NCBI RefSeq assembly: GCF_011319465.1
Contig: NZ_RCMB01000001.1
Location: 1 to 56,218, forward strand
Length of the DNA stretch: 56,218 bases
From: Candidatus Nitrosotalea sp. TS
GTDB taxonomy: Archaea; Thermoproteota; Nitrososphaeria; Nitrososphaerales; Nitrosopumilaceae
Direction: 5' to 3'
Numbering within the stretch: the stretch's first letter is position 1; each line of letters opens with the position of its first letter. Position numbers and translations under genes: made by a program. The notes under the pieces were generated by a model. It worked only from the letters and a program-made list of their open reading frames with translations. It made no database searches and was not told where the DNA came from. Below are positions 1 through 56,218 of this stretch, piece after piece.

Positions 1-1353
1 TTTCTAAAACAAGAAACTTATTCATTAATTATTAAAGGCAATACTGGTACTGGAAAAACTACACTTGCTCTAAGTATTTTACGAGAGTTTGGAGTAAATA
101 AGAACTGCCTTTACATTTCGACTAGAATTTCTCCGGACCAGATTTTCCAGTATTATCCATGGGTTGCAAAATTCTTTAATCAAATAAAAAAGATAGAACC
201 AACTGAATCAGTTGATACTACGGATAGTTCTATGTTTGTTGACGCGCGGCTTGACGAATCAGGCCCTCTTTTTGAACGCATTACAAATGAATTGATGGAT
301 GTAAGGGCACCAACTATTATTATTGATACTTGGGATGCAGTTGGATTTTTGATGGATAAAGAGACACTGTTGAATAACTTGAGGGTACTTCAAACATGGA
401 GAGAGCGTGCCGGTGCAAGGATGATTTTTGTAACAGAGAATTCAGAAGACAAGATATTTGACTTTCTAGTTGATGGCATAGTCGAGCTCAGGCAGCGACA
501 GGACAACGAGAGAATTGTACGAGAGATCTTCTTGTCCAAACTACGCGGAGTGCGAATTAACAAACCCTCTTACATCTTTTCGGTAAACAACAGCCAGTTC
601 CATAGCTATGAACATTTTCAGCCATGGAAACTTGAAGATTCAATGTATTTTCCTACTTCAGCAAAAGATATAGAGAAACAAGATCTGTCAAATAATGAGT
701 CTTATTTTACCACTGGATACCAGGAATTAGACAAAGTGTTTGGAGGGGGTTTTCCCAAAAACAGTATCATAAGCATCGAACTTGATTTTCATATTAATGC
801 CAAGATTGCACTCGCGTTTCTGAGCAAAACTATTGCAAATTTTATTGCAACTAAGAATCTGATTCTATTTCATCCATTCGAAAAATCAGGTCTAGAATTG
901 CTATCTCACTATCAAAAATTATTTAGCGCCCAAAAAGATTTGGTAAAAATACTTTCAAATACAATTAATCCAAATACTCAAGCCAAAAACAAAAAACATC
1001 ATAAACCCATAGAAGATGCCATCCTAGCAATTAAAAAGAAATATCGCAAAAAACATCTGCTAAGCATATTTGGATTCGATATTGTAAACTTGTTTTCAAA
1101 AATAGATTCTGATTCAAAAACCTTGGACCTTTTTGGACTGATTAAATCAAATTCTGACTTGTCTATTTTCATATCTAGAAGATCACACGTTAACAAACAC
1201 AGTCACTTGTCTGAAATCTCGGACATTCGATTGTCGATTCTTGAGATTGACGGCACCGTATTTTTGCAGTCAGAAACACCATGGTCCCAGCTTTATGCGA
1301 TTGAACTACCACAAGAGAAAGGAAATGGAATAGAGTTGGAACCAGTAGTATAG
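1..1353 (+). CDS. gvpD: GvpD-like P-loop ATPase, gas-vesicle regulator (5' end outside window)
   Basis: The reading frame is open from base 1, so the N-terminus lies upstream of the window; ATG at 232 is internal. A Walker A motif GNTGTGKT is encoded near base 40, followed by the YISTRISPDQ segment, a Walker B-like APTIIIDTWDA stretch and a LVDGIVELRQR strand, the order seen in the KaiC-like GvpD P-loop domain. The second half (about 160 residues after base 700) has a KaiC-like TTGYQELDKVFGGG entry but lacks a proper second Walker A, so it looks like a degenerate domain. In haloarchaea GvpD acts with the activator GvpE to control gvp expression; that role here is inferred from family and position before gvpA. 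A generic RadA/KaiC-like ATPase is the alternative. Confidence 0.75.
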   Translation, partial: FLKQETYSLIIKGNTGTGKTTLALSILREFGVNKNCLYISTRISPDQIFQYYPWVAKFFNQIKKIEPTESVDTTDSSMFVDARLDESGPLFERITNELMDVRAPTIIIDTWDAVGFLMDKETLLNNLRVLQTWRERAGARMIFVTENSEDKIFDFLVDGIVELRQRQDNERIVREIFLSKLRGVRINKPSYIFSVNNSQFHSYEHFQPWKLEDSMYFPTSAKDIEKQDLSNNESYFTTGYQELDKVFGGGFPKNSIISIELDFHINAKIALAFLSKTIANFIATKNLILFHPFEKSGLELLSHYQKLFSAQKDLVKILSNTINPNTQAKNKKHHKPIEDAILAIKKKYRKKHLLSIFGFDIVNLFSKIDSDSKTLDLFGLIKSNSDLSIFISRRSHVNKHSHLSEISDIRLSILEIDGTVFLQSETPWSQLYAIELPQEKGNGIELEPVV

Positions 1354-1402
1354 GAGATATGATGGGACAGACTTTTATGTTCAGTTGGAGAAATAATAAG
1401 CT

Positions 1403-1771
1403 ATGAAAAAGATCATGATAGTCGATGATGAATACGACATTACCGAATCTATAAAAAATGGATTGACAAGGAAGGGATTTGAGGTTACTGCATATAATGA
1501 TCCGGTGAAGGCACTTGACGAGTATGTTCCAGGTTCACATGATCTCTTGTTACTTGATATTAGAATGCCAAAAATGAATGGCTTTGAGCTTTATCGTGAA
1601 ATTATTAAGAAAAACGACAGCATTAAGATCTGCTTTTTTACTGCTTTTGAAGTGTATTATGATGAATTCAGAAAAATGTTTCCAGACTTGCACGTAAAGT
1701 GTTTCATACGAAAACCAATCACAATTAGTGATTTGATATCCCACATAAACGGCGAATTGAACGAAAAATAG
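1403..1771 (+). CDS. Receiver-only response regulator in gas-vesicle locus
   Basis: A 122-residue stand-alone CheY-like receiver: acidic pair D8/D9, phospho-acceptor D52 in LLLLDIRMP, T80 and K104 (RKPI) are all in place. There is no output domain. It lies 49 nt after the GvpD-like gene and about 125 nt before gvpA, and a soluble histidine kinase closes the gvp operon downstream, so the two are plausible partners. Which protein it contacts (kinase, GvpD or another regulator) cannot be read from sequence. Confidence 0.9.
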   Translation: MKKIMIVDDEYDITESIKNGLTRKGFEVTAYNDPVKALDEYVPGSHDLLLLDIRMPKMNGFELYREIIKKNDSIKICFFTAFEVYYDEFRKMFPDLHVKCFIRKPITISDLISHINGELNEK

Positions 1772-1824
1772 CTCTTTTCCACAAAAGGATGCCGACCACA
1801 TGTTTACCCCAGTTTTTTTGTAAA

Positions 1825-1868
1825 TAGAACAATGTTATAGAACAATTTACCATAATGACTTATATCTA
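1825..1868 (+). promoter_or_regulatory. gvpA promoter with tandem activator-like repeat
   Basis: TAGAACAAT occurs at 1825-1833 and again at 1838-1846, a perfect 9-nt repeat with a 4-nt gap. It is followed by a TATA-like CTTATATCTA (about 1859-1868), 29-38 nt before the gvpA ATG at 1897. Two short elements separated by 4 nt just upstream of the TATA region is the layout of the haloarchaeal GvpE upstream activating sequence; the bases themselves differ. Confidence 0.6.
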
Positions 1869-1896
1869 ATAATCTGCTATGGCAATAGTCTAGAAA

Positions 1897-2118
1897 ATGT
1901 CACAGCAACAAATGTACAGACCCATGTTGAACATTTACGATCTGGTAGATAGAGTATTAGACAAAGGCTTGGTCATTGATGCAAACCTCTCTGTATCACT
2001 TGTAGGAATTGAAATTCTTGTCATAAGGGCAAGAATTGTTGTATCAGGAATTGACACGTTCTTACGATATGCATCGGCACTAGGACTAGCGGCTCCACCG
2101 GGACTGCCACAAAAATAA
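1897..2118 (+). CDS. gvpA: Major gas vesicle structural protein GvpA
   Basis: The 73-residue product carries the GvpA core: YDLVDRVLDKGLVID, the beta-hairpin region SVSLVGIEILVIRARIVVSG and the C-terminal helix IDTFLRYASALG. GvpA is the small amphipathic protein that polymerises into the ribbed, gas-permeable shell wall. It is the first gene of the run to 5162 and has its own promoter with a tandem repeat. The ATG follows a very short predicted leader. The proline-rich tail (AAPPGLPQK) is short compared with some homologues. Confidence 0.95.
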   Translation: MSQQQMYRPMLNIYDLVDRVLDKGLVIDANLSVSLVGIEILVIRARIVVSGIDTFLRYASALGLAAPPGLPQK

Positions 2119-2139
2119 AAATCAGGAAATCGATACGCA

Positions 2140-2391
2140 TTGGCAGTATGTCTAGTTTGCGGCAAATTCGCTGACATGGGTCTGAAAAAAGCAATGGGTG
2201 CAGGATGGGTCTTTACAAGATGTCCTGAATGTCAACGTGGAACTCCGCTTGATATTGTAATAACATACCTATCAAAAACAGGAACTGAAGAATATTTAGA
2301 TGGTTTTTGTGATAGACACTGGTTTAAAGATACTGGAATTTGTGGGTATTGTAAGATGAGGCGAGAGGGACACACAGAGAATGTCGTCTAA
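2140..2391 (+). CDS. Small two-zinc-site protein inside the gvp operon
   Basis: An 83-residue protein starting with TTG; the start is supported because the first metal pair lies directly behind it. Ligand candidates are C4/C7, C28/C31, C57/H60 and C68/C71, i.e. four CxxC-like pairs able to build two zinc sites. It is 21 nt after gvpA and overlaps the next gene by 11 nt, so it is translated within the operon. I do not recognise it as a known Gvp protein. It could be a regulator, a chaperone of vesicle assembly or an RNA/DNA-binding zinc ribbon; none can be chosen from sequence. Confidence 0.8.
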   Translation: MAVCLVCGKFADMGLKKAMGAGWVFTRCPECQRGTPLDIVITYLSKTGTEEYLDGFCDRHWFKDTGICGYCKMRREGHTENVV

Positions 2392-2644
2392 AGAACTTTC
2401 CCCACGACAGCTTACCATTGTAGATCTTGTTGACAGAATTTTGGACAAGGGGGTAGTTTTGACAGGCGATATCACAATATCAATCGTAGGGGTAGATCTT
2501 CTATCGTTGAAAATAAATCTCGTAATAGCATCACTTGAAACCGCCAAGCGATATGGAGTAAAACTTCCTTGGGAGAAATGGGAACAGACACAACCAAGAA
2601 AGGTATCAGTGAAAAAGGTACCCTTGAAAAGTTCAAAGAGATGA
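2381..2644 (+). CDS. gvpJ: Gas vesicle protein of the GvpA/J/M family
   Basis: An 87-residue GvpA paralogue: IVDLVDRILDKGVVLTG, then ITISIVGVDLLSLKINLVIAS, then a lysine-rich tail (KVSVKKVPLKSSKR) absent from GvpA. LTGD and VDLLSL instead of the GvpA residues place it with the minor proteins GvpJ/GvpM/GvpS, which help nucleate vesicles. The ATG overlaps the end of the zinc-protein gene; the fusion gene follows after 6 nt. J versus M is not certain. Confidence 0.85.
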   Translation: MSSKELSPRQLTIVDLVDRILDKGVVLTGDITISIVGVDLLSLKINLVIASLETAKRYGVKLPWEKWEQTQPRKVSVKKVPLKSSKR

Positions 2645-2650
2645 TCTTGG

Positions 2651-3127
2651 TTGAAAGGATCTAACATACAAATCGAAGAACAGTCACTACAGAAAGTGAA
2701 TCTCGATGGGGATAAGCTCCAGAAAGGTCTTGCAAAGTTAGTCCTGGTGGTAGTTGAGCTATTACGACAAATTCTAGAGCGCCAAGCTCAAAGAAGGATA
2801 GATTTAGGAACCTTATCCGAAGAAGAAGTAGAGCGGTTAGGGCTTGCCTTTATGCAGATAAAGGAGAAGGTAGGACAAATATCAGAACAGTTTGAACTAA
2901 AGCCGGATGAGCTTGAGGGTACGTTAAAGGGAGTCCTAAGTTCAAGAGATTCTCAGCTTAAGGGAACATCACTTGTTGATGTGCTTGATAGTTTACTAGT
3001 AAAGGGCGCAGTAATAGGGGGCAGAATAACGGTATCAGTTGCAGACATTGACCTTGTGGCCCTTGATCTTCTTGCAACACTTTCTGCCATTCCAAGCGTT
3101 ACAGATGGAACGAAGATGAAACAATGA
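2651..3127 (+). CDS. gvpK: GvpK-GvpS/J fusion protein
   Basis: A 158-residue protein (TTG start) that joins two gas-vesicle families. Residues about 20-90 are GvpK: LQKGLAKLVLVVVELLRQI, then ERQAQRRIDLGTLSEEEVERLGLAF, a helical protein required for vesicle formation. Residues about 105-150 are a GvpA/S-like module: TSLVDVLDSLLVKGAVIGG followed by ITVSVADIDLVALDLLATL. These are separate genes in the gvp clusters I know. The stop overlaps the next gene's ATG by 4 nt. No homopolymer sits at the junction, so the fusion does not look like a read-through artefact. Confidence 0.88.
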   Translation: MKGSNIQIEEQSLQKVNLDGDKLQKGLAKLVLVVVELLRQILERQAQRRIDLGTLSEEEVERLGLAFMQIKEKVGQISEQFELKPDELEGTLKGVLSSRDSQLKGTSLVDVLDSLLVKGAVIGGRITVSVADIDLVALDLLATLSAIPSVTDGTKMKQ

Positions 3128-3855
3128 TTGATGGCAAGTATCTTTACTGCATTCTAGAGGGTGCACAAGGCGGCAATTTTGGAAATATCGGATTGTTTGG
3201 CAAGAAAACATATGCCGTTTCTTACAAAGACATCAGCGCCGTATTAAGCAACATTCCATTCAAGGAGATAAAACCCGAGATTGAAGCCATAACCTCACAC
3301 CAAAAAATAATAGATGAGGTAAGATCATACGGCACTATTTTGCCAGCAAGATTTGGAACGATATTTAGATCCGATGACGGTGTAAAAAAGATGCTAATTC
3401 AATCATACAAGGATCTAAGATCAAAGATTACAAAATTAAAAGATAAAGACGAGTACGGATTGAAAATAATAATAGACAAGTCAAACCTGAATAATCTTAA
3501 ATTAGCATCTCACAATACTCCCGAGATTAAAAAACTAAAAAAAGAGATGGCTTCAGCTGGAGAAGGAACAGCATATTTTCTCAAGATGAAGATGGATGAG
3601 GCGATTAGAAATCAGACATACAAGAAAATCGAGATGTTAAGCGGACATATACATGAAGATCTTGCCAAGACTGCCAAGGATAGTTGTCTTTTAAAATCAG
3701 ATTTTGATGAAATAGTGTTAAATGCAGCATATTTGGTAAATCGAGACGAATCTAGTCTGTTTCACAAAAAACTAGATCAACTTAAGACAAAATATGAAAC
3801 ACAAGGCTTTACGTTTCACCTGAGCGGACCATGGGCGCCATATTCATTTTGTTGA
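3124..3855 (+). CDS. gvpL: Gas vesicle protein GvpF/GvpL family
   Basis: A 243-residue GvpF/L protein. Hallmarks: the N-terminal GKYLYCILEG strand, the region SHQKIIDEVRSYGTILPARFGTIF, and the C-terminal FHLSGPWAPYSFC, a near-invariant GPWPPYxF-type ending. Family members are minor shell-associated or chaperone-like factors with two alpha/beta domains that bind GvpA. ATG overlaps the preceding stop (ATGA), indicating translational coupling. Only one F/L gene is present here, whereas many clusters have both. Confidence 0.92.
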   Translation: MIDGKYLYCILEGAQGGNFGNIGLFGKKTYAVSYKDISAVLSNIPFKEIKPEIEAITSHQKIIDEVRSYGTILPARFGTIFRSDDGVKKMLIQSYKDLRSKITKLKDKDEYGLKIIIDKSNLNNLKLASHNTPEIKKLKKEMASAGEGTAYFLKMKMDEAIRNQTYKKIEMLSGHIHEDLAKTAKDSCLLKSDFDEIVLNAAYLVNRDESSLFHKKLDQLKTKYETQGFTFHLSGPWAPYSFC

Positions 3856-3864
3856 GGAGATAAA

Positions 3865-4083
3865 ATGCTCATAACTTTTCTTATTTTGAAATTAACATTC
3901 CAGTCAATCTTAAATGAATGTAATAAGCTTGCCTTAGAACAACAATCAAAAGAAGAGATCAGACAATTGAAATCCAGGTTGCTAAAGATTAGGCTTGAAT
4001 ATGAAACAGGGCGAATTGATGAAACAACATACAACACAAAACAAAATGAGATCTTGCGTGAACTTAAGGGGATCTCAGGATGA
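3865..4083 (+). CDS. gvpG: Gas vesicle protein GvpG
   Basis: A 72-residue protein with a hydrophobic start (LITFLILKLTFQSIL) and a charged helical remainder (EEIRQLKSRLLKIRLEYETG, RIDETTYNTKQNEILRELK). The pattern, the size and the position right after gvpF/L match GvpG, a small helical accessory protein. It begins 9 nt after the gvpF/L stop and overlaps the kinase ATG by 4 nt. Confidence 0.75.
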   Translation: MLITFLILKLTFQSILNECNKLALEQQSKEEIRQLKSRLLKIRLEYETGRIDETTYNTKQNEILRELKGISG

Positions 4084-5162
4084 TAATTGAAGAGTCAGAC
4101 AGAGCAGTACTTCACGCCATCCAAGTAAAACAAATTCAGATTTTCATCAAAGAGCAGGTTGAGAAGATAAAAAAAGACGCATTTGTTGCACGCGATGAAA
4201 TGATTCAAAAAAGAGCAGAGAAGATAGAACAGGTAAGAGAGAAGCTAAATCAGACCACTCTGGAAATTCAAAACAGACATGCCAGCATAAGAACAAGGCT
4301 AAATCAGGAAGCAGTTTTCAGAGAAGCAAACATCAGGGTCAACAGAGGACTTGAGGCACTTGAGAATTTCATTCAGATTTTAAGGGATACACAGAGTGGG
4401 GAAGAGATGTTCAAAAAGGCAATTCGTGATCCTATAATATCAGGCTCCCTTAGAACCGAGGCAACCAAAGTTTTAACATCAGAGTTTTTCAAATCAATCC
4501 AAAAACAGCTTGTTATGCAAACCGAGTTTATCAACATAGCAGCTCATGAATTACGTACCCCCATCATGCCAATTCTGGTAAATGTTGAGATATTAGAAGA
4601 AACTGTTGGTAGAGACAACCCAGAGATTAAAATAATAATAAGAAATGCAAAAAGACTACAGCGTCTCACGGAAAACATACTAAGTGTTACCAGATTAGAA
4701 AGCAAAACACTTACACTTCAAAAAGAATCTTTTGATTTCAACGAGGTTATTTCTGCCTGCATTAGAGATGAATCAATTCAGATGGAGAACAAAAACATCA
4801 AGATACTTTACGACACAGATGCCAAGAAAGTACTGGTAGAAGCAGATAAGGATAGAATCTCGCAGGTTGTTTCCAATCTACTGCACAATGCAATAAAATT
4901 TACAAATGCTGGTAAGATAATTGTCACCCTAAAACATAGAAACGAAGACATACTAGTCAGTGTAAAAGACAATGGAAGAGGAATAGATTCACAGATACTT
5001 TCAATTTTATTTTCCAAGTTTGTAACAAAATCTGACAAGGGAACCGGACTTGGGCTCTACATCTGCAAGGGAATTATCGAAGCTCATGGCGGTAAAATCT
5101 GGGCAGAAAACAATAATGAACCAGAAAAAGGGGCAATCTTTTTCTTTACTTTACCTGTTTGA
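4080..5162 (+). CDS. Soluble sensor histidine kinase closing the gvp operon
   Basis: 360 residues without membrane segments. Residues 1-130 are charged helical/coiled coil with no recognisable PAS domain. HisKA H-box FINIAAHELRTPI is near residue 155, the N-box DRISQVVSNLLHNAIKFT near 260, G1 DNGRGID and G2 GTGLGLYICKGI follow. Translation is coupled to gvpG by a 4-nt overlap, so kinase and vesicle proteins are co-expressed. A cytosolic sensor in this operon could report vesicle or energy status to the receiver at 1403. Its 3' end overlaps the convergent gene by 12 nt. Confidence 0.93.
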   Translation: MIIEESDRAVLHAIQVKQIQIFIKEQVEKIKKDAFVARDEMIQKRAEKIEQVREKLNQTTLEIQNRHASIRTRLNQEAVFREANIRVNRGLEALENFIQILRDTQSGEEMFKKAIRDPIISGSLRTEATKVLTSEFFKSIQKQLVMQTEFINIAAHELRTPIMPILVNVEILEETVGRDNPEIKIIIRNAKRLQRLTENILSVTRLESKTLTLQKESFDFNEVISACIRDESIQMENKNIKILYDTDAKKVLVEADKDRISQVVSNLLHNAIKFTNAGKIIVTLKHRNEDILVSVKDNGRGIDSQILSILFSKFVTKSDKGTGLGLYICKGIIEAHGGKIWAENNNEPEKGAIFFFTLPV

Positions 5163-7153
5163 CACTATAGAGAATTCATCAGCCAACATCAGAACTGAAT
5201 CACTTGATATTTTCATTATTCCATTTGATATCATATACTGAACACCTCGTATAAAATCATCATCAGATATTTGTCCCTCAGCCCATAACCCCGCATCTAA
5301 TTTGACCCAATGCGGTATCGGTATAGATGATGAATCGGATGTAGGTGGTACCGATGGGATCGTCACAATATGCTGCTGGATCAGATATTGAACCCCTGAT
5401 ATGAAATCTGAGTCACTAACCTGATTTTCTGCCCACCACTTTGCACTGTTTCGTACCCATGAGGGGATATGATCAGGCACTACAGATGCGTTGTCTAGTG
5501 TAGGTATATTGTCCGTGGTGGTATTCGTAAATATTTGAACGTCTGTTTGGTTTCCATCAAGTATTATTTTATCTGCACTCAACTGCGATTCCGTGGCATT
5601 ATTCAAATCAATTACACGAAAAACATAGCTGCCAGCTTCGAGACCTGGAAAATGGACCTCCCCAATTATACCTACTTTTGATTCTGCCACTTTGTTTCCT
5701 GCACTGTCATACAACTGCACCGCAAAGTTTCCATCGGATTTTGTTATCTTCTGTGTACTAGATTTGTAAACTGAGACGGTTATTATCGGCAGTTTGCTTG
5801 GCCACGGTGTGACTATTTTAACATTAGTTGATATGCTAGGCAAGATATCAAATGGATAGCTATAGGTCAAGCCATTTGTGGTCAATATAGTTGCAACATA
5901 ATATTGCTCATCTGTTATGGTTGGCTGTAACCAAAACCTAATGCTGTTTCCATTATTATCTGTGGTACTATTTGTCCAATACTGATAGGAGCCATTGTTT
6001 GATCTTACCATTATGGTTGCATTATTTATCGGAGTAGATCTGTCATTGTAGACAACATTAAAGAGAATACTTCCCGGCGACGGTATGTGGAATTGAAGTT
6101 CGTTGCTATCGCTATCAAGTGTTATGTACTGAACGCCAGAATACATGCCGCTCACATAAAGTTCAATCTTATACATATGACCTGTAGGGAGAGAAAGATC
6201 ATATGGATTTCCTGTAATCGAACTTATTGTTTGAAATAAAGTATCTGAGTTGTCATGATATATTTTCAGAGAAACCCCATGGTAGTCTTCCCTTTCTCCA
6301 TTAATAGACATTAAATCAATTGTTATTGTTCCCATTTTCTGTTGTGTAGAAACTCCATTTTGATCCTGTTCATTATCAAGGGTTGTTAACAAATCATCTA
6401 GTTGACTGGGAAGAGTATCAAAAGGATTCGGCATGGTTGAGTTTGAAATATACATGTACTGGACATATGGAATTATATTTTTAACGTATGTACTGTTTAT
6501 ACCATCATTAGCATAAGAAATAACTGAAAAGTTTGACTTGTCATAATTTGTATGCCATCCACCAAATAAGTCAGTTGACGGCAACCCAGAATTATCATAT
6601 ATTACAAGATTATCAACGGTACCAACATAGGATGGTATTGTGTCAGTACCTGGATTTCCAATGATAGGTGAAAGACCTAATGATTTTGCATAATTACTTA
6701 GGTGTTTGTAATAATCTTCATTTCCTGATACATATGACATTCCATCGAGGAAGATTCCGTTAACATTGTACCAATTTTTGTATTTGTCAATGTAATTTGT
6801 AACTGTGTCAAATGCAACATTTTTGGTATATACATACCCACGACAGAGATTCCAGCACTTTGTAACTTTTGTACGCCCGTATTGTAATTTGGATCCTGTG
6901 TTCCCGGTCCACTATCAGGATTTATTATTGCAATTATTGGAATTGATGGATGAGCAACCTTTTCCTTTACAAGCTCATCCCACGATGGACCAGGATAAAC
7001 ATAAAGAGGAATTATGATTCCAGTGGGTTTCTGAATCGCATCTGCACTCGGGGGATGAGACAAGATAGCAACACAGACCACAGATATTATCAGTATCCAC
7101 GATAAAGAAAAAACGCCAAAGTTAATTCTTGAAGATATCATTGTCCCATACAC
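5151..7153 (-). CDS. Exported spherulin-4-type protein, frameshifted
   Basis: Two frames form one protein. The N-terminal part (from about 7141, MISSRINFG) has a signal peptide and the spherulation-specific family 4 opening: IPLYVYPGPSWDELV, IIAIINPDSGPG, NYNTGVQKLQSAGISVVG. It shifts near 6836-6840; inserting one T gives GYVYTKNVAFDTVTNYIDKY, NWYNVNGIFLDGMSYV and continues in frame to 5151. A beta-rich carboxypeptidase-regulatory-like middle follows, then two copies of the module IPSWVRNSAKWWAENQ / IPHWVKLDAGLWAEGQ with SD-DF-GVQYLI. The fold is glycosidase-like in related proteins; substrate unknown. The break is 1 nt and may be a sequencing error. Confidence 0.8.
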
Positions 7154-7401
7154 CAGATATCTCTATGGAATACAGTATGTCCCTTGAACCAATACATGAC
7201 TATCAATAGATTTACACTGTACCATATTGAGACTAGCAATTATCTCAATATAGGAAAAATTTACTATAGAAAAATTCTGTATCAGTTTTTCAAATTTCTT
7301 GGTCCATGCTAAATTTTCGTGCGTGGTATCGAACAAAAATGTAACAATCTTCTAGTAGATTCCTACAATCCCCTTTTATAGCACAGTATGAACCTGTTCT
7401 T

Positions 7402-7677
7402 ATGAAGTATCGTAGTAGAAATGAGATTGTATCAATGATCTTAGATTCTGTGAGTTCAGGCGCTACAAAGACAAGGATAATGTACCAAGCATATTTGTCA
7501 TACACACAACTAAAAGAATACTTGGCTTATCTAGAACAAGGCGAGATGATAAAATACGAAGAGGGAACTCAGCTCTATAGAATCACAGAAAAGGGTAGAA
7601 AATTGATGCACTTGTATGAAGAGATTGGAGAATTGGCCTCTTCAAAAGATGTTGCAATGGCAAAGATAGTAATTTAA
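7402..7677 (+). CDS. Small winged-helix DNA-binding protein
   Basis: 91 residues: RSRNEIVSMILDSVSSGATKTRIMYQAYLSY (helix 1 and recognition region), LKEYLAYLEQGEMI, wing YEEGTQLYRITEKGRKLMHLYEE. This is the one-domain winged helix common in Nitrososphaeria (HTH_45-like). A paralogue is encoded at 8902. No operon partner; targets unknown. Confidence 0.88.
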   Translation: MKYRSRNEIVSMILDSVSSGATKTRIMYQAYLSYTQLKEYLAYLEQGEMIKYEEGTQLYRITEKGRKLMHLYEEIGELASSKDVAMAKIVI

Positions 7678-7880
7678 AACCACTTTTTATTCAACCTTAA
7701 ATTATAGCTTGCCCACATCCTGATGGTTATTGCGTTTTAATTCTCAGCGTACCAAGAATCGAATTTGTGATTTTTTTAAAATTGCCTAAATGTCAACTTT
7801 TATAATCTGAGCTGTTTTTGCATCCACAATACTTCACACAGATACCATAAAAAACTAGTACAACAATTTTCTATAACAAT

Positions 7881-8053
7881 TTACGAGTATCCCAATATGA
7901 TCCCTGTTGAGGCATCTATCTCGACACGGATAATCCGCTCCCTTACCAACCCAACATCCATTGTTGCAGTCCAGACATTCCCTGTAAAACGGCATTTTTG
8001 AATATTATAGTAGAATACAGTTGTTGAAGAAAAGCCCTGGCTATACTCTTCAC
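7881..8053 (-). pseudogene. PepSY-like small protein, frameshifted
   Basis: Read from GTG at 8053: VKSIARAFLQQLYSTIIF, KNAVLQG, then a one-base shift at about 7978-7981, then NVWTATMDVGLVRERIIR and VEIDASTGIILGYS to the stop at 7881. Restoring one base gives a 57-residue protein with the W-T-x-D-G and V-x-IDA-TG-I pattern of PepSY-like domains. The frame also stays open upstream of 8053 without a standard start. It could be an intact gene with a sequencing error or a decayed copy. The remaining parts of the 7678-8228 gap show nothing else I can name. Confidence 0.5.
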
Positions 8054-8228
8054 TTGTATAATGTCAATGGCGTCTTTTGAACCCGCCGAACGCCCATTAT
8101 TTTTTTTGGGATGTTTTTGGTCTATACTTACTAATACTTGATCATCAATTTATTATTAAAGTAAGATTCTTCTGTACTAAAAATGACGGATATACCTACA
8201 GAGATTTGTAATATATTTACATTCAGAA

Positions 8229-8666
8229 TCAATTATCAAACGCAGTGTTTACACCTGTCTCTGACGGACTATCTTTTCTGTTTATTATCTCACAGAATGT
8301 TTCTATGTTTAATGGCTTTACTAGAAAAGCATCAAATCCATTTCTCATGATTTTCAACATCAAGTCCTTATTTAGAAGTAATTTAGTGGTCAGGATTAGT
8401 TTCTGTTCGTTTAGTTTTCTAATGATAGCAAGAAATTCTATCATGTCGTTGCTAAGAGGTTTAAACATGTTCAGATCAAGCACGACAATATCGAATTTCT
8501 GCTCAAGTATCATCAATAAACCGGTGCTGATTTCATTAGATATAACACACTCAAAGTTTTTTTCTTCGAGAATCTTTTCAATCTTTTTAGTAAGATTATC
8601 GTCTTCATCTACAAGCAATATTTTGACACACTTTATCTTTTCACAATACGTCATATTTTTTATCAC
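8229..8666 (-). CDS. Receiver-only response regulator
   Basis: 145 residues, one CheY-like receiver: KILLVDEDDN near residue 20, acceptor aspartate in FDIVVLDLNMF, a conserved threonine in LILTTKLL and the lysine of FLVKPLN. No output domain. The N-terminus is loosely set: initiation at M5 or near CVKILLV is possible. No kinase is adjacent; the nearest is at 4080-5162. Confidence 0.85.
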   Translation of the reverse strand: MIKNMTYCEKIKCVKILLVDEDDNLTKKIEKILEEKNFECVISNEISTGLLMILEQKFDIVVLDLNMFKPLSNDMIEFLAIIRKLNEQKLILTTKLLLNKDLMLKIMRNGFDAFLVKPLNIETFCEIINRKDSPSETGVNTAFDN

Positions 8667-8901
8667 TTTTTATATACAAGTATGGACTGTTTCAATCTAT
8701 TAATAATTACTCATCTATCTATTGCAATCTTTAGTAACATACATCATTATTCTACTGCAACACAATAATTTTGAAAAACTTGTCAGTGAACAGATTATCC
8801 AAATAACACACGTAGAACAGTATTTAATATAAAATTTCTATAAGAATTCATTATAAGATTATTGCAAATTGCTTTACAATACCTGAACTGTATGATAAAG
8901 T

Positions 8902-9177
8902 ATGATTTATCGAAGTAAGGCAGAAATTATTTCTGCCATCCTGCAAACAACAGACTCTGGTGCAAGCATAACTAGGATCATGTATGGCTCATATCTGTCT
9001 TACACCCTTACCAAAAAGTACGTTAATTTTCTAATGGAAAACAACATGGTGGTATACGAGGAAAAAATACATCGCTACAAAACAACTGAAGAAGGAAAGA
9101 AATTCACGCGCATGTATGGAGAAATTAGTAAAATGTTTAATTCAAAATTAAATAAACCACCGGAATTTTCAAAATAG
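8902..9177 (+). CDS. Small winged-helix protein, paralogue of the gene at 7402
   Basis: 91 residues with the same plan as the 7402 protein: YRSKAEIISAILQTTDSGAS, TRIMYGSYLSYTLTKKYVNF, wing YEEKIHRYKTTEEGKKFTRMY. Same length and motif order mark a duplication or two members of one regulator family, separated by the receiver gene on the other strand. Targets unknown. Confidence 0.87.
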   Translation: MIYRSKAEIISAILQTTDSGASITRIMYGSYLSYTLTKKYVNFLMENNMVVYEEKIHRYKTTEEGKKFTRMYGEISKMFNSKLNKPPEFSK

Positions 9178-9193
9178 ATATTGGAAGAATGCA

Positions 9194-9553
9194 CTAGTAC
9201 AAGTTCCACATATTTTGTATTTCTATGGCCTTGGGTTCCAGCGGCCTTTCATTATGAATGCCAGTGGAGGTTACATGGCGTTCAGTATTACCACCTGCTT
9301 TTATTGTGTTTTCCCAGTGGACAGGAGCTAGATTTGAAATGTCGACTGTTTCTCCGTCAGATAATAGCCGTATTGGATCAATCACCCATCCATATTCTGA
9401 ATCTGTCCTTCCATAATGACCACGAAAGATCCAGGCTCCAAATCTATCTTTTCGCCAAAAAACTGGGTCATTTCCGGCAAAAATCTCTCCTTTTGACCAT
9501 ATCATCCATATCATATCCTCTGAATATCGCATTATCTTATGGTCTTTGGTCAC
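9194..9553 (-). CDS. HNH-endonuclease-like orphan protein with altered first histidine
   Basis: 119 residues. IWSKGEIFAGNDPVFWRKD, FGAWIFRGHYG, DSEYGWVIDPI and SNLAPVHWEN follow the order of a compact HNH-like family in which YGWEIDHI and NLQPLHWxNN are typical. Here the histidine of ID-H-I is proline, so metal-dependent cleavage may be lost; the second region keeps HWEN. GTG at 9553 is chosen because a TTTAAA box lies 25 nt upstream (leaderless spacing). Function unknown; assignment rests on motif resemblance only. Confidence 0.7.
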   Translation of the reverse strand: MTKDHKIMRYSEDMIWMIWSKGEIFAGNDPVFWRKDRFGAWIFRGHYGRTDSEYGWVIDPIRLLSDGETVDISNLAPVHWENTIKAGGNTERHVTSTGIHNERPLEPKAIEIQNMWNLY

Positions 9554-9577
9554 ATCTTTTTACACTGCGTTAATTTA

Positions 9578-9583
9578 TTTAAA
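9578..9583 (-). promoter_or_regulatory. TATA box of the HNH-like gene
   Basis: TTTAAA read on the minus strand, 25 nt before the GTG at 9553. The spacing matches leaderless archaeal transcripts and decides the start codon of that gene. Confidence 0.6.
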
Positions 9584-9718
9584 GTGCCATGCAAGAATCT
9601 TCTAGGTTTTCGATCCTTAAAAACAAGAATTCATAATTAATTCATGTTTGCATTCACATTACCAATTAAAAATTCAATGATTTATCTTGCAACACATGTG
9701 ATTTTCAATCGGAAAAAT

Positions 9719-10036
9719 TTACTGCAGGTTTTTTCCTTGTCTTAATAGTTTAACATTGTACAATACAATTAATGCTATAATTGATAAGACAAGCACTGCC
9801 TGTGTAAATGGAAATTCTGGAATGCTGGATGCATGATAACCCTCCAGTCAACGCGGCAGTCAGGTTATCTGCTATTGGAGTTCCCAGTCCGGTAACAGGA
9901 TCCCAGCCAGGCCTGCCAGATATCCAGAGTTTCCCACAGTTGATATGATTCTTGTATGCGGTATTGGAATATTGATTACCTTTTACAGAGTTGTTAGAAA
10001 CTGATTTAAAAAATGGGAAAAAGGGTTTTGGATAAT
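9719..10036 (-). pseudogene. C-terminal remnant of a sedolisin-type (S53) protease with PEFP anchor
   Basis: Three frames must be joined: IISTVGNSGYLAG, then GWDPVTGLGTPIADNLTAA (the hallmark end of S53 peptidases), then SSIPEFPFTQAVLVLS, a membrane segment IIALIVLYNV and basic tail KLLRQGKNLQ ending at 9719. One-base shifts near 9916 and 9845 separate them. The catalytic domain is absent because the stop of the next gene lies directly upstream, so this is a true truncation in addition to the indels. A short dead fragment rather than a gene. Confidence 0.6.
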
Positions 10037-10039
10037 GGC

Positions 10040-10546
10040 TTAGTTTATCCATTTTATGCAATATGCTGCATGACCTGGTACTAGAGTGTTCCATGTTACG
10101 TTCTGTGTTGTCTGAGGTGCAAGGTTGCCCGGATGGCTCTCAGTTTCAGTCAGTGTAATGTCTTGGTTTGGAGCCGCACCGCTCACACATGTGCCCAGTT
10201 GATATCCTGGAGCGCTTGTATCGTACCATGTGTCTCCGGCAAGTGTATTGTTCTGAGAACTCTGGCTTGGTGTGTGAATGGTAAATGTCACGGTATACGA
10301 CCTATCATTTTTCAGTTGGAAGGATACTTCTGGATTTGCCATTGGATTGTATGTCCTGTACCCTACTGTTATTTTCATGGCCGTGATAGTACCATCATAT
10401 CTATTGTTGCATGTTGATGGCGCCTGTCCCATTGCAAACGCTTCGTTTGCCGATATGCCAAGTGATACCACAAGGATCATCGCAAAACCTAGCATGAGTA
10501 GGTTTTTGCCACGATGAGTATGGCTTTTTGTTCTATACAAGTCCAC
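10040..10546 (-). CDS. Exported protein of unknown function
   Basis: 168 residues with a signal peptide (LLMLGFAMILVVSLGISA-NEAFA) and a mature domain of beta character containing three cysteines (STCNNRY, GTCVSG, AYCIKW) and segments ITVGYRTYNPMANPEVSFQL and YTVTFTIHTP. The stop is followed at once by the sedolisin remnant. No family recognised; probably a secreted or surface beta-sandwich. Confidence 0.75.
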   Translation of the reverse strand: MDLYRTKSHTHRGKNLLMLGFAMILVVSLGISANEAFAMGQAPSTCNNRYDGTITAMKITVGYRTYNPMANPEVSFQLKNDRSYTVTFTIHTPSQSSQNNTLAGDTWYDTSAPGYQLGTCVSGAAPNQDITLTETESHPGNLAPQTTQNVTWNTLVPGHAAYCIKWIN

Positions 10547-10649
10547 TCAGATTATTTCATGGTCCTAATGGTCTATCTTGGTATGGGCTGAATCTTCTGT
10601 AGTTTGTGTAGTTTGGTCAGAGTCTAAAAGTAGGTCCAGTGATCTCCAT

Positions 10650-11719
10650 TTAATCAAGGCAGATAGGATTGTTGAGGCATTGTCTGATTGTATTGACAAG
10701 TTTTGCGTTATCTAGTTTAGCACCTGTAAGGTCAGCACCTTTTAGGTCAGCCCCAGTAAGATCTGCATTGCTAAGGTCAATTCCTGACAAGTCAGACCCT
10801 TCAAGTTTTGCCTGCACAAGCTTTGACCATGTCAACTTTGAGTCTACAAGATTTGCGTCGGAAATATTGGCTCCGGTAAGGTCAGCAAATGAAAGATTCA
10901 CATCTGGGAGATCAGTGGATGTTAGATTTGCACCTACCAGATTAGCGTTGAAAAAGTTTGCACCTGCCAGTTCCGAGTTTGACAGATCAGTTCCCTTTAG
11001 ATTTGCGGCAACAAAGCTCGTACCATAGAACCTGCCGCCAGTTAGTTTTGCGTCGACAATATATGCTCGGCTTAGATCAGCGCCAGAAAGATCCGCACCA
11101 CTGAGATTGGTGCCACTTAGTTTTACGTCAACTAGACTCTCAAAAGCCAGGTTGACTCCTGGCAGGTTTGCATTATTAAGATTGGCCCCTGCAAATTTAG
11201 CATCTGTTAGGACTGCACCATCAAGATTTGCATTCATGAAATTAGCTCCATAAAACTTGGCTCCCTGAAGATTTGCACCTTCTAGGTTTGCGTCATAGAG
11301 ATTAGCCCCTGAGAGGTCAGCACCACTGAGATCAGATTTTGAAAGGTCTACTCCCTTGAGTATTGAACCTGAAAGATCCGCACCACTAAGGTTTACTTCA
11401 GATAAGACACTTCCAGAGAGATCACACCCACTCCAATTTATCCCAGCTGTAGGCACATTCAAGCAATTCTGATTAGTATGGGTCGAAGATTGTGAGATGT
11501 GGTTTTGCGTTGATAGAACTAGCATTCCGTTATTCACAAGTTGTTGTAAAACTTTCAGAAAATCACTATCACTTATCTGACCGTTTACCCACAACTTGGC
11601 ATTTTTCTTTACCGAATCAGGCAGGATTGCGTTTTGTGAAGAATATGCATAGGATGATTGGGTGAAGACGGACACTGCTAGCAAAATTACCAGTATAAGA
11701 GAGAATTTCATTATGTTTT

Positions 11720-11723
<4 letters not shown>
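10650..11723 (-). CDS. Exported pentapeptide-repeat protein
   Basis: Signal peptide MKNIMKFSLILVILLAVSVF, then a thaumarchaeal W-NGQISDSDFLKVLQQLV module (residues about 30-65), then roughly 50 pentapeptide units A(D/N)LxG-type from about residue 95 to the end, e.g. LSGADLSGANLYDANLEGAN. Such repeats fold as a square right-handed beta-helix. Secretion is unusual, since many known members are cytosolic. ATG at 11723 is preferred over 11735 because it gives a clean signal peptide and avoids overlap with the neighbour. Function unknown; a surface or extracellular structural role is an inference. Confidence 0.88.
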
Positions 11724-15028
<3,305 letters not shown>

Positions 15029-15253
15029 GACCACGGTTCTTCCCAAGATACGGCGCATATGAAATAACTCGAGATTCTCATAGTGTTGATTTTCCAACAC
15101 GTGAAACTCTCTCGTAGAGATATGAATACTTTCAATTATGAATCGAATACCTCTGCCAATAATTTAAAAGAGTTGCGTAGGAATCTTCTGTAACTCTTTT
15201 CCATCGAGGTATTTTTTGTTTTTGTGATATTTTTCATATAGGATATTGTATGA

Positions 15254-15808
15254 TCTAGAGGTCTGACAAAAAAACAGTACTATACAAGATTGAGACAGCT
15301 GGTAGACCTGAACCTGGTGGAAAAAATTGAATATACAACAGGAAGAAAAACTCATAGTGAATCGGTTTACACTACGACCCTTTTTGGAAATCTGATATAT
15401 GGAAGATGCATACTTGATGTGCAAGAGATGGTTTCCAACATGAGAAATCCAAAGGCTGCAGAGATATTGCACCGGAGCGCAAGGTTCAGTCCAGAAGAGA
15501 TTGTTCGATTTATGTCAAGATGCATGCAATGATACATGCAGTGATACCATCAGATGGAATTAACAGCTTGCATGTCATGCATGTAACAAGGTCTACAAGC
15601 AGTTATGAGATACACAAAGTCTTGAATGTAAAATACGACAGAGTGGAGAGCATTTAGAAATTGTTAGAGAGAACGGAGAAGAGTATTACAAGGTATCACA
15701 AAAGAAAGGGTGTTGAATGAAATTTATGATTCTATTACAACAGACTCGATGAAAAACTACAGAGGATTGAGATCTAAAATAATAATCAAAACAGCAAAAA
15801 GATCATAG
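15254..15808 (+). pseudogene. Decayed winged-helix regulator
   Basis: No valid start: the frame opens after a stop with GLTKKQYYTRLRQLVDLNLV, the end of a winged-helix domain of a common thaumarchaeal regulator family, then VYTTTLFGNLIYGRCILDVQ and RNPKAAEILHRSARFSPEEI to a stop at 15532. Beyond it, broken frames continue with related-looking pieces (GINSLHVMHVTRSTSSYEIH, EIVRENGEEYYKVSQKKG, VLNEIYDSITTDSMKNYRGL) to 15808. Multiple stops and shifts suggest real decay next to the integrated element rather than one read error. Confidence 0.55.
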
Positions 15809-16139
15809 TCTAAAAACTATATGGTTTTCAAGTAACAGAAAACTAGAGAGAAAGTAAGATGCTGCGCAAGCTACAGAAAGAAAAAAGAAAAGAAAAAAGA
15901 AAATACGTATAATATGGCGGTAACGTGGTTTTTAGTCAAAAACAAGGAAATTTTTACGCATGGGTTATTCGTGGATATCTGATTTCCTTACCTACTTTTG
16001 CCAGTTTCATTGTGTAGTCGTTCTCAAAGCTTTGTGTAGTAACAACATAAACCAAGAAAATCATATGATTTTAGCAGCAAAAAACCATATGATTTTACAA
16101 GACCATTTTTAATTTCTTGTGATTGCATCATAATACATC
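15809..16139 (+). promoter_or_regulatory. Gene-free stretch with twin repeat and promoter of the AbrB-type gene
   Basis: The first 250 nt show no coding frame. CATATGATTTTA occurs at 16062-16073 and 16086-16097 (24-nt period), directly before TTTTTAATTT (about 16106-16115) and TGTGATT, 25-34 nt before the ATG at 16140. The repeat pair is a likely operator. The TTTTTAATTT box recurs in other promoters of the element. Confidence 0.55.
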
Positions 16140-16439
16140 ATGACACAGAAAATTTATGAAAGACATGCAATGCGACTGGGTCATCAAACCAGATATTCAC
16201 TTATGGTTACAATACCAAAAAAGATCTGCAAAGCTTTACAGATAGAAAAAAATACGAGACTCTACTTCAAGCTTGAAGGCTGCAAGTTTGTCGTATCAAG
16301 AGACATCAAGTCTCTTGAGGATGCCATGTGTAATGATAATAATACTGTTGAAACAATTGAATCCACAAAAAAAGAAAATGGAAGCAAAGAAAAAGAGATC
16401 ATTGTGGACGGAATATCCCTTGCTGACCTTCAGTACTAG
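16140..16439 (+). CDS. AbrB/SpoVT-like DNA-binding protein
   Basis: 99 residues. RYSLMVTIPKKICKALQIEK and TRLYFKLEGCKFVVSRD form the swapped-hairpin AbrB-type domain; the C-terminal third is charged and probably flexible (TKKENGSKEKEIIVDG). It converges with the actin-like gene, overlapping its 3' end by 41 nt, so both reading frames are constrained there. Likely a transcription or partition regulator of the element; antitoxin is an alternative but no toxin is adjacent. Confidence 0.82.
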   Translation: MTQKIYERHAMRLGHQTRYSLMVTIPKKICKALQIEKNTRLYFKLEGCKFVVSRDIKSLEDAMCNDNNTVETIESTKKENGSKEKEIIVDGISLADLQY

Positions 16440-17271
16440 ATGATGGCGACGATATCAGCTGACCAAGCTTGTAGAGCCCTGCCGCATTTGAAAATACTGG
16501 GTCCTTTGCTATTCTTAGCCTGTCTGGTACCTTTTGTTGCAGAGACTCGTACAATCCTGCAATGAGCGCGCCTCCGCCTGATACATAGATCTCGTACTGC
16601 CTGTCCAGTCTTGTCTTAAAGACTGCAAGCCTGTTTGCAAGAATTGCAGCCAGTGCATCAATCCTCTTCTTGTCTATCTTATTTTTCTCGTGCTCGATGT
16701 AATCTAGCTCGCCATCATACAGATAGTCGCAGGCCTGTGGAATCGACACTCCGGCAACTGGTTTTAGGTCCTCAAAGAGCACAAGCTCTGTTGTTCCCTG
16801 TCCGATTGATAGTACAATGCCAGTCCTTGCATCCTCGGAAAGTAAGGTGCCTATTGATTGAGGTATCACAAGTACTTTTCGCGGCTTTAAGCTTCGCTCT
16901 ATGATCTTCTCAAGATGGCCTTTCTGCAATGATGCGCCATATGGTAGTCCCATTACAATCAAGAGCGAGCCAAGTTCTCTCTCGCATCCAAGCTCCCTTA
17001 CTGCTTGTTTTATTACAGCTACAAAGGCCTTCTCCTGTACCATCCTGCCTTCAAGTACTGCCCGCACCAGAACCGCATCAGGATATATTGCCATCTTTGC
17101 TGCTTCATACCCTACTGATTCAGCCGTTCGTTCCTTGCTACTCTCCCAGCTGTTCAGCCTCCTGATTCCGCATATGGAAGGAAATGATGCCCGCATGTGT
17201 GCAGAGACACACTTTACAAATCCTGTTCCAGCGTCTATTGCAATTACTCCATTGTTGGTTTCATATACCAT
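16399..17271 (-). CDS. ParM/StbA-like actin-family ATPase
   Basis: 290 residues with actin-fold motifs in order: phosphate-1 VIAIDAGTGFVKCV at the N-terminus, phosphate-2 GIVLSIGQGTTELVLFE near residue 150, adenosine motif EIYVSGGGALIAGLYESL near 230. Size and motifs resemble plasmid segregation actins and archaeal Ta0583-like proteins, not crenactin or MreB. It has its own TATA box (17294-17304) and an inverted repeat over the start codon. Filament-based DNA segregation is inferred from family and the plasmid-like context. Confidence 0.85.
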   Translation of the reverse strand: MVYETNNGVIAIDAGTGFVKCVSAHMRASFPSICGIRRLNSWESSKERTAESVGYEAAKMAIYPDAVLVRAVLEGRMVQEKAFVAVIKQAVRELGCERELGSLLIVMGLPYGASLQKGHLEKIIERSLKPRKVLVIPQSIGTLLSEDARTGIVLSIGQGTTELVLFEDLKPVAGVSIPQACDYLYDGELDYIEHEKNKIDKKRIDALAAILANRLAVFKTRLDRQYEIYVSGGGALIAGLYESLQQKVPDRLRIAKDPVFSNAAGLYKLGQLISSPSSSTEGQQGIFRPQ

Positions 17272-17304
17272 TGTATCTCAATGCAATGGTATCAAAATTA
17301 AAAA
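17265..17304 (-). promoter_or_regulatory. Promoter/operator of the actin-like gene
   Basis: TTTTTTAATTTT on the minus strand at about 17293-17304, 23-33 nt before the ATG at 17271. Inverted repeat ATACCATTG (17265-17273) / CAATGGTAT (17284-17292), perfect 9-nt arms with a 10-nt spacer, covers the start codon and predicted transcription start. Suits repression by an element-encoded DNA-binding protein. Confidence 0.65.
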
Positions 17305-17305
17305 A

Positions 17306-18088
17306 TCAGTCTTGATTGTCAAGCTCGTCCTCGTTGTATCCGTCAGCATTGTTCATCTCATTTTTGCCATAGGTTTGGGGATCGTCAAGCATGTTCTCGC
17401 GGTATGCATCAGGGTCATCAAGCATGTTTTCCATCCGTGCATCATAATCGTATCCGTGTCTTTTACCATACCTGACAAGATCTCTTCTGTAGCGCCATGT
17501 TGCCCGGCTGCCATACCTTTTCTGTAAAAACTGTTTCCTCTTTTTCTTCTTCTCCCTTTCCATCGTTGCTCGAAGCTTTACAAAGTCAGTGTATGATACC
17601 GCAACAAGGTTCATTTGGAATAAGCGGTTCCAGACAAGCTTGTGCACGTGTTTTCTTTCATACCCTATCCTGTCCATGATAACATCATAGTAGGAAGGCC
17701 TGTTGCGCGTATTCCAGTATGCATCGCTTTCCTGTCTTGCAAGATCTTCCTTTTTCTTTGCAAGCTTCTTCTGGTAGAGCTTTTTCATGTCCTGATACCT
17801 TTGGAACTTTATCACACAGGCCTGCGGTTGTTTGCCCTCTACTGGCACAAAATCATCGTCTTTGTATATTGTACCATGCACATATTCGTCCATGTCATAA
17901 TCAAGCCCTATTACAAGCTCGGTCCCAGTTCCCCATCCGTACTTGTAGCACACCTTCTTTGGTATGATTACATATCTGCTTGTCCTGCCGCTCCTTTGTA
18001 TGGTTGTTGTAATTTTCTTGTCGTGTATAGAGTTTGGCTGCAGCTCGCTGCTCCATATACTGAGCAGAAAACATCTCGAGCCTTCCAT
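17306..18088 (-). CDS. AbrB-type DNA-binding protein with basic coiled coil and acidic repeat tail
   Basis: From ATG 18088 (260 residues): AbrB-like domain TTTIQRSGRTSRYVIIPKKV and GTGTELVIGLDYD at residues about 25-65; a Lys-rich helical region (KKLYQKKLAKKKEDLARQ); a basic segment KRYGSRATWRYRRDLVRYGK; then near-repeats ENMLDDPDAYR / ENMLDDPQTYGKNEMNNADG and DELDNQD. The start at 18088 is chosen because it directly follows the stop of the small gene at 18093; the longer 18148 frame would overlap it. Immediately precedes the actin-like gene, the place of a ParR-like adaptor in plasmid par loci; that role is inference. Confidence 0.75.
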   Translation of the reverse strand: MEGSRCFLLSIWSSELQPNSIHDKKITTTIQRSGRTSRYVIIPKKVCYKYGWGTGTELVIGLDYDMDEYVHGTIYKDDDFVPVEGKQPQACVIKFQRYQDMKKLYQKKLAKKKEDLARQESDAYWNTRNRPSYYDVIMDRIGYERKHVHKLVWNRLFQMNLVAVSYTDFVKLRATMEREKKKKRKQFLQKRYGSRATWRYRRDLVRYGKRHGYDYDARMENMLDDPDAYRENMLDDPQTYGKNEMNNADGYNEDELDNQD

Positions 18089-18092
18089 GTTA

Positions 18093-18251
18093 TCAGTAAA
18101 AGTAACGAAACCTTGCAAAGTTCTCAAGCCTTTTTGATATCTCGTCATTATGCGTCTCTACCTTTTGTTGTAGCTTTTTTGGAAAGGATATGATAAACGA
18201 GCTCTTGCGTGTACTCTTTTTTGTCTTCTTTATCTTCCTGATAAAATACAT
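18093..18251 (-). CDS. Small basic protein, first gene of the segregation-like operon
   Basis: 52 residues: MYFIRKIKKTKKSTRKSS, FIISFPKKLQQKVETHNDEI, SKRLENFARFRYFY. The FIISFPKKL-x-KVE pattern resembles a short ribbon-helix-helix entry (strand then helices). The stop TGA is followed after four bases by the ATG of the AbrB-type gene. A TTTTTAATTTC box lies about 30 nt upstream. Too short for certainty, but context supports it. Confidence 0.6.
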   Translation of the reverse strand: MYFIRKIKKTKKSTRKSSFIISFPKKLQQKVETHNDEISKRLENFARFRYFY

Positions 18252-18256
18252 TATAT

Positions 18257-18289
18257 CAATCTGGAAACAATCTGCCAGAAATTAAAAAG
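18257..18289 (-). promoter_or_regulatory. Promoter of the segregation-like operon with tandem repeat
   Basis: CAATCTG at 18257-18263 and 18268-18274 (plus-strand reading), a perfect 7-nt direct repeat with a 4-nt gap, sits between the ATG at 18251 and a minus-strand TTTTTAATTTCT box at 18278-18289. Position downstream of the TATA suggests an operator. Confidence 0.5.
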
Positions 18290-18394
18290 AGAAAAAGGAT
18301 CAGTTTTGTAATTTTATTGATCGATTCCTAACACACGTCTCGTTTTTGTTTGGTTTATCCCTACTTTTATATCCTACCAGAGTCATACTAGAGT

Positions 18395-18622
18395 ATGGAA
18401 AAAATATCCGTCTCCATCTCGCCCGAGCTGCATTCTGCGCTGATACGGGCCTCACTTGACAGCGGTACAAGCGTGTCACGTCAGATAGAGACATACCTCA
18501 AGGAGCATCCTGTAATAATGAGATACATCAACGAGATAAGGTCCGAGCCAGACGCAGGAGTCTATGCAGCAAATCCCAAGCGCCTCAAAGATTCTAAGAA
18601 GAGCCTAGCCGTTTCCTCATAG
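18395..18622 (+). CDS. Ribbon-helix-helix (CopG-like) protein
   Basis: 75 residues. KISVSISPELHSALIRASLD gives the beta-strand and first helix, GTSVSRQIETYLKEHP the second helix: a classic RHH fold. A TTTTATAT box at 18365-18372 lies 23-30 nt before the ATG (leaderless-type). It is divergent from the segregation-like operon, so it could regulate it; plasmid copy or partition repressors are often RHH proteins. 3' end overlaps the acetyltransferase gene by 29 nt. Confidence 0.87.
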   Translation: MEKISVSISPELHSALIRASLDSGTSVSRQIETYLKEHPVIMRYINEIRSEPDAGVYAANPKRLKDSKKSLAVSS

Positions 18623-19046
18623 GTGTCAGATCTTCCCAGGTAACGTCACGGTATGATTTGCCATAAATCTCGTATCCTCTTGTACCATAGTAGGAAACTA
18701 TATGATTCAAAGCTTCAAGGCGTATCTCGTTTTTTCCATAATGCGGAGCTATCAGCTTTTCAACAAGAATCACCAGGTCTCCTGCAGAGCCATGGTATGA
18801 ATGAATCTTGTTTCGCACCAGCATCTCAAGCATTACATGATCATCATGTATGGTAACATGGGCTACTGCAGCTATCTTTTCCTCAACCTCCCTTAGTACC
18901 ACAAGGGAGTTGGGTTCAAGGCTCCATTGATAGTAATATTCAAGTGTGTACCTGTCCATCTCTGGTACAAAAGACTTGAGAGATCTTTTGGTGTCAGTAT
19001 GTCTGATGTACCTAAATCCATGTGGAAGTTCAGGTTGCTCTGGCAT
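18594..19046 (-). CDS. GNAT-like acetyltransferase
   Basis: 150 residues. IAAVAHVTIHDDHVMLEMLV is the central beta-pair of a GNAT fold, SYHGSAGDLVILVEKLIAPHYG resembles the cofactor loop and helix, and IRLEALNHIVSYYGTRGYEIYGKS the terminal YxxxGF-like segment. The acetyl-CoA loop is not a perfect R/Q-x-x-G-x-G/A, so substrate and activity are uncertain. It lies in the element between the RHH and winged-helix genes. Confidence 0.65.
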   Translation of the reverse strand: MPEQPELPHGFRYIRHTDTKRSLKSFVPEMDRYTLEYYYQWSLEPNSLVVLREVEEKIAAVAHVTIHDDHVMLEMLVRNKIHSYHGSAGDLVILVEKLIAPHYGKNEIRLEALNHIVSYYGTRGYEIYGKSYRDVTWEDLTPMRKRLGSS

Positions 19047-19117
19047 GACCCACCCTCAAGATTGTATTACATAGTTTTGAATCTTCTGTCATGTTATACC
19101 ATTACCGTCATGCCAAT

Positions 19118-19729
19118 CTATTTTTTAATCCAGTATCGTTTCAGTGACAAGCTTACTCTGGAATATCTATGCAATACTGTAAACAACTGTTCCCTGCTGC
19201 AGAGACTTTGTATCTTCTCTGATGCATATGCGTCATAACTTTTTGCATAGTCAAACTTGTGGCGTATACAGACAGGTTTGGCATGATCTGCCCACATGGC
19301 AGCTATTACAAGCTCATCTTTCAGGTGTGCATCAACTGCGTTTGTGTAGATCTTTTTTATGTTTCCAAGTATTGCCCGTGTACTTTTGTCAATATGTAAC
19401 AGATCTATTATTCCTGTGAACATCGATATATATGGAGTCGAGCTTTGCAGTACGCTCTCAGGAAAACGGTATGCATTATAGACGATAAAGTCAATCCGCC
19501 TTGATTCTTGTTCCTCATAGTCTTTCATGCATTGTGCAATATAGTCACTACCCTTCTCGGTGGTCCTGTAGGTTCCGCGTTCTGTCTTTTCCAGCAGACC
19601 TTTTTCGACCAGGCGCCTGATTGCGGTTCCTGTTGCCCCTTCCTTCCACCCAAGACTGCGCGATATCATGTCCTGTTTTCTTCCATCGTGGCACTCGATT
19701 AGGATCTGTACAGTCTTGTCCACAAGCAT
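19118..19729 (-). CDS. Winged-helix regulator with C-terminal sensor region
   Basis: 203 residues. N-terminal winged helix: DGRKQDMISRSLGWKEGATG, TAIRRLVEKGLLEKTERGTY, RTTEKG. The rest is helical with VYNAYRFPESVLQSSTPYIS and KKIYTNAVDAHLKDEL, no known ligand domain. Its start lies 6 nt from a 16-bp palindrome and about 27 nt from a TATA shared with the divergent zinc-finger gene, suggesting autoregulation and control of that neighbour. Confidence 0.8.
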   Translation of the reverse strand: MLVDKTVQILIECHDGRKQDMISRSLGWKEGATGTAIRRLVEKGLLEKTERGTYRTTEKGSDYIAQCMKDYEEQESRRIDFIVYNAYRFPESVLQSSTPYISMFTGIIDLLHIDKSTRAILGNIKKIYTNAVDAHLKDELVIAAMWADHAKPVCIRHKFDYAKSYDAYASEKIQSLCSREQLFTVLHRYSRVSLSLKRYWIKK

Positions 19730-19734
19730 ATTAC

Positions 19735-19778
19735 AATATACATGTATATTAAGTCTTATATAGAATATACATGTATAT
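19735..19778. promoter_or_regulatory. Bidirectional promoter with twin palindromic operators
   Basis: Perfect palindrome AATATACATGTATATT at 19735-19750 and a second copy ATATACATGTATAT at 19765-19778, centres 29 bp apart, enclosing TCTTATATAG (19754-19763). The enclosed TATA-like sequence can serve the minus-strand gene starting at 19729 and the plus-strand gene at 19797. Confidence 0.7.
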
Positions 19779-19796
19779 CATATTAAGGTGTAAGAG

Positions 19797-20795
19797 ATGA
19801 CATTCTTTGATCCTGATACCATCTGCCCGGGCTGTGGCATTGACAAGATGATAGAAGATCCTGCAAACAGGGAACTTGGGTGCAGAAGATGCGGTCTTGT
19901 CCTGCCCCTTACAGAGACAGAACCAGTCCATGCGAGTGAGAATAAACCACTGAATGTCACGGTATACCGCCTAGGCTCTGACAGAAGATCTACCTTTTCA
20001 AGTGTGGATTATGCTAAAAATAGGATAGATAGCCGTGTCAGGTCAGATCTTCTTGTTGCCTCAAAGTACGACAGAGAACAGGCAGAGCATGAACAAGCCG
20101 CAGTATCGCACATAACCGAGCTTTATGATACCGTTACATATCCCACATATGACGACGGTCTGAAAAAGGGTGATCTACAGATTCTCAGGAGACGTGCCAA
20201 AAACATGACAGAAGCTACAGGGCAAAGACAGGCAGAACTTGATTTACTGAAGATAATTCGCAGGTTTCTAAGAGTCAAGCTTGCCAAGTATCCAGAACTG
20301 AAAAAATATTTCAAGCTTGACCTGTTGCACGTAAAGATACGCCATAGGAGAGAAGGGCCACAAAACATCTCTGGGCGCGGTAACCAGATAGGAAAAAACA
20401 GAAAGGAAGGAAGAATCGGGCATTGCAATCTCTGTAGGGTCGAGATTCCAAATTATAAGGCAAAAAGGCATCATAGAGAATACCACAGCAGCGTCCCCTA
20501 CCACCAGTATATTGACAAAAGAAAACAGTACGTGAGGCGGTCTGCAAGACTTGAAGATGCAATAGTTGACTGTTCTGCTGCAAAAGGGGAGGAATTAGAG
20601 AGTCAGGAGAGGGGCCCATGCATCCACTGTGATATACCTAATGCGATAATCAAGAGATATCCACGAATCGAGGTTGCAAAAAAAGAGAGAATAGATATCG
20701 TGTCACGAATTGTAGCAAGACATAAAGACAATTGTACCGGAAGATGGAGGGCATGCATCTTACAGCAACGCAAGATAGGCCAAAAGAAAGTCTAG
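19797..20795 (+). CDS. TFIIB-ribbon protein with additional zinc fingers, no cyclin folds
   Basis: 332 residues. Residues about 9-40 form a TFIIB-type zinc ribbon: CPGCGIDKMIEDP then LGCRRCGLVLPLTE. Where TFB would continue with the B-reader and two cyclin repeats, this protein has a helical basic region, a C2H2-like finger (HCNLCRVEIPNYKAKRHHRE, near residue 215) and a further cluster CIHCDIPNAII plus distal H-C (ARHKDNC). It may bind polymerase or promoter DNA as a TFB mimic, or be a replication/regulatory protein of the element. Not a family I recognise as a whole. Confidence 0.8.
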   Translation: MTFFDPDTICPGCGIDKMIEDPANRELGCRRCGLVLPLTETEPVHASENKPLNVTVYRLGSDRRSTFSSVDYAKNRIDSRVRSDLLVASKYDREQAEHEQAAVSHITELYDTVTYPTYDDGLKKGDLQILRRRAKNMTEATGQRQAELDLLKIIRRFLRVKLAKYPELKKYFKLDLLHVKIRHRREGPQNISGRGNQIGKNRKEGRIGHCNLCRVEIPNYKAKRHHREYHSSVPYHQYIDKRKQYVRRSARLEDAIVDCSAAKGEELESQERGPCIHCDIPNAIIKRYPRIEVAKKERIDIVSRIVARHKDNCTGRWRACILQQRKIGQKKV

Positions 20796-20899
20796 TTTTG
20801 TGATTTTTCGCAAAATGCTTTTTTAATTTTGAGTTTTTGTGATTCTGTCATGGAACCATGCATTATCTGAGGCAAAACATGTGTCACATATGGTACCAT
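20792..20899 (-). CDS. Putative 35-residue protein
   Basis: MVPYVTHVLPQIMHGSM, TESQKLKIKKAFCEKSQN. The ATG at 20899 lies within an ATGGTACCAT palindrome and about 24 nt from a minus-strand TTTTTAATTTC box (about 20918-20928), the same promoter type as other genes of the element. It overlaps the 3' end of the zinc-finger gene by 4 nt. Without homologues this could still be chance. Confidence 0.35.
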   Translation of the reverse strand: MVPYVTHVLPQIMHGSMTESQKLKIKKAFCEKSQN

Positions 20900-21007
20900 T
20901 ATAATCACAAAAAATGAAATTAAAAACATGATTACATGCAGGTTACAAAACTGCATTCATGGTACCATGGAAAAATTTCTTTTAATTTTATCATTATGTG
21001 ATACCAT
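20890..21007. promoter_or_regulatory. Divergent control region with ATGGTACCAT palindromes
   Basis: ATGGTACCAT at 20890-20899 and 20959-20968, a half-site GATACCAT at 21000-21007, and minus-strand and plus-strand TTTTAATTT boxes (about 20918-20928 and 20979-20988). The half-site lies just before the ATG at 21010. Same half-site as in the actin-gene promoter. Confidence 0.6.
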
Positions 21008-21009
21008 AC

Positions 21010-21126
21010 ATGAGCGAAGAGACAATAACAATTCCAAGAGACATTATCATTCAGCTCAAATCTGAAAACGAGAAGATGCTACAATGCCTCTTAAAACTTG
21101 AGAAAACTCTGAGGGAGAAAAGCTAG
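21010..21126 (+). CDS. Small 38-residue protein beside the integrase
   Basis: MSEETITIPRDIIIQLKSEN followed by a leucine-rich helix EKMLQCLLKLEKTLREKS. The TITIPRDIIIQLK strand-helix entry resembles a minimal RHH or AbrB-like start. Good promoter (TTTTAATTTT, TGTGATACCAT) directly upstream; its stop overlaps the convergent integrase stop region by 4 nt. May regulate integrase or excision, by analogy with small excisionase-like genes; inference only. Confidence 0.6.
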   Translation: MSEETITIPRDIIIQLKSENEKMLQCLLKLEKTLREKS

Positions 21127-22367
21127 TTTATTTCTTTGAGTAGTTCATCAAGCTTCCCTTGTTGCTCCAATATGGCTTTTTGTAGTTCCGTAATTGTTAA
21201 GCTAAAATTCTTTTCAATCCTCCTGCTTTTATTCAGCTTTTTTACCTCCCGTTCTTGGGCAAGATCCTTTGATAATATAACACCGCATTTTATACAGTGA
21301 GATTTGTCTGCAGAATTTCGCTCTTTACAGCTTGAACATATCTTTGAAAATAGAATTGAATTAGAGTCATCCTCTTTTTTAAGACCATAAAGTTTCAGAA
21401 TGGCGTCTTCTTGATCTGAACTTGCCAGATGTTCGTATCTTGACAGCATATGACTTGAGTGGCTCCAGTTACCGTAGAGTTTTGCCACATTTCCTAGCCG
21501 CTTAGAGTAATAGGTCAATGAAGAATGTCTGAAAAGATAAGGCCAGATTCGTTTTTTGATTCCAGCAATTTTTCTAGATTTTGCAATCAGATTATAGAAT
21601 TGAAGATATGTTATGACACCAGCCTCGTTGTCATGAAACCAGAGATAAGCATCTGGTTCATCGCTTTTGGGGTGTTCTGCAATCCATTCTTTCAGTGTAA
21701 CAAATGAAGCAACTAGTGCCAGCGACTTGGGTCCTGTTTTTCCCGTTGTGTGGACCCTAACAAAATCTGTGTTGAATGTAACTCCATCCATTTTTATCAC
21801 AAGCAGCTCACCTGGCCTATAGGAACCTTCAAAGAGACAAAATAGCATTGCAATATTTCTTTTAACATACCTGCCGCCGATTTTTTTCACAGCTTGGATG
21901 AGATTTAGAATTTCTTCATCGGTAAGAAGATCTTTGGCTTGTATAGTCTCGTACTTGTTATGAAATGATCCTGGAGAAATCCAAGATACATTCGGATCAT
22001 AATCTCGGTCTTTTGATTTGTCAGCAATTTCATCGTGTTTTGCGTAATGATATAATCGCTTCAAAGCTGTGAGAGTGTCTTTCTTGGTTGAATTTTCATA
22101 ATCTGCATCGGCTATTGTTTTGTGTATTGCTTCAATTTCTTTCTTGGTCCATTCGGATATGTTCTTGTCATCTCTGATCTGCAATATTCGCTGGCAGCAC
22201 TCAGCATAGTTAGCTATTCTTCCATGGGACTTGTTTTCAAGCCTTAGCCGATCTAAAAAACCACACACGACCTTAGCATTTTCTGGTCTGAATCTTTTCC
22301 AAAACCTGGTTCTGGCTTGTTCAAGCCTATACTTTGTATTATGAATATCTAGTGTTGTTTTTGTCAT
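21123..22367 (-). CDS. Tyrosine recombinase/integrase with C-terminal zinc ribbon
   Basis: 414 residues. SAM-like core-binding domain 1-140; catalytic R184 (GSYRPGELL), K210 (TTGKTG), R280 (YLFRHSSLT), H303 (NWSHSS) and Y311 (MLSRYEHL). The first histidine of the HxxR box is tyrosine here. After the catalytic domain comes a zinc ribbon C344-C347/C358-C361 and a coiled coil, as in some archaeal integrases. It lies between tRNA-Ser and the element cargo, as for elements that insert at tRNA 3' ends. Gene is intact, unlike SSV-type integrases split on integration. Confidence 0.93.
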   Translation of the reverse strand: MTKTTLDIHNTKYRLEQARTRFWKRFRPENAKVVCGFLDRLRLENKSHGRIANYAECCQRILQIRDDKNISEWTKKEIEAIHKTIADADYENSTKKDTLTALKRLYHYAKHDEIADKSKDRDYDPNVSWISPGSFHNKYETIQAKDLLTDEEILNLIQAVKKIGGRYVKRNIAMLFCLFEGSYRPGELLVIKMDGVTFNTDFVRVHTTGKTGPKSLALVASFVTLKEWIAEHPKSDEPDAYLWFHDNEAGVITYLQFYNLIAKSRKIAGIKKRIWPYLFRHSSLTYYSKRLGNVAKLYGNWSHSSHMLSRYEHLASSDQEDAILKLYGLKKEDDSNSILFSKICSSCKERNSADKSHCIKCGVILSKDLAQEREVKKLNKSRRIEKNFSLTITELQKAILEQQGKLDELLKEIN

Positions 22368-22472
22368 AATACCAACTCAAGGCAACAAAGAAAATTAAAA
22401 AAAGAACACAAGTATTGTGACCAAAATTTACGAAGAATTTGTTCATTGTGGGGTTTCATAGTAGAGTATAGC

Positions 22473-22555
22473 GCAGAGAGAGGGATTTGAACCCCCGGGT
22501 GCTTGCGCACATAGGCTCTCAAGGCCCACGCCATGCCGGGCTAGGCGACCTCTGC
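22473..22555 (-). tRNA. tRNA-Ser (anticodon UGA)
   Basis: On the minus strand the acceptor starts GCAGAGG and closes with TCTCTGC; the anticodon loop CTTGAGA gives anticodon TGA; a long variable arm (TGTGC-GCAA-GCAC) is typical of tRNA-Ser; the T loop reads TTCAAAT. No CCA encoded, no intron. Probable integration target of the neighbouring element. Confidence 0.93.
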
Positions 22556-22673
22556 AATACTTTTTCAGAAGAGACTTGTTAAAATTTGTTTAAGAACAAA
22601 CATTATCTGGCAAATAACAAGTATTTGTACAATATACCATAGCAAGTAAGAAAAATAAAAAAGACGAAAAATT

Positions 22674-23231
<558 letters not shown>

Positions 23232-23257
23232 TTAAACCTAGACAAAGTTAGTCAAAA

Positions 23258-23704
23258 CTAAGGTATGTTAGCTATCTCTTTTTCGTGAATTTCTTGATTT
23301 GCCTGATCAACCTTGATTGCTTTTGTCGGACAGACTTCTACGCATGCCATGCACCAAATACAATTAGCTTCTTGTACAGGGTTTGCCTTATCAGTAAAGT
23401 CTTTTCTATCGTTTCTGCCTGTTTCTCCGGGATTTTTGTACCACTCAAATACTTTAACCGGACAACTCAATAGACATATTCCATCTGCTATGCAAGAATC
23501 CCAGTCTACTGCGACATATGTCCCATGTATCCCCATAGGTTTGATTTCTTCACCTGTTGCCTTGTAATCTGCCATGACTTTGGGATCGGATGCAGCTTCT
23601 GCAAGACGTCCAGGTCCCCAAACTAGATAATAGCTCTCACTTGATGGATCCTTGAATTTTTCTTTCACTTTGTGGTTCTGAGGAAAATTTGGATCTATTG
23701 GCAC
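23258..23704 (-). CDS. Two-cluster ferredoxin (copy 2)
   Basis: 148 residues from GTG 23704. Same layout as its neighbour: [51 protein letters not shown]. The second copy's insert between clusters is about 20 residues shorter. TTTAAA at 23730-23735 is 26 nt before the GTG. The two genes lie in tandem with separate promoters, pointing to duplication with independent control. Confidence 0.9.
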   Translation of the reverse strand: MPIDPNFPQNHKVKEKFKDPSSESYYLVWGPGRLAEAASDPKVMADYKATGEEIKPMGIHGTYVAVDWDSCIADGICLLSCPVKVFEWYKNPGETGRNDRKDFTDKANPVQEANCIWCMACVEVCPTKAIKVDQANQEIHEKEIANIP

Positions 23705-23729
23705 GATATTGCAGAAATATTGTTACTTA

Positions 23730-23735
23730 TTTAAA
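23730..23735 (-). promoter_or_regulatory. TATA box of ferredoxin copy 2
   Basis: TTTAAA 26 nt before the start at 23704; the sister gene has TTTAAA at 23231-23236, 27 nt before its ATG at 23204. Both predict leaderless mRNAs. Confidence 0.6.
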
Positions 23736-23862
23736 GTGTGTACAAGAATACGGGGCAAATGATCTAACCTGGCCATTCAACTTGACAGGTGACAAGTTTA
23801 TGTTCCTACAATTTTTTACCCATACAAGATAAATTCATATCTTTCAGAAATCGGTTGTAAGC

Positions 23863-24534
23863 GTGGGAATTTTCAAGTATGATGTGTATCGCAGCCCCAA
23901 TGTAGGCATTTATGCAAAATGTAACGACAGTTTTGTCTTTATTCCAAATGGTTTTGCCATAACAAAAGTTAAAAATTTGTGCGAGTTCCTCAAAACCGAT
24001 CATGTCTTCACATCAGTAGCTAACACCAGACTTCTTGGGGTTTTAATGGTGATGAACAACAATGGAATATTGTTGCCACGAAATTCTCTTGAGGAGGAAG
24101 TAGTTCACCTAAAAAAATCAACTGGCCTCAATGTAGACATACTTGATACAAAACACACAGCTATTGGCAATCTGATATGCGTAAATGACAAAGGCGGAAT
24201 AATGTCTCCTCTGATTCCATCTGAATATGTAAAACAAGTGGAGGATGTTTTAGGAATAGAAGTGATAAGGAAAAAAGTTGCAGGATATCAACAAACTGGT
24301 GCCATGGCAAAGGCCAATTCACATGGCGGAATAATACATCCTGCAACTGAAGAAGAAGATGTCAAAGTAATGTCCCAAGTTTTAGGGGTGGATCTTGAGC
24401 CTGCTACTATCAATGGCGGATCTCCTTTTGTGTCTTCAGGAATTTTGGCAAACAACAAATCCATGGTAGTTGGCTCACTCACAAACGGCCCTGAGCTAAT
24501 GATGCTTACAAAGGCATTCAAGGTTGAAGACTAG
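23863..24534 (+). CDS. eif6: Translation initiation factor aIF6
   Basis: 223 residues, GTG start. Five-fold repeated pentein pattern: SPNVGIYAKCNDSFVFIP, NNNGILLPRNSLEEE, NDKGGIMSPLIPSE, NSHGGIIHPATEEED, ILANNKSMVVGSLTNGPE. aIF6 binds the large ribosomal subunit near the sarcin-ricin loop and blocks premature joining with the small subunit. Full length for the family. Converges on hisS with a 17-nt overlap of 3' ends. Confidence 0.96.
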   Translation: MGIFKYDVYRSPNVGIYAKCNDSFVFIPNGFAITKVKNLCEFLKTDHVFTSVANTRLLGVLMVMNNNGILLPRNSLEEEVVHLKKSTGLNVDILDTKHTAIGNLICVNDKGGIMSPLIPSEYVKQVEDVLGIEVIRKKVAGYQQTGAMAKANSHGGIIHPATEEEDVKVMSQVLGVDLEPATINGGSPFVSSGILANNKSMVVGSLTNGPELMMLTKAFKVED

Positions 24535-25801
24535 ACAGCGGATCACTTAGAAGAGAATCAAGTTTAACCTGTTTCTCAGAGCCGTCCTTCATGTTTCTAA
24601 CTAGAACCGATTTTTCGCCATACTCCTTTGGAGCTACTATTACCACATACTTTGAATTTGATGCCATGTCCATTTGTTTCCGAAGCGACCTGCCTGCTAG
24701 ATCCACCTCTGACGGTATACCCTTGAGCCTTAGTGCAGATGCAATGTTGATGGCAATCTTCTTCATGTCATCATTGACAGACGCCACCCATACATGTTCC
24801 TCATTGTTTGATAGATTTGTAATCCCTTGTTTTTCCAAGGAATTTACTATGCGTTCCACGCCACCTGCTGCGCCAGTTGCACCCATGTCGTCTCGTCCAA
24901 ATGCTTTTGTCAATGTGTCATAACGACCACCACCAACAAGTGCTCCCAAGTCTGAACTGCTGTCAAACACCTCAAAAACAATTCCAGAGTAATAGTCAAG
25001 GCCTCGCACAATGCCAAAATTTACTCTGACATTTTCCACTCCCCTATTTTTTAGCGATTCAAAAAGCTGCAGTATCTTGTCCCAGTTTTTGAGCTGGCTT
25101 GTATCGATCATTTTCTCAATTTCTTGCGGAGTCCCCTTCATTTGGGAAAATTCCAAAACTTGTTCCAAATCAGGAACAGAATATCCCTTTTCTTTGTACT
25201 CTTGAATTATTTCCTGCTTTCTCTTCTTTTGTATCTTGTCTACCGCCCTTAGGATATCGCCTATTACATCAGGCAAATCAGTCTTGAAGAGATTTTTCAC
25301 ATATGATTCAACCAGTCCGCGGTCACAGACATCGATTACAATATTTTCAAGTTTTAGGTTTGAGAAAAACTTTGAAGTAAAATCTATTATTTCTGCATCA
25401 GACTCTGTATTTGGCTCGCCGTATATTTCCACGTCCCACTGGTGAAAGAACCTGTACCGACCTTTTTGTGGTTCGTCATATCTCCACACTCCCCCAAAGG
25501 TACAGAACTTTGCAGGAAGCCTCATTGATTTTTGAGATGTTGCGTATCTGGTTAGGCCTATAGTAAAGTCAAAGCGCAGAGCAATTTCCCTGTCTCCCTT
25601 GTCAGTAAAATAATAAATCTCATTTCTTATAGATGGCCCGCTCTTTGTTTCTATCACCGAGACAAGCTCTATTGGAGAAGGTTCCATGAATTGAAATCCA
25701 AACAGATTTGATGTTTCTATGAATTTTTGTCGTACGTATTCTATTGTGGCAGATTCCTTGTGTTCAATGTCTCTCATCCCACGTGGTAGGTCCAAATTCA
25801 A
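24518..25801 (-). CDS. hisS: Histidyl-tRNA synthetase
   Basis: 427 residues, class II synthetase. N-terminal LPRGMRDIEHKES (HisRS insertion start), motif 2 region RPLRFDFTIGLTRYA-type (EIALRFDFTIGLTRYATS) with FCTFGGVWRYDEPQKGRYR, the HisA signatures ARGLDYYSGIVFE-like (VRGLDYYSGIVFEVFD) and LVGGGRYD, motif 3 GATGAAGGVERI, and the C-terminal anticodon-binding domain (AGRSLRKQMDMASNSKYVVI). Attaches histidine to tRNA-His. Complete and undamaged. Confidence 0.96.
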   Translation of the reverse strand: MNLDLPRGMRDIEHKESATIEYVRQKFIETSNLFGFQFMEPSPIELVSVIETKSGPSIRNEIYYFTDKGDREIALRFDFTIGLTRYATSQKSMRLPAKFCTFGGVWRYDEPQKGRYRFFHQWDVEIYGEPNTESDAEIIDFTSKFFSNLKLENIVIDVCDRGLVESYVKNLFKTDLPDVIGDILRAVDKIQKKRKQEIIQEYKEKGYSVPDLEQVLEFSQMKGTPQEIEKMIDTSQLKNWDKILQLFESLKNRGVENVRVNFGIVRGLDYYSGIVFEVFDSSSDLGALVGGGRYDTLTKAFGRDDMGATGAAGGVERIVNSLEKQGITNLSNNEEHVWVASVNDDMKKIAINIASALRLKGIPSEVDLAGRSLRKQMDMASNSKYVVIVAPKEYGEKSVLVRNMKDGSEKQVKLDSLLSDPLSSLQP

Positions 25802-25900
25802 GACTCACTCTTGTTCCAATGCATTTAGACTTTCTGATTTTATGAAATTGCAATCATGATAAATTAATAACACAAGGGAAACCTACCAAAGGTCTACCAT

Positions 25901-26317
25901 ATGACATATCGCCATCTAGAACACATGACAGACGCGTTCATCGAAGTGACCGGACAAACCTTGGAGGAAGCCTTTGAGACAGCTGGAACGGCCGTGGTTG
26001 ATACAATTTTTGATATCAAATCTGTTGAAAAAAAAACTGTAAAAAAAATTGAGATAAAGACAAGGGATCTGAACAACTTGCTTTATAGCTGGCTAGAAGA
26101 GATAATCATACTTACAATAACGGACGGATTTGTTGGAGCAAGCTTTGAAGTCAGTATAGACAAATCACAAGAATATGTGTTGCATGCAACGATACATGGC
26201 GAAGAGATTGATTTTCAAAAACACCACTTTAAACTGGAAATCAAGGCGCCTACTTTTCACCTCATGGAAATAAAACAGGAAAAACCAATTGTGATGAGAT
26301 TTCTTCTTGATCTCTAG
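25901..26317 (+). CDS. Archease (tRNA ligase RtcB cofactor)
   Basis: 138 residues. YRHLEHMTDAFIEVTGQTLE at the start and FHLMEIKQEKPIVMRFLLDL at the end are archease signatures; acidic residues near D11-type and the C-terminal D137 bind metal. Archease activates RtcB for repeated rounds of tRNA-exon ligation. The rtcB gene is not in the window. Confidence 0.93.
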   Translation: MTYRHLEHMTDAFIEVTGQTLEEAFETAGTAVVDTIFDIKSVEKKTVKKIEIKTRDLNNLLYSWLEEIIILTITDGFVGASFEVSIDKSQEYVLHATIHGEEIDFQKHHFKLEIKAPTFHLMEIKQEKPIVMRFLLDL

Positions 26318-26356
26318 GCCAAATTATTAAATATCGTTTGAATTTATTTTATCAAG

Positions 26357-26740
26357 TTGGTAGACGAAGAAATTGAGAAGATAATGAAAAAGAAACTAGC
26401 CGAGATGACTTCTCACAAGGAACAGGAAATTTTAGAATTAACTGACACAAGTTTTGACAAGGGAATAGCTGGCGACACTCCAGTGATAGTTGATTTTTGG
26501 GCCACATGGTGTGGGCCATGCCAGTTCATGCTGCCCATATTTACAAGAATGGCAAAAAAATACAAGAGCATCAGGTTTGCCCGCGTAAATGTGGATGAGG
26601 CACAAGGAATCTCCCAGAGATACCAAGTATACGCAATACCTACGTTCTTGGTCTTCAAGGGAGGCAAACTTGTCGATAAAGCAGTTGGGGCAGTAGGCGA
26701 GCCAGGCCTGCACATGCTTGCACAGAAATACTCTCAATAG
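26357..26740 (+). CDS. Thioredoxin with N-terminal extension
   Basis: 127 residues from TTG 26357. Residues 1-25 are a charged helix (EEIEKIMKKKLAEMTSHKEQ) before a standard thioredoxin fold: VIVDFWATWCGPCQFMLPIF with redox C-G-P-C, RVNVDEAQGISQRYQV, cis-proline YAIPTFLVFKGG. Disulfide reductase of the cytosol. Begins 40 nt after archease, likely co-transcribed. Confidence 0.94.
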   Translation: MVDEEIEKIMKKKLAEMTSHKEQEILELTDTSFDKGIAGDTPVIVDFWATWCGPCQFMLPIFTRMAKKYKSIRFARVNVDEAQGISQRYQVYAIPTFLVFKGGKLVDKAVGAVGEPGLHMLAQKYSQ

Positions 26741-28519
26741 CCGTAAACAGAATTTATTTTTCTCTGAAGCTCGATTATTTTCTTCAATGTATCAAGCTCT
26801 TCTGGGTTGAGCTTGTGGGAAAATTCCTTGAGCAAAAGTCTTGCCTCTTTTGATGGAGGTAATGAATAGAACACGTCTTCTTCTGAGACCTGTCTTCCAA
26901 CAGTTACATTTTGGATTGAGATTGCCACTTCCTGGCCCCTCTTGGCAGTGTCTATGCTCTTTCCATTATCTTGAAGTTGGTGAACCAGGCCAACTTTTTT
27001 TCCATCTGCATTCATTATTGTAATTTTTTGTTTGAGTGTGCCAACATCCACCCTGACTCCAAAAACAGCAGGATTGCTTTTTCGAAATATGTATCCCTTC
27101 AGAAATGTCAGTTTGCAAATAGGAGTCAGTTCCTGAAATATGGCATTTTCTTCATTTGCAGTATCCTCTTGAACCCAGTTTGTGTAATTGTCAATCAGGA
27201 CTGTATATGACTTGATCATGGAAAATTCTAATGTGGTTTGCATCGGCTTCTTCTTGGGCATCCTGTAAAATTTTTACGTTAAATGCAAGCACCACTCCAA
27301 GATGCCTGTCGTTTTCTTTTATGGCAAGTGCTTCTACAACATCACGTCTAGTTACAGGACCAATGTCTGCCATTGACACTGGGACATTTTGTCGTTTTAG
27401 CATGTCAGTGATTGCCTCAAGAGAACCAATGGTATCACATTTTAGAATCACGCCCTTTTTGTCAGTCTTTACAAAGACTGACTTCATTTCAGACTCGATT
27501 AATTTTTTAAATTCTTCAATCTTTGATTCGTCAGCAGATGCATAAACTGGACTTCCAGGCAAGACACCTTCAAGATCAGGCGATGCAATCTTTATTCCGG
27601 CAGCAGCATAGACTTCGTTTACTGGCAAGAACTTGTCCCTTGGATCTCGCATTTCATCCAATGGCTTTGGCAACAGTATTGCTTTTGGTTTTGTAATTAC
27701 TACAGAATCTCTTTTGGCAAGAACTATCGAGTCGCTCTTTTTGAGATTGCCGTCAATTAAGATAATGTTGGCAGTTACTCCAAGGCCTATCTCTTCTTTT
27801 ACTTCAAGAACTATGCCTCTTGTGGGTTTCTCTGTCTGGTCAAGTTTCTTTTGCAGATATTGCTGGGTAAGGCCTACAAGTACTGCCAGCAGTTCAGGAA
27901 TTCCTTCTCCTGACCTTGCGCTAACTGGAACAATTGAAACTTCTTTTGTGAAATCCTTGACTCTGTAAAATGCCTCAGAGCTAAAGCCAAGTATGGAAAG
28001 AGTCCCCACAACGTTATACAGCAGCTCGTCAAGTGCAGTTTGCACAAAAGGATCCTGTTCTTTTATTGACTGGGTGATAAACTGCGTTTTTGGGTTCTTT
28101 TTCCAGCCTGAAACCATGTCTACCTTGTTGAGTGCAATTACAAACGGAACCTTTCTGCTCTGCAATATTTTCAGGCTTTCGTTAGTTTGCGGCTGAAAGC
28201 CTCGATTAACATCCACTACCAAGATGGCAATGTCTGCTGCAGAGCCTCCACGTGCTCGAAGGTTTGTGAAAATTTCGTGTCCTGGCGTATCAATTACTAA
28301 CAATCCAGGAATTTCTTGGCCCTCACCTGCCATCTTTGCAAACAGCGGCCCACATACTTTTTTGATTGCGTCAGTTGGAAGAAAACTTGCCCCTATGTGT
28401 TGCGTGATTCCTCCTGCTTCTCGGGCCTGGACACCCGTACCTCTTATCTTGTCTAATAGCGAGGTCTTACCAGAATCTACGTGACCTAGAACTGCCACTA
28501 TCGGCTGTCGTATTTGCAA
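26734..28519 (-). CDS. infB: Translation initiation factor aIF5B (IF-2 family), frameshifted
   Basis: Two frames make one protein of about 590 residues. G1 GHVDSGKTSLLDKI, switch GGITQHIGASFLP, G3 DTPGHEIFTNLR, G4 NKVDMV, and domain II-III follow; the first frame ends ...IRIFHDQVIYSPD at 27191. The other frame takes over at VLIDNYTNWVQEDTANEENA with the C-terminal domain binding initiator tRNA. Removing one A near 27210 (Q-V-Y-T-V-L-I-D) restores it. The GTPase promotes subunit joining and is essential, so the break is almost certainly an error in the sequence. 3' overlap with the thioredoxin gene is 7 nt. Confidence 0.93.
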
Positions 28520-28525
28520 CCACTT

Positions 28526-28927
28526 TCACTTGAATATTACAGCTACCTCTTTTTCAAAACTTTCCTTAGAATCGGAGGCATGAATTATGTTATCTGATAT
28601 TCCAAGTCCAAAGTCGCCCCGGATTGTTCCTGGAGTAGCCTCAAAGGATTTGGTAGAGCCTATCATGAGTCTTGTTGTGGCAATGGCGTTGTTTCCTTCA
28701 ATCACTGCTGCAACAACTCTTCCTGATGTGATAAAAGACACAAGTTCGCCAAAGAATGGCTTTGATTGATGCACTGAATAAAATTCCTCTGCCATCTGTT
28801 TTGTAAAAGTAAACATCTTTAGTTTTACTATGCTAAAGCCCTTCTTTTCAAATCTTGCAATAATTTTTCCTGCAATTTTTCTTTCTACACCGTCAGGTTT
28901 TACTATAAACAATGTCTGTTCAGTCAT
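28526..28927 (-). CDS. ndk: Nucleoside diphosphate kinase
   Basis: 133 residues. [20 protein letters not shown] at the start, then [13 protein letters not shown] and the catalytic histidine in [20 protein letters not shown]. Exchanges gamma-phosphates between NTPs and NDPs. Part of the archaeal ribosomal/ndk/infB string, 6 nt before infB. Confidence 0.97.
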
Positions 28928-28928
28928 T

Positions 28929-29132
28929 TTACTTTTTGACCCTTATTCCGCCTTTGACGTATTTGTTTGTCCACTTGAGTCTTCTAGGATCACGCTTGAG
29001 TACAAGCATGTTCTTTTTGCATTTAGAAGAACAGAACCAAAATACTGTGCCGTCATTTTTTACAAGCATTGTACCAGATCCCTTTGCTACAGGCCTATTG
29101 CAAAAACTGCATGGTTTTACTAGAACGCTCAA
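28929..29132 (-). CDS. rpl24e: Ribosomal protein eL24
   Basis: 67 residues, TTG start. [45 protein letters not shown]: the TRASH-type zinc site C-x2-C ... C-x3-C of eL24. Large-subunit protein. One base separates its stop from ndk. Confidence 0.96.
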
Positions 29133-29139
29133 TTTCTAA

Positions 29140-29346
29140 TCACTTTATCTTCCTTGCCTCACGCTCTGTTTCACGTAACATGAGTATGTCAGACATTCTA
29201 ACTGAACCCTTTACATTTCTTGTTAGAATTCTGCCCTTGTCTTTTCCATCCAAAATCTTTACTCTAACTTGTATAACCTCTCCTGCAATGCCTGTTCGGC
29301 CAACAATTTGTATTACTTCGGCGGGAATTGGTACTTCGCTGCTCAT
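29140..29346 (-). CDS. rps28e: Ribosomal protein eS28
   Basis: 68 residues. [52 protein letters not shown]: the OB-fold and terminal LRETERE of eS28, located at the mRNA exit region of the small subunit. Overlaps rpl7ae by 4 nt. Confidence 0.97.
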
Positions 29347-29729
29347 TTGCTAGCTTGACCACCTTTTATCTGCGCCAGCGATGCCACAATTTGGTCAACG
29401 ATATGTTGAGCATCTCCTGAATCTATTATCGCAGCTGCTGCAGAGGTGACATCAATTCCTAGTGCCTTGCCTAATTCTTGTCTGCTTGGCACAAAGCTAT
29501 ACGGCAGATTATGTTCCTCACAGAGTATTGGCAGATGTGCTACTACCTCTGGTGGTTCGACATCCTCAGCTATAACTACGAGTTTGCTAATTCCTCTCTC
29601 AATTGCCTTTGTGACTTCGTTTGTACCTTTCTTTACTTTACCACTCTGATGAGCAACCCTCACTGCTTCGTAGATTGGGCTAACTAGGTCAGCGGGGACT
29701 TGAAACTTTACGTAATAAGCCTTAGTCAT
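29343..29729 (-). CDS. rpl7ae: Ribosomal protein eL8/L7Ae
   Basis: About 128 residues from ATG 29729 (MTKAYYVKF); GTG 29738 is a less likely start. [20 protein letters not shown] and [20 protein letters not shown] are the kink-turn-binding signature. Works in the ribosome and in C/D and H/ACA RNPs and RNase P of archaea. First gene of the L7Ae-S28e-L24e-ndk-infB cluster. Confidence 0.97.
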
Positions 29730-29789
29730 AGGTATCACCCATTGGGATCATTTCCATTCCTTGGGTGCTTTCAATTGGTTTTAAAAGTG

Positions 29790-31137
29790 TTATCTGCCAG
29801 CTATCCGCTTTATTTTTGACATGTATTTATCAAAAATTTCATCCAAATTATCTTCAGTGCCAGACTCGGCGTATATTCTTGCTATTGGTTCAGTCCCGCT
29901 CAGCCTTACCATGACCCAGCTTGATTTGTCAAGAAAAATCTTGATTCCATCGGTAAGATCTTTTTTGTGTAATTCGCTTTTTAGGCCCTGAAGTATTTTT
30001 TTAAAACTGTCCTTTGAACAATCTATCTTACCCTTTGTCGTAAACGATTTGGGCAAGCTGCTCATCTCCTCTGACAAGGCCTTGTCAGTTTTTGACAGCA
30101 GATCAAGCATCAATGCCATTGTCATGGAACCATCTCTGACTTGATTGTGTTTTCCATACATGAATCCTCCATTTTCCTCAAATCCTATCAGTGCTTTTTC
30201 TTGAACCATTTTACGCGATACCTCTAACACTTCCCACTCTTGTCCTTAGCACCTTTGACTTGGTCCTCTCTGCTATTTCCTCAATTGCAGAGGTGGAGTT
30301 GAGTGTTGTCACAACCTTGGATTTTGGATATTTGTTCAAAAGAAATCTTGAGATGAGAAGAGCTGATCTGTCACCTGTGAGAATCTTGCCCTTGTTGTCA
30401 CAGAAGATGCTCCTGTCCCCGTCTCCGTCAAATGCAATGCCAAAGTCTGCCTTTGATTTTACTACAGCTTGCGATAACTTGTTCAAGTTTTGCGGAGTGG
30501 GCTCTGAGCCTCTCCCAGAAAACATGCCATCAATGGTATCATTTATGGTAACAATGTCACATCCAAGCTCTTTGCAGAGAACGGGAGCTGTTACGGCTTG
30601 TGCACCATTTCCCAGGTCTAGCGCTACCTTGAATCTGCTAGATTTTATTTTCTTGAGATTTACCTGTGACTTTATTCCATCAAGATATGTCCTAATGGAT
30701 CTTGTTTCGCGCCCAATCCGGCGTGGCTTGTTTGAAGTGTTCCACTTTTTTTTAAAATAAATATCCTCTACTGTGAGCTCATCTTCTCGTGAGATCTCAA
30801 CACCATCTTTTGCAGTGGGCTTTAATCCGTTATACTCTGGAGGGTTGTGTGATGCGGTAATCATTATTCCTCCGCCATATCCCAGTTTTTTTGTGGCAAA
30901 CTGCAGACATGGTGTTGGCACAAGGCCGCATATCGAAGAGCCAAGCCCTATTGCACTAAGAGATGCGCATACCACTTTTGACATTATTACACTTGATTCT
31001 CTGCCATCATATCCAACAAGGATTGGACCTTTTCCAAAGAAAGTTCCAAGTGATGATACCATATCTGAAACAAAGTCTAGGGTTAGGCCCTCTCCGAAGA
31101 CTCCCCTAATCCCATTAGTGCCAAATAATCTTGCCAT
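29790..31137 (-). CDS. glmM: Phosphoglucosamine/phosphomannomutase, frameshifted
   Basis: Start at ATG 31137 (MARLFGTNGIRGVFGEGL). Active-site serine loop GGGIMITASHNPPEYNG, metal loop GIAFDGDGDRSIF, sugar loop IGFEENGGFMYGKHNQVRDG and phosphate loop VRLSGTEPIARIYAE are all present. The frame breaks at about 30221: GTTAGAGGTA reads as a stop path, while removing one A gives RVGSVEVSRKMV. The whole protein would have about 450 residues. Makes hexosamine or mannose 1-phosphates for glycans. The break is a likely sequence error. Confidence 0.92.
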
Positions 31138-31184
31138 TGATACCATCAACAATAGATAAATTTGTCTTAAAAGTCATGGTGCAT

Positions 31185-31269
31185 GCGGGAGTTGCCAAGC
31201 CTGGTCAAAGGCGCAGGGCTTAGGACCCTGTCTTTTAGGAGTTCGTGGGTTCAAATCCCACCTCCCGCA
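31185..31269 (+). tRNA. tRNA-Leu (anticodon UAG)
   Basis: Acceptor GCGGGAG / CTCCCGC with discriminator A; anticodon stem CAGGG-CCCTG encloses CTTAGGA, anticodon TAG; long variable arm; T arm GTGGG-TTCAAAT-CCCAC. No intron. A T-rich stretch follows directly. Confidence 0.95.
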
Positions 31270-31275
31270 TATTTT

Positions 31276-31461
31276 TTAATGAATTATGCAAAGCTGCATT
31301 TCTTTATGACCGTGAAAATGGGTGCTGCAAAAGTCATTTGAGCACTCATAGCAATGCCAGTCACCAATTGTAGAGCAGACCCTGCAGGTCTTCACTGGAT
31401 TGTTATGATCATAACTGTTTACTCTACCACGGCTTTTGCTAGAATTTTTTGATCTGTCCAT
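31276..31461 (-). CDS. Small zinc-finger protein (B-box/HIT-like)
   Basis: 61 residues. CRVCSTIGDWHCYECSNDFC then STHFHGHKEMQLCIIH: C-x2-C, C-x2-C, C-x2-H, H spacing of a cross-brace zinc finger. N-terminus is Ser/Arg/Asn-rich and basic. Ends 7 nt from the tRNA-Leu gene on the other strand. Binding partner unknown. Confidence 0.7.
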   Translation of the reverse strand: MDRSKNSSKSRGRVNSYDHNNPVKTCRVCSTIGDWHCYECSNDFCSTHFHGHKEMQLCIIH

Positions 31462-31614
31462 TATTTTGCCTCAGAGTATAAAATTGAAAAATCTTCTTCC
31501 ATTCAATCACTCATTACAGAATTGAGATATCTAGTTCTACTAGCATTTGATAATACGCTATATTTCAAAAGGGTATTTAAGCATTAATAAAGCGCGAAAT
31601 ACGTACCAATTAAA

Positions 31615-32472
31615 ATGGAAAAAATAGTTGTAGAGATTACAATAGTTGGAAAGGACCACGAGGGAGTGGTTGCAGGTTTTACTAATTTCATTTTCCAAAA
31701 CGGCGGAAACATTGAGAAGATAAATCAAAATGTAATCAAAAGCCTCTTTGGCATGTACCTAGAAGCGTCATTTACTAAAAAAATTGACACTGTAAAATTC
31801 AATCAGGAGGCAGAAAAACTTGCAAAGAGCCTGAGAATGGAAGTCAACATACACTATGAAGTGTCAAAGAGAAAAAGAGTTGCAGTATTGGTAACAAAGG
31901 AGTCGCATTGTCTTGAAGCAATACTTGATGCTAGGACAAAAAATCAGCTAAAGGGGGAGATTGCCGTAATAATTGGTACAGAAAACACTTTGTCAAAGTT
32001 GGCCAAGAAGGCAAAGATTCCCTTTGTGGTTGTTAACGAAAAAGATCAGACAAGTGCAGAAGAGAAAATAATTTTGATCTCAAAAAAATACAATGTTGAT
32101 TTGATAGTTCTTGCAAGATACATGAGGATACTTTCTCCAAACTTTGTATGGAGATATCCAAATAGGATAATCAATATTCATCCTTCTCTGTTGCCTGCAT
32201 TTCCTGGAGCCTTTGCATATGTTCAGGCATATGAGCGCGGGGCAAAGATTGTTGGCTGCACTGCACATTACGTCACAGAAGACTTGGACCAGGGGCCAAT
32301 AATATTTCAGGACGCTTTTGCAATTGATGAAGACGAGACTTTGGAATCCCTGAAAAGAAAGGGTCAGAAGCTGGAGGCAAGAACACTTCTTGAGGCAGTA
32401 AAGATGCACCTTGACGGCAGACTAGAAGTATACTGGGGAAAGGTGCATGTCAAGCCAAGACGATCCAAATGA
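31615..32472 (+). CDS. purU: Formyltetrahydrofolate deformylase-like protein
   Basis: 285 residues. N-terminal ACT domain (VEITIVGKDHEGVVAGFTNF, residues 1-80) and C-terminal formyl-transferase fold: RYMRILSPNFVWRYPNRIIN, IHPSLLPAFPG, VGCTAHYVTEDLDQGPII with the catalytic N/H/D pattern. ACT plus this domain is the PurU arrangement, which hydrolyses 10-formyl-THF to formate. PurN-like activity in purine synthesis cannot be excluded. Overlaps the next gene by 4 nt. Confidence 0.88.
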   Translation: MEKIVVEITIVGKDHEGVVAGFTNFIFQNGGNIEKINQNVIKSLFGMYLEASFTKKIDTVKFNQEAEKLAKSLRMEVNIHYEVSKRKRVAVLVTKESHCLEAILDARTKNQLKGEIAVIIGTENTLSKLAKKAKIPFVVVNEKDQTSAEEKIILISKKYNVDLIVLARYMRILSPNFVWRYPNRIINIHPSLLPAFPGAFAYVQAYERGAKIVGCTAHYVTEDLDQGPIIFQDAFAIDEDETLESLKRKGQKLEARTLLEAVKMHLDGRLEVYWGKVHVKPRRSK

Positions 32473-33176
32473 TAGCAAGAGATCTCTCAAATTCGCATCT
32501 TGTAAAGCAAATAAGAAAAAAGCCTGTTGCCATAATACCGGTAGGGTCTACTGAACAACATGGGCCACACTTGCCTGTATCAACTGATTCTGATATCATA
32601 TCATTTATAGCAAAAAAAGTGTCAGAAAAGACTGGCTTTCTTCTTTTGCCCACCATCGAATATGGGGTATCATTTGAGCATCATCCTTTCTTTAACTTGA
32701 GTATAACACCAAGTACGCTGCAAAAATATCTCATTGAGATATGTGCATCGCTTTGGAAGAATAAGATTAAGACAATAATAATACTCAACGGGCACCATGG
32801 CAACCAAAAGGCGCTAAATGGCATACCGTCAAAGGTTGCCAAGATTCATGGCATCAGGCAGAAGATCTTGGTCTACTCCTACTGGCATTTTATGAAGCAG
32901 AGATTTGATCATGCTGGATTTGTTGAGACCTCAATTATGCGTGCCATATCAGGACATGTGAAGATGAGCGCGGCACAAAAGGGGTTGGTAGAGGACGGAT
33001 TGTCAAGGGAGGAGCTATATAGACTAGGCAAGGCAGCAAGCAAGTCCTTCATCTCTGTAACAAAAAATGGTGTCTGGGGAGACCCAAGACGAGCTACTGC
33101 AAAAGATGGAAGAAAGATTTTGACCCAAGTGATTGCAGCCATAGCAAAAGAGAGTCAAACTTGCCTTACCGGGTAA
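32469..33176 (+). CDS. arfB: Creatininase-family amidohydrolase, probable ArfB
   Basis: 235 residues. IIPVGSTEQHGPHLPVSTDS metal-binding start, GVSFEHHPFFNLS, LNGHHGNQKALN and a terminal GVWGDPRRATAKDG. In archaea this family includes ArfB, which removes the formyl group of the GTP-derived pyrimidine in riboflavin and F420 synthesis. ATGA overlap with a formyl-folate enzyme is consistent with one-carbon bookkeeping. Other creatininase-type activities remain possible. Confidence 0.8.
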   Translation: MIARDLSNSHLVKQIRKKPVAIIPVGSTEQHGPHLPVSTDSDIISFIAKKVSEKTGFLLLPTIEYGVSFEHHPFFNLSITPSTLQKYLIEICASLWKNKIKTIIILNGHHGNQKALNGIPSKVAKIHGIRQKILVYSYWHFMKQRFDHAGFVETSIMRAISGHVKMSAAQKGLVEDGLSREELYRLGKAASKSFISVTKNGVWGDPRRATAKDGRKILTQVIAAIAKESQTCLTG

Positions 33177-33242
33177 AGCCGAAAATTACACCAATGAAAT
33201 TTTAATATATACCCTCGATAGAGTGGGTAATAAGTGAAATAA

Positions 33243-33473
33243 ATGTCAGTAGATATGGCAGTAAAAGTACTTGATGAAAGCCTCAACAAGGTTGTTCTTA
33301 TCAAGCTCAAAGGGGGCAAAGTGATAAGAGGAAACTTGCATGGTTTTGATCAGCACATGAACCTGCTACTTGATTCTTCAGAAGAGATCCCTTCCGAAGG
33401 CGAGACAAAAAGTCTAGGAACCATAGTAGTTAGAGGAGATAACGTGGTTATCATATCTCCTCCGCCAAAGTGA
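33243..33473 (+). CDS. Sm-like (LSm) protein
   Basis: 76 residues. Sm1 [29 protein letters not shown] and Sm2 [16 protein letters not shown]. Forms RNA-binding rings. TTAATATATA about 33 nt upstream is a good TATA. Paired with rpl37e 7 nt downstream, a common archaeal arrangement. Confidence 0.96.
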
Positions 33474-33480
33474 AAGTACA

Positions 33481-33648
33481 ATGACTAAAGGCACAACCTC
33501 CATGGGAGGATACACAAAGAAACATGTCCACGTAAGATGCAGAAGATGTGGAAAGAATTCTTTTCATGCAAGACATGACAAGTGTGCAAGCTGTGGTTAT
33601 CCAGATGCAAGAATAAGAAAGTACAACTGGATCAAATGGTATACATAA
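33481..33648 (+). CDS. rpl37e: Ribosomal protein eL37
   Basis: 55 residues. [54 protein letters not shown]: the zinc ribbon C-x2-C ... C-x2-C of eL37. Lies directly after the LSm gene and before the coiled-coil gene at 33650. Confidence 0.96.
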
Positions 33649-33649
33649 A

Positions 33650-34366
33650 TTGGAAGAAATAGCTCTCGTTTTTAGTTCTCTGGCGGGCGCTTGTACTGCA
33701 GTTGCTTTAGATAAAATTCCGAAACGAAAGTACAAACAGACCGTTACAATAAATTCTGCAGTAGAAGATCAATTACATTCTTTAAAAATTGAAAAAGACA
33801 TACTAACAAAAACAATTGCAAGGCTTCACCATGAAGAGTCAAGCGTCTCAAGAGTTCAGCGAGACAAGCTTCTCATTAGATACCAGCACCAACTAGGAGC
33901 TACCATTTCCAAGATAGAAAAGCTAGAGACTGCAAGCAAATATCCAGATCTTGGACCAATAGGGGACAGCTTGGTAACCCTGATGGACAACAAGCTGTCA
34001 AAGATGGACCAGAGGCTGCATGAGATCTCCTCCAAGATATCAGTAAATACTGTCCAGCCTACGGTGCAGACAATCGTACAGCCTGCTCAAGTCAAGCAAC
34101 AAGAACAACCAAAACAAATAGTGCAGGAAAGGCCGCGAACTGAAAAGATAGAGCCAAAAATAGAGTACCAGCAAGAAAGAATTGAGATTCAAAAAGAAAT
34201 AATCGAGATACCAAAAGTAATCGAAGTTCCAAAAGAAACCATCCTTCCACCAATTGAGATTCCTGCCCAGGCAAGGCGCAGATCAATTGAGCTGAGCACA
34301 TTGACAGAGATTCCAAGCAGGATGCCAGATTTTCCAGAGATAACAAGACCTCAGAAAACCATATGA
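33650..34366 (+). CDS. Coiled-coil protein with Pro/Glu/Ile-rich tail
   Basis: 238 residues, TTG start right behind the rpl37e stop. A short hydrophobic N-terminus (IALVFSSLAGACTAVAL) may insert in the membrane; residues 35-105 are coiled coil (EDQLHSLKIEKDILTKTIAR); the rest is low-complexity KIEPKIEYQQ / EIPKVIEVPKETILPPIE. The composition continues in the next frame, so the two may be one protein (see 34363). Function unknown. Confidence 0.7.
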   Translation: MEEIALVFSSLAGACTAVALDKIPKRKYKQTVTINSAVEDQLHSLKIEKDILTKTIARLHHEESSVSRVQRDKLLIRYQHQLGATISKIEKLETASKYPDLGPIGDSLVTLMDNKLSKMDQRLHEISSKISVNTVQPTVQTIVQPAQVKQQEQPKQIVQERPRTEKIEPKIEYQQERIEIQKEIIEIPKVIEVPKETILPPIEIPAQARRRSIELSTLTEIPSRMPDFPEITRPQKTI

Positions 34367-34668
34367 GCCTGAAAATTATTGAGCCAGTCAAGGAAACACT
34401 AGAGATTCCACAGTCAATAATTCCAGTAGAGCCCACTCCTCTTGTACCAAAAGAAGAGATTGTAACAATAGATGTGCCAAAGCCTCAAGTTGTAACAGAG
34501 ATACCAAAGCCTGAGGCAGTGATACAGGTTGAAAAGAAGGTCCAGCTTCCAACTCCAATAAAAATACCAGAGGAAGAAAAAATTGAAGACGATGACAAGG
34601 ATTTAGATAAAATAAAAAGCGAAATAATGAAAGCCCTGTCCAAACTGGAACAAGTAGAGGTAGAATAA
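34363..34668 (+). CDS. Pro/Glu/Val-rich protein, possibly the C-terminus of the preceding gene
   Basis: 101 residues, KIIEPVKETLEIPQSIIPVE and IPKPEAVIQVEKKVQLPTPI, ending in an acidic helix DKIKSEIMKALSKLEQVEVE. It overlaps the preceding stop as ATGA. Identical amino-acid style argues for one protein split by an indel, while the neat ATGA overlap argues for coupling. Undecided. Confidence 0.6.
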   Translation: MSLKIIEPVKETLEIPQSIIPVEPTPLVPKEEIVTIDVPKPQVVTEIPKPEAVIQVEKKVQLPTPIKIPEEEKIEDDDKDLDKIKSEIMKALSKLEQVEVE

Positions 34669-35343
34669 TTGACAGTGGATGATGCCATAAAGGCATTGTC
34701 GCCCCAAGCGCTAAAAATGGTAAAGAACAACTATATCATAGGCCTTGGAAGCGGCAGGGCTGCAACTGCAATTGTAAAGTTGTTATCATCATATCTGAAG
34801 AAAAATCATCTCACTGTCAAAGCAATTCCAACATCGCTGCAGATCAAGATGGAGGCAGAAAAGGGAGGAATATCAATAATCGAGCCTGATCAGATAAATC
34901 ACGTGGATTTGGTTTTTGATGGAGCAGACCAAATAGATACCAAGGGTAATATGATAAAGGGCGGAGGAGGCGCACTCCTGCGGGAAAAAATACTAATCAG
35001 CATGGCAAAAAAAGTTGTAATCATAGCTGACGAGTCCAAGTTTGTAAAACAGCTTGACCGCAGTGTGCCAGTAGAGGTGCACCAGTTTGCAAGAAACACG
35101 GCAACAATTCAGATTAAAAAGCATGGAGGCAGGCCACACATACGATTGTTAGAGCGAGGATATCCATATGTGACCGAAAATGGAAACATCATACTTGACT
35201 GTGAGTTTGGCAAAATTTCAAATCCCAAAAAACTGGCTGCAAAAATAATAGCAATCCCTGGCGTCATAGAGGTTGGAATATTTTCAAAACCTGACATGAT
35301 TTACAAGGCAAAAGAGAACGGCAAGTTTGAGATATTACGCTAA
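34669..35343 (+). CDS. rpiA: Ribose-5-phosphate isomerase A
   Basis: 224 residues, TTG start overlapping the preceding stop. YIIGLGSGRAATAIVKLL, DLVFDGADQIDTKGNMIKGG, GGALLREKILISMAK, IIADESKFVKQL, and ECEFGKISNPKKLAAKI-like (DCEFGKISNPKKL): substrate and catalytic residues (D, K, E) in place. Interconverts ribose- and ribulose-5-phosphate. 3' end overlaps the convergent amidohydrolase by 9 nt. Confidence 0.95.
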   Translation: MTVDDAIKALSPQALKMVKNNYIIGLGSGRAATAIVKLLSSYLKKNHLTVKAIPTSLQIKMEAEKGGISIIEPDQINHVDLVFDGADQIDTKGNMIKGGGGALLREKILISMAKKVVIIADESKFVKQLDRSVPVEVHQFARNTATIQIKKHGGRPHIRLLERGYPYVTENGNIILDCEFGKISNPKKLAAKIIAIPGVIEVGIFSKPDMIYKAKENGKFEILR

Positions 35344-36729
35344 GACTGGCCTTTGGACAAACTTTCCGTATCCTGCTTTTCCTATTACTTTGAAATCTTC
35401 TGCGACAACTGTTCCTCGAACTAGAGTTTTCACAGGCCAGCCCTTGAGATTCCATCCGTCATATACCGTATAATCAGAGTAGCCGTTTAGGAGCTCGTGG
35501 CTGACCTTTTTTTCTGCCTTCATGTCAACTAGAACAATATCGGCATCAGAGCCCTTTTGGATTATTCCTTTCTTTGGGTACATTCCAAATATTTTTGCGG
35601 TGTTCAGGCTGGTAAGATTTGACAACTGTTGCAGTGTTATTCTGCCTTTGTTGACACCCTCGCTTAGCAATATTGGCAGCATGGTACCTATCCCTGGAAA
35701 TCCTGCCAAGGCATCCCATACTGTATCCCCCCCAAGCTTGAGGCCTAGTCGGTTTGCCACGTGATCTGTGCCAATTGTATCAATGTTGCCGCCCTGCACC
35801 TCTTGCCAGATTCTTGCAGCATCGTTTGCTGATCTAATAGGCGGCATTACTTTTGCAAGATACCCCTTTTGAGATTCGTGTGATAGTGTGAGATAATGCG
35901 GGCATGTTTCCACAAAAATTGCAGTGCCATTTTTCTTTTCCTTGTATATTGCATCCATTGCGGCCTGTGAGCCAATGTGTACAAAATAGAGTTGCATCCT
36001 GTTTTCTTGCCATGCCAGATGCAGTAGTTATTGATTTGACCTCGGACTCTCCAGGCCTGCTCTCTGACCATGCTCCAAGTCCATTTTTGTTCTTGTCCTT
36101 TGCCTCCCGTATACCGCAAGAACACATCTGGTAATCTTCTGCATGGACAAGCACGGTACATCCAAGCCTTGATGCGTTATGGATGACTTGCTCGACAATT
36201 TTTGAATTTATCTCTACTTTTTCTTCTACAAGCAAGTTCTGTCCTGGATTCATGTCCATGTAGACATGACCTACCTCGTCTCCAAGATTCATGTACAACT
36301 TGAATGACGTGATTCCTTTTTTTGCGCAAAATTCCATCTCGTCAATTTGACTTTCCCGGAGAATTGATGCATGAATTGAATAATCAATATGGTGTGACCG
36401 AGCACTCTCTGCAAGATGCAAGTCGAGGTTTTTTTTGTATGATCCGCCAAGGCGCAGCATCCGCATCATTGGTGGTAACTCCCCCCAACTGCCGCAACTC
36501 GAGACTCTGTCACTGCAGCCTGCTCGATTGGAGAATAGACGCCATAGTGCACGTGTGGATCGATTAGGCCAGGCAGTGCAACCAGTCCCCTTCCATCAAT
36601 TTTTGTGTCACATTGTGGAGTGTCATTTGTTAGGCCGACAATTTTTCCGTCATCTATTACAATATTTTTATCGACTGTACCACTTGGCAGGACAACATGT
36701 GAATTGAGTATTATACTATCAAAAGTCAT
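35335..36729 (-). CDS. Cyclic amidohydrolase (dihydroorotase/hydantoinase-like), frameshifted
   Basis: ATG 36729. LIDPHVHYGVY (metal HxH), GITSFKLYMN with the lysine that is carboxylated in this family, TVLVHAEDY, YFVHIGSQAAMDAI, TIGTDHVAN. Frames change at about 36470 (removing one G and one A gives VGGVTTMMRMLRLGG) and about 35995 (removing one A gives ARNRMQLYFVHI). Restored length about 464 residues, the size of hydantoinase/dihydropyrimidinase or long dihydroorotase. SFKLYM favours the hydantoinase branch; a pyrimidine role is possible. All three indels sit at homopolymers. Confidence 0.85.
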
Positions 36730-36806
36730 CGAGAACTTTGCCAAAATCCCAGTATTATTCTTTGAGTAAAAATGAATAAAAGCAGATGCCATTCTTGATA
36801 ACAAAA

Positions 36807-36879
36807 GGGCCGGTAGTCTAGTGGTAGTGATGCCTCGTTCGCAACGAGGATGTCGGGGGTTCAAATCCCCCTCGGTCCA
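36807..36879 (+). tRNA. tRNA-Ala (anticodon CGC)
   Basis: Acceptor GGGCCGG / TCGGTCC with A as discriminator. Anticodon stem CCTCG-CGAGG holds TTCGCAA, anticodon CGC. The third acceptor pair is G3-U70, the alanine identity element. T arm GGGGG-TTCAAAT-CCCCC. No intron. Confidence 0.95.
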
Positions 36880-36983
36880 CCTTTATACAGGGTTTGAATC
36901 TTACAGGATTCAATCTTACCATATCTCGAACATTTTTGAAATATTTTGCAATTTCATTTTTTGATTCTTAGCACTAGTGGTTT

Positions 36984-37427
36984 TTAATAATTAAGGCTGG
37001 TTGTTGACTGACGGTTTTTTACCATTTCACGAAATTTAGTAACTGCAAATCCTTCAACCTCTGTAAGTAATGCTTGTACTGTAAAAGGTTTATTCACCAC
37101 TAATGCGTTCTCTGAAAGTTGTGGAAGTTTTTGTAATACTTCCTTGCCATAGCCGGTTACGAAGATTATTTTTTGTTTAGGAATTACTCTTTGTATCTCT
37201 TTTGCAGTCTCAATTCCGTCCATTCCTAGCATTTTTTGGTCCAGTATAACTACATCAAAATACGGTTTAATTTTTCCATCAGATTGTTTTGTGTATTGTT
37301 TGTATATGTTTTGACACTCTACGCCATTGTTTGTTATCATCACCTCATGACCTCTTCCCTCGAATATCATACGATACGAATCTGCAAGATCTTTGTAATC
37401 TTCTGCAATCAATATCTTAAGAGACAT
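36984..37427 (-). CDS. Receiver-only response regulator
   Basis: 147 residues. KILIAEDYKDLADSYRMIFE, acceptor in DVVILDQKMLGMDGIE, FVTGYGKEVL, NKPFTVQALL. The C-terminal 20 residues are basic and Ser/Thr-rich. Divergent from the histidine kinase at 37672 across a 244-nt gap without other features. Confidence 0.9.
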   Translation of the reverse strand: MSLKILIAEDYKDLADSYRMIFEGRGHEVMITNNGVECQNIYKQYTKQSDGKIKPYFDVVILDQKMLGMDGIETAKEIQRVIPKQKIIFVTGYGKEVLQKLPQLSENALVVNKPFTVQALLTEVEGFAVTKFREMVKNRQSTTSLNY

Positions 37428-37671
37428 TTTTACCCGTTAATATAGAAAAATTATCAGCGATTAACTACTTGTTTGTTTGTAGTGCACAAAATATGAGAAA
37501 ACCTTTCATCCACTGCCCAAAATGTCTTTTTATTCAACAATACCTATTCTTGTAATATTGAAATTTAAGAAATGTCCTTGCACATAAAGTTCTTCAACTT
37601 ACTTTCAAAGCAGGTTCGTCTGTTTTAATCACACAACTAGATGTTAAATTGTCATCCATAAAGAAAAAACA

Positions 37672-38745
37672 ATGAGTTCACAGACAAAGGAACCACCACA
37701 AAAAATTATGGCAGGAGGAAATCTAATAGAAAAAGAACTTGATGAACTAGGCATAGCTGAGCGTGAACTTCAAGAGAAAGAGAAACACCTCAATCATCTT
37801 ACCTCTGAGTCTATAGTAAAATTAAGAGAGGTATCTAAGATTAACCAAGATCTACAGAATAGGGTGAGATCACTGCAAGATCTAAGCATGTCGGTAAATG
37901 CTAAAAATGATGAGCTAAAAAGAGCCAACCAAGAACTCGAAAGGCAGAAGAATTACAACCATCAAATAAGTTTAGAACTCAAGGTTAAGCTAGAAAAAGT
38001 TCTCGAAAAAGAAAAGGAATTATCACTACAACGTGATTTTCTGACACGCCAATTGGAAGCAACAACAAAGGATCTAGTCAAAGCAGAAAAGTTTGCCGTA
38101 GTGGGTGAACTTGCGGCAAGATTGGCTCATGATTTGAGAAATCCGCTCTCAGTTATCAAAAACACCATGGACATAATGTCTGCCAGACCTAATATGAAAA
38201 TTGAGGAACGGCTACAGTACGCTGCAAGATTTCAGAGAGCGGTTCAACGTATGTCACACCAGATTGATGACGTTTTAGAATTTGTGAAAAAAACTGACTT
38301 GGTATTACAGCCAACGACGCTATTTTCAATTATGGAAAGTGCGATTAGTGGACTAATTATTCCGTCAAATGTAAGAATAAGCAAACCACCACAAGACATA
38401 CAAATCAATTGTGAGTCAAGAAAAATGGAAGCCGTATTTTCCAATCTGATAATGAATTCAATACAAGCTATGGATGAGAAAGGTGAGATAAAGATACGAG
38501 TAAATGACCTTGGTTCCAGTATAAAAATCGAATTTGAAGATGCTGGCCCTGGAATCCCATCCAATATCATTTCCAAAATGTTTGAACCGTTATTTACAAC
38601 AAAACTTACGGGAACAGGACTAGGACTTTCAATATGTAAAAACGTCATAGAACAACATGGTGGCACAATCACAGTAAAGTCACCGCCTACCATTTTTACA
38701 ATAAATCTTCCAAAAAATATGGCACAGAATAGACAGGTTTGTTAA
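37672..38745 (+). CDS. Soluble histidine kinase with long coiled coil
   Basis: 357 residues, no membrane segment. Residues 15-140 form a coiled coil (ELDELGIAERELQEKEKHLN). Then KFAVVGELAARLAHDLRNPL (H-box, NtrB/ZraS-like), NSIQAMDEKGEI, G1 EDAGPGIPSNI, F-box region FEPLFTTKLTGTGLGLSICK, G2. Signals from a cytosolic or partner-bound cue. The receiver gene starts 67 nt downstream, making a cognate pair likely. Confidence 0.93.
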   Translation: MSSQTKEPPQKIMAGGNLIEKELDELGIAERELQEKEKHLNHLTSESIVKLREVSKINQDLQNRVRSLQDLSMSVNAKNDELKRANQELERQKNYNHQISLELKVKLEKVLEKEKELSLQRDFLTRQLEATTKDLVKAEKFAVVGELAARLAHDLRNPLSVIKNTMDIMSARPNMKIEERLQYAARFQRAVQRMSHQIDDVLEFVKKTDLVLQPTTLFSIMESAISGLIIPSNVRISKPPQDIQINCESRKMEAVFSNLIMNSIQAMDEKGEIKIRVNDLGSSIKIEFEDAGPGIPSNIISKMFEPLFTTKLTGTGLGLSICKNVIEQHGGTITVKSPPTIFTINLPKNMAQNRQVC

Positions 38746-38812
38746 TGCGTGACTTTAGGATTAGCTTGTCAGCCCCGTACAAGCTACATTATTTTATAGA
38801 TCTGTACTGTAC

Positions 38813-39226
38813 ATGATCATGGAAATAGACGGCCAATTACAAACAAACAGGGCTCACTCAAGCATAAATGCCATCGTAATAGATGATGATGTAGATGTAC
38901 GAGACCTCTTTATAGAATTGCTCAAAATGAATGAGATTAATATTTTAGGAATTGGCTCCAACGGTAAAGATGCGCTGGAATTGTATAAACTTCATAATCC
39001 AGACATTGTATTTATTGATTACATCATGCCTCAATACGATGGGCTCTATGGTGCAAAGAAGATTAAAGAGTTTGATCCTCATGCAAAAATAGTCTTGGTG
39101 TCTGGGTCATATATTGAGAAAGGAAGATCGGATAATTTAGTTAGTGTCGTTCTTAAGAAACCAATCGAGATTAACGATGTGATCAGCACAATTAACAAGA
39201 TGGTCTGCATAATGAATGTAAAATGA
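38813..39226 (+). CDS. Response regulator receiver paired with the kinase at 37672
   Basis: 137 residues. INAIVIDDDVDVRDLFIELL, acceptor in PDIVFIDYIMPQYDG, KIVLVSGSY, LKKPIEINDV. No output domain. Closely related in sequence to the receiver at 40008 (same IVxDDxxDxRxxFxELL and MPxYDGxYGxxKIKE), indicating local duplication. Confidence 0.92.
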   Translation: MIMEIDGQLQTNRAHSSINAIVIDDDVDVRDLFIELLKMNEINILGIGSNGKDALELYKLHNPDIVFIDYIMPQYDGLYGAKKIKEFDPHAKIVLVSGSYIEKGRSDNLVSVVLKKPIEINDVISTINKMVCIMNVK

Positions 39227-39322
39227 GAATATGTCTCCCTTGTTCGGGGGTTTTGCCAGTTGATCATTGCAGGTCTTACATAATTTGAGATCTAGACACA
39301 GAATCTACAAAAGTGTTAAAAT

Positions 39323-39985
39323 ATGATTTCAGGTAATTATCACGCGATGGAGAATTGTTCATGTACTGACTGCAAATGTACGGAAGATACCATGTGCGAA
39401 ATATGTCCTACAGGAACATGTTGTTGTGCTTCAGAGATTAAAATACAAACGCCTTCATTTTGGGTCCAAGTTAAAAAATCATATCCGTCTGCTGTTGGCA
39501 TTATAGTTTTGTGCATCCTGTCATCACAGGTAGGACAAAGCATATCGTTTGTACTATTTGGATACCACAATCTGTTTGGGATAGTCATGTCGTATGCTCT
39601 AGGTTATGGCCTTGCAAGTCTTACTACGTTTGGTACCATAATAGGAAGATACACTTCAAGGCAGGGACTGGGTGCGTGTTGCTCTGCAATAGAACAGGGA
39701 AGTAGCATCAGCTTTATTTCAAATCTCAAAAACACTTTTCGATATTGCGGCATTGGAATGAAAAAGATTCCGCATTTGCACAAATTACCAGATGTAAAAC
39801 ATGTAATCAAGACCAGTCTTTACATTCTGGTTACTGCAGAAAGTGCATGCATACTTACGGCAGAAACAGTAAATCTTGCATTTTTCAGGCAAGCAATGTG
39901 GCTTTCAATGCCATTAGGTTTGTTTGCGGCTGCATTTGTAGTTACCATTATTGAAAGCTACAAAATGACTAGAACAAACAAGTAG
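39323..39985 (+). CDS. Membrane protein with metallothionein-like cysteine cluster
   Basis: 220 residues. Nine cysteines in residues 12-35 (CSC, C-x-C, C-x2-C, CCC) form a metal-binding-like head. It is followed by about four or five hydrophobic segments (SAVGIIVLCILSSQVGQSIS, LFGIVMSYALGYGLASLTTF, HVIKTSLYILVTAESACIL, LSMPLGLFAAAFVVTIIES) and a loop with CCSAIEQG. Sits inside a two-component cluster. Copper or other metal sensing/handling is a guess from the cysteine content; family not recognised. Confidence 0.75.
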   Translation: MISGNYHAMENCSCTDCKCTEDTMCEICPTGTCCCASEIKIQTPSFWVQVKKSYPSAVGIIVLCILSSQVGQSISFVLFGYHNLFGIVMSYALGYGLASLTTFGTIIGRYTSRQGLGACCSAIEQGSSISFISNLKNTFRYCGIGMKKIPHLHKLPDVKHVIKTSLYILVTAESACILTAETVNLAFFRQAMWLSMPLGLFAAAFVVTIIESYKMTRTNK

Positions 39986-40007
39986 ATCATCGCGTTTTCA
40001 GGTTTCT

Positions 40008-40391
40008 CTAATGCGTACAAAATTGGTTTATCACGTTCATGATTTTGTTCATGTCAATTGGTTTTTCAAGAACTGCAGTTGCATGACAGTTGTCTAGTTT
40101 TTTCTCAATGTTGGCAGAACCAGTTACCAAAAACACTATTGCATCAGGATTAGATTCCTTGATCTTTTCTACTCCATAAAATCCATCATACTCTGGCATC
40201 AGAGCATCCATGAAAACAATATCGGGATGAAATTTCTGATATAGCTCAGCTGCATCTTTTCCATTAACGCCACTGCCGATTACATTAATTCCATGAGCCT
40301 GGAGCAATTCCACAAAGATTTCGCGTAGATCTTGATTGTCATCTACTACTATAGCACTAGCACCACTGACATTGTGTACTTGGGTTACCAT
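40008..40391 (-). CDS. Receiver-only response regulator
   Basis: 127 residues. SAIVVDDNQDLREIFVELLQ, acceptor in PDIVFMDALMPEYDGFYG, IVFLVTGSANIE, LEKPIDMNKI. Paralogue of the receiver at 38813, on the opposite strand and 22 nt from the end of the cysteine-rich membrane protein gene. Confidence 0.92.
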   Translation of the reverse strand: MVTQVHNVSGASAIVVDDNQDLREIFVELLQAHGINVIGSGVNGKDAAELYQKFHPDIVFMDALMPEYDGFYGVEKIKESNPDAIVFLVTGSANIEKKLDNCHATAVLEKPIDMNKIMNVINQFCTH

Positions 40392-40599
40392 ATTTCATTC
40401 CCGGACAATTTTATATTAGATATACGGTTGTTGTTTTCAAACAAGCTAACAACAAACTGGGTTTCAGTATGTAACCGCAATATTTTGCAATAATTGCGTT
40501 GGTTAATTTTTAGTTATTACTATTTGTCTTGTTTTGATATAGCCAGCTGAGAAACATGATTAAACGTAAATATCGGTTTTTACAAATACGATTTAGTAA

Positions 40600-41277
40600 A
40601 TGATTTCTAAGGTAGTTTTGTCGATACTACTTGTTGCCGTGTTTGCCACGGTACCATTAACTACAAGGACAACATATGCAGATTCTCAATATCAAATTAA
40701 TGTACATGTAGAAAATTCTCAGACTGGATTTTCCGAGTCCGGTTCCACATGTACGTTTACCTTCAATCCATCTGGAAATATTGTCACAAATACGACTGAT
40801 TCAAGCGGCGTAACACAAGCTGCAGATTCCATAACATACGATAGTACGGTAGATGTTAGCTGCACAGGTACTGACGGCAATGTTGGAACCGTAACAGGCA
40901 TACCGCTGAGTGTGCAACAAAATGCCATACACATCATGTTAGCAAAACTTGTTGCGCCATCACAGATACAAAACCTCCAGGCAAGTGCTGCGTCATTTGG
41001 GACAGGTCCTGTCACGTTGACATGGCAGGCGCCATCATCTAACGGCGGTTCACCTGTTCGAGATTATTACATTTACAGAGGGATATCACAGGGAACAGAG
41101 ACATTTTTTTCCATGGTATCTGGCAGCACCACAACATACTTGGATAGTTCCACAAGCCCTGGCAATTCCTACTATTATTATGTCACTGCTGCAAATGCGG
41201 CAGGATCATCGCAGTCCTCAAGTGAAGTCTCAGTTGTGGTCAGCTGCTTTGGAGACGGCGGCGCCTTTTGTAATTGA
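40600..41277 (+). CDS. Exported fibronectin type III protein
   Basis: 225 residues. Signal peptide KVVLSILLVAVFATVPLTTR ending near TTYADS; residues 30-125 a beta domain with two cysteines (STCTF, VSCTG); residues 130-220 a fibronectin type III fold (PSQIQNLQASAASFGTGPVT, LTWQAPSSNGGSPV, YYYVTAANAAGSS). Probably a surface or secreted binding protein. No anchor seen. Confidence 0.85.
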   Translation: MISKVVLSILLVAVFATVPLTTRTTYADSQYQINVHVENSQTGFSESGSTCTFTFNPSGNIVTNTTDSSGVTQAADSITYDSTVDVSCTGTDGNVGTVTGIPLSVQQNAIHIMLAKLVAPSQIQNLQASAASFGTGPVTLTWQAPSSNGGSPVRDYYIYRGISQGTETFFSMVSGSTTTYLDSSTSPGNSYYYYVTAANAAGSSQSSSEVSVVVSCFGDGGAFCN

Positions 41278-41333
41278 ATGTCTGGCGTTAGACACACCTC
41301 AGAGGTTGTAACACAAAAAACAATATACATCCA

Positions 41334-41720
41334 TTGCAAATAGTTACAGTGATGAAAGTATTCAACGGAAAAGTATCAGCAGAAGATTACATGTCAAACC
41401 ATACCCTGACTTTTTCCACGCCGGAATTGACTCTGATTAGGTTTGCATCATGGCTTGGCGACATGGTTCCAGATCCCAAAAATCCCGGGCAGCAGGTGCC
41501 GCGAATCATGGTTTTTGTCGAAGAGAAAGACTTTGCTCCAGTTCCCATAGTAGATGATGACACGTTTGTCCCAACAGGAGCTGTGAAGACAATCAATAGT
41601 GATCTATATGGAAGTGTAAATACCGAGACAGGCGCTTCTTCAAAATTCTGTTCCGAGTGCGGCACGAAACTTTCAACAAGTGCCAGATTTTGTACAGAAT
41701 GTGGCTCAACCCAAGATTAG
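41334..41720 (+). CDS. Protein with C-terminal zinc ribbon
   Basis: 128 residues from TTG; ATG 41352 (MKVFNGKVSAEDY) is an equal candidate. Unknown alpha/beta N-terminal region ending in FVEEKDFAPVPIVDDDTFVP, then a zinc ribbon KFCSECGTKLSTSARFCTEC. Convergent with another zinc-ribbon protein gene only 3 nt away. Function unknown. Confidence 0.75.
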   Translation: MQIVTVMKVFNGKVSAEDYMSNHTLTFSTPELTLIRFASWLGDMVPDPKNPGQQVPRIMVFVEEKDFAPVPIVDDDTFVPTGAVKTINSDLYGSVNTETGASSKFCSECGTKLSTSARFCTECGSTQD

Positions 41721-41723
41721 ATT

Positions 41724-42239
41724 TTATTTGCCGCACTTGATGCAAAACTTGGCTGTTGCCTTTACTTGAGAGCCGCAGGAGCTGCATGTAGGTCCTGTAG
41801 AAGATCCTTTTGGTAAAAGGGACGGATCTGGCGGAGGTAGGACTCCAGGTGTTGAAAAGGCCGCTGCTGCAGAGACAACAGATGGCGGCTGACCTGCCCC
41901 TGGCAATGTGGCAGCTGTTACGCGAGACGCCTGCTGGCCTCCAAAGCTCATTCCGCTTGGCATTGTACCACCGCTTTGTCCACCCAAGGCTTGTCCACCT
42001 GCAATTTTGTCAAGTGCCTTTTTTAGCTCAAAAATCACTTTGATTGAAAGAAATTCAAGTGCCGAGTATGCAACAACATAGTCACCCAGTTTTTGGAAAA
42101 ATTCTTTTTCAGATAATTTTCCTTGCTTGTACAGACCATTGGTATCAAGAAATGATTCATAGTAACCTTGGGTATCGTTGAGTAGGTTTTGCAGTTTATC
42201 AAATAATAGAGTAAGAGTATCTACTTCGCCAAATGACAT
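41724..42239 (-). CDS. Helical protein with Gly/Ala/Pro linker and zinc ribbon
   Basis: 171 residues. Helical N-terminus (TLTLLFDKLQNLLNDTQGYY, FFQKLGDYVVAYSALEFLSI) to about residue 80, a flexible Gly/Ala/Pro/Ser stretch, and a zinc ribbon TCSSCGSQVKATAKFCIKCG at the end. Convergent with the zinc-ribbon gene at 41334. Unknown function. Confidence 0.8.
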   Translation of the reverse strand: MSFGEVDTLTLLFDKLQNLLNDTQGYYESFLDTNGLYKQGKLSEKEFFQKLGDYVVAYSALEFLSIKVIFELKKALDKIAGGQALGGQSGGTMPSGMSFGGQQASRVTAATLPGAGQPPSVVSAAAAFSTPGVLPPPDPSLLPKGSSTGPTCSSCGSQVKATAKFCIKCGK

Positions 42240-42304
42240 GTGGTCTGTTGACTCTGACCGGTATTAATTATTTTAGATTAAAAATATGGGTGAGATTTTT
42301 GTCT

Positions 42305-42637
42305 CTAGGCTTTTTCAAGAGCCTTGTCTATCATGTTCTTATAAGACGACTTTGATGCGGCGCCTACCTGTTGTGCAATAATCTGACCCTTGTTGAAAAG
42401 AGCTAGTGTCGGAATGCTAAACACGTTATACTTTGACGCAAGTTCGTTGCTTTCATCAACGTTTACCTTCACAAAGCTAACCTTGCCTGCATATTCACCT
42501 GCGAGTTCCTCAACAACAGGACCTACCATTCTGCATGGGCCACACCATTCAGCCCAAAAATCTACAAACACTGGAACCTGAGAATGCATTACCTCGGTTT
42601 CCCAGTTTTTTTCGTTAACAGGTTTTGCTTTATCCAT
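42305..42637 (-). CDS. trxA: Thioredoxin
   Basis: 110 residues. VFVDFWAEWCGPCRMVGPVV with C-G-P-C, KVNVDESNELASKYNV, cis-proline FSIPTLALFNKG. Standard single-domain thioredoxin without the extension seen in the 26357 protein; the two are distinct paralogues. Confidence 0.97.
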   Translation of the reverse strand: MDKAKPVNEKNWETEVMHSQVPVFVDFWAEWCGPCRMVGPVVEELAGEYAGKVSFVKVNVDESNELASKYNVFSIPTLALFNKGQIIAQQVGAASKSSYKNMIDKALEKA

Positions 42638-42706
42638 ACCTATCAGAGAATAATATCCCTAAATATATTGAACGATTTTTACCAGCGGCTTCTTAAGCCA
42701 TAATAG

Positions 42707-43975
42707 TTATTTCTGTCGCCATATCTTCGCCTTCCGTCGCCTCTTCCCTCTCTTGCCTCCCGTCTTCCTTCGTATTTTCTTCCACGGTTTTGAGTGTTCA
42801 TATCTGCCACCGCCTCTTCTGTGACTTACTTCTCGTTTCAGCGGATCGGGTATGTTTACCACAATTCCAAGCTCCTTGTTTAGATCTTTCATGGCTACCT
42901 TGGTTTGGCTCGATATTGCCTTGAAATCGCCAATTGAAGAATATGATACTAGTGTGATTGCCTTGCCCTTTGCTCCAGCCCTTGCCGTCCTTCCTATCCT
43001 GTGGAAATAAACCATGTCATGGCTTGGCACATCATAGTTTACTACAAGTGCCACCTCTGGAACATCGATTCCTCTTGCTGCCACGTCGGTTGCAACAAGA
43101 ATGTCTGCCTTTCCTTTTCTGAACAGGTACATGGCTTTGTCTCTTCTAAACTGTGACATGTCACCCTGAATTGATACTACGTTGAATCTCTCTTTTTCAA
43201 GGTCATGTGCAACTCTTCTTGTTCGCTCCTTTGTGGAACAAAAGACAATTGTTTGGCCTGTAGTATTTTCTTTGATAAACTTCAAAAGGAACTCCATTTT
43301 TTCTCTGTCCCTTATTACCAAAAAGGCCTGCTCTATTCCCTCACCGCTGAGGTCATCAGAATCGATAAATATTTTCTGTGGACTGCGCATGTATTTTTCT
43401 GCCAGCATGAGTATCTCAGGCGGCATTGTTGCAGAGAATAATGCCGTCAGGTGGTCTTTTGGAACAAGATCCAAGATGAATCGTATATCGTCAATGAATC
43501 CCATGTCAAGCATTGTATCGGCTTCGTCTAGTACGACATACTTGACATTTTTTAGCTTGACTGAGCCTCGCTTTATGTGGTCTATTAGTCTGCCAGGTGT
43601 TGCAACTACAATTTCCACCCCCCTGTCTAGTTCATTGAATTGTACGTTGATGCTTTGGCCTCCATAGATGGTTACGTATCTTACATGCGAATTCTTTGAA
43701 AATCTTTGAATCTCTCCTGTTATCTGTACTGCAAGCTCTCTTGTTGGTGCAAGTATCAATGCCTGTATTCCTCCTTTTGGAACAATATTTTGTATGATTG
43801 GTAATGAAAATGCCGCAGTCTTTCCTGTACCAGTATGTGCTTGCCCTATAACATCTTGGCCCGATAATAGTACAGGGATTGAGGCCGCCTGAATTGGAAA
43901 TGCTTCATGAAATTGTATCTCACTTAGCACTGTCAGTATCGGATTCTTTATCCCTAGTTCTTCAAATTTTGTCAA
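42707..43975 (-). CDS. DEAD-box RNA helicase
   Basis: 422 residues. Q-motif (FEELGIKNPILTVLSEIQFH), motif I AHTGTGKTAAF, Ia PTRELAVQI, II VLDEADTML, III SATMP, IV TIVFCSTKERTRR, V ATDVAARGIDVPE, VI HRIGRTARAG. The C-terminus is a basic Arg/Lys/Gly tail. ATP-dependent RNA remodelling, probably ribosome or mRNA related. Complete. Confidence 0.96.
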   Translation of the reverse strand: MTKFEELGIKNPILTVLSEIQFHEAFPIQAASIPVLLSGQDVIGQAHTGTGKTAAFSLPIIQNIVPKGGIQALILAPTRELAVQITGEIQRFSKNSHVRYVTIYGGQSINVQFNELDRGVEIVVATPGRLIDHIKRGSVKLKNVKYVVLDEADTMLDMGFIDDIRFILDLVPKDHLTALFSATMPPEILMLAEKYMRSPQKIFIDSDDLSGEGIEQAFLVIRDREKMEFLLKFIKENTTGQTIVFCSTKERTRRVAHDLEKERFNVVSIQGDMSQFRRDKAMYLFRKGKADILVATDVAARGIDVPEVALVVNYDVPSHDMVYFHRIGRTARAGAKGKAITLVSYSSIGDFKAISSQTKVAMKDLNKELGIVVNIPDPLKREVSHRRGGGRYEHSKPWKKIRRKTGGKRGKRRRKAKIWRQK

Positions 43976-44202
43976 CTTTAATTATCATCTTTTTTTATTG
44001 AAATGACAGAGAAGTATTGTTGTTAATTTCCGTCATTATTTTTGTTTAACTTTCCAATCTGGCTCTATTAACTCTTTCCAAATTATTGAAAAAAAACGCA
44101 TTATTTTTTAAAATTGTATAATCTGTTGCGTCTATACGTATTAGAGATTTGACCAATCGATGTCATATACATACTTAAATGACTTTTTGATAGACTAGAA
44201 TC

Positions 44203-44922
44203 ATGAGCAGTGAATTGCGCTTGAAAAAACTCAGAGGATCTGGAGGATACATCATGGCAAATGTCAACGACGACCAACAAAGAAAGGGAAGTCTTGGTGG
44301 ACCAGATCTGTTCTTGGCACCGGTAGGTCGCCTAGACTCTGAAAAGATTACAAAATATTATTGCAACACTTGTGAGAAAGAATACGAGGGTGGTCCCAAG
44401 ATTGATTATGAAACACCAAACGAGGTTGTGGCAGAGAACTTGGTTCTTTTGGAAAAAGGACAATACATATGCACCACATGTGGATCAGTTCTTGCAGAAT
44501 ACAGAAACTTTAGCAAGCCAGATGAAAAAGCTGAAGTTGGCGCTGCAAGACCAGAGGCTGCGGCTCAGGATACATACTCTCCTCCGGCAAATTTGGCACC
44601 GCAGCAATCATTTCAAACTAGTGATTCTTCAGTGAAGACGTTTAATTCAATTGCAGGACTTGTGGTGTATGATTCAGAGGCAAGAAGAGTGGGCGTAGTA
44701 AAAGAGATCGGCATACAGCCAGGACAATCTGGAATAATTCTTGTTGTTACAAAAAATGACAACACAAATGTCACTATAAAATGGGAAGAGGTAAGAAAGA
44801 TAGGCGAGGTTGTTCTTCTTGGCGGGCATATATCAGAGAACGATTTCAAGTGCAGCAAGTGTGGAAATTTCAACGTTGCAGGCTCAAAGTTCTGCGAAAG
44901 TTGTGGCAATAAGCTAAAGTAG
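44203..44922 (+). CDS. PRC-barrel protein flanked by zinc ribbons
   Basis: 239 residues; ATG 44254 (MANVNDDQ) may be the true start. A first zinc-binding part (YYCNTCEKEYEGG, then YICTTCGSVLAEYRNF), a Pro/Ala linker, a PRC-barrel-like domain (GLVVYDSEARRVGVVKEIGI, GIILVVTKNDNTNVTIKWEE), and a C-terminal ribbon KCSKCGNFNVAGSKFCESCG. PRC barrels often bind RNA or proteins. Role unknown. Confidence 0.82.
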   Translation: MSSELRLKKLRGSGGYIMANVNDDQQRKGSLGGPDLFLAPVGRLDSEKITKYYCNTCEKEYEGGPKIDYETPNEVVAENLVLLEKGQYICTTCGSVLAEYRNFSKPDEKAEVGAARPEAAAQDTYSPPANLAPQQSFQTSDSSVKTFNSIAGLVVYDSEARRVGVVKEIGIQPGQSGIILVVTKNDNTNVTIKWEEVRKIGEVVLLGGHISENDFKCSKCGNFNVAGSKFCESCGNKLK

Positions 44923-44974
44923 AAACACAATGTTAAGTAAGATTTATCTTACTAGTTTAAAGGACAAAATATAA

Positions 44975-45610
44975 TTGAAGAAATATTCTGCCACATCAGG
45001 TTTTGTTAAAGATATCATAATTGTAGTTATAGGAATTGCAATAATATGGATAGGGTTGAGGGTTGCATTTGGCACTGAGAATCCATTCTATGTAGTATCA
45101 AGTGGAAGCATGATTCCAAACCTGAACATATTTGATGTCATTGTTGTTAACGGAAATATTCCCTTTGACCACCTCAAGATAGGAGACATCATCGTTTTCC
45201 ACGCGCCATCTGAGGACTTGGTCATAGTTCACAGGGTTGCCGAGGTACTCAATCAGAATCCGCTCACAATTAGGACAAAAGGCGATGCAAATCCTGGCTC
45301 CATACCAGGGGTAGACTTTCCAATAACACATGGGAATTACATTGGAAAGGTGGTGTATGTCATTCCCCAGATAGGCTATGTTACCAGAATTCTTACTCCG
45401 CCAATCAACTACATCATAATAGCTGTAATAGTTGGAATAATGATAGTAAAGCAGTTTGGAAAACCCAAAACTGATACTGCAAATGTACTTTCAAGCAAGG
45501 ACTTGCCAAGCCCTGACAACTCAAGTGCAGCGGCAGAGACGAGAAACTTGGCTGACAAGGAATACTCTGCGCCTGACAAAGACCAGAAACCCGAAGAAAA
45601 GAAAGAATAG
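44975..45610 (+). CDS. Signal peptidase I (archaeal/ER type)
   Basis: 211 residues, TTG start. Membrane anchor DIIIVVIGIAIIWIGLRVAF, catalytic serine in VVSSGSMIPNL, general-base histidine in LVIVHRVAEV (ER-type His rather than bacterial Lys), aspartate region TKGDANPGSIPGVD, a second membrane segment IIIAVIVGIMIV, and an acidic tail. Cleaves Sec signal peptides, fitting the many exported proteins here. Confidence 0.93.
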   Translation: MKKYSATSGFVKDIIIVVIGIAIIWIGLRVAFGTENPFYVVSSGSMIPNLNIFDVIVVNGNIPFDHLKIGDIIVFHAPSEDLVIVHRVAEVLNQNPLTIRTKGDANPGSIPGVDFPITHGNYIGKVVYVIPQIGYVTRILTPPINYIIIAVIVGIMIVKQFGKPKTDTANVLSSKDLPSPDNSSAAAETRNLADKEYSAPDKDQKPEEKKE

Positions 45611-45621
45611 ATTTTTTGCAG

Positions 45622-47130
45622 TTATTTTCTAGTGCTTATCTTAAACACTCTTTTGAAATAGTCAGACGGCTCTTGTGTAGACTCTGCATCCTCTTTTACA
45701 TTTGCAAGAGTCTTGGCAAGTTGCTTTTTGTAATCTAGCTGCATCTGTCTTGCGATATTGATTCTCTGAGCTTGTGGCGAGCCTGCTCCGTGCATTGATT
45801 CTGTAAGATATCCAACTGCATTTCTTCCCAAAGTCATGTTTTCTATCAATCTTAAGATTCGCATTCTGTTTTCAACGTCAACACCCTTTCTACCCTTTAG
45901 ATATTTTTTCAGTATTGGTCCTGTCTCGGGATTTCTGAAATCTTTTTCAGACGGGAGTGTGACCATGAGCCCTCCTGCAATATCTTGGGCAAGTCTTCCT
46001 ATTTCATATGGAAATCTTGTGACATTGTGCTTGCATACGTTTGCCAGCATGTCGTCATTTAGCCAGTTGCCAGACTTTGTACGATGGGCCTGATACGAAG
46101 ACGCTACACCTGCTGCGTATATTGTCTCGTTGAGATGAGTCATCTCTACCAGCTTGTCTTTGATGTGAGATACGTTTGGTATTCCGTTATAATCGGCAAT
46201 TGCTGCAGATGCTCCAATCAATACGTCGCCCAAGCCTGTCTTGCAGACATAGCTTCTTCTGTGGTAGCAGGTGAATCTTTCTACCAGCATTGACGCAAAT
46301 TCATACTCGCCGTTCATGAATACGTATTCCCATGGAACAAAAACATTATCGAAAATTATCATTGCCTCCTGGCCTGCAAACTTTGAATTTCCTGAATCAA
46401 GGTCGCCTTCTTCCATGCTTCTAGTATCGCATGACTGTCTACCATAGATGTATGTGATGCCTGGCGCATCGGCTGGCACTGCGCCAACTATTGCATAATC
46501 GCGATCGTTTTCCTGCAACCTCATTGTTGGCATGAACAATATCCAGTGTGAGTTGATGCAGCCTGTTTGATGGGCCTTGGCACCTTTTACAATAATTCCT
46601 TTGTCATTTTTTTCAACAATATGCATAAAGACATCTGGGTCGTCTTGTTCAAACGGCGCCTTGCTCCTGTCTCCCTTTGGATCTGTCATGGCACCACCAA
46701 TTACAAAATTTTCTTTCTGTGCCATCTTGATGAATTCGACTAGTCTTTTGTGATAGCTTGTCTTGTGTTTTTCATCGATTTCAAAAGTAACAGAATATAA
46801 TGAATTTATTGCGTCCATTCCCACACATCTCTGGAAGCATGTTCCCGTGAGTTGCCCAAGCTTTCGCTGCATCTTGTTTTGGTTCACCAAATCATCTGCA
46901 CTCTCTACAATATGCAAAAACCTGTTTACTTGCTGGCCGCTAAGTGAAGAGTTTGCGCTTGCAAGCTCGCCGTCTTGTACTGCCAGATCAAAAGTTTCTG
47001 CCACAGCGTTAATTGATGGACGAATCATTGGGTGGTCTACAGGCTCTTTGACAAGCTCGCCAAAAAGATAGACCTTCATCTTTCTACCCCTGAGACTTTG
47101 TATGTACTCGGCACCTGTCTTAATTGGCAT
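45622..47130 (-). CDS. abfD: 4-hydroxybutyryl-CoA dehydratase
   Basis: 502 residues. Cluster ligands C98 and C102 (TGTCFQRCVGMDA), H290 and C296 (CYHRRSYVCKTG). FAD domain RQSCDTRSMEEGD region and FDNVFVPWEYVFMNGEYEFA. Converts 4-hydroxybutyryl-CoA to crotonyl-CoA by radical dehydration in the 3-hydroxypropionate/4-hydroxybutyrate cycle. Lies next to an ADP-forming acyl-CoA ligase as in Nitrosopumilus. Intact frame. Confidence 0.96.
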   Translation of the reverse strand: MPIKTGAEYIQSLRGRKMKVYLFGELVKEPVDHPMIRPSINAVAETFDLAVQDGELASANSSLSGQQVNRFLHIVESADDLVNQNKMQRKLGQLTGTCFQRCVGMDAINSLYSVTFEIDEKHKTSYHKRLVEFIKMAQKENFVIGGAMTDPKGDRSKAPFEQDDPDVFMHIVEKNDKGIIVKGAKAHQTGCINSHWILFMPTMRLQENDRDYAIVGAVPADAPGITYIYGRQSCDTRSMEEGDLDSGNSKFAGQEAMIIFDNVFVPWEYVFMNGEYEFASMLVERFTCYHRRSYVCKTGLGDVLIGASAAIADYNGIPNVSHIKDKLVEMTHLNETIYAAGVASSYQAHRTKSGNWLNDDMLANVCKHNVTRFPYEIGRLAQDIAGGLMVTLPSEKDFRNPETGPILKKYLKGRKGVDVENRMRILRLIENMTLGRNAVGYLTESMHGAGSPQAQRINIARQMQLDYKKQLAKTLANVKEDAESTQEPSDYFKRVFKISTRK

Positions 47131-47181
47131 ATCTGCTATTCTCTCTCAAAGTAATATAAATATTATAACCAGTGTGTGGCC

Positions 47182-49285
47182 CTAAGAGAGGCCAATTCTT
47201 ACATCAACCACTTTGCAGCCCTTGCCCTTTTCAAATACAAGCACTGGATTGAGGTCAAGCTCTTTTATCTCCTCAAAATCAGTCACAAGCTGAGAAATTT
47301 TCTGGATGCACTCTGATAATTTTTGCACATCAGAGGGCTTTTCTCCCCTTACACCCTGCAACAACTTGTGTGTCTTGATGGATGATACCATTTCGTCTGC
47401 TTCAAGATTAGTGGTAGGTGTTATTCTAAAAGTAACATCTTTGAGAACCTCAACATATATTCCTCCCATTCCAAACATTACGACTGGTCCAAATCCTAGC
47501 TCTTGTTTTGAGCCAACAATTGTTTCCTTTCCGCCCCTTACCATCTCTTGTACCAGGACTCCTTTGATCATTGCCTTTTTGTCGTATTTTTTTGCATTTT
47601 TAATTATTTCCTTAAATGCCGCCTTTACTTCTTGCGGGGTCTTCATACCTACCTTTACTCCTCCTGCATCAGACTTGTGAATTATTTGCGGCGATGCAAT
47701 CTTCATAACAACTGGATAACCAATCTTCTTTGCCGCAACTAACGCTTCTTTTTCTTTGCAGCCAAGATGCTTTTTGGGAGAGGCACACCATAGGCCTTGA
47801 GTACTTCTTGTCCTTCCTCCTCTAGCAGGTTCTTTCTTCCGTCTGATCTTACCTTGGCAAAAATTTGCTCTACTTTTTTCTTGTTTGCCTTGAATTGCTG
47901 CACATTACCCTCAGGTGACTGGGACCAATGTGTGAATCTCAGCATTGCCTTGAGTGCCCGGATTGCACTTTCTGCATATTTGTAATGGGGAATTCCGCCT
48001 TCTGCAAGTATCTCCTTGTTCTTTATTCCCTCGTCAAGCCCCATAAGACTTGCCAGGATGGTTTTGTTGTGCTTTTTTGATACGTTTACTATAACCTCTG
48101 CCAGCTTGTTGTAGTCAAGTGTTGCCGATGGCGTGCACATTGCAATTACAGAGCCGACATTTTTGTGAGCCAGAACTAGATTGAGTACATGATCAAACCT
48201 GTTAAAATCTGCGTCACCCACAATGTCAACTGGATTTCTTGATGTGCCCCATGGCGGAATAACTGCGTTGATCTGAGGCCTGATGTCTTCTATGTTTGCC
48301 ATCTTGATTCCAAGCTTGGAGCATGCATCTGTCGAAATGATTGCAGGCCCTCCTGCATTTGACACAATCACTAGGTCTCCTTTTGTTGGAAGCGGTTGCT
48401 TTGAAAACGCTGTTGCATAATCAAACAATTCCTCCATTGTATCAACCCTGATTGCTCCTGCCTGTGTAAGCAATGCATCATAAATTTCGTCAGAGCCCAT
48501 CAGTGCACCAGTGTGAGACATGGCAGCCTTTGCGCCCTCGGGCTTCGACCTGACTTTAGAACAAGAACTGGTTTTTTAGTGTGGCCTAGCCTTGTGATCT
48601 GCTTGCACACTTTGAGAAATTCTTTTCCGTTTGCCATGTCTTCAAGATACATGACAATGACCTTTGTTTGATCATGTTCTGCCAACATTTTGAGCATGTC
48701 AACCTCGTTGAGGTCTACCTTATTTCCCATGCTGATTACGGCTGAAAATCCTATTCCTTGTGCGCTAGCATCTTCGACAAGCGCTGCACAGATAGCACCA
48801 CTTTGTGAAACCAGTGCAATCCCTCCAGACTTTGGCGTTACCTTGAGAAAAGTAGAATTCATCATTGTTTGTGGGGCCAGGTTCATGACACCGAGGCAGT
48901 TTGGACCAATTATCCTGATGTTGTATTGTTTTGATATCTCTGCCAGCTTGCGTTCAAGCTTTGCGCCCTCCTCGTCGACTTCTTTGAATCCTGCGGTGAT
49001 TACAATTGCTCCCCTAATTCCTTTTTTTCCGCACTCCTCAATGACTGGAATCACTACGTCATTTTTTGTAACTACAACTGCAAGATCTATGGTATCTGGA
49101 ACATCAAGGACGCTCTTGTAGGCCTTTTTATCAAAGACTGTTTCCCGAGTTGGGCTTATTGGAAAAATTTTACCAGTGTAACCCTTTAGAATGTTTGACG
49201 TGATTGCTCTTCCGACACTTCCCTCCTTGTCGGATGCGCCAATGATGGCAATTGATTTTGGAGAGAGAAAGAGAGAATCAGTCAT
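47182..49285 (-). CDS. ADP-forming acyl-CoA ligase, probable 4-hydroxybutyrate-CoA ligase, frameshifted
   Basis: Three frames form one protein of about 700 residues: CoA-binding and ligase domain (AIIGASDKEGSVGRAITSNI, VSQSGAICAALV), SHTGALMGSDEIYDALLTQA to LPKSILAAKK, and an ATP-grasp part (VMKIASPQIIHKSDAGGVKV, LVQEMVRGGKETIVGS, PVVMFGMGGIYVEVLKD). Shifts: at about 48540 one G is missing (S-P-E-G-A-K-A-A), at about 47753 one A in an A-run (AAKK-EALVAAKK). Being next to the dehydratase it is the likely cycle enzyme activating 4-hydroxybutyrate. Both breaks are probably errors. Confidence 0.9.
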
Positions 49286-49357
49286 TTTAACGAGATGGTT
49301 TCAAATTGTTATGTATAATAAGTTTATCCAAGATCTTGTCAGTTGCTGGCTGCTCGA

Positions 49358-49711
49358 TCAGCTTCCAAGCATTTTTCCTGCCATGTTTTTCTCTCGTGGA
49401 ATCCAAGTTATCTTCAGATTCTTGTATTTTGCAACCAGCCCCCAGGCCTCCATTGCAAGGAGCCGCAGCTGGCTGTTGTTTATTGCAAACTCGTGGTTTA
49501 GCTGAGATACGGTGTTTTTGGAATCGCTGTATATTACAATCTCGTCTTGCAGATTGTGATACTTTTTTAACGCTTCAATTATTGCCATGTATTCTGCCTG
49601 GTTGTTAGTTATACCAGGCTCTTTTTTGTAAAATGACTCGCCAGTCTCCTTGACAAAAAATCCAAAACCAGAATCAGGCCCTCCCGAACCGTCGACAAAT
49701 ATACTAAGCAT
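49358..49711 (-). CDS. rnhA: Ribonuclease HI family protein
   Basis: 117 residues. FVDGSGG (D7), NNQAEYMAIIEAL (E40), VIYSDSKN (D63): three of the four acidic residues. The last region WIPREKNMAGKMLGS lacks the aspartate usual there (G-K in place of N-x-A-D), and the protein ends directly after it. Degrades RNA in RNA-DNA hybrids if active; a truncated C-terminus from an indel is also possible. The next gene's stop overlaps its start by 8 nt. Confidence 0.85.
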   Translation of the reverse strand: MLSIFVDGSGGPDSGFGFFVKETGESFYKKEPGITNNQAEYMAIIEALKKYHNLQDEIVIYSDSKNTVSQLNHEFAINNSQLRLLAMEAWGLVAKYKNLKITWIPREKNMAGKMLGS

Positions 49712-50153
49712 CCTTGTACAGCCTCATTAGCTTGACGCTGAGATTTATTGTTACCATATAGATGCAAGTTGAGATCGATTGTGACACCAGAGATGCAAGA
49801 TATGCCTCATAGGAGTCTGTCAGCAAGTAATACTGGAGTGACCATCTGCAAACTGTATATACGACTTCACCTATTCCAAGCGATGAAATTATTTTTATCA
49901 GATCTCGTTTGAGGCTTACCCTGTCAACCGTGCCTGACTCTAGCATGTACTTTTTTTTGTTGTCTACATAGAACAGGGTACCAAAAGTTGTAAAATATAC
50001 GATATAATCAACAACTAGAGTTATTGTTGTGTTGACATAACTTTGCTGGTGTGACAGTAACTGAGCAACAACTGCAGAAATTACAATTGATGCGGCAAAT
50101 CCAAGTAAAATATTTTTGTTAAGCCTCAGATATTCTCTGTATTGCGGTTTCAT
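49704..50153 (-). CDS. Small membrane protein
   Basis: 149 residues with about four hydrophobic segments (ILLGFAASIVISAVVAQLLS, TTITLVVDYIVYFTTFGTLF, IISSLGIGEVVYTVC, SLVSQSISTCIYMVTINLSV). No family recognised. Overlaps rnhA by 8 nt, so probably one operon. Confidence 0.7.
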   Translation of the reverse strand: MKPQYREYLRLNKNILLGFAASIVISAVVAQLLSHQQSYVNTTITLVVDYIVYFTTFGTLFYVDNKKKYMLESGTVDRVSLKRDLIKIISSLGIGEVVYTVCRWSLQYYLLTDSYEAYLASLVSQSISTCIYMVTINLSVKLMRLYKDA

Positions 50154-50188
50154 AGGTTGGCTTTGTTCTAGTTACAAATAAACTGAAT

Positions 50189-50473
50189 CTATTGCAGTGT
50201 TATTTTCAAAAGTATCAGAATTCCTGCAAGCTCTGCCACATGTACGGCCAAAAGATATGGCAAGAGAGCTGCTGCATAAAGTTCCATCATTGAGAAATAT
50301 GCATAAACTACGATTATGTTGTGCAAGAAAAGCAGACCTGAGAAAAACATCATGCCAAGTGGGAGTTGTGCCTTTGTTTTTGAATACATCTTGCCAAAGA
50401 CTGCCATCAGTATTCCAAGCACTACCATGTTGGCGCTTGAAACAATTGTACTTGCAGTCATTATTGGTTCCAT
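50189..50473 (-). CDS. Small three-helix membrane protein
   Basis: 94 residues with three predicted membrane helices (TIVSSANMVVLGILMAVFGK, GMMFFSGLLFLHNIIVVYAY, LLPYLLAVHVAELAGILIL). Follows a winged-helix gene by 27 nt; small regulator plus small membrane protein pairs are frequent in archaea. Function unknown. Confidence 0.75.
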   Translation of the reverse strand: MEPIMTASTIVSSANMVVLGILMAVFGKMYSKTKAQLPLGMMFFSGLLFLHNIIVVYAYFSMMELYAAALLPYLLAVHVAELAGILILLKITLQ

Positions 50474-50500
50474 TGATAAAAAACTTCAGTCCCGCAGAGC

Positions 50501-50803
50501 TTATTTACTTTTTTCCAATTTGGTTACAATTTCGTCAAATGCCTCCAAGTTGACCTCCAGAAATGTAGATATGAAATAAGCTGCGCCATATTTTTCCCCT
50601 ACGCGCGTTATGAGGTTGTTTTTCTCAAGCACGCCGATGTGGTGCTGTATTGCCTTGTAGTCCAAGTCCAGCTCTTTTGCAAGTTGGTTTGCGTTAAGCG
50701 GCTTTTCGCGTATGACGGAGATGAGCCTCATCCTGTTCAGTCCACCTTTTGAGCCCATGAACACAAACCAGAGAAGGCGCTTTGCATATGGGTCTGCAGG
50801 CAT
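50501..50803 (-). CDS. Winged-helix regulator (ArsR-like)
   Basis: 100 residues. FMGSKGGLNRMRLISVIREK, PLNANQLAKELDLDYKAIQH, HIGVLEKNNLITRVGEKYGA, then YFISTFLEVNLEAFDEI. Standard dimerising winged helix without metal-site cysteines. Upstream of the membrane gene at 50189, probably its regulator. Confidence 0.9.
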   Translation of the reverse strand: MPADPYAKRLLWFVFMGSKGGLNRMRLISVIREKPLNANQLAKELDLDYKAIQHHIGVLEKNNLITRVGEKYGAAYFISTFLEVNLEAFDEIVTKLEKSK

Positions 50804-50940
50804 TGATGCCTTCCTGTACCACTACTAGTTAAAACATCTTTGCGGGTATTGTCAATTGTAAAGTTTAGGCATAAAGATTAGGAAAATAATTGAAGCCAAA
50901 AGAATAACTGATAAATTGGATTGCATCATGATTGAATCTG

Positions 50941-51820
50941 ATGCTAGACTATGATTATCCTTTGTACAGGCCCCCATCAGAGGGCAAGTCACTTATTTTT
51001 CAGGTGACACTTGGATGCTCGTTTAACAAATGTTCGTACTGTGACATGTATAGGACAAAAGAATACCAGGAGAGACCGTTGGGATGAGATAAAGATGGAA
51101 ATTGATCTTGCTTCAAAACACATGCCTGGATCGACAAGAATATTTCTTGCAGACGGCGATGCGCTAAACCTGTCAACTCAGAGAATGCTACAAATTTTAG
51201 ATTACATAAAAGGCAAATTTCCAAACCTTGAAAGAATTTCGTGCTATGCGATGCCAAAAAACATTTTGGAAAAATCTACAGATGACCTGAAAAAACTTTA
51301 CGACGCAGGGCTTACCATGTTCTATATCGGAATAGAAACAGGCTCTGATATCATACTGAAAAAAATAACAAAAGGCGCAACAAGCCAGACAATCATCAAG
51401 GCATGCCAGAAAGCGAAAGACTCTGGATATACCATATCGTGCATGGTGATTTTGGGCCTTGGCGGTAAAACTTATTCAAAACAGCACATAGAGGACACCG
51501 CAAAGATTCTCAGCGTTACCTCTCCTCATTATGTCGGAGCCCTTACATTGCACCTGGACAAGGGAATACGCGAAGAGTTTCTTACAAAGTTCAAAGAGCC
51601 GTTCCTGACAATTGATGACGCTGATGCACTCGATGAGCTGGAATCCCTTGTGAGCAAGATTGAACCTGTAACTCCTGTAGTTTTTCGGGCAAACCACGGC
51701 TCCAATGCATATCCAATAGGCGGTACATTTCCGCAAGAAAGACAGCAGATGCTTGAAAAAATTTCATATCTTAGAGAACATCCGGAATTGTGCAGACCAG
51801 TAGGCTTTAGGGCGTTTTAG
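50941..51820 (+). CDS. Radical SAM protein, frameshifted
   Basis: The N-terminus starts at ATG 50941 (MLDYDYPLYRPPSEGKSLIF) and holds the cluster motif QVTLGCSFNKCSYCDMYRT (C-x4-C-x2-C-type). That frame stops at 51082 (TTGGGATGA). Deleting one T near 51081 gives ERPWDEIKMEIDLASKHMPG and joins the long frame to 51820: RIFLADGDALNLSTQRMLQI, FYIGIETGSD, CMVILGLGGK, GSNAYPIGGTFPQERQQML. Resembles B12-less radical SAM enzymes of the Elp3/HemN-like type; substrate unknown. The start at 51011 would remove the cluster, so it is wrong. Confidence 0.87.
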
Positions 51821-51867
51821 AACAATACTTGTTTCGGGCCTTAACGATATATCCATGACATTTATTT

Positions 51868-52827
51868 TTATGATGTGTTTATCACAACGTCAGACCAGGA
51901 TGCATATAGATTGTAATCAGAAGCCCAATCATTTGGTCTTCCTATACCAATTCTAAAGATTTGGCCGGGATCAAGTGTGAAAGTAGTTTGCTTGTAGATC
52001 CAGATTCCTTTTGTGTCATTATTTTTCAAAACTACTTGTTCTTTGATGACATTATTTGGATCTTCAGAGAGCAAAAGTACTCCAAGTATACTATAACCAA
52101 ATCCAATACCGGTTGGACCAGGCGTTCCGTCAAGAATATCTTGTGACATGCCAGTTATGTTCAATGTATCATTTTTTAGAAACCAGCCAGATACAGTAAC
52201 TTTCCCATCAGGTGGAGTTGTGAATTCCTGAGAATATGCTATTTCCCAGTATGCATAATCAGTGGAATTTATTGCATCTACTTCTGCTCCAGAGCCATAC
52301 TGCGTGTTTATCTTTGAGATGTGAACATAACAGTCAGCTTGTGGAACATTGCATCCCAATCCATCATCTCCTGAATAATATAGTGATTCTTTGATGTAAT
52401 GTGATGTCCAAGAATTTCCATTGGAATCTGTCACGGTTTCTGGCAAATACTTGGGCTCATTTGGTATTGGGGGTGGAGGTAAAACTATCTGGTGATTGTT
52501 TTCAAGAGAGGTAACTCGGTCATTTAATGAAGATATTTGGTTTGTCAAGTTAGTTATTTTATCATCTTCGGATTTGATGGTATCATTCATAGAATGCACC
52601 ATAGATCTCATTTGAGTCATGTTGTTTACCTGTTCTTCTATGACCTGTTGACTTTGTCCCAATTGGGATTTTAAGAGAGCGATCTGATCAGATTGGTTTA
52701 CTTCGCTGTTGGTTAATTGCCTCAGGTCAGTTTGGAAATTATTATCGCTATTGAATACCAATATCAGACTGATCATAGATATGGCTATTGCCACAAGTGG
52801 AATTGTGAGATTTCGTTTCAAAGACAA
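51868..52827 (-). CDS. Exported or anchored coiled-coil/beta protein
   Basis: 319 residues. N-terminal hydrophobic segment TIPLVAIAISMISLILVFN (anchor or signal), coiled coil with SQLGQSQQVIEEQVNNMTQM and NLTNQISSLNDRVTSLENNH, a proline spacer LPPPPIPNEP, and a beta domain (TVSGWFLKNDTLNITGMSQD, IWIYKQTTFTLDPGQIFRIG). A stalk-and-head cell-surface protein by layout. The 52828-53062 gap shows only TATA-like sequence. Confidence 0.8.
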   Translation of the reverse strand: MSLKRNLTIPLVAIAISMISLILVFNSDNNFQTDLRQLTNSEVNQSDQIALLKSQLGQSQQVIEEQVNNMTQMRSMVHSMNDTIKSEDDKITNLTNQISSLNDRVTSLENNHQIVLPPPPIPNEPKYLPETVTDSNGNSWTSHYIKESLYYSGDDGLGCNVPQADCYVHISKINTQYGSGAEVDAINSTDYAYWEIAYSQEFTTPPDGKVTVSGWFLKNDTLNITGMSQDILDGTPGPTGIGFGYSILGVLLLSEDPNNVIKEQVVLKNNDTKGIWIYKQTTFTLDPGQIFRIGIGRPNDWASDYNLYASWSDVVINTS

Positions 52828-53062
52828 ACTATTCCTTGTAATTATTTACAAAAAATAACATAAATTTCTTTCATAATATTTAACAATAATTTTCAATTAA
52901 CTCCAACCTAGTAAAACTCTAAAGATTAGCAGCCAGCGCAGCTGTGAATGCAGTTTGCCAGAAAGGCCAGTGCAAAAGTTATCAAATCTACCATGATACC
53001 ATCAAATTCACCAAGTACGTATAAAAAACTAGTGTAGATTCTCTACCAGTGTACAGAAGTCT

Positions 53063-53618
53063 CTAGCTTGTTACTGTGAAATGACTTATCGAGAGGTGAC
53101 CCCACTCGTCATCTCCCACTAGGGTGTACACCCCAGGTGTGAGTGTCTGAAATTTCTGATCCTGATAGTATCCGTCAAATGCAATATGATACTGCATTGG
53201 GACTTGATAGTTTGTCGAATTGAATGTCTCAATTACTGCTTTGTTGCTGGAAGGCTGGAAGACATAGTCCACGATACCAATTGTCTTGCACATGTAGACA
53301 CCGCTTTGATAAAATGGCAGGACGCTTGCCTTCAGTCATGTTATCTACTGAATAATTCCCTGCAAACAATGCCATGCCAAATGGTAGATGAAACAGACAG
53401 GGATGTATGCTCCACTGCCTCAAAGGCCAATTATGTTGTGGATTGATGGTAAGTGTATTTGGTGATGTGTTGGCAAGTACAATATCCATTGCAATCCCTT
53501 GTCCTGCCTTTATCTGGGTGGCGTTCACAGTTACGTTAAGCGAGAGGGCAGACGTAGGCGTAATTGCAGAGTTTGGTTGATGGTTTTGGTTTAGGTTGAA
53601 CGTATGAGGAGAGAGCAA
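53063..53618 (-). CDS. Exported beta-domain protein, frameshifted
   Basis: LNVTVNATQIKAGQGIAMDI, VLANTSPNTLTINPQHNWPL ... FAGNYSVDNMTEGKR, then a shift at about 53327 (removing one C gives RLPFYQSGVYMCKTIGIVDY), then VFQPSSNKAVIETFNSTNYQ and LTPGVYTLVGDDEWGHLS. Upstream of 53618 the frame holds a membrane/signal segment (NLYIITAIGIGVIVAFGAIA) to about 53690 but no standard start, so a second indel near the N-terminus is likely. Function unknown. Confidence 0.65.
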
Positions 53619-53686
53619 TGCAATTGCTCCAAATGCTACAATTACACCTATTCCTATTGCTGTGATGATGTAAAGATTTAGAGACT

Positions 53687-54172
53687 TTATTTTCTTCCAC
53701 CCAATTTCATACCAAGTCCTCGGTTAGATACCAATACATAAAAAACAAGAAGCGATGCGATGCTTGTAGCAAGTACAATTCCAGATGCTGGAAACTCTGG
53801 CACTGGAGTTGTTGTTTCTTTACTTTGAGTAATGACAAATCCGTTGATTCTTGCACTAGCTGTTATGTTCAGGTTGCCTGCTGTTGCAGTAGTTGGCACC
53901 TTGAACTGGAGGTTAAAGTTTCCATTCTGGTCTGCCTGTACAGTTCGAATCAAGATCAGGTTTCCCTTTACATCCTTTACCTGTATGGCAACAAGCTGGC
54001 CCGGAGTTCCCTCATTGATTATTCCTGTAAGGTTCACAATATCCCCTGGGCCATATGCTGTTTTTGATGTGCTAATAGTAATTGATTCGTTGTCAAGCTG
54101 TGCGTAAGAGCTTGGTATAGCAAGTGTTACCAAAGACAGAATGGCAATTGCAAGCAATGATAATGTTTTCAA
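53687..54172 (-). CDS. Exported Ig-like protein with PEFP-type C-terminal anchor
   Basis: 161 residues. Signal peptide KTLSLLAIAILSLVTLAIPS; one Ig-like beta module (SKTAYGPGDIVNLTGIINEG, GNFNLQFKVPTTATAGNLNI); then PVPEFPASGIVLATSIASLL-VFYVLVSNR and a basic tail, an archaeal PEF-type sorting/anchor signal. Its 3' end runs into the following exported gene. Confidence 0.85.
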   Translation of the reverse strand: MKTLSLLAIAILSLVTLAIPSSYAQLDNESITISTSKTAYGPGDIVNLTGIINEGTPGQLVAIQVKDVKGNLILIRTVQADQNGNFNLQFKVPTTATAGNLNITASARINGFVITQSKETTTPVPEFPASGIVLATSIASLLVFYVLVSNRGLGMKLGGRK

Positions 54173-54182
54173 TTTGTTATAC

Positions 54183-56218
54183 CTACAAAAGCCCTACAAA
54201 ATACGATAATTCGTGTGAATCTGATGTGCCTCCCTTGTTTGGCCAGTCTGTTAGCGCGTCAGCGTATATACTGGCAAGGCCTGTTGAGGCCTGGGTTGGT
54301 ACGTAATATGGAATTACTACTTCAGATGCGCCTGGGTTTATGGTATATTCTGCAGAGCCCGCACCCAAGGTATCAAGGTTAGAATCAAAGAGGTTTATAG
54401 TTACAAGAGTTGGAGCGGCATAGCTAGATGAAATATTTACTCGGACATAGCCGTTTTGGCCTCGGGTAAATGTTGAGACTGGGGTTTCCGTTTTGGTCAG
54501 TTGGTTGCACTGATGTTATCTGGATGCCGTTTGTACCAGTAGAGTTGTTTTCCAAGTTTGCAAGGCATGGGTTTGTCCCGTTAACAACTGTAAGATCTCC
54601 GTTGCTGTCAAAACACGACTGTACGTTGCTGTTTGCAAGGCCATACTCGACGTTAAGGTTGTTGTTTATCTGTACTACTTGGGCGTGGTTTACTGCTGCA
54701 TAGCTGTCAAATGTTTGCATTGCCTGGTCTAGGCTTCCGCCATTATCAAGCACGTTCTGCATTGCAGCGTTTGCAGCAGATACTCTTTGTTGCATGAAAT
54801 TAAATTCTCCCTCAAATACTCCCTGTGTATTGTTGTTTGGTATAGTAGCAAGAAATGATGAATAAGCTGCGCTAGGAGTACTTGCCGCGTTAGATTGTTG
54901 AAGCGCTATGAGGTCTTGTTTGAGCTTGCTTGCAGCAGCTGCTCTTTGTTGTTGTATCAATTGATTATTGATCTTGGCTGCTGTTTCATTTCCAATTATG
55001 TTTGCTACTTGTTGCTTTGACTGCTGGATCTCTTGCAAGATCTTTTGCGCCATGGGATCGTTTTGAAGTGCTGGGCCCAAGAGGGTGGTAAACTGGGTAA
55101 CATTTCCAGAATTAGCTAGATTAGATGTAGTGTTTGTGGAGTTGAGTGCTGCAAGATTGAGGTTTACTAGTGCAATTGATTTGTCACCGGCATTTGCTGC
55201 AGTACCATTCTGGTATGCAAGTGCCAAAAGTTGGGCCTGTGTAGGACTCATAAATGTCATGGTATCATTTTGTATTGCAACACCCAGCATGACTTGTGCT
55301 TGAGCATTTGTCATCTTGGATGGATGCTGTAGATACCAGAGTTGTTCCAGTCCAAGTTTTTCGGATGCTGGGTACAAGTTTGCGGAGGAGTTGGCTGGTA
55401 TGAAACCGGGAGTGTAGATGGGTTCTCGATACTGGCGGAGAGACATGACTCTGTAGTAAGAGGTGTTCCACCGTTGCTTGGCCAGTCAGAAAATTCATCA
55501 GTGAATATGTCCGCTGTTCCCACTTGTGAGTTTGGAGGTATGAAAAATGAAAGCGTCATCTTAGAGTCGCCTGGATTTACAGTGGACTTGATGGATGCAG
55601 TATCAATACTGCTCTGGTTTTGGTCAAATAGATTCAAAGTAAGAAGTGTAGGCATTGTCTCGCCAGAGGAGACTGTAACCTGTACAAAGTTGTTCTGGCC
55701 TGCCTTTAGCATTGATGCTGGGTTGCCCTGCTGGTCAGTTAGCTGTACTGAATCTACCACTATGCCGTGTGTTTTGATTACGTTAAATGTTGTAGAGTTG
55801 GTATAGTTTTTTCCATCAACTAGGGCTGTTGCAATATCTTGGTAGACTCCAGTCTGGAAGTTTGATGGGATCTTAAACTGTAGTTCTCCTGATCCATTCT
55901 CGTCTGTAGTTATTGTTCTTGATACAATGTCGTTTCCTGTAGGATCTTCAACCACAAGCGCAATATTTTGGAGGCTCAGGCCGGGCAATGATACCTGTAG
56001 TGTTACGACGTCACCGTAGGCATAGTATGCCTGGTCGCGGGTTAGCAAGAGCGCGGGAGGCAAGATAGGGGCTCCAGTATAGGCTGTTGGGGAAGACACT
56101 ACGCTTGAGTTACTTGCAGCAGCTGAGTTTACTATGCCTGAGATTTCAATACTTGGCGACTCTTCGGATTCATTGCTAGATGAGGACTGGGTTTGTGTGG
56201 TAGATGAGGTTGGACCAA
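54183..56218 (-). CDS. Large exported protein with duplicated module (5' partial, frameshifted)
   Basis: Open from the right edge (Ser-rich linker), so the N-terminus lies outside. Two homologous modules: VDSVQLTDQQGNPASMLKAG ... FVQVTVSSG ... TLLTLNLFDQNQSS ... DEFSDWPSNGGT, and ITSVQPTDQNGNPVSTFTRG ... YVRVNISSS ... LVTINLFDSN ... DALTDWPNKGGT. Between them is a helical Gln/Ala-rich region (QVANIIGNETAAKINNQLIQ). Frames change at about 55312 (one A missing after I-H-P) and about 54480 (one C too many, GNP-VSTFTRG). The perfect matching of the modules after repair shows that both indels are artefacts or recent. Confidence 0.8.

Follow-up and report, generated by a model that had tools for sequence, protein, structure and literature searches.

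The 56,218-nucleotide stretch of Candidatus Nitrosotalea sp. TS analyzed here (contig NZ_RCMB01000001.1; hereafter, the window) raises the question of whether an actin-like gene and the gene directly upstream, which encodes an AbrB-type protein, form a DNA segregation cassette. Type II partition relies on actin-like filaments that assemble in a nucleotide-dependent manner and drive plasmids apart. In ParMRC (ParCMR, e.g., of plasmid R1), the adaptor ParR adopts a ribbon–helix–helix (RHH) fold, as described in PMC12270681, whereas the archaeal systems covered in PMC5120986, SegAB and AspA–ParB–ParA of pNOB8, use Walker ParA-type ATPases and not actin. The reading that we favor, with somewhat better than even chances of being correct, is that the window harbors a type II–like, actin-driven partition cassette with an AbrB-type adaptor, carried on a tRNA-integrated mobile element. 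The basis for this reading consists of gene association, conservation, constraint, a cis-region, and nearby integrases. Common to the cassette and ParMRC are an ATPase of the actin type, a DNA-binding protein (here predicted) encoded next to it, and a nearby repeated cis-region; the cassette differs in its AbrB-type adaptor, which has two segments and is encoded upstream of actin, in a second, convergent AbrB gene, and in its location in archaeal, integrase-linked DNA.

The actin-like ATPase (290 residues) is encoded on the minus strand at positions 16402 to 17271. It matches the Pfam family MreB_Mbl at 7.5e-8, which passes the cut-off, and PHROG 691, annotated as "partition protein," at 8.2e-20 over residues 9 to 272, and profile comparison recovers solved chains of MreB, ParM, and actin; the ParM-like actin named in a first-pass annotation of this DNA is thus borne out as a member of the actin superfamily. 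The match to NCBIfam ParM reaches 1.4e-8, yet lies far below the NCBIfam cut-off. Relatives are found in 30 of 250 genomes of the window's archaeal family, the window genome counted, and are confined to that single family in the databases searched. Among 29 members, Pfam ALP_N is matched by 28 and MreB_Mbl by 26, with Volactin matched by four and Salactin by three (E up to 0.01); salactin and volactin are archaeal actins of the same superfamily, and we know of no pairing of either with AbrB genes.

We take the segments IDAGTGFVK, LSIGQGTTE, and SGGGALIAGL of the window protein to be its phosphate-1, phosphate-2, and adenosine-type motifs, respectively. The phosphate-2 aspartate of the actin fold has a catalytic role. 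At the position aligned with this Asp of MreB, the window protein harbors a Ser, and the Asp is replaced in all 29 aligned family members (Ser in 25, Asn in three, and His in one), a substitution that distinguishes these archaeal actins from those of ParMRC and that, judged from sequence, may weaken hydrolysis. ParMs are described as carrying a closed β-barrel domain (PMC12270681). AlphaFold2 models of the actin (mean pLDDT, 57.8) and of the AbrB-type partner from another locus, L084 (mean pLDDT, 46; helices at residues 152 to 181 and 220 to 246), are too poor to show such detail or, in the partner, the swapped-hairpin fold of AbrB/MazE (SpoVT) proteins, and we therefore make no claim about fold beyond "actin."

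The larger part of the AbrB-type partner is encoded on the minus strand at positions 17309 to 18148, with homologues at 12 places in six genomes. It comprises the second of two AbrB-like segments, a middle that is helical and basic, and a tail of acidic repeats, in agreement with the AbrB-domain protein with an acidic repeat tail that had been annotated directly upstream of actin. The first AbrB-like segment is encoded at positions 18096 to 18251 (minus strand), where the same annotation had placed a separate 52-residue basic protein. We reject the latter as a gene of its own since its homologue is in frame with the partner, as part of one continuous protein of 302 to 317 residues, in 10 of the 11 other loci; in the window, a frame change near positions 18096 to 18105 puts this N terminus out of frame with the larger part. 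The frame change may be an assembly error in the draft genome. The partner at L051 has a separate break of its own, and at L052 it is the actin gene that is broken, so that two of the 11 other copies harbor a broken gene. Taken with the split window partner, these breaks would be expected if the genes belonged to a decaying element and had no present function in the window strain; we regard this as improbable because 10 of the 11 other partners are whole and dN/dS is low (medians of 0.12 for actin, 0.16 for the partner, and 0.26 for the small AbrB protein discussed below). From these sequence comparisons, the actin and partner genes look to be under constraint, and their dN values are weakly correlated (r of 0.43 over 15 pairs).

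Both partner segments match AbrB profiles. Segment 1 aligns with the AbrBs of the host at an E value of 5.8e-5 over 23 columns and segment 2 with the small AbrB family at 3e-6 over 29 columns, as compared with 0.09 to 0.67 for eight controls made from reversed or downstream sequence. The crosswise matches are weaker (0.0034 for segment 1 with the small AbrB family and 0.0033 for segment 2 with host AbrBs), and the two segments match one another at 0.019. Pfam AbrB matches three of 10 partner members, at best with 0.0032, and neither the Pfam cut-offs nor a PDB profile search supports the partner as an AbrB protein.

The partner was found at 12 places, each time directly before actin, and the two genes occur together in six of the 250 family genomes; each of the six belongs to the same genus as the window. 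Archaeal plasmids, in which the annotated trio of 52-residue protein, AbrB-domain protein, and actin was to be sought, are not among these places: no relatives of the partner were found in the plasmids or viral contigs searched, and none of the actin in plasmids, phages, or viral contigs, which counts against the partition reading. By its co-occurrence, the actin–AbrB pair of that trio stands, with the third member being a convergent small AbrB protein and not the 52-residue ORF.

This small AbrB/MazE-type protein (99 residues) is encoded on the plus strand at positions 16140 to 16436, such that the 3′ end of its gene overlaps the 3′ end of the actin gene, and is present in nine of the nine loci whose contig extends far enough. 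Its C terminus is conserved and reads ISLADLQY in the window. All eight members match PF04014 (MazE antitoxin) at E up to 1 (best, 1.1e-5), the window copy scoring 18 bits against a Pfam cut-off of 24.7, and residues 1 to 60 align with host AbrBs at 2e-6 in hhalign; PDB AbrBs match the small AbrB profile only at 0.58 to 0.71, ranking behind unrelated chains at 0.06. The match to an antitoxin family would also fit a toxin–antitoxin-like pair in which the small protein is a MazE-type antitoxin and the larger one a toxin or decoy. We hold such a pair to be very improbable, given that Pfam returns no toxin family at cut-off and NCBIfam no match at all for either protein and that both are linked to actin in a conserved manner. 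The small AbrB gene was absent from the gene list of the first-pass annotation.

Adjoining the small AbrB gene in the window is a conserved noncoding region without assigned strand (positions 15813 to 16139), a candidate centromere or origin, as revealed by an alignment of six loci from which L044 and L045 were excluded; conservation starts at ≈15812, at the edge of a palindrome array beyond which it stops. The region harbors the palindromes AAAACTATATGGTTTT (positions 15813 to 15828), AAAATCATATGATTTT (16057 to 16072), and AAAACCATATGATTTT (16081 to 16096), as well as a conserved block, AAAATACGTATAATATGGCGG (15900 to 15920, plus strand), which is found at 10 places in six of the 250 family genomes, with one match in the backward-read control. 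The array layout is similar across copies. In four related genomes, all 18 matches to the exact palindrome motif fall inside cassette-linked arrays, with none in the backward-read control; the pattern was composed after the sites had been seen, and this count thus tests confinement and not the motif independently. Allowing two mismatches over the whole genome of the window strain yields 17 strand matches versus 16 in the control, so that the evidence for confinement is the exact pattern in the four relatives together with the clustering of sites in the window. Rfam finds no known structured RNA at positions 15500 to 18400. The array and the noncoding region were both absent from the first-pass annotation.

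An AAA-ATPase gene lies between the array and the small AbrB gene at L085 and likewise, with the arrangement spanning two contigs, in G202 (locus L084), and the conserved block occurs in G196 without actin; the array may therefore serve another function, e.g., replication. Both findings favor an explanation in which the array works as an origin of replication or has some other role in the element, the AbrB proteins do no more than regulate transcription, and the actin has an unrelated job. This explanation sits poorly with a two-segment partner that is always beside actin and with the confinement of the exact palindromes to cassette-linked arrays, and we consider it unlikely. In the partition cassette that we prefer, AbrB-type proteins would bind the palindrome array, which would act as a centromere and, probably, also as an operator. 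The two-segment partner would be the adaptor, its N-terminal half gripping DNA and its acidic repeat tail gripping an actin filament, and the filament built by the actin-like ATPase would part or position copies of the excised element. SegAB, also an archaeal segregation system, offers a parallel in that SegB is described as binding palindromes upstream of its own genes (PMC5120986). If this scheme holds, actin-based segregation would have been rebuilt in archaea with a different DNA-binding fold, which would help explain the upkeep of thaumarchaeal mobile elements, and three proteins and a site of ≈330 bp would provide a compact, testable set of parts for actin in ammonia oxidizers.

Two further elements lie near the actin start. 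The inverted repeat that had been annotated over the start codon (positions 17265 to 17292) does exist, with arms of 9 + 9 nt that none of 300 shuffles equals in length, but among the 12 copies only that of the window has it; at the other 11 actin starts, the best arms measure 2 to 5 nt, and in every case 80 or more of 300 shuffles do as well. We therefore reject it as a conserved operator. A T-rich element at positions 17294 to 17305 (minus strand), ≈25 nt before the actin start and with a similar counterpart in other copies, is presumably TATA-box-like. A scan for bacterial promoters and terminators returned nothing of use.

The carrying element encodes a tyrosine integrase on the minus strand at positions 21123 to 22367 (PF00589, 1.3e-9), and 10 of the 11 other cassettes have a homologue of it in their stretch (11 of 12 counting the window). 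A tRNA-Ser(TGA) gene at positions 22471 to 22555 (minus strand) is its likely integration site. No clear attachment repeats were found, the 12-nt match in L132 having an E value of 0.2. A TFB-like zinc-ribbon protein of the element is encoded at positions 19797 to 20795 (plus strand; PF08271, 8.3e-6); its 25.7 bits fall under the cut-off of 29, and homologues are found only at L084 and L085 among the 11 other loci. The thaumarchaeal elements described in PMC6563490 are likewise integrated and harbor integrases, with TFIIB-like and ParB-like genes in the conjugative class, and no word starting with actin or AbrB occurs in the main text of that paper.

Integrated mobile DNA is also the setting of AlpC/AlpA/alpS of the Corynebacterium prophage CGP3, described as comprising an actin, a DNA-binding adaptor, and specific DNA sites (PMC5539076, PMC4446434); the likeness is one of parts, and CGP3 differs in being a bacterial prophage. 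This similar set of parts suggests that, as proposed for AlpC/AlpA, the archaeal actin might provide a track on which the excised element is replicated or positioned within the cell rather than segregated as such. Inspection by eye of the ORF lists recognized no virus genes in the element stretches at L132, L090, and L085, and the PHROG match of the window actin is to a partition family, which makes this role rather unlikely. As for a ParR of the classical kind, no RHH gene is common to the archaeal copies, in contrast to ParMRC. A 75-residue ORF judged RHH-like by eye (positions 18395 to 18622) was rejected as a true ParR, having no homologue at the other 11 loci, and a larger RHH-like family, also recognized by eye near some arrays, is absent from the window, L090, L091, L093, and L094.

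In another genus (L066), an actin module of a different type, together with a related integrase, occupies the same ferredoxin/tRNA-Ser site. Taking all features jointly, we tentatively propose, at somewhat less than even chances, a separate archaeal class of actin segregation, defined by an actin without the catalytic aspartate, a two-segment AbrB adaptor, a convergent AbrB regulator, and a palindrome centromere, and exchangeable at one site with a second module, in which an actin of this family has a small, basic, and unrelated protein as its partner. Finally, the actin of locus L059 is sister to the AbrB-type actins, and this locus harbors two convergent AbrB-like genes preceded by two palindromic repeats.

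We compared the window, contig C15 of a 1.54 Mb draft genome (24 contigs, 71% complete), with related loci (L numbers) in other genomes (G numbers). The AbrB-type partner gene is found at 12 places, each directly upstream of an actin gene whose product shows 62 to 78% identity; this 12/12 count takes in actins cut to stumps by contig ends (L053 and L054) and one whose frame is broken (L052). The first-pass annotation had proposed a trio of a 52-residue basic protein, an AbrB-domain protein and a ParM-like actin, of which the order of the latter two is retained here and the first member is not. Homologues of the 52-aa ORF (18096–18251, minus strand) and of the 280-aa ORF (17309–18148, minus strand) form a single frame in 10 of the 11 other partner loci, yielding one protein of 302 to 317 aa; the exceptions are L051 and the window, where the frame changes near 18096–18105. 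The third gene of the cassette is instead a convergent one encoding a 99-aa small AbrB/MazE-type protein (16140–16436, plus strand), which lies opposite the actin-like gene (16402–17271, minus strand) and whose 3′ end overlaps the end of the latter. It is present in 9/9 loci with a contig extending that far (the window, L044–L049, L052 and L129, the last on a contig that starts within an actin gene); the contigs of L050, L051, L053 and L054 end within the actin gene and fall outside this count. Median dN/dS values are 0.12 for the actin, 0.16 for the partner and 0.26 for the small AbrB protein (7, 9 and 7 intact copies, respectively, with broken and cut copies, the L053 partner and the L046 small AbrB left aside), with synonymous sites close to saturation and no finite dS for 3 of the 78 pairs.

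The actin-like assignment is upheld by matches to PHROG 691 (“partition protein”; 8.2e-20) and to Pfam MreB_Mbl above its cut-off, with ALP_N just below cut-off, and the actin profile matches solved MreB, ParM and actin chains. Confidence in the AlphaFold2 model of this actin is low (mean pLDDT 57.8), and its top Foldseek matches are mostly MreB proteins with TM-scores of ~0.5 or less. At the Asp of the phosphate-2 position, which reads DIGGGTTE in MreB, the 29 aligned members of this actin family harbor Ser (25/29), Asn (3/29) or His (1/29). The aspartate at this position is catalytic in actins, and the altered residue may result in slow hydrolysis or a different catalytic route. A tree built from 29 of the recovered actins groups its six AbrB-type members in one clade (support 100/99), the sister of which is the L059 actin (99/97), though long-branched; L059 lacks an upstream partner homologue and has two AbrB-like genes in convergent orientation.

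Actin relatives occur in 30 of 250 genomes of the family (E 0.01, own genome counted) and, by profile search, in 30 of 400 genomes of the class, an overlapping set in which all 30 belong to the same family as the window. The partner is matched in 7 of the 250 family genomes, six of which were kept and all belong to the genus of the window (37 genomes in the set); the seventh match, in G227 (51 residues, E 0.0096), is probably due to chance. A sample of the order gave 6/400, one of them weak (G299). We found no relatives of the actin or the partner in the viral contigs and plasmids searched, and none of the actin in the phages searched.

The AbrB character of the partner, also claimed in the first pass, finds support in profile comparisons and less in family searches. 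Partner residues 1–75 (segment 1) match six AbrB stretches from the host genome (E 5.8e-5, 23 columns, probability 66%), and residues 76–135 (segment 2) match the small AbrB family (E 3e-6, 29 columns, 88%), each E-value coming from a single comparison of few sequences; the segment 2 match is seen in two separate profile comparisons. Cross scores are weaker (segment 1 with small AbrB, 0.0034; segment 2 with host AbrBs, 0.0033; segment 1 with segment 2, 0.019), and controls (residues 136–200, 200–262 and reversed segments) gave E 0.09–0.67. Against the assignment stand weak Pfam AbrB matches (3/10 members, best 0.0032) and a PDB profile search with the partner that found no AbrB chain. The two segments of one chain could form an internal pseudo-dimer, which the AlphaFold2 model of the partner (mean pLDDT 46) is too poor to display. 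For the small AbrB family, PF04014 matches 8/8 members (best 1.1e-5), with the window copy below cut-off, and its profile matches solved AbrB chains at E 0.58–0.71, outranked by unrelated chains at 0.06.

Upstream of the small AbrB gene, similarity among six aligned loci starts abruptly at about window position 15812 and continues to the gene. This stretch harbors an array usually ordered as a palindrome, ~60 to 75 nt, a conserved block (15900–15920, plus strand), ~115 to 140 nt, and a palindrome pair with starts 23 to 24 nt apart; one member of this pair has diverged too far in L090 and L091 to fit the search pattern. A pattern search places the window palindromes at 15813, 16057 and 16081, which with a lone match at 29103 make 7 strand matches versus 0.14 expected. 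The exact pattern AAAACYMTAKRGTTTT, derived from the very sites counted, occurs at 18 places in G198, G200, G202 and G209, every one within such an array, and its backward-read control has 0 matches there; with two mismatches allowed, palindrome matches in the own genome are about equal in number to those of the control. Ten copies of the conserved block are spread over 6 of the 250 genomes, and nine of them are linked to a cassette (in G202 across a contig end). The tenth, in G196 (L118/L127), where the block and one palindrome lie ~210 to 300 nt from a tRNA-His gene and no actin is present, is perhaps an element end or a deletion scar. L085 and G202 (the latter spanning two contigs) have an AAA-ATPase gene between the array and the small AbrB gene, with a second palindrome pair (ATATTC...GAATAT) nearer that gene; the array therefore looks like a unit in its own right, more than the promoter of that gene.

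The association of these genes, their conservation and the confinement of the sites are most economically read as an actin-driven partition cassette. The AbrB proteins would bind and sit on the palindrome centromere, the larger one, the partner, would act as adaptor, and a polymerizing actin would be the motor of segregation. In this proposed way of working, the cassette would resemble ParMRC, whose adaptors are ribbon-helix-helix (RHH) proteins (PMC12270681), but it differs in having no RHH adaptor shared by the copies and in the actin active site. In the literature searched, we found no paper pairing AbrB with ParM and a centromere-binding protein; matches to AbrB, plasmid partition and centromere concern, by their listing, a toxin–antitoxin and SMC/FtsK, and broader searches gave no such AbrB–actin system among the matches listed, one set of which was, by title, mostly community surveys. 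The main text of PMC6563490, on thaumarchaeal integrated elements, has zero words starting with “actin” or “AbrB.”

Eleven of the 12 cassettes (all but L088) share their stretch with an integrase homologue, seen as a C-terminal end only, at a contig edge, in L087 and L092, and ~7 kb from the cassette in L091. tRNA genes are present in 6/8 loci scanned (none in L090 and L094) and in the window; a search for attachment repeats at the element found no clear one. G237, of another genus, carries the same ferredoxin genes as the window (80 and 86% identical) and tRNA-Ser(TGA), then a 66% identical integrase and, after it (L066), a distant member of this actin family (36%) and a small basic protein, making module exchange at a single ferredoxin/tRNA-Ser(TGA) site possible. 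A ~300-aa protein, putatively topoisomerase VI/Toprim-like by eye, is encoded between integrase and cassette in L086, L090, L093 and L094, and before the cassette in L088, where no integrase was found; these copies are 87 to 95% identical to that of L132.

In the other branch of the actin family (L055–L083), at least 13 of 28 loci encode a small basic protein directly after the actin. A Pfam search with two typical examples gave no match, and the sole Pfam match of a third is to an unrelated family (E 0.031, below its cut-off). Judged by eye, the genes before the actin in several of these loci resemble those for ParB and winged-helix proteins, or for a prepilin peptidase. The ParB-like protein of L060 has no Pfam match; a weakly TFIIB-like gene is also present there, reminiscent of the thaumarchaeal integrated elements of PMC6563490, in which ParB-like genes lie behind TFIIB genes.

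Elsewhere in the window, a 75-aa ORF, RHH-like by eye (18395–18622, plus strand), is divergent from the partner gene, with no homologue found at the other 11 cassettes. The stretch 15260–15394 resembles a portion of a winged-helix-like gene, the L132 copy of which is longer (67% identity, 46 residues), and near the C terminus of a 1126-aa repeat protein (11720–15100, minus strand) lies a very long run of glutamines. Finally, gas vesicle genes (2651–3855, plus strand), encoding a GvpK protein with a C-terminal Gas_vesicle (GvpA-type) segment and then GvpL/GvpF, occur in this archaeon related to ammonia oxidizers.
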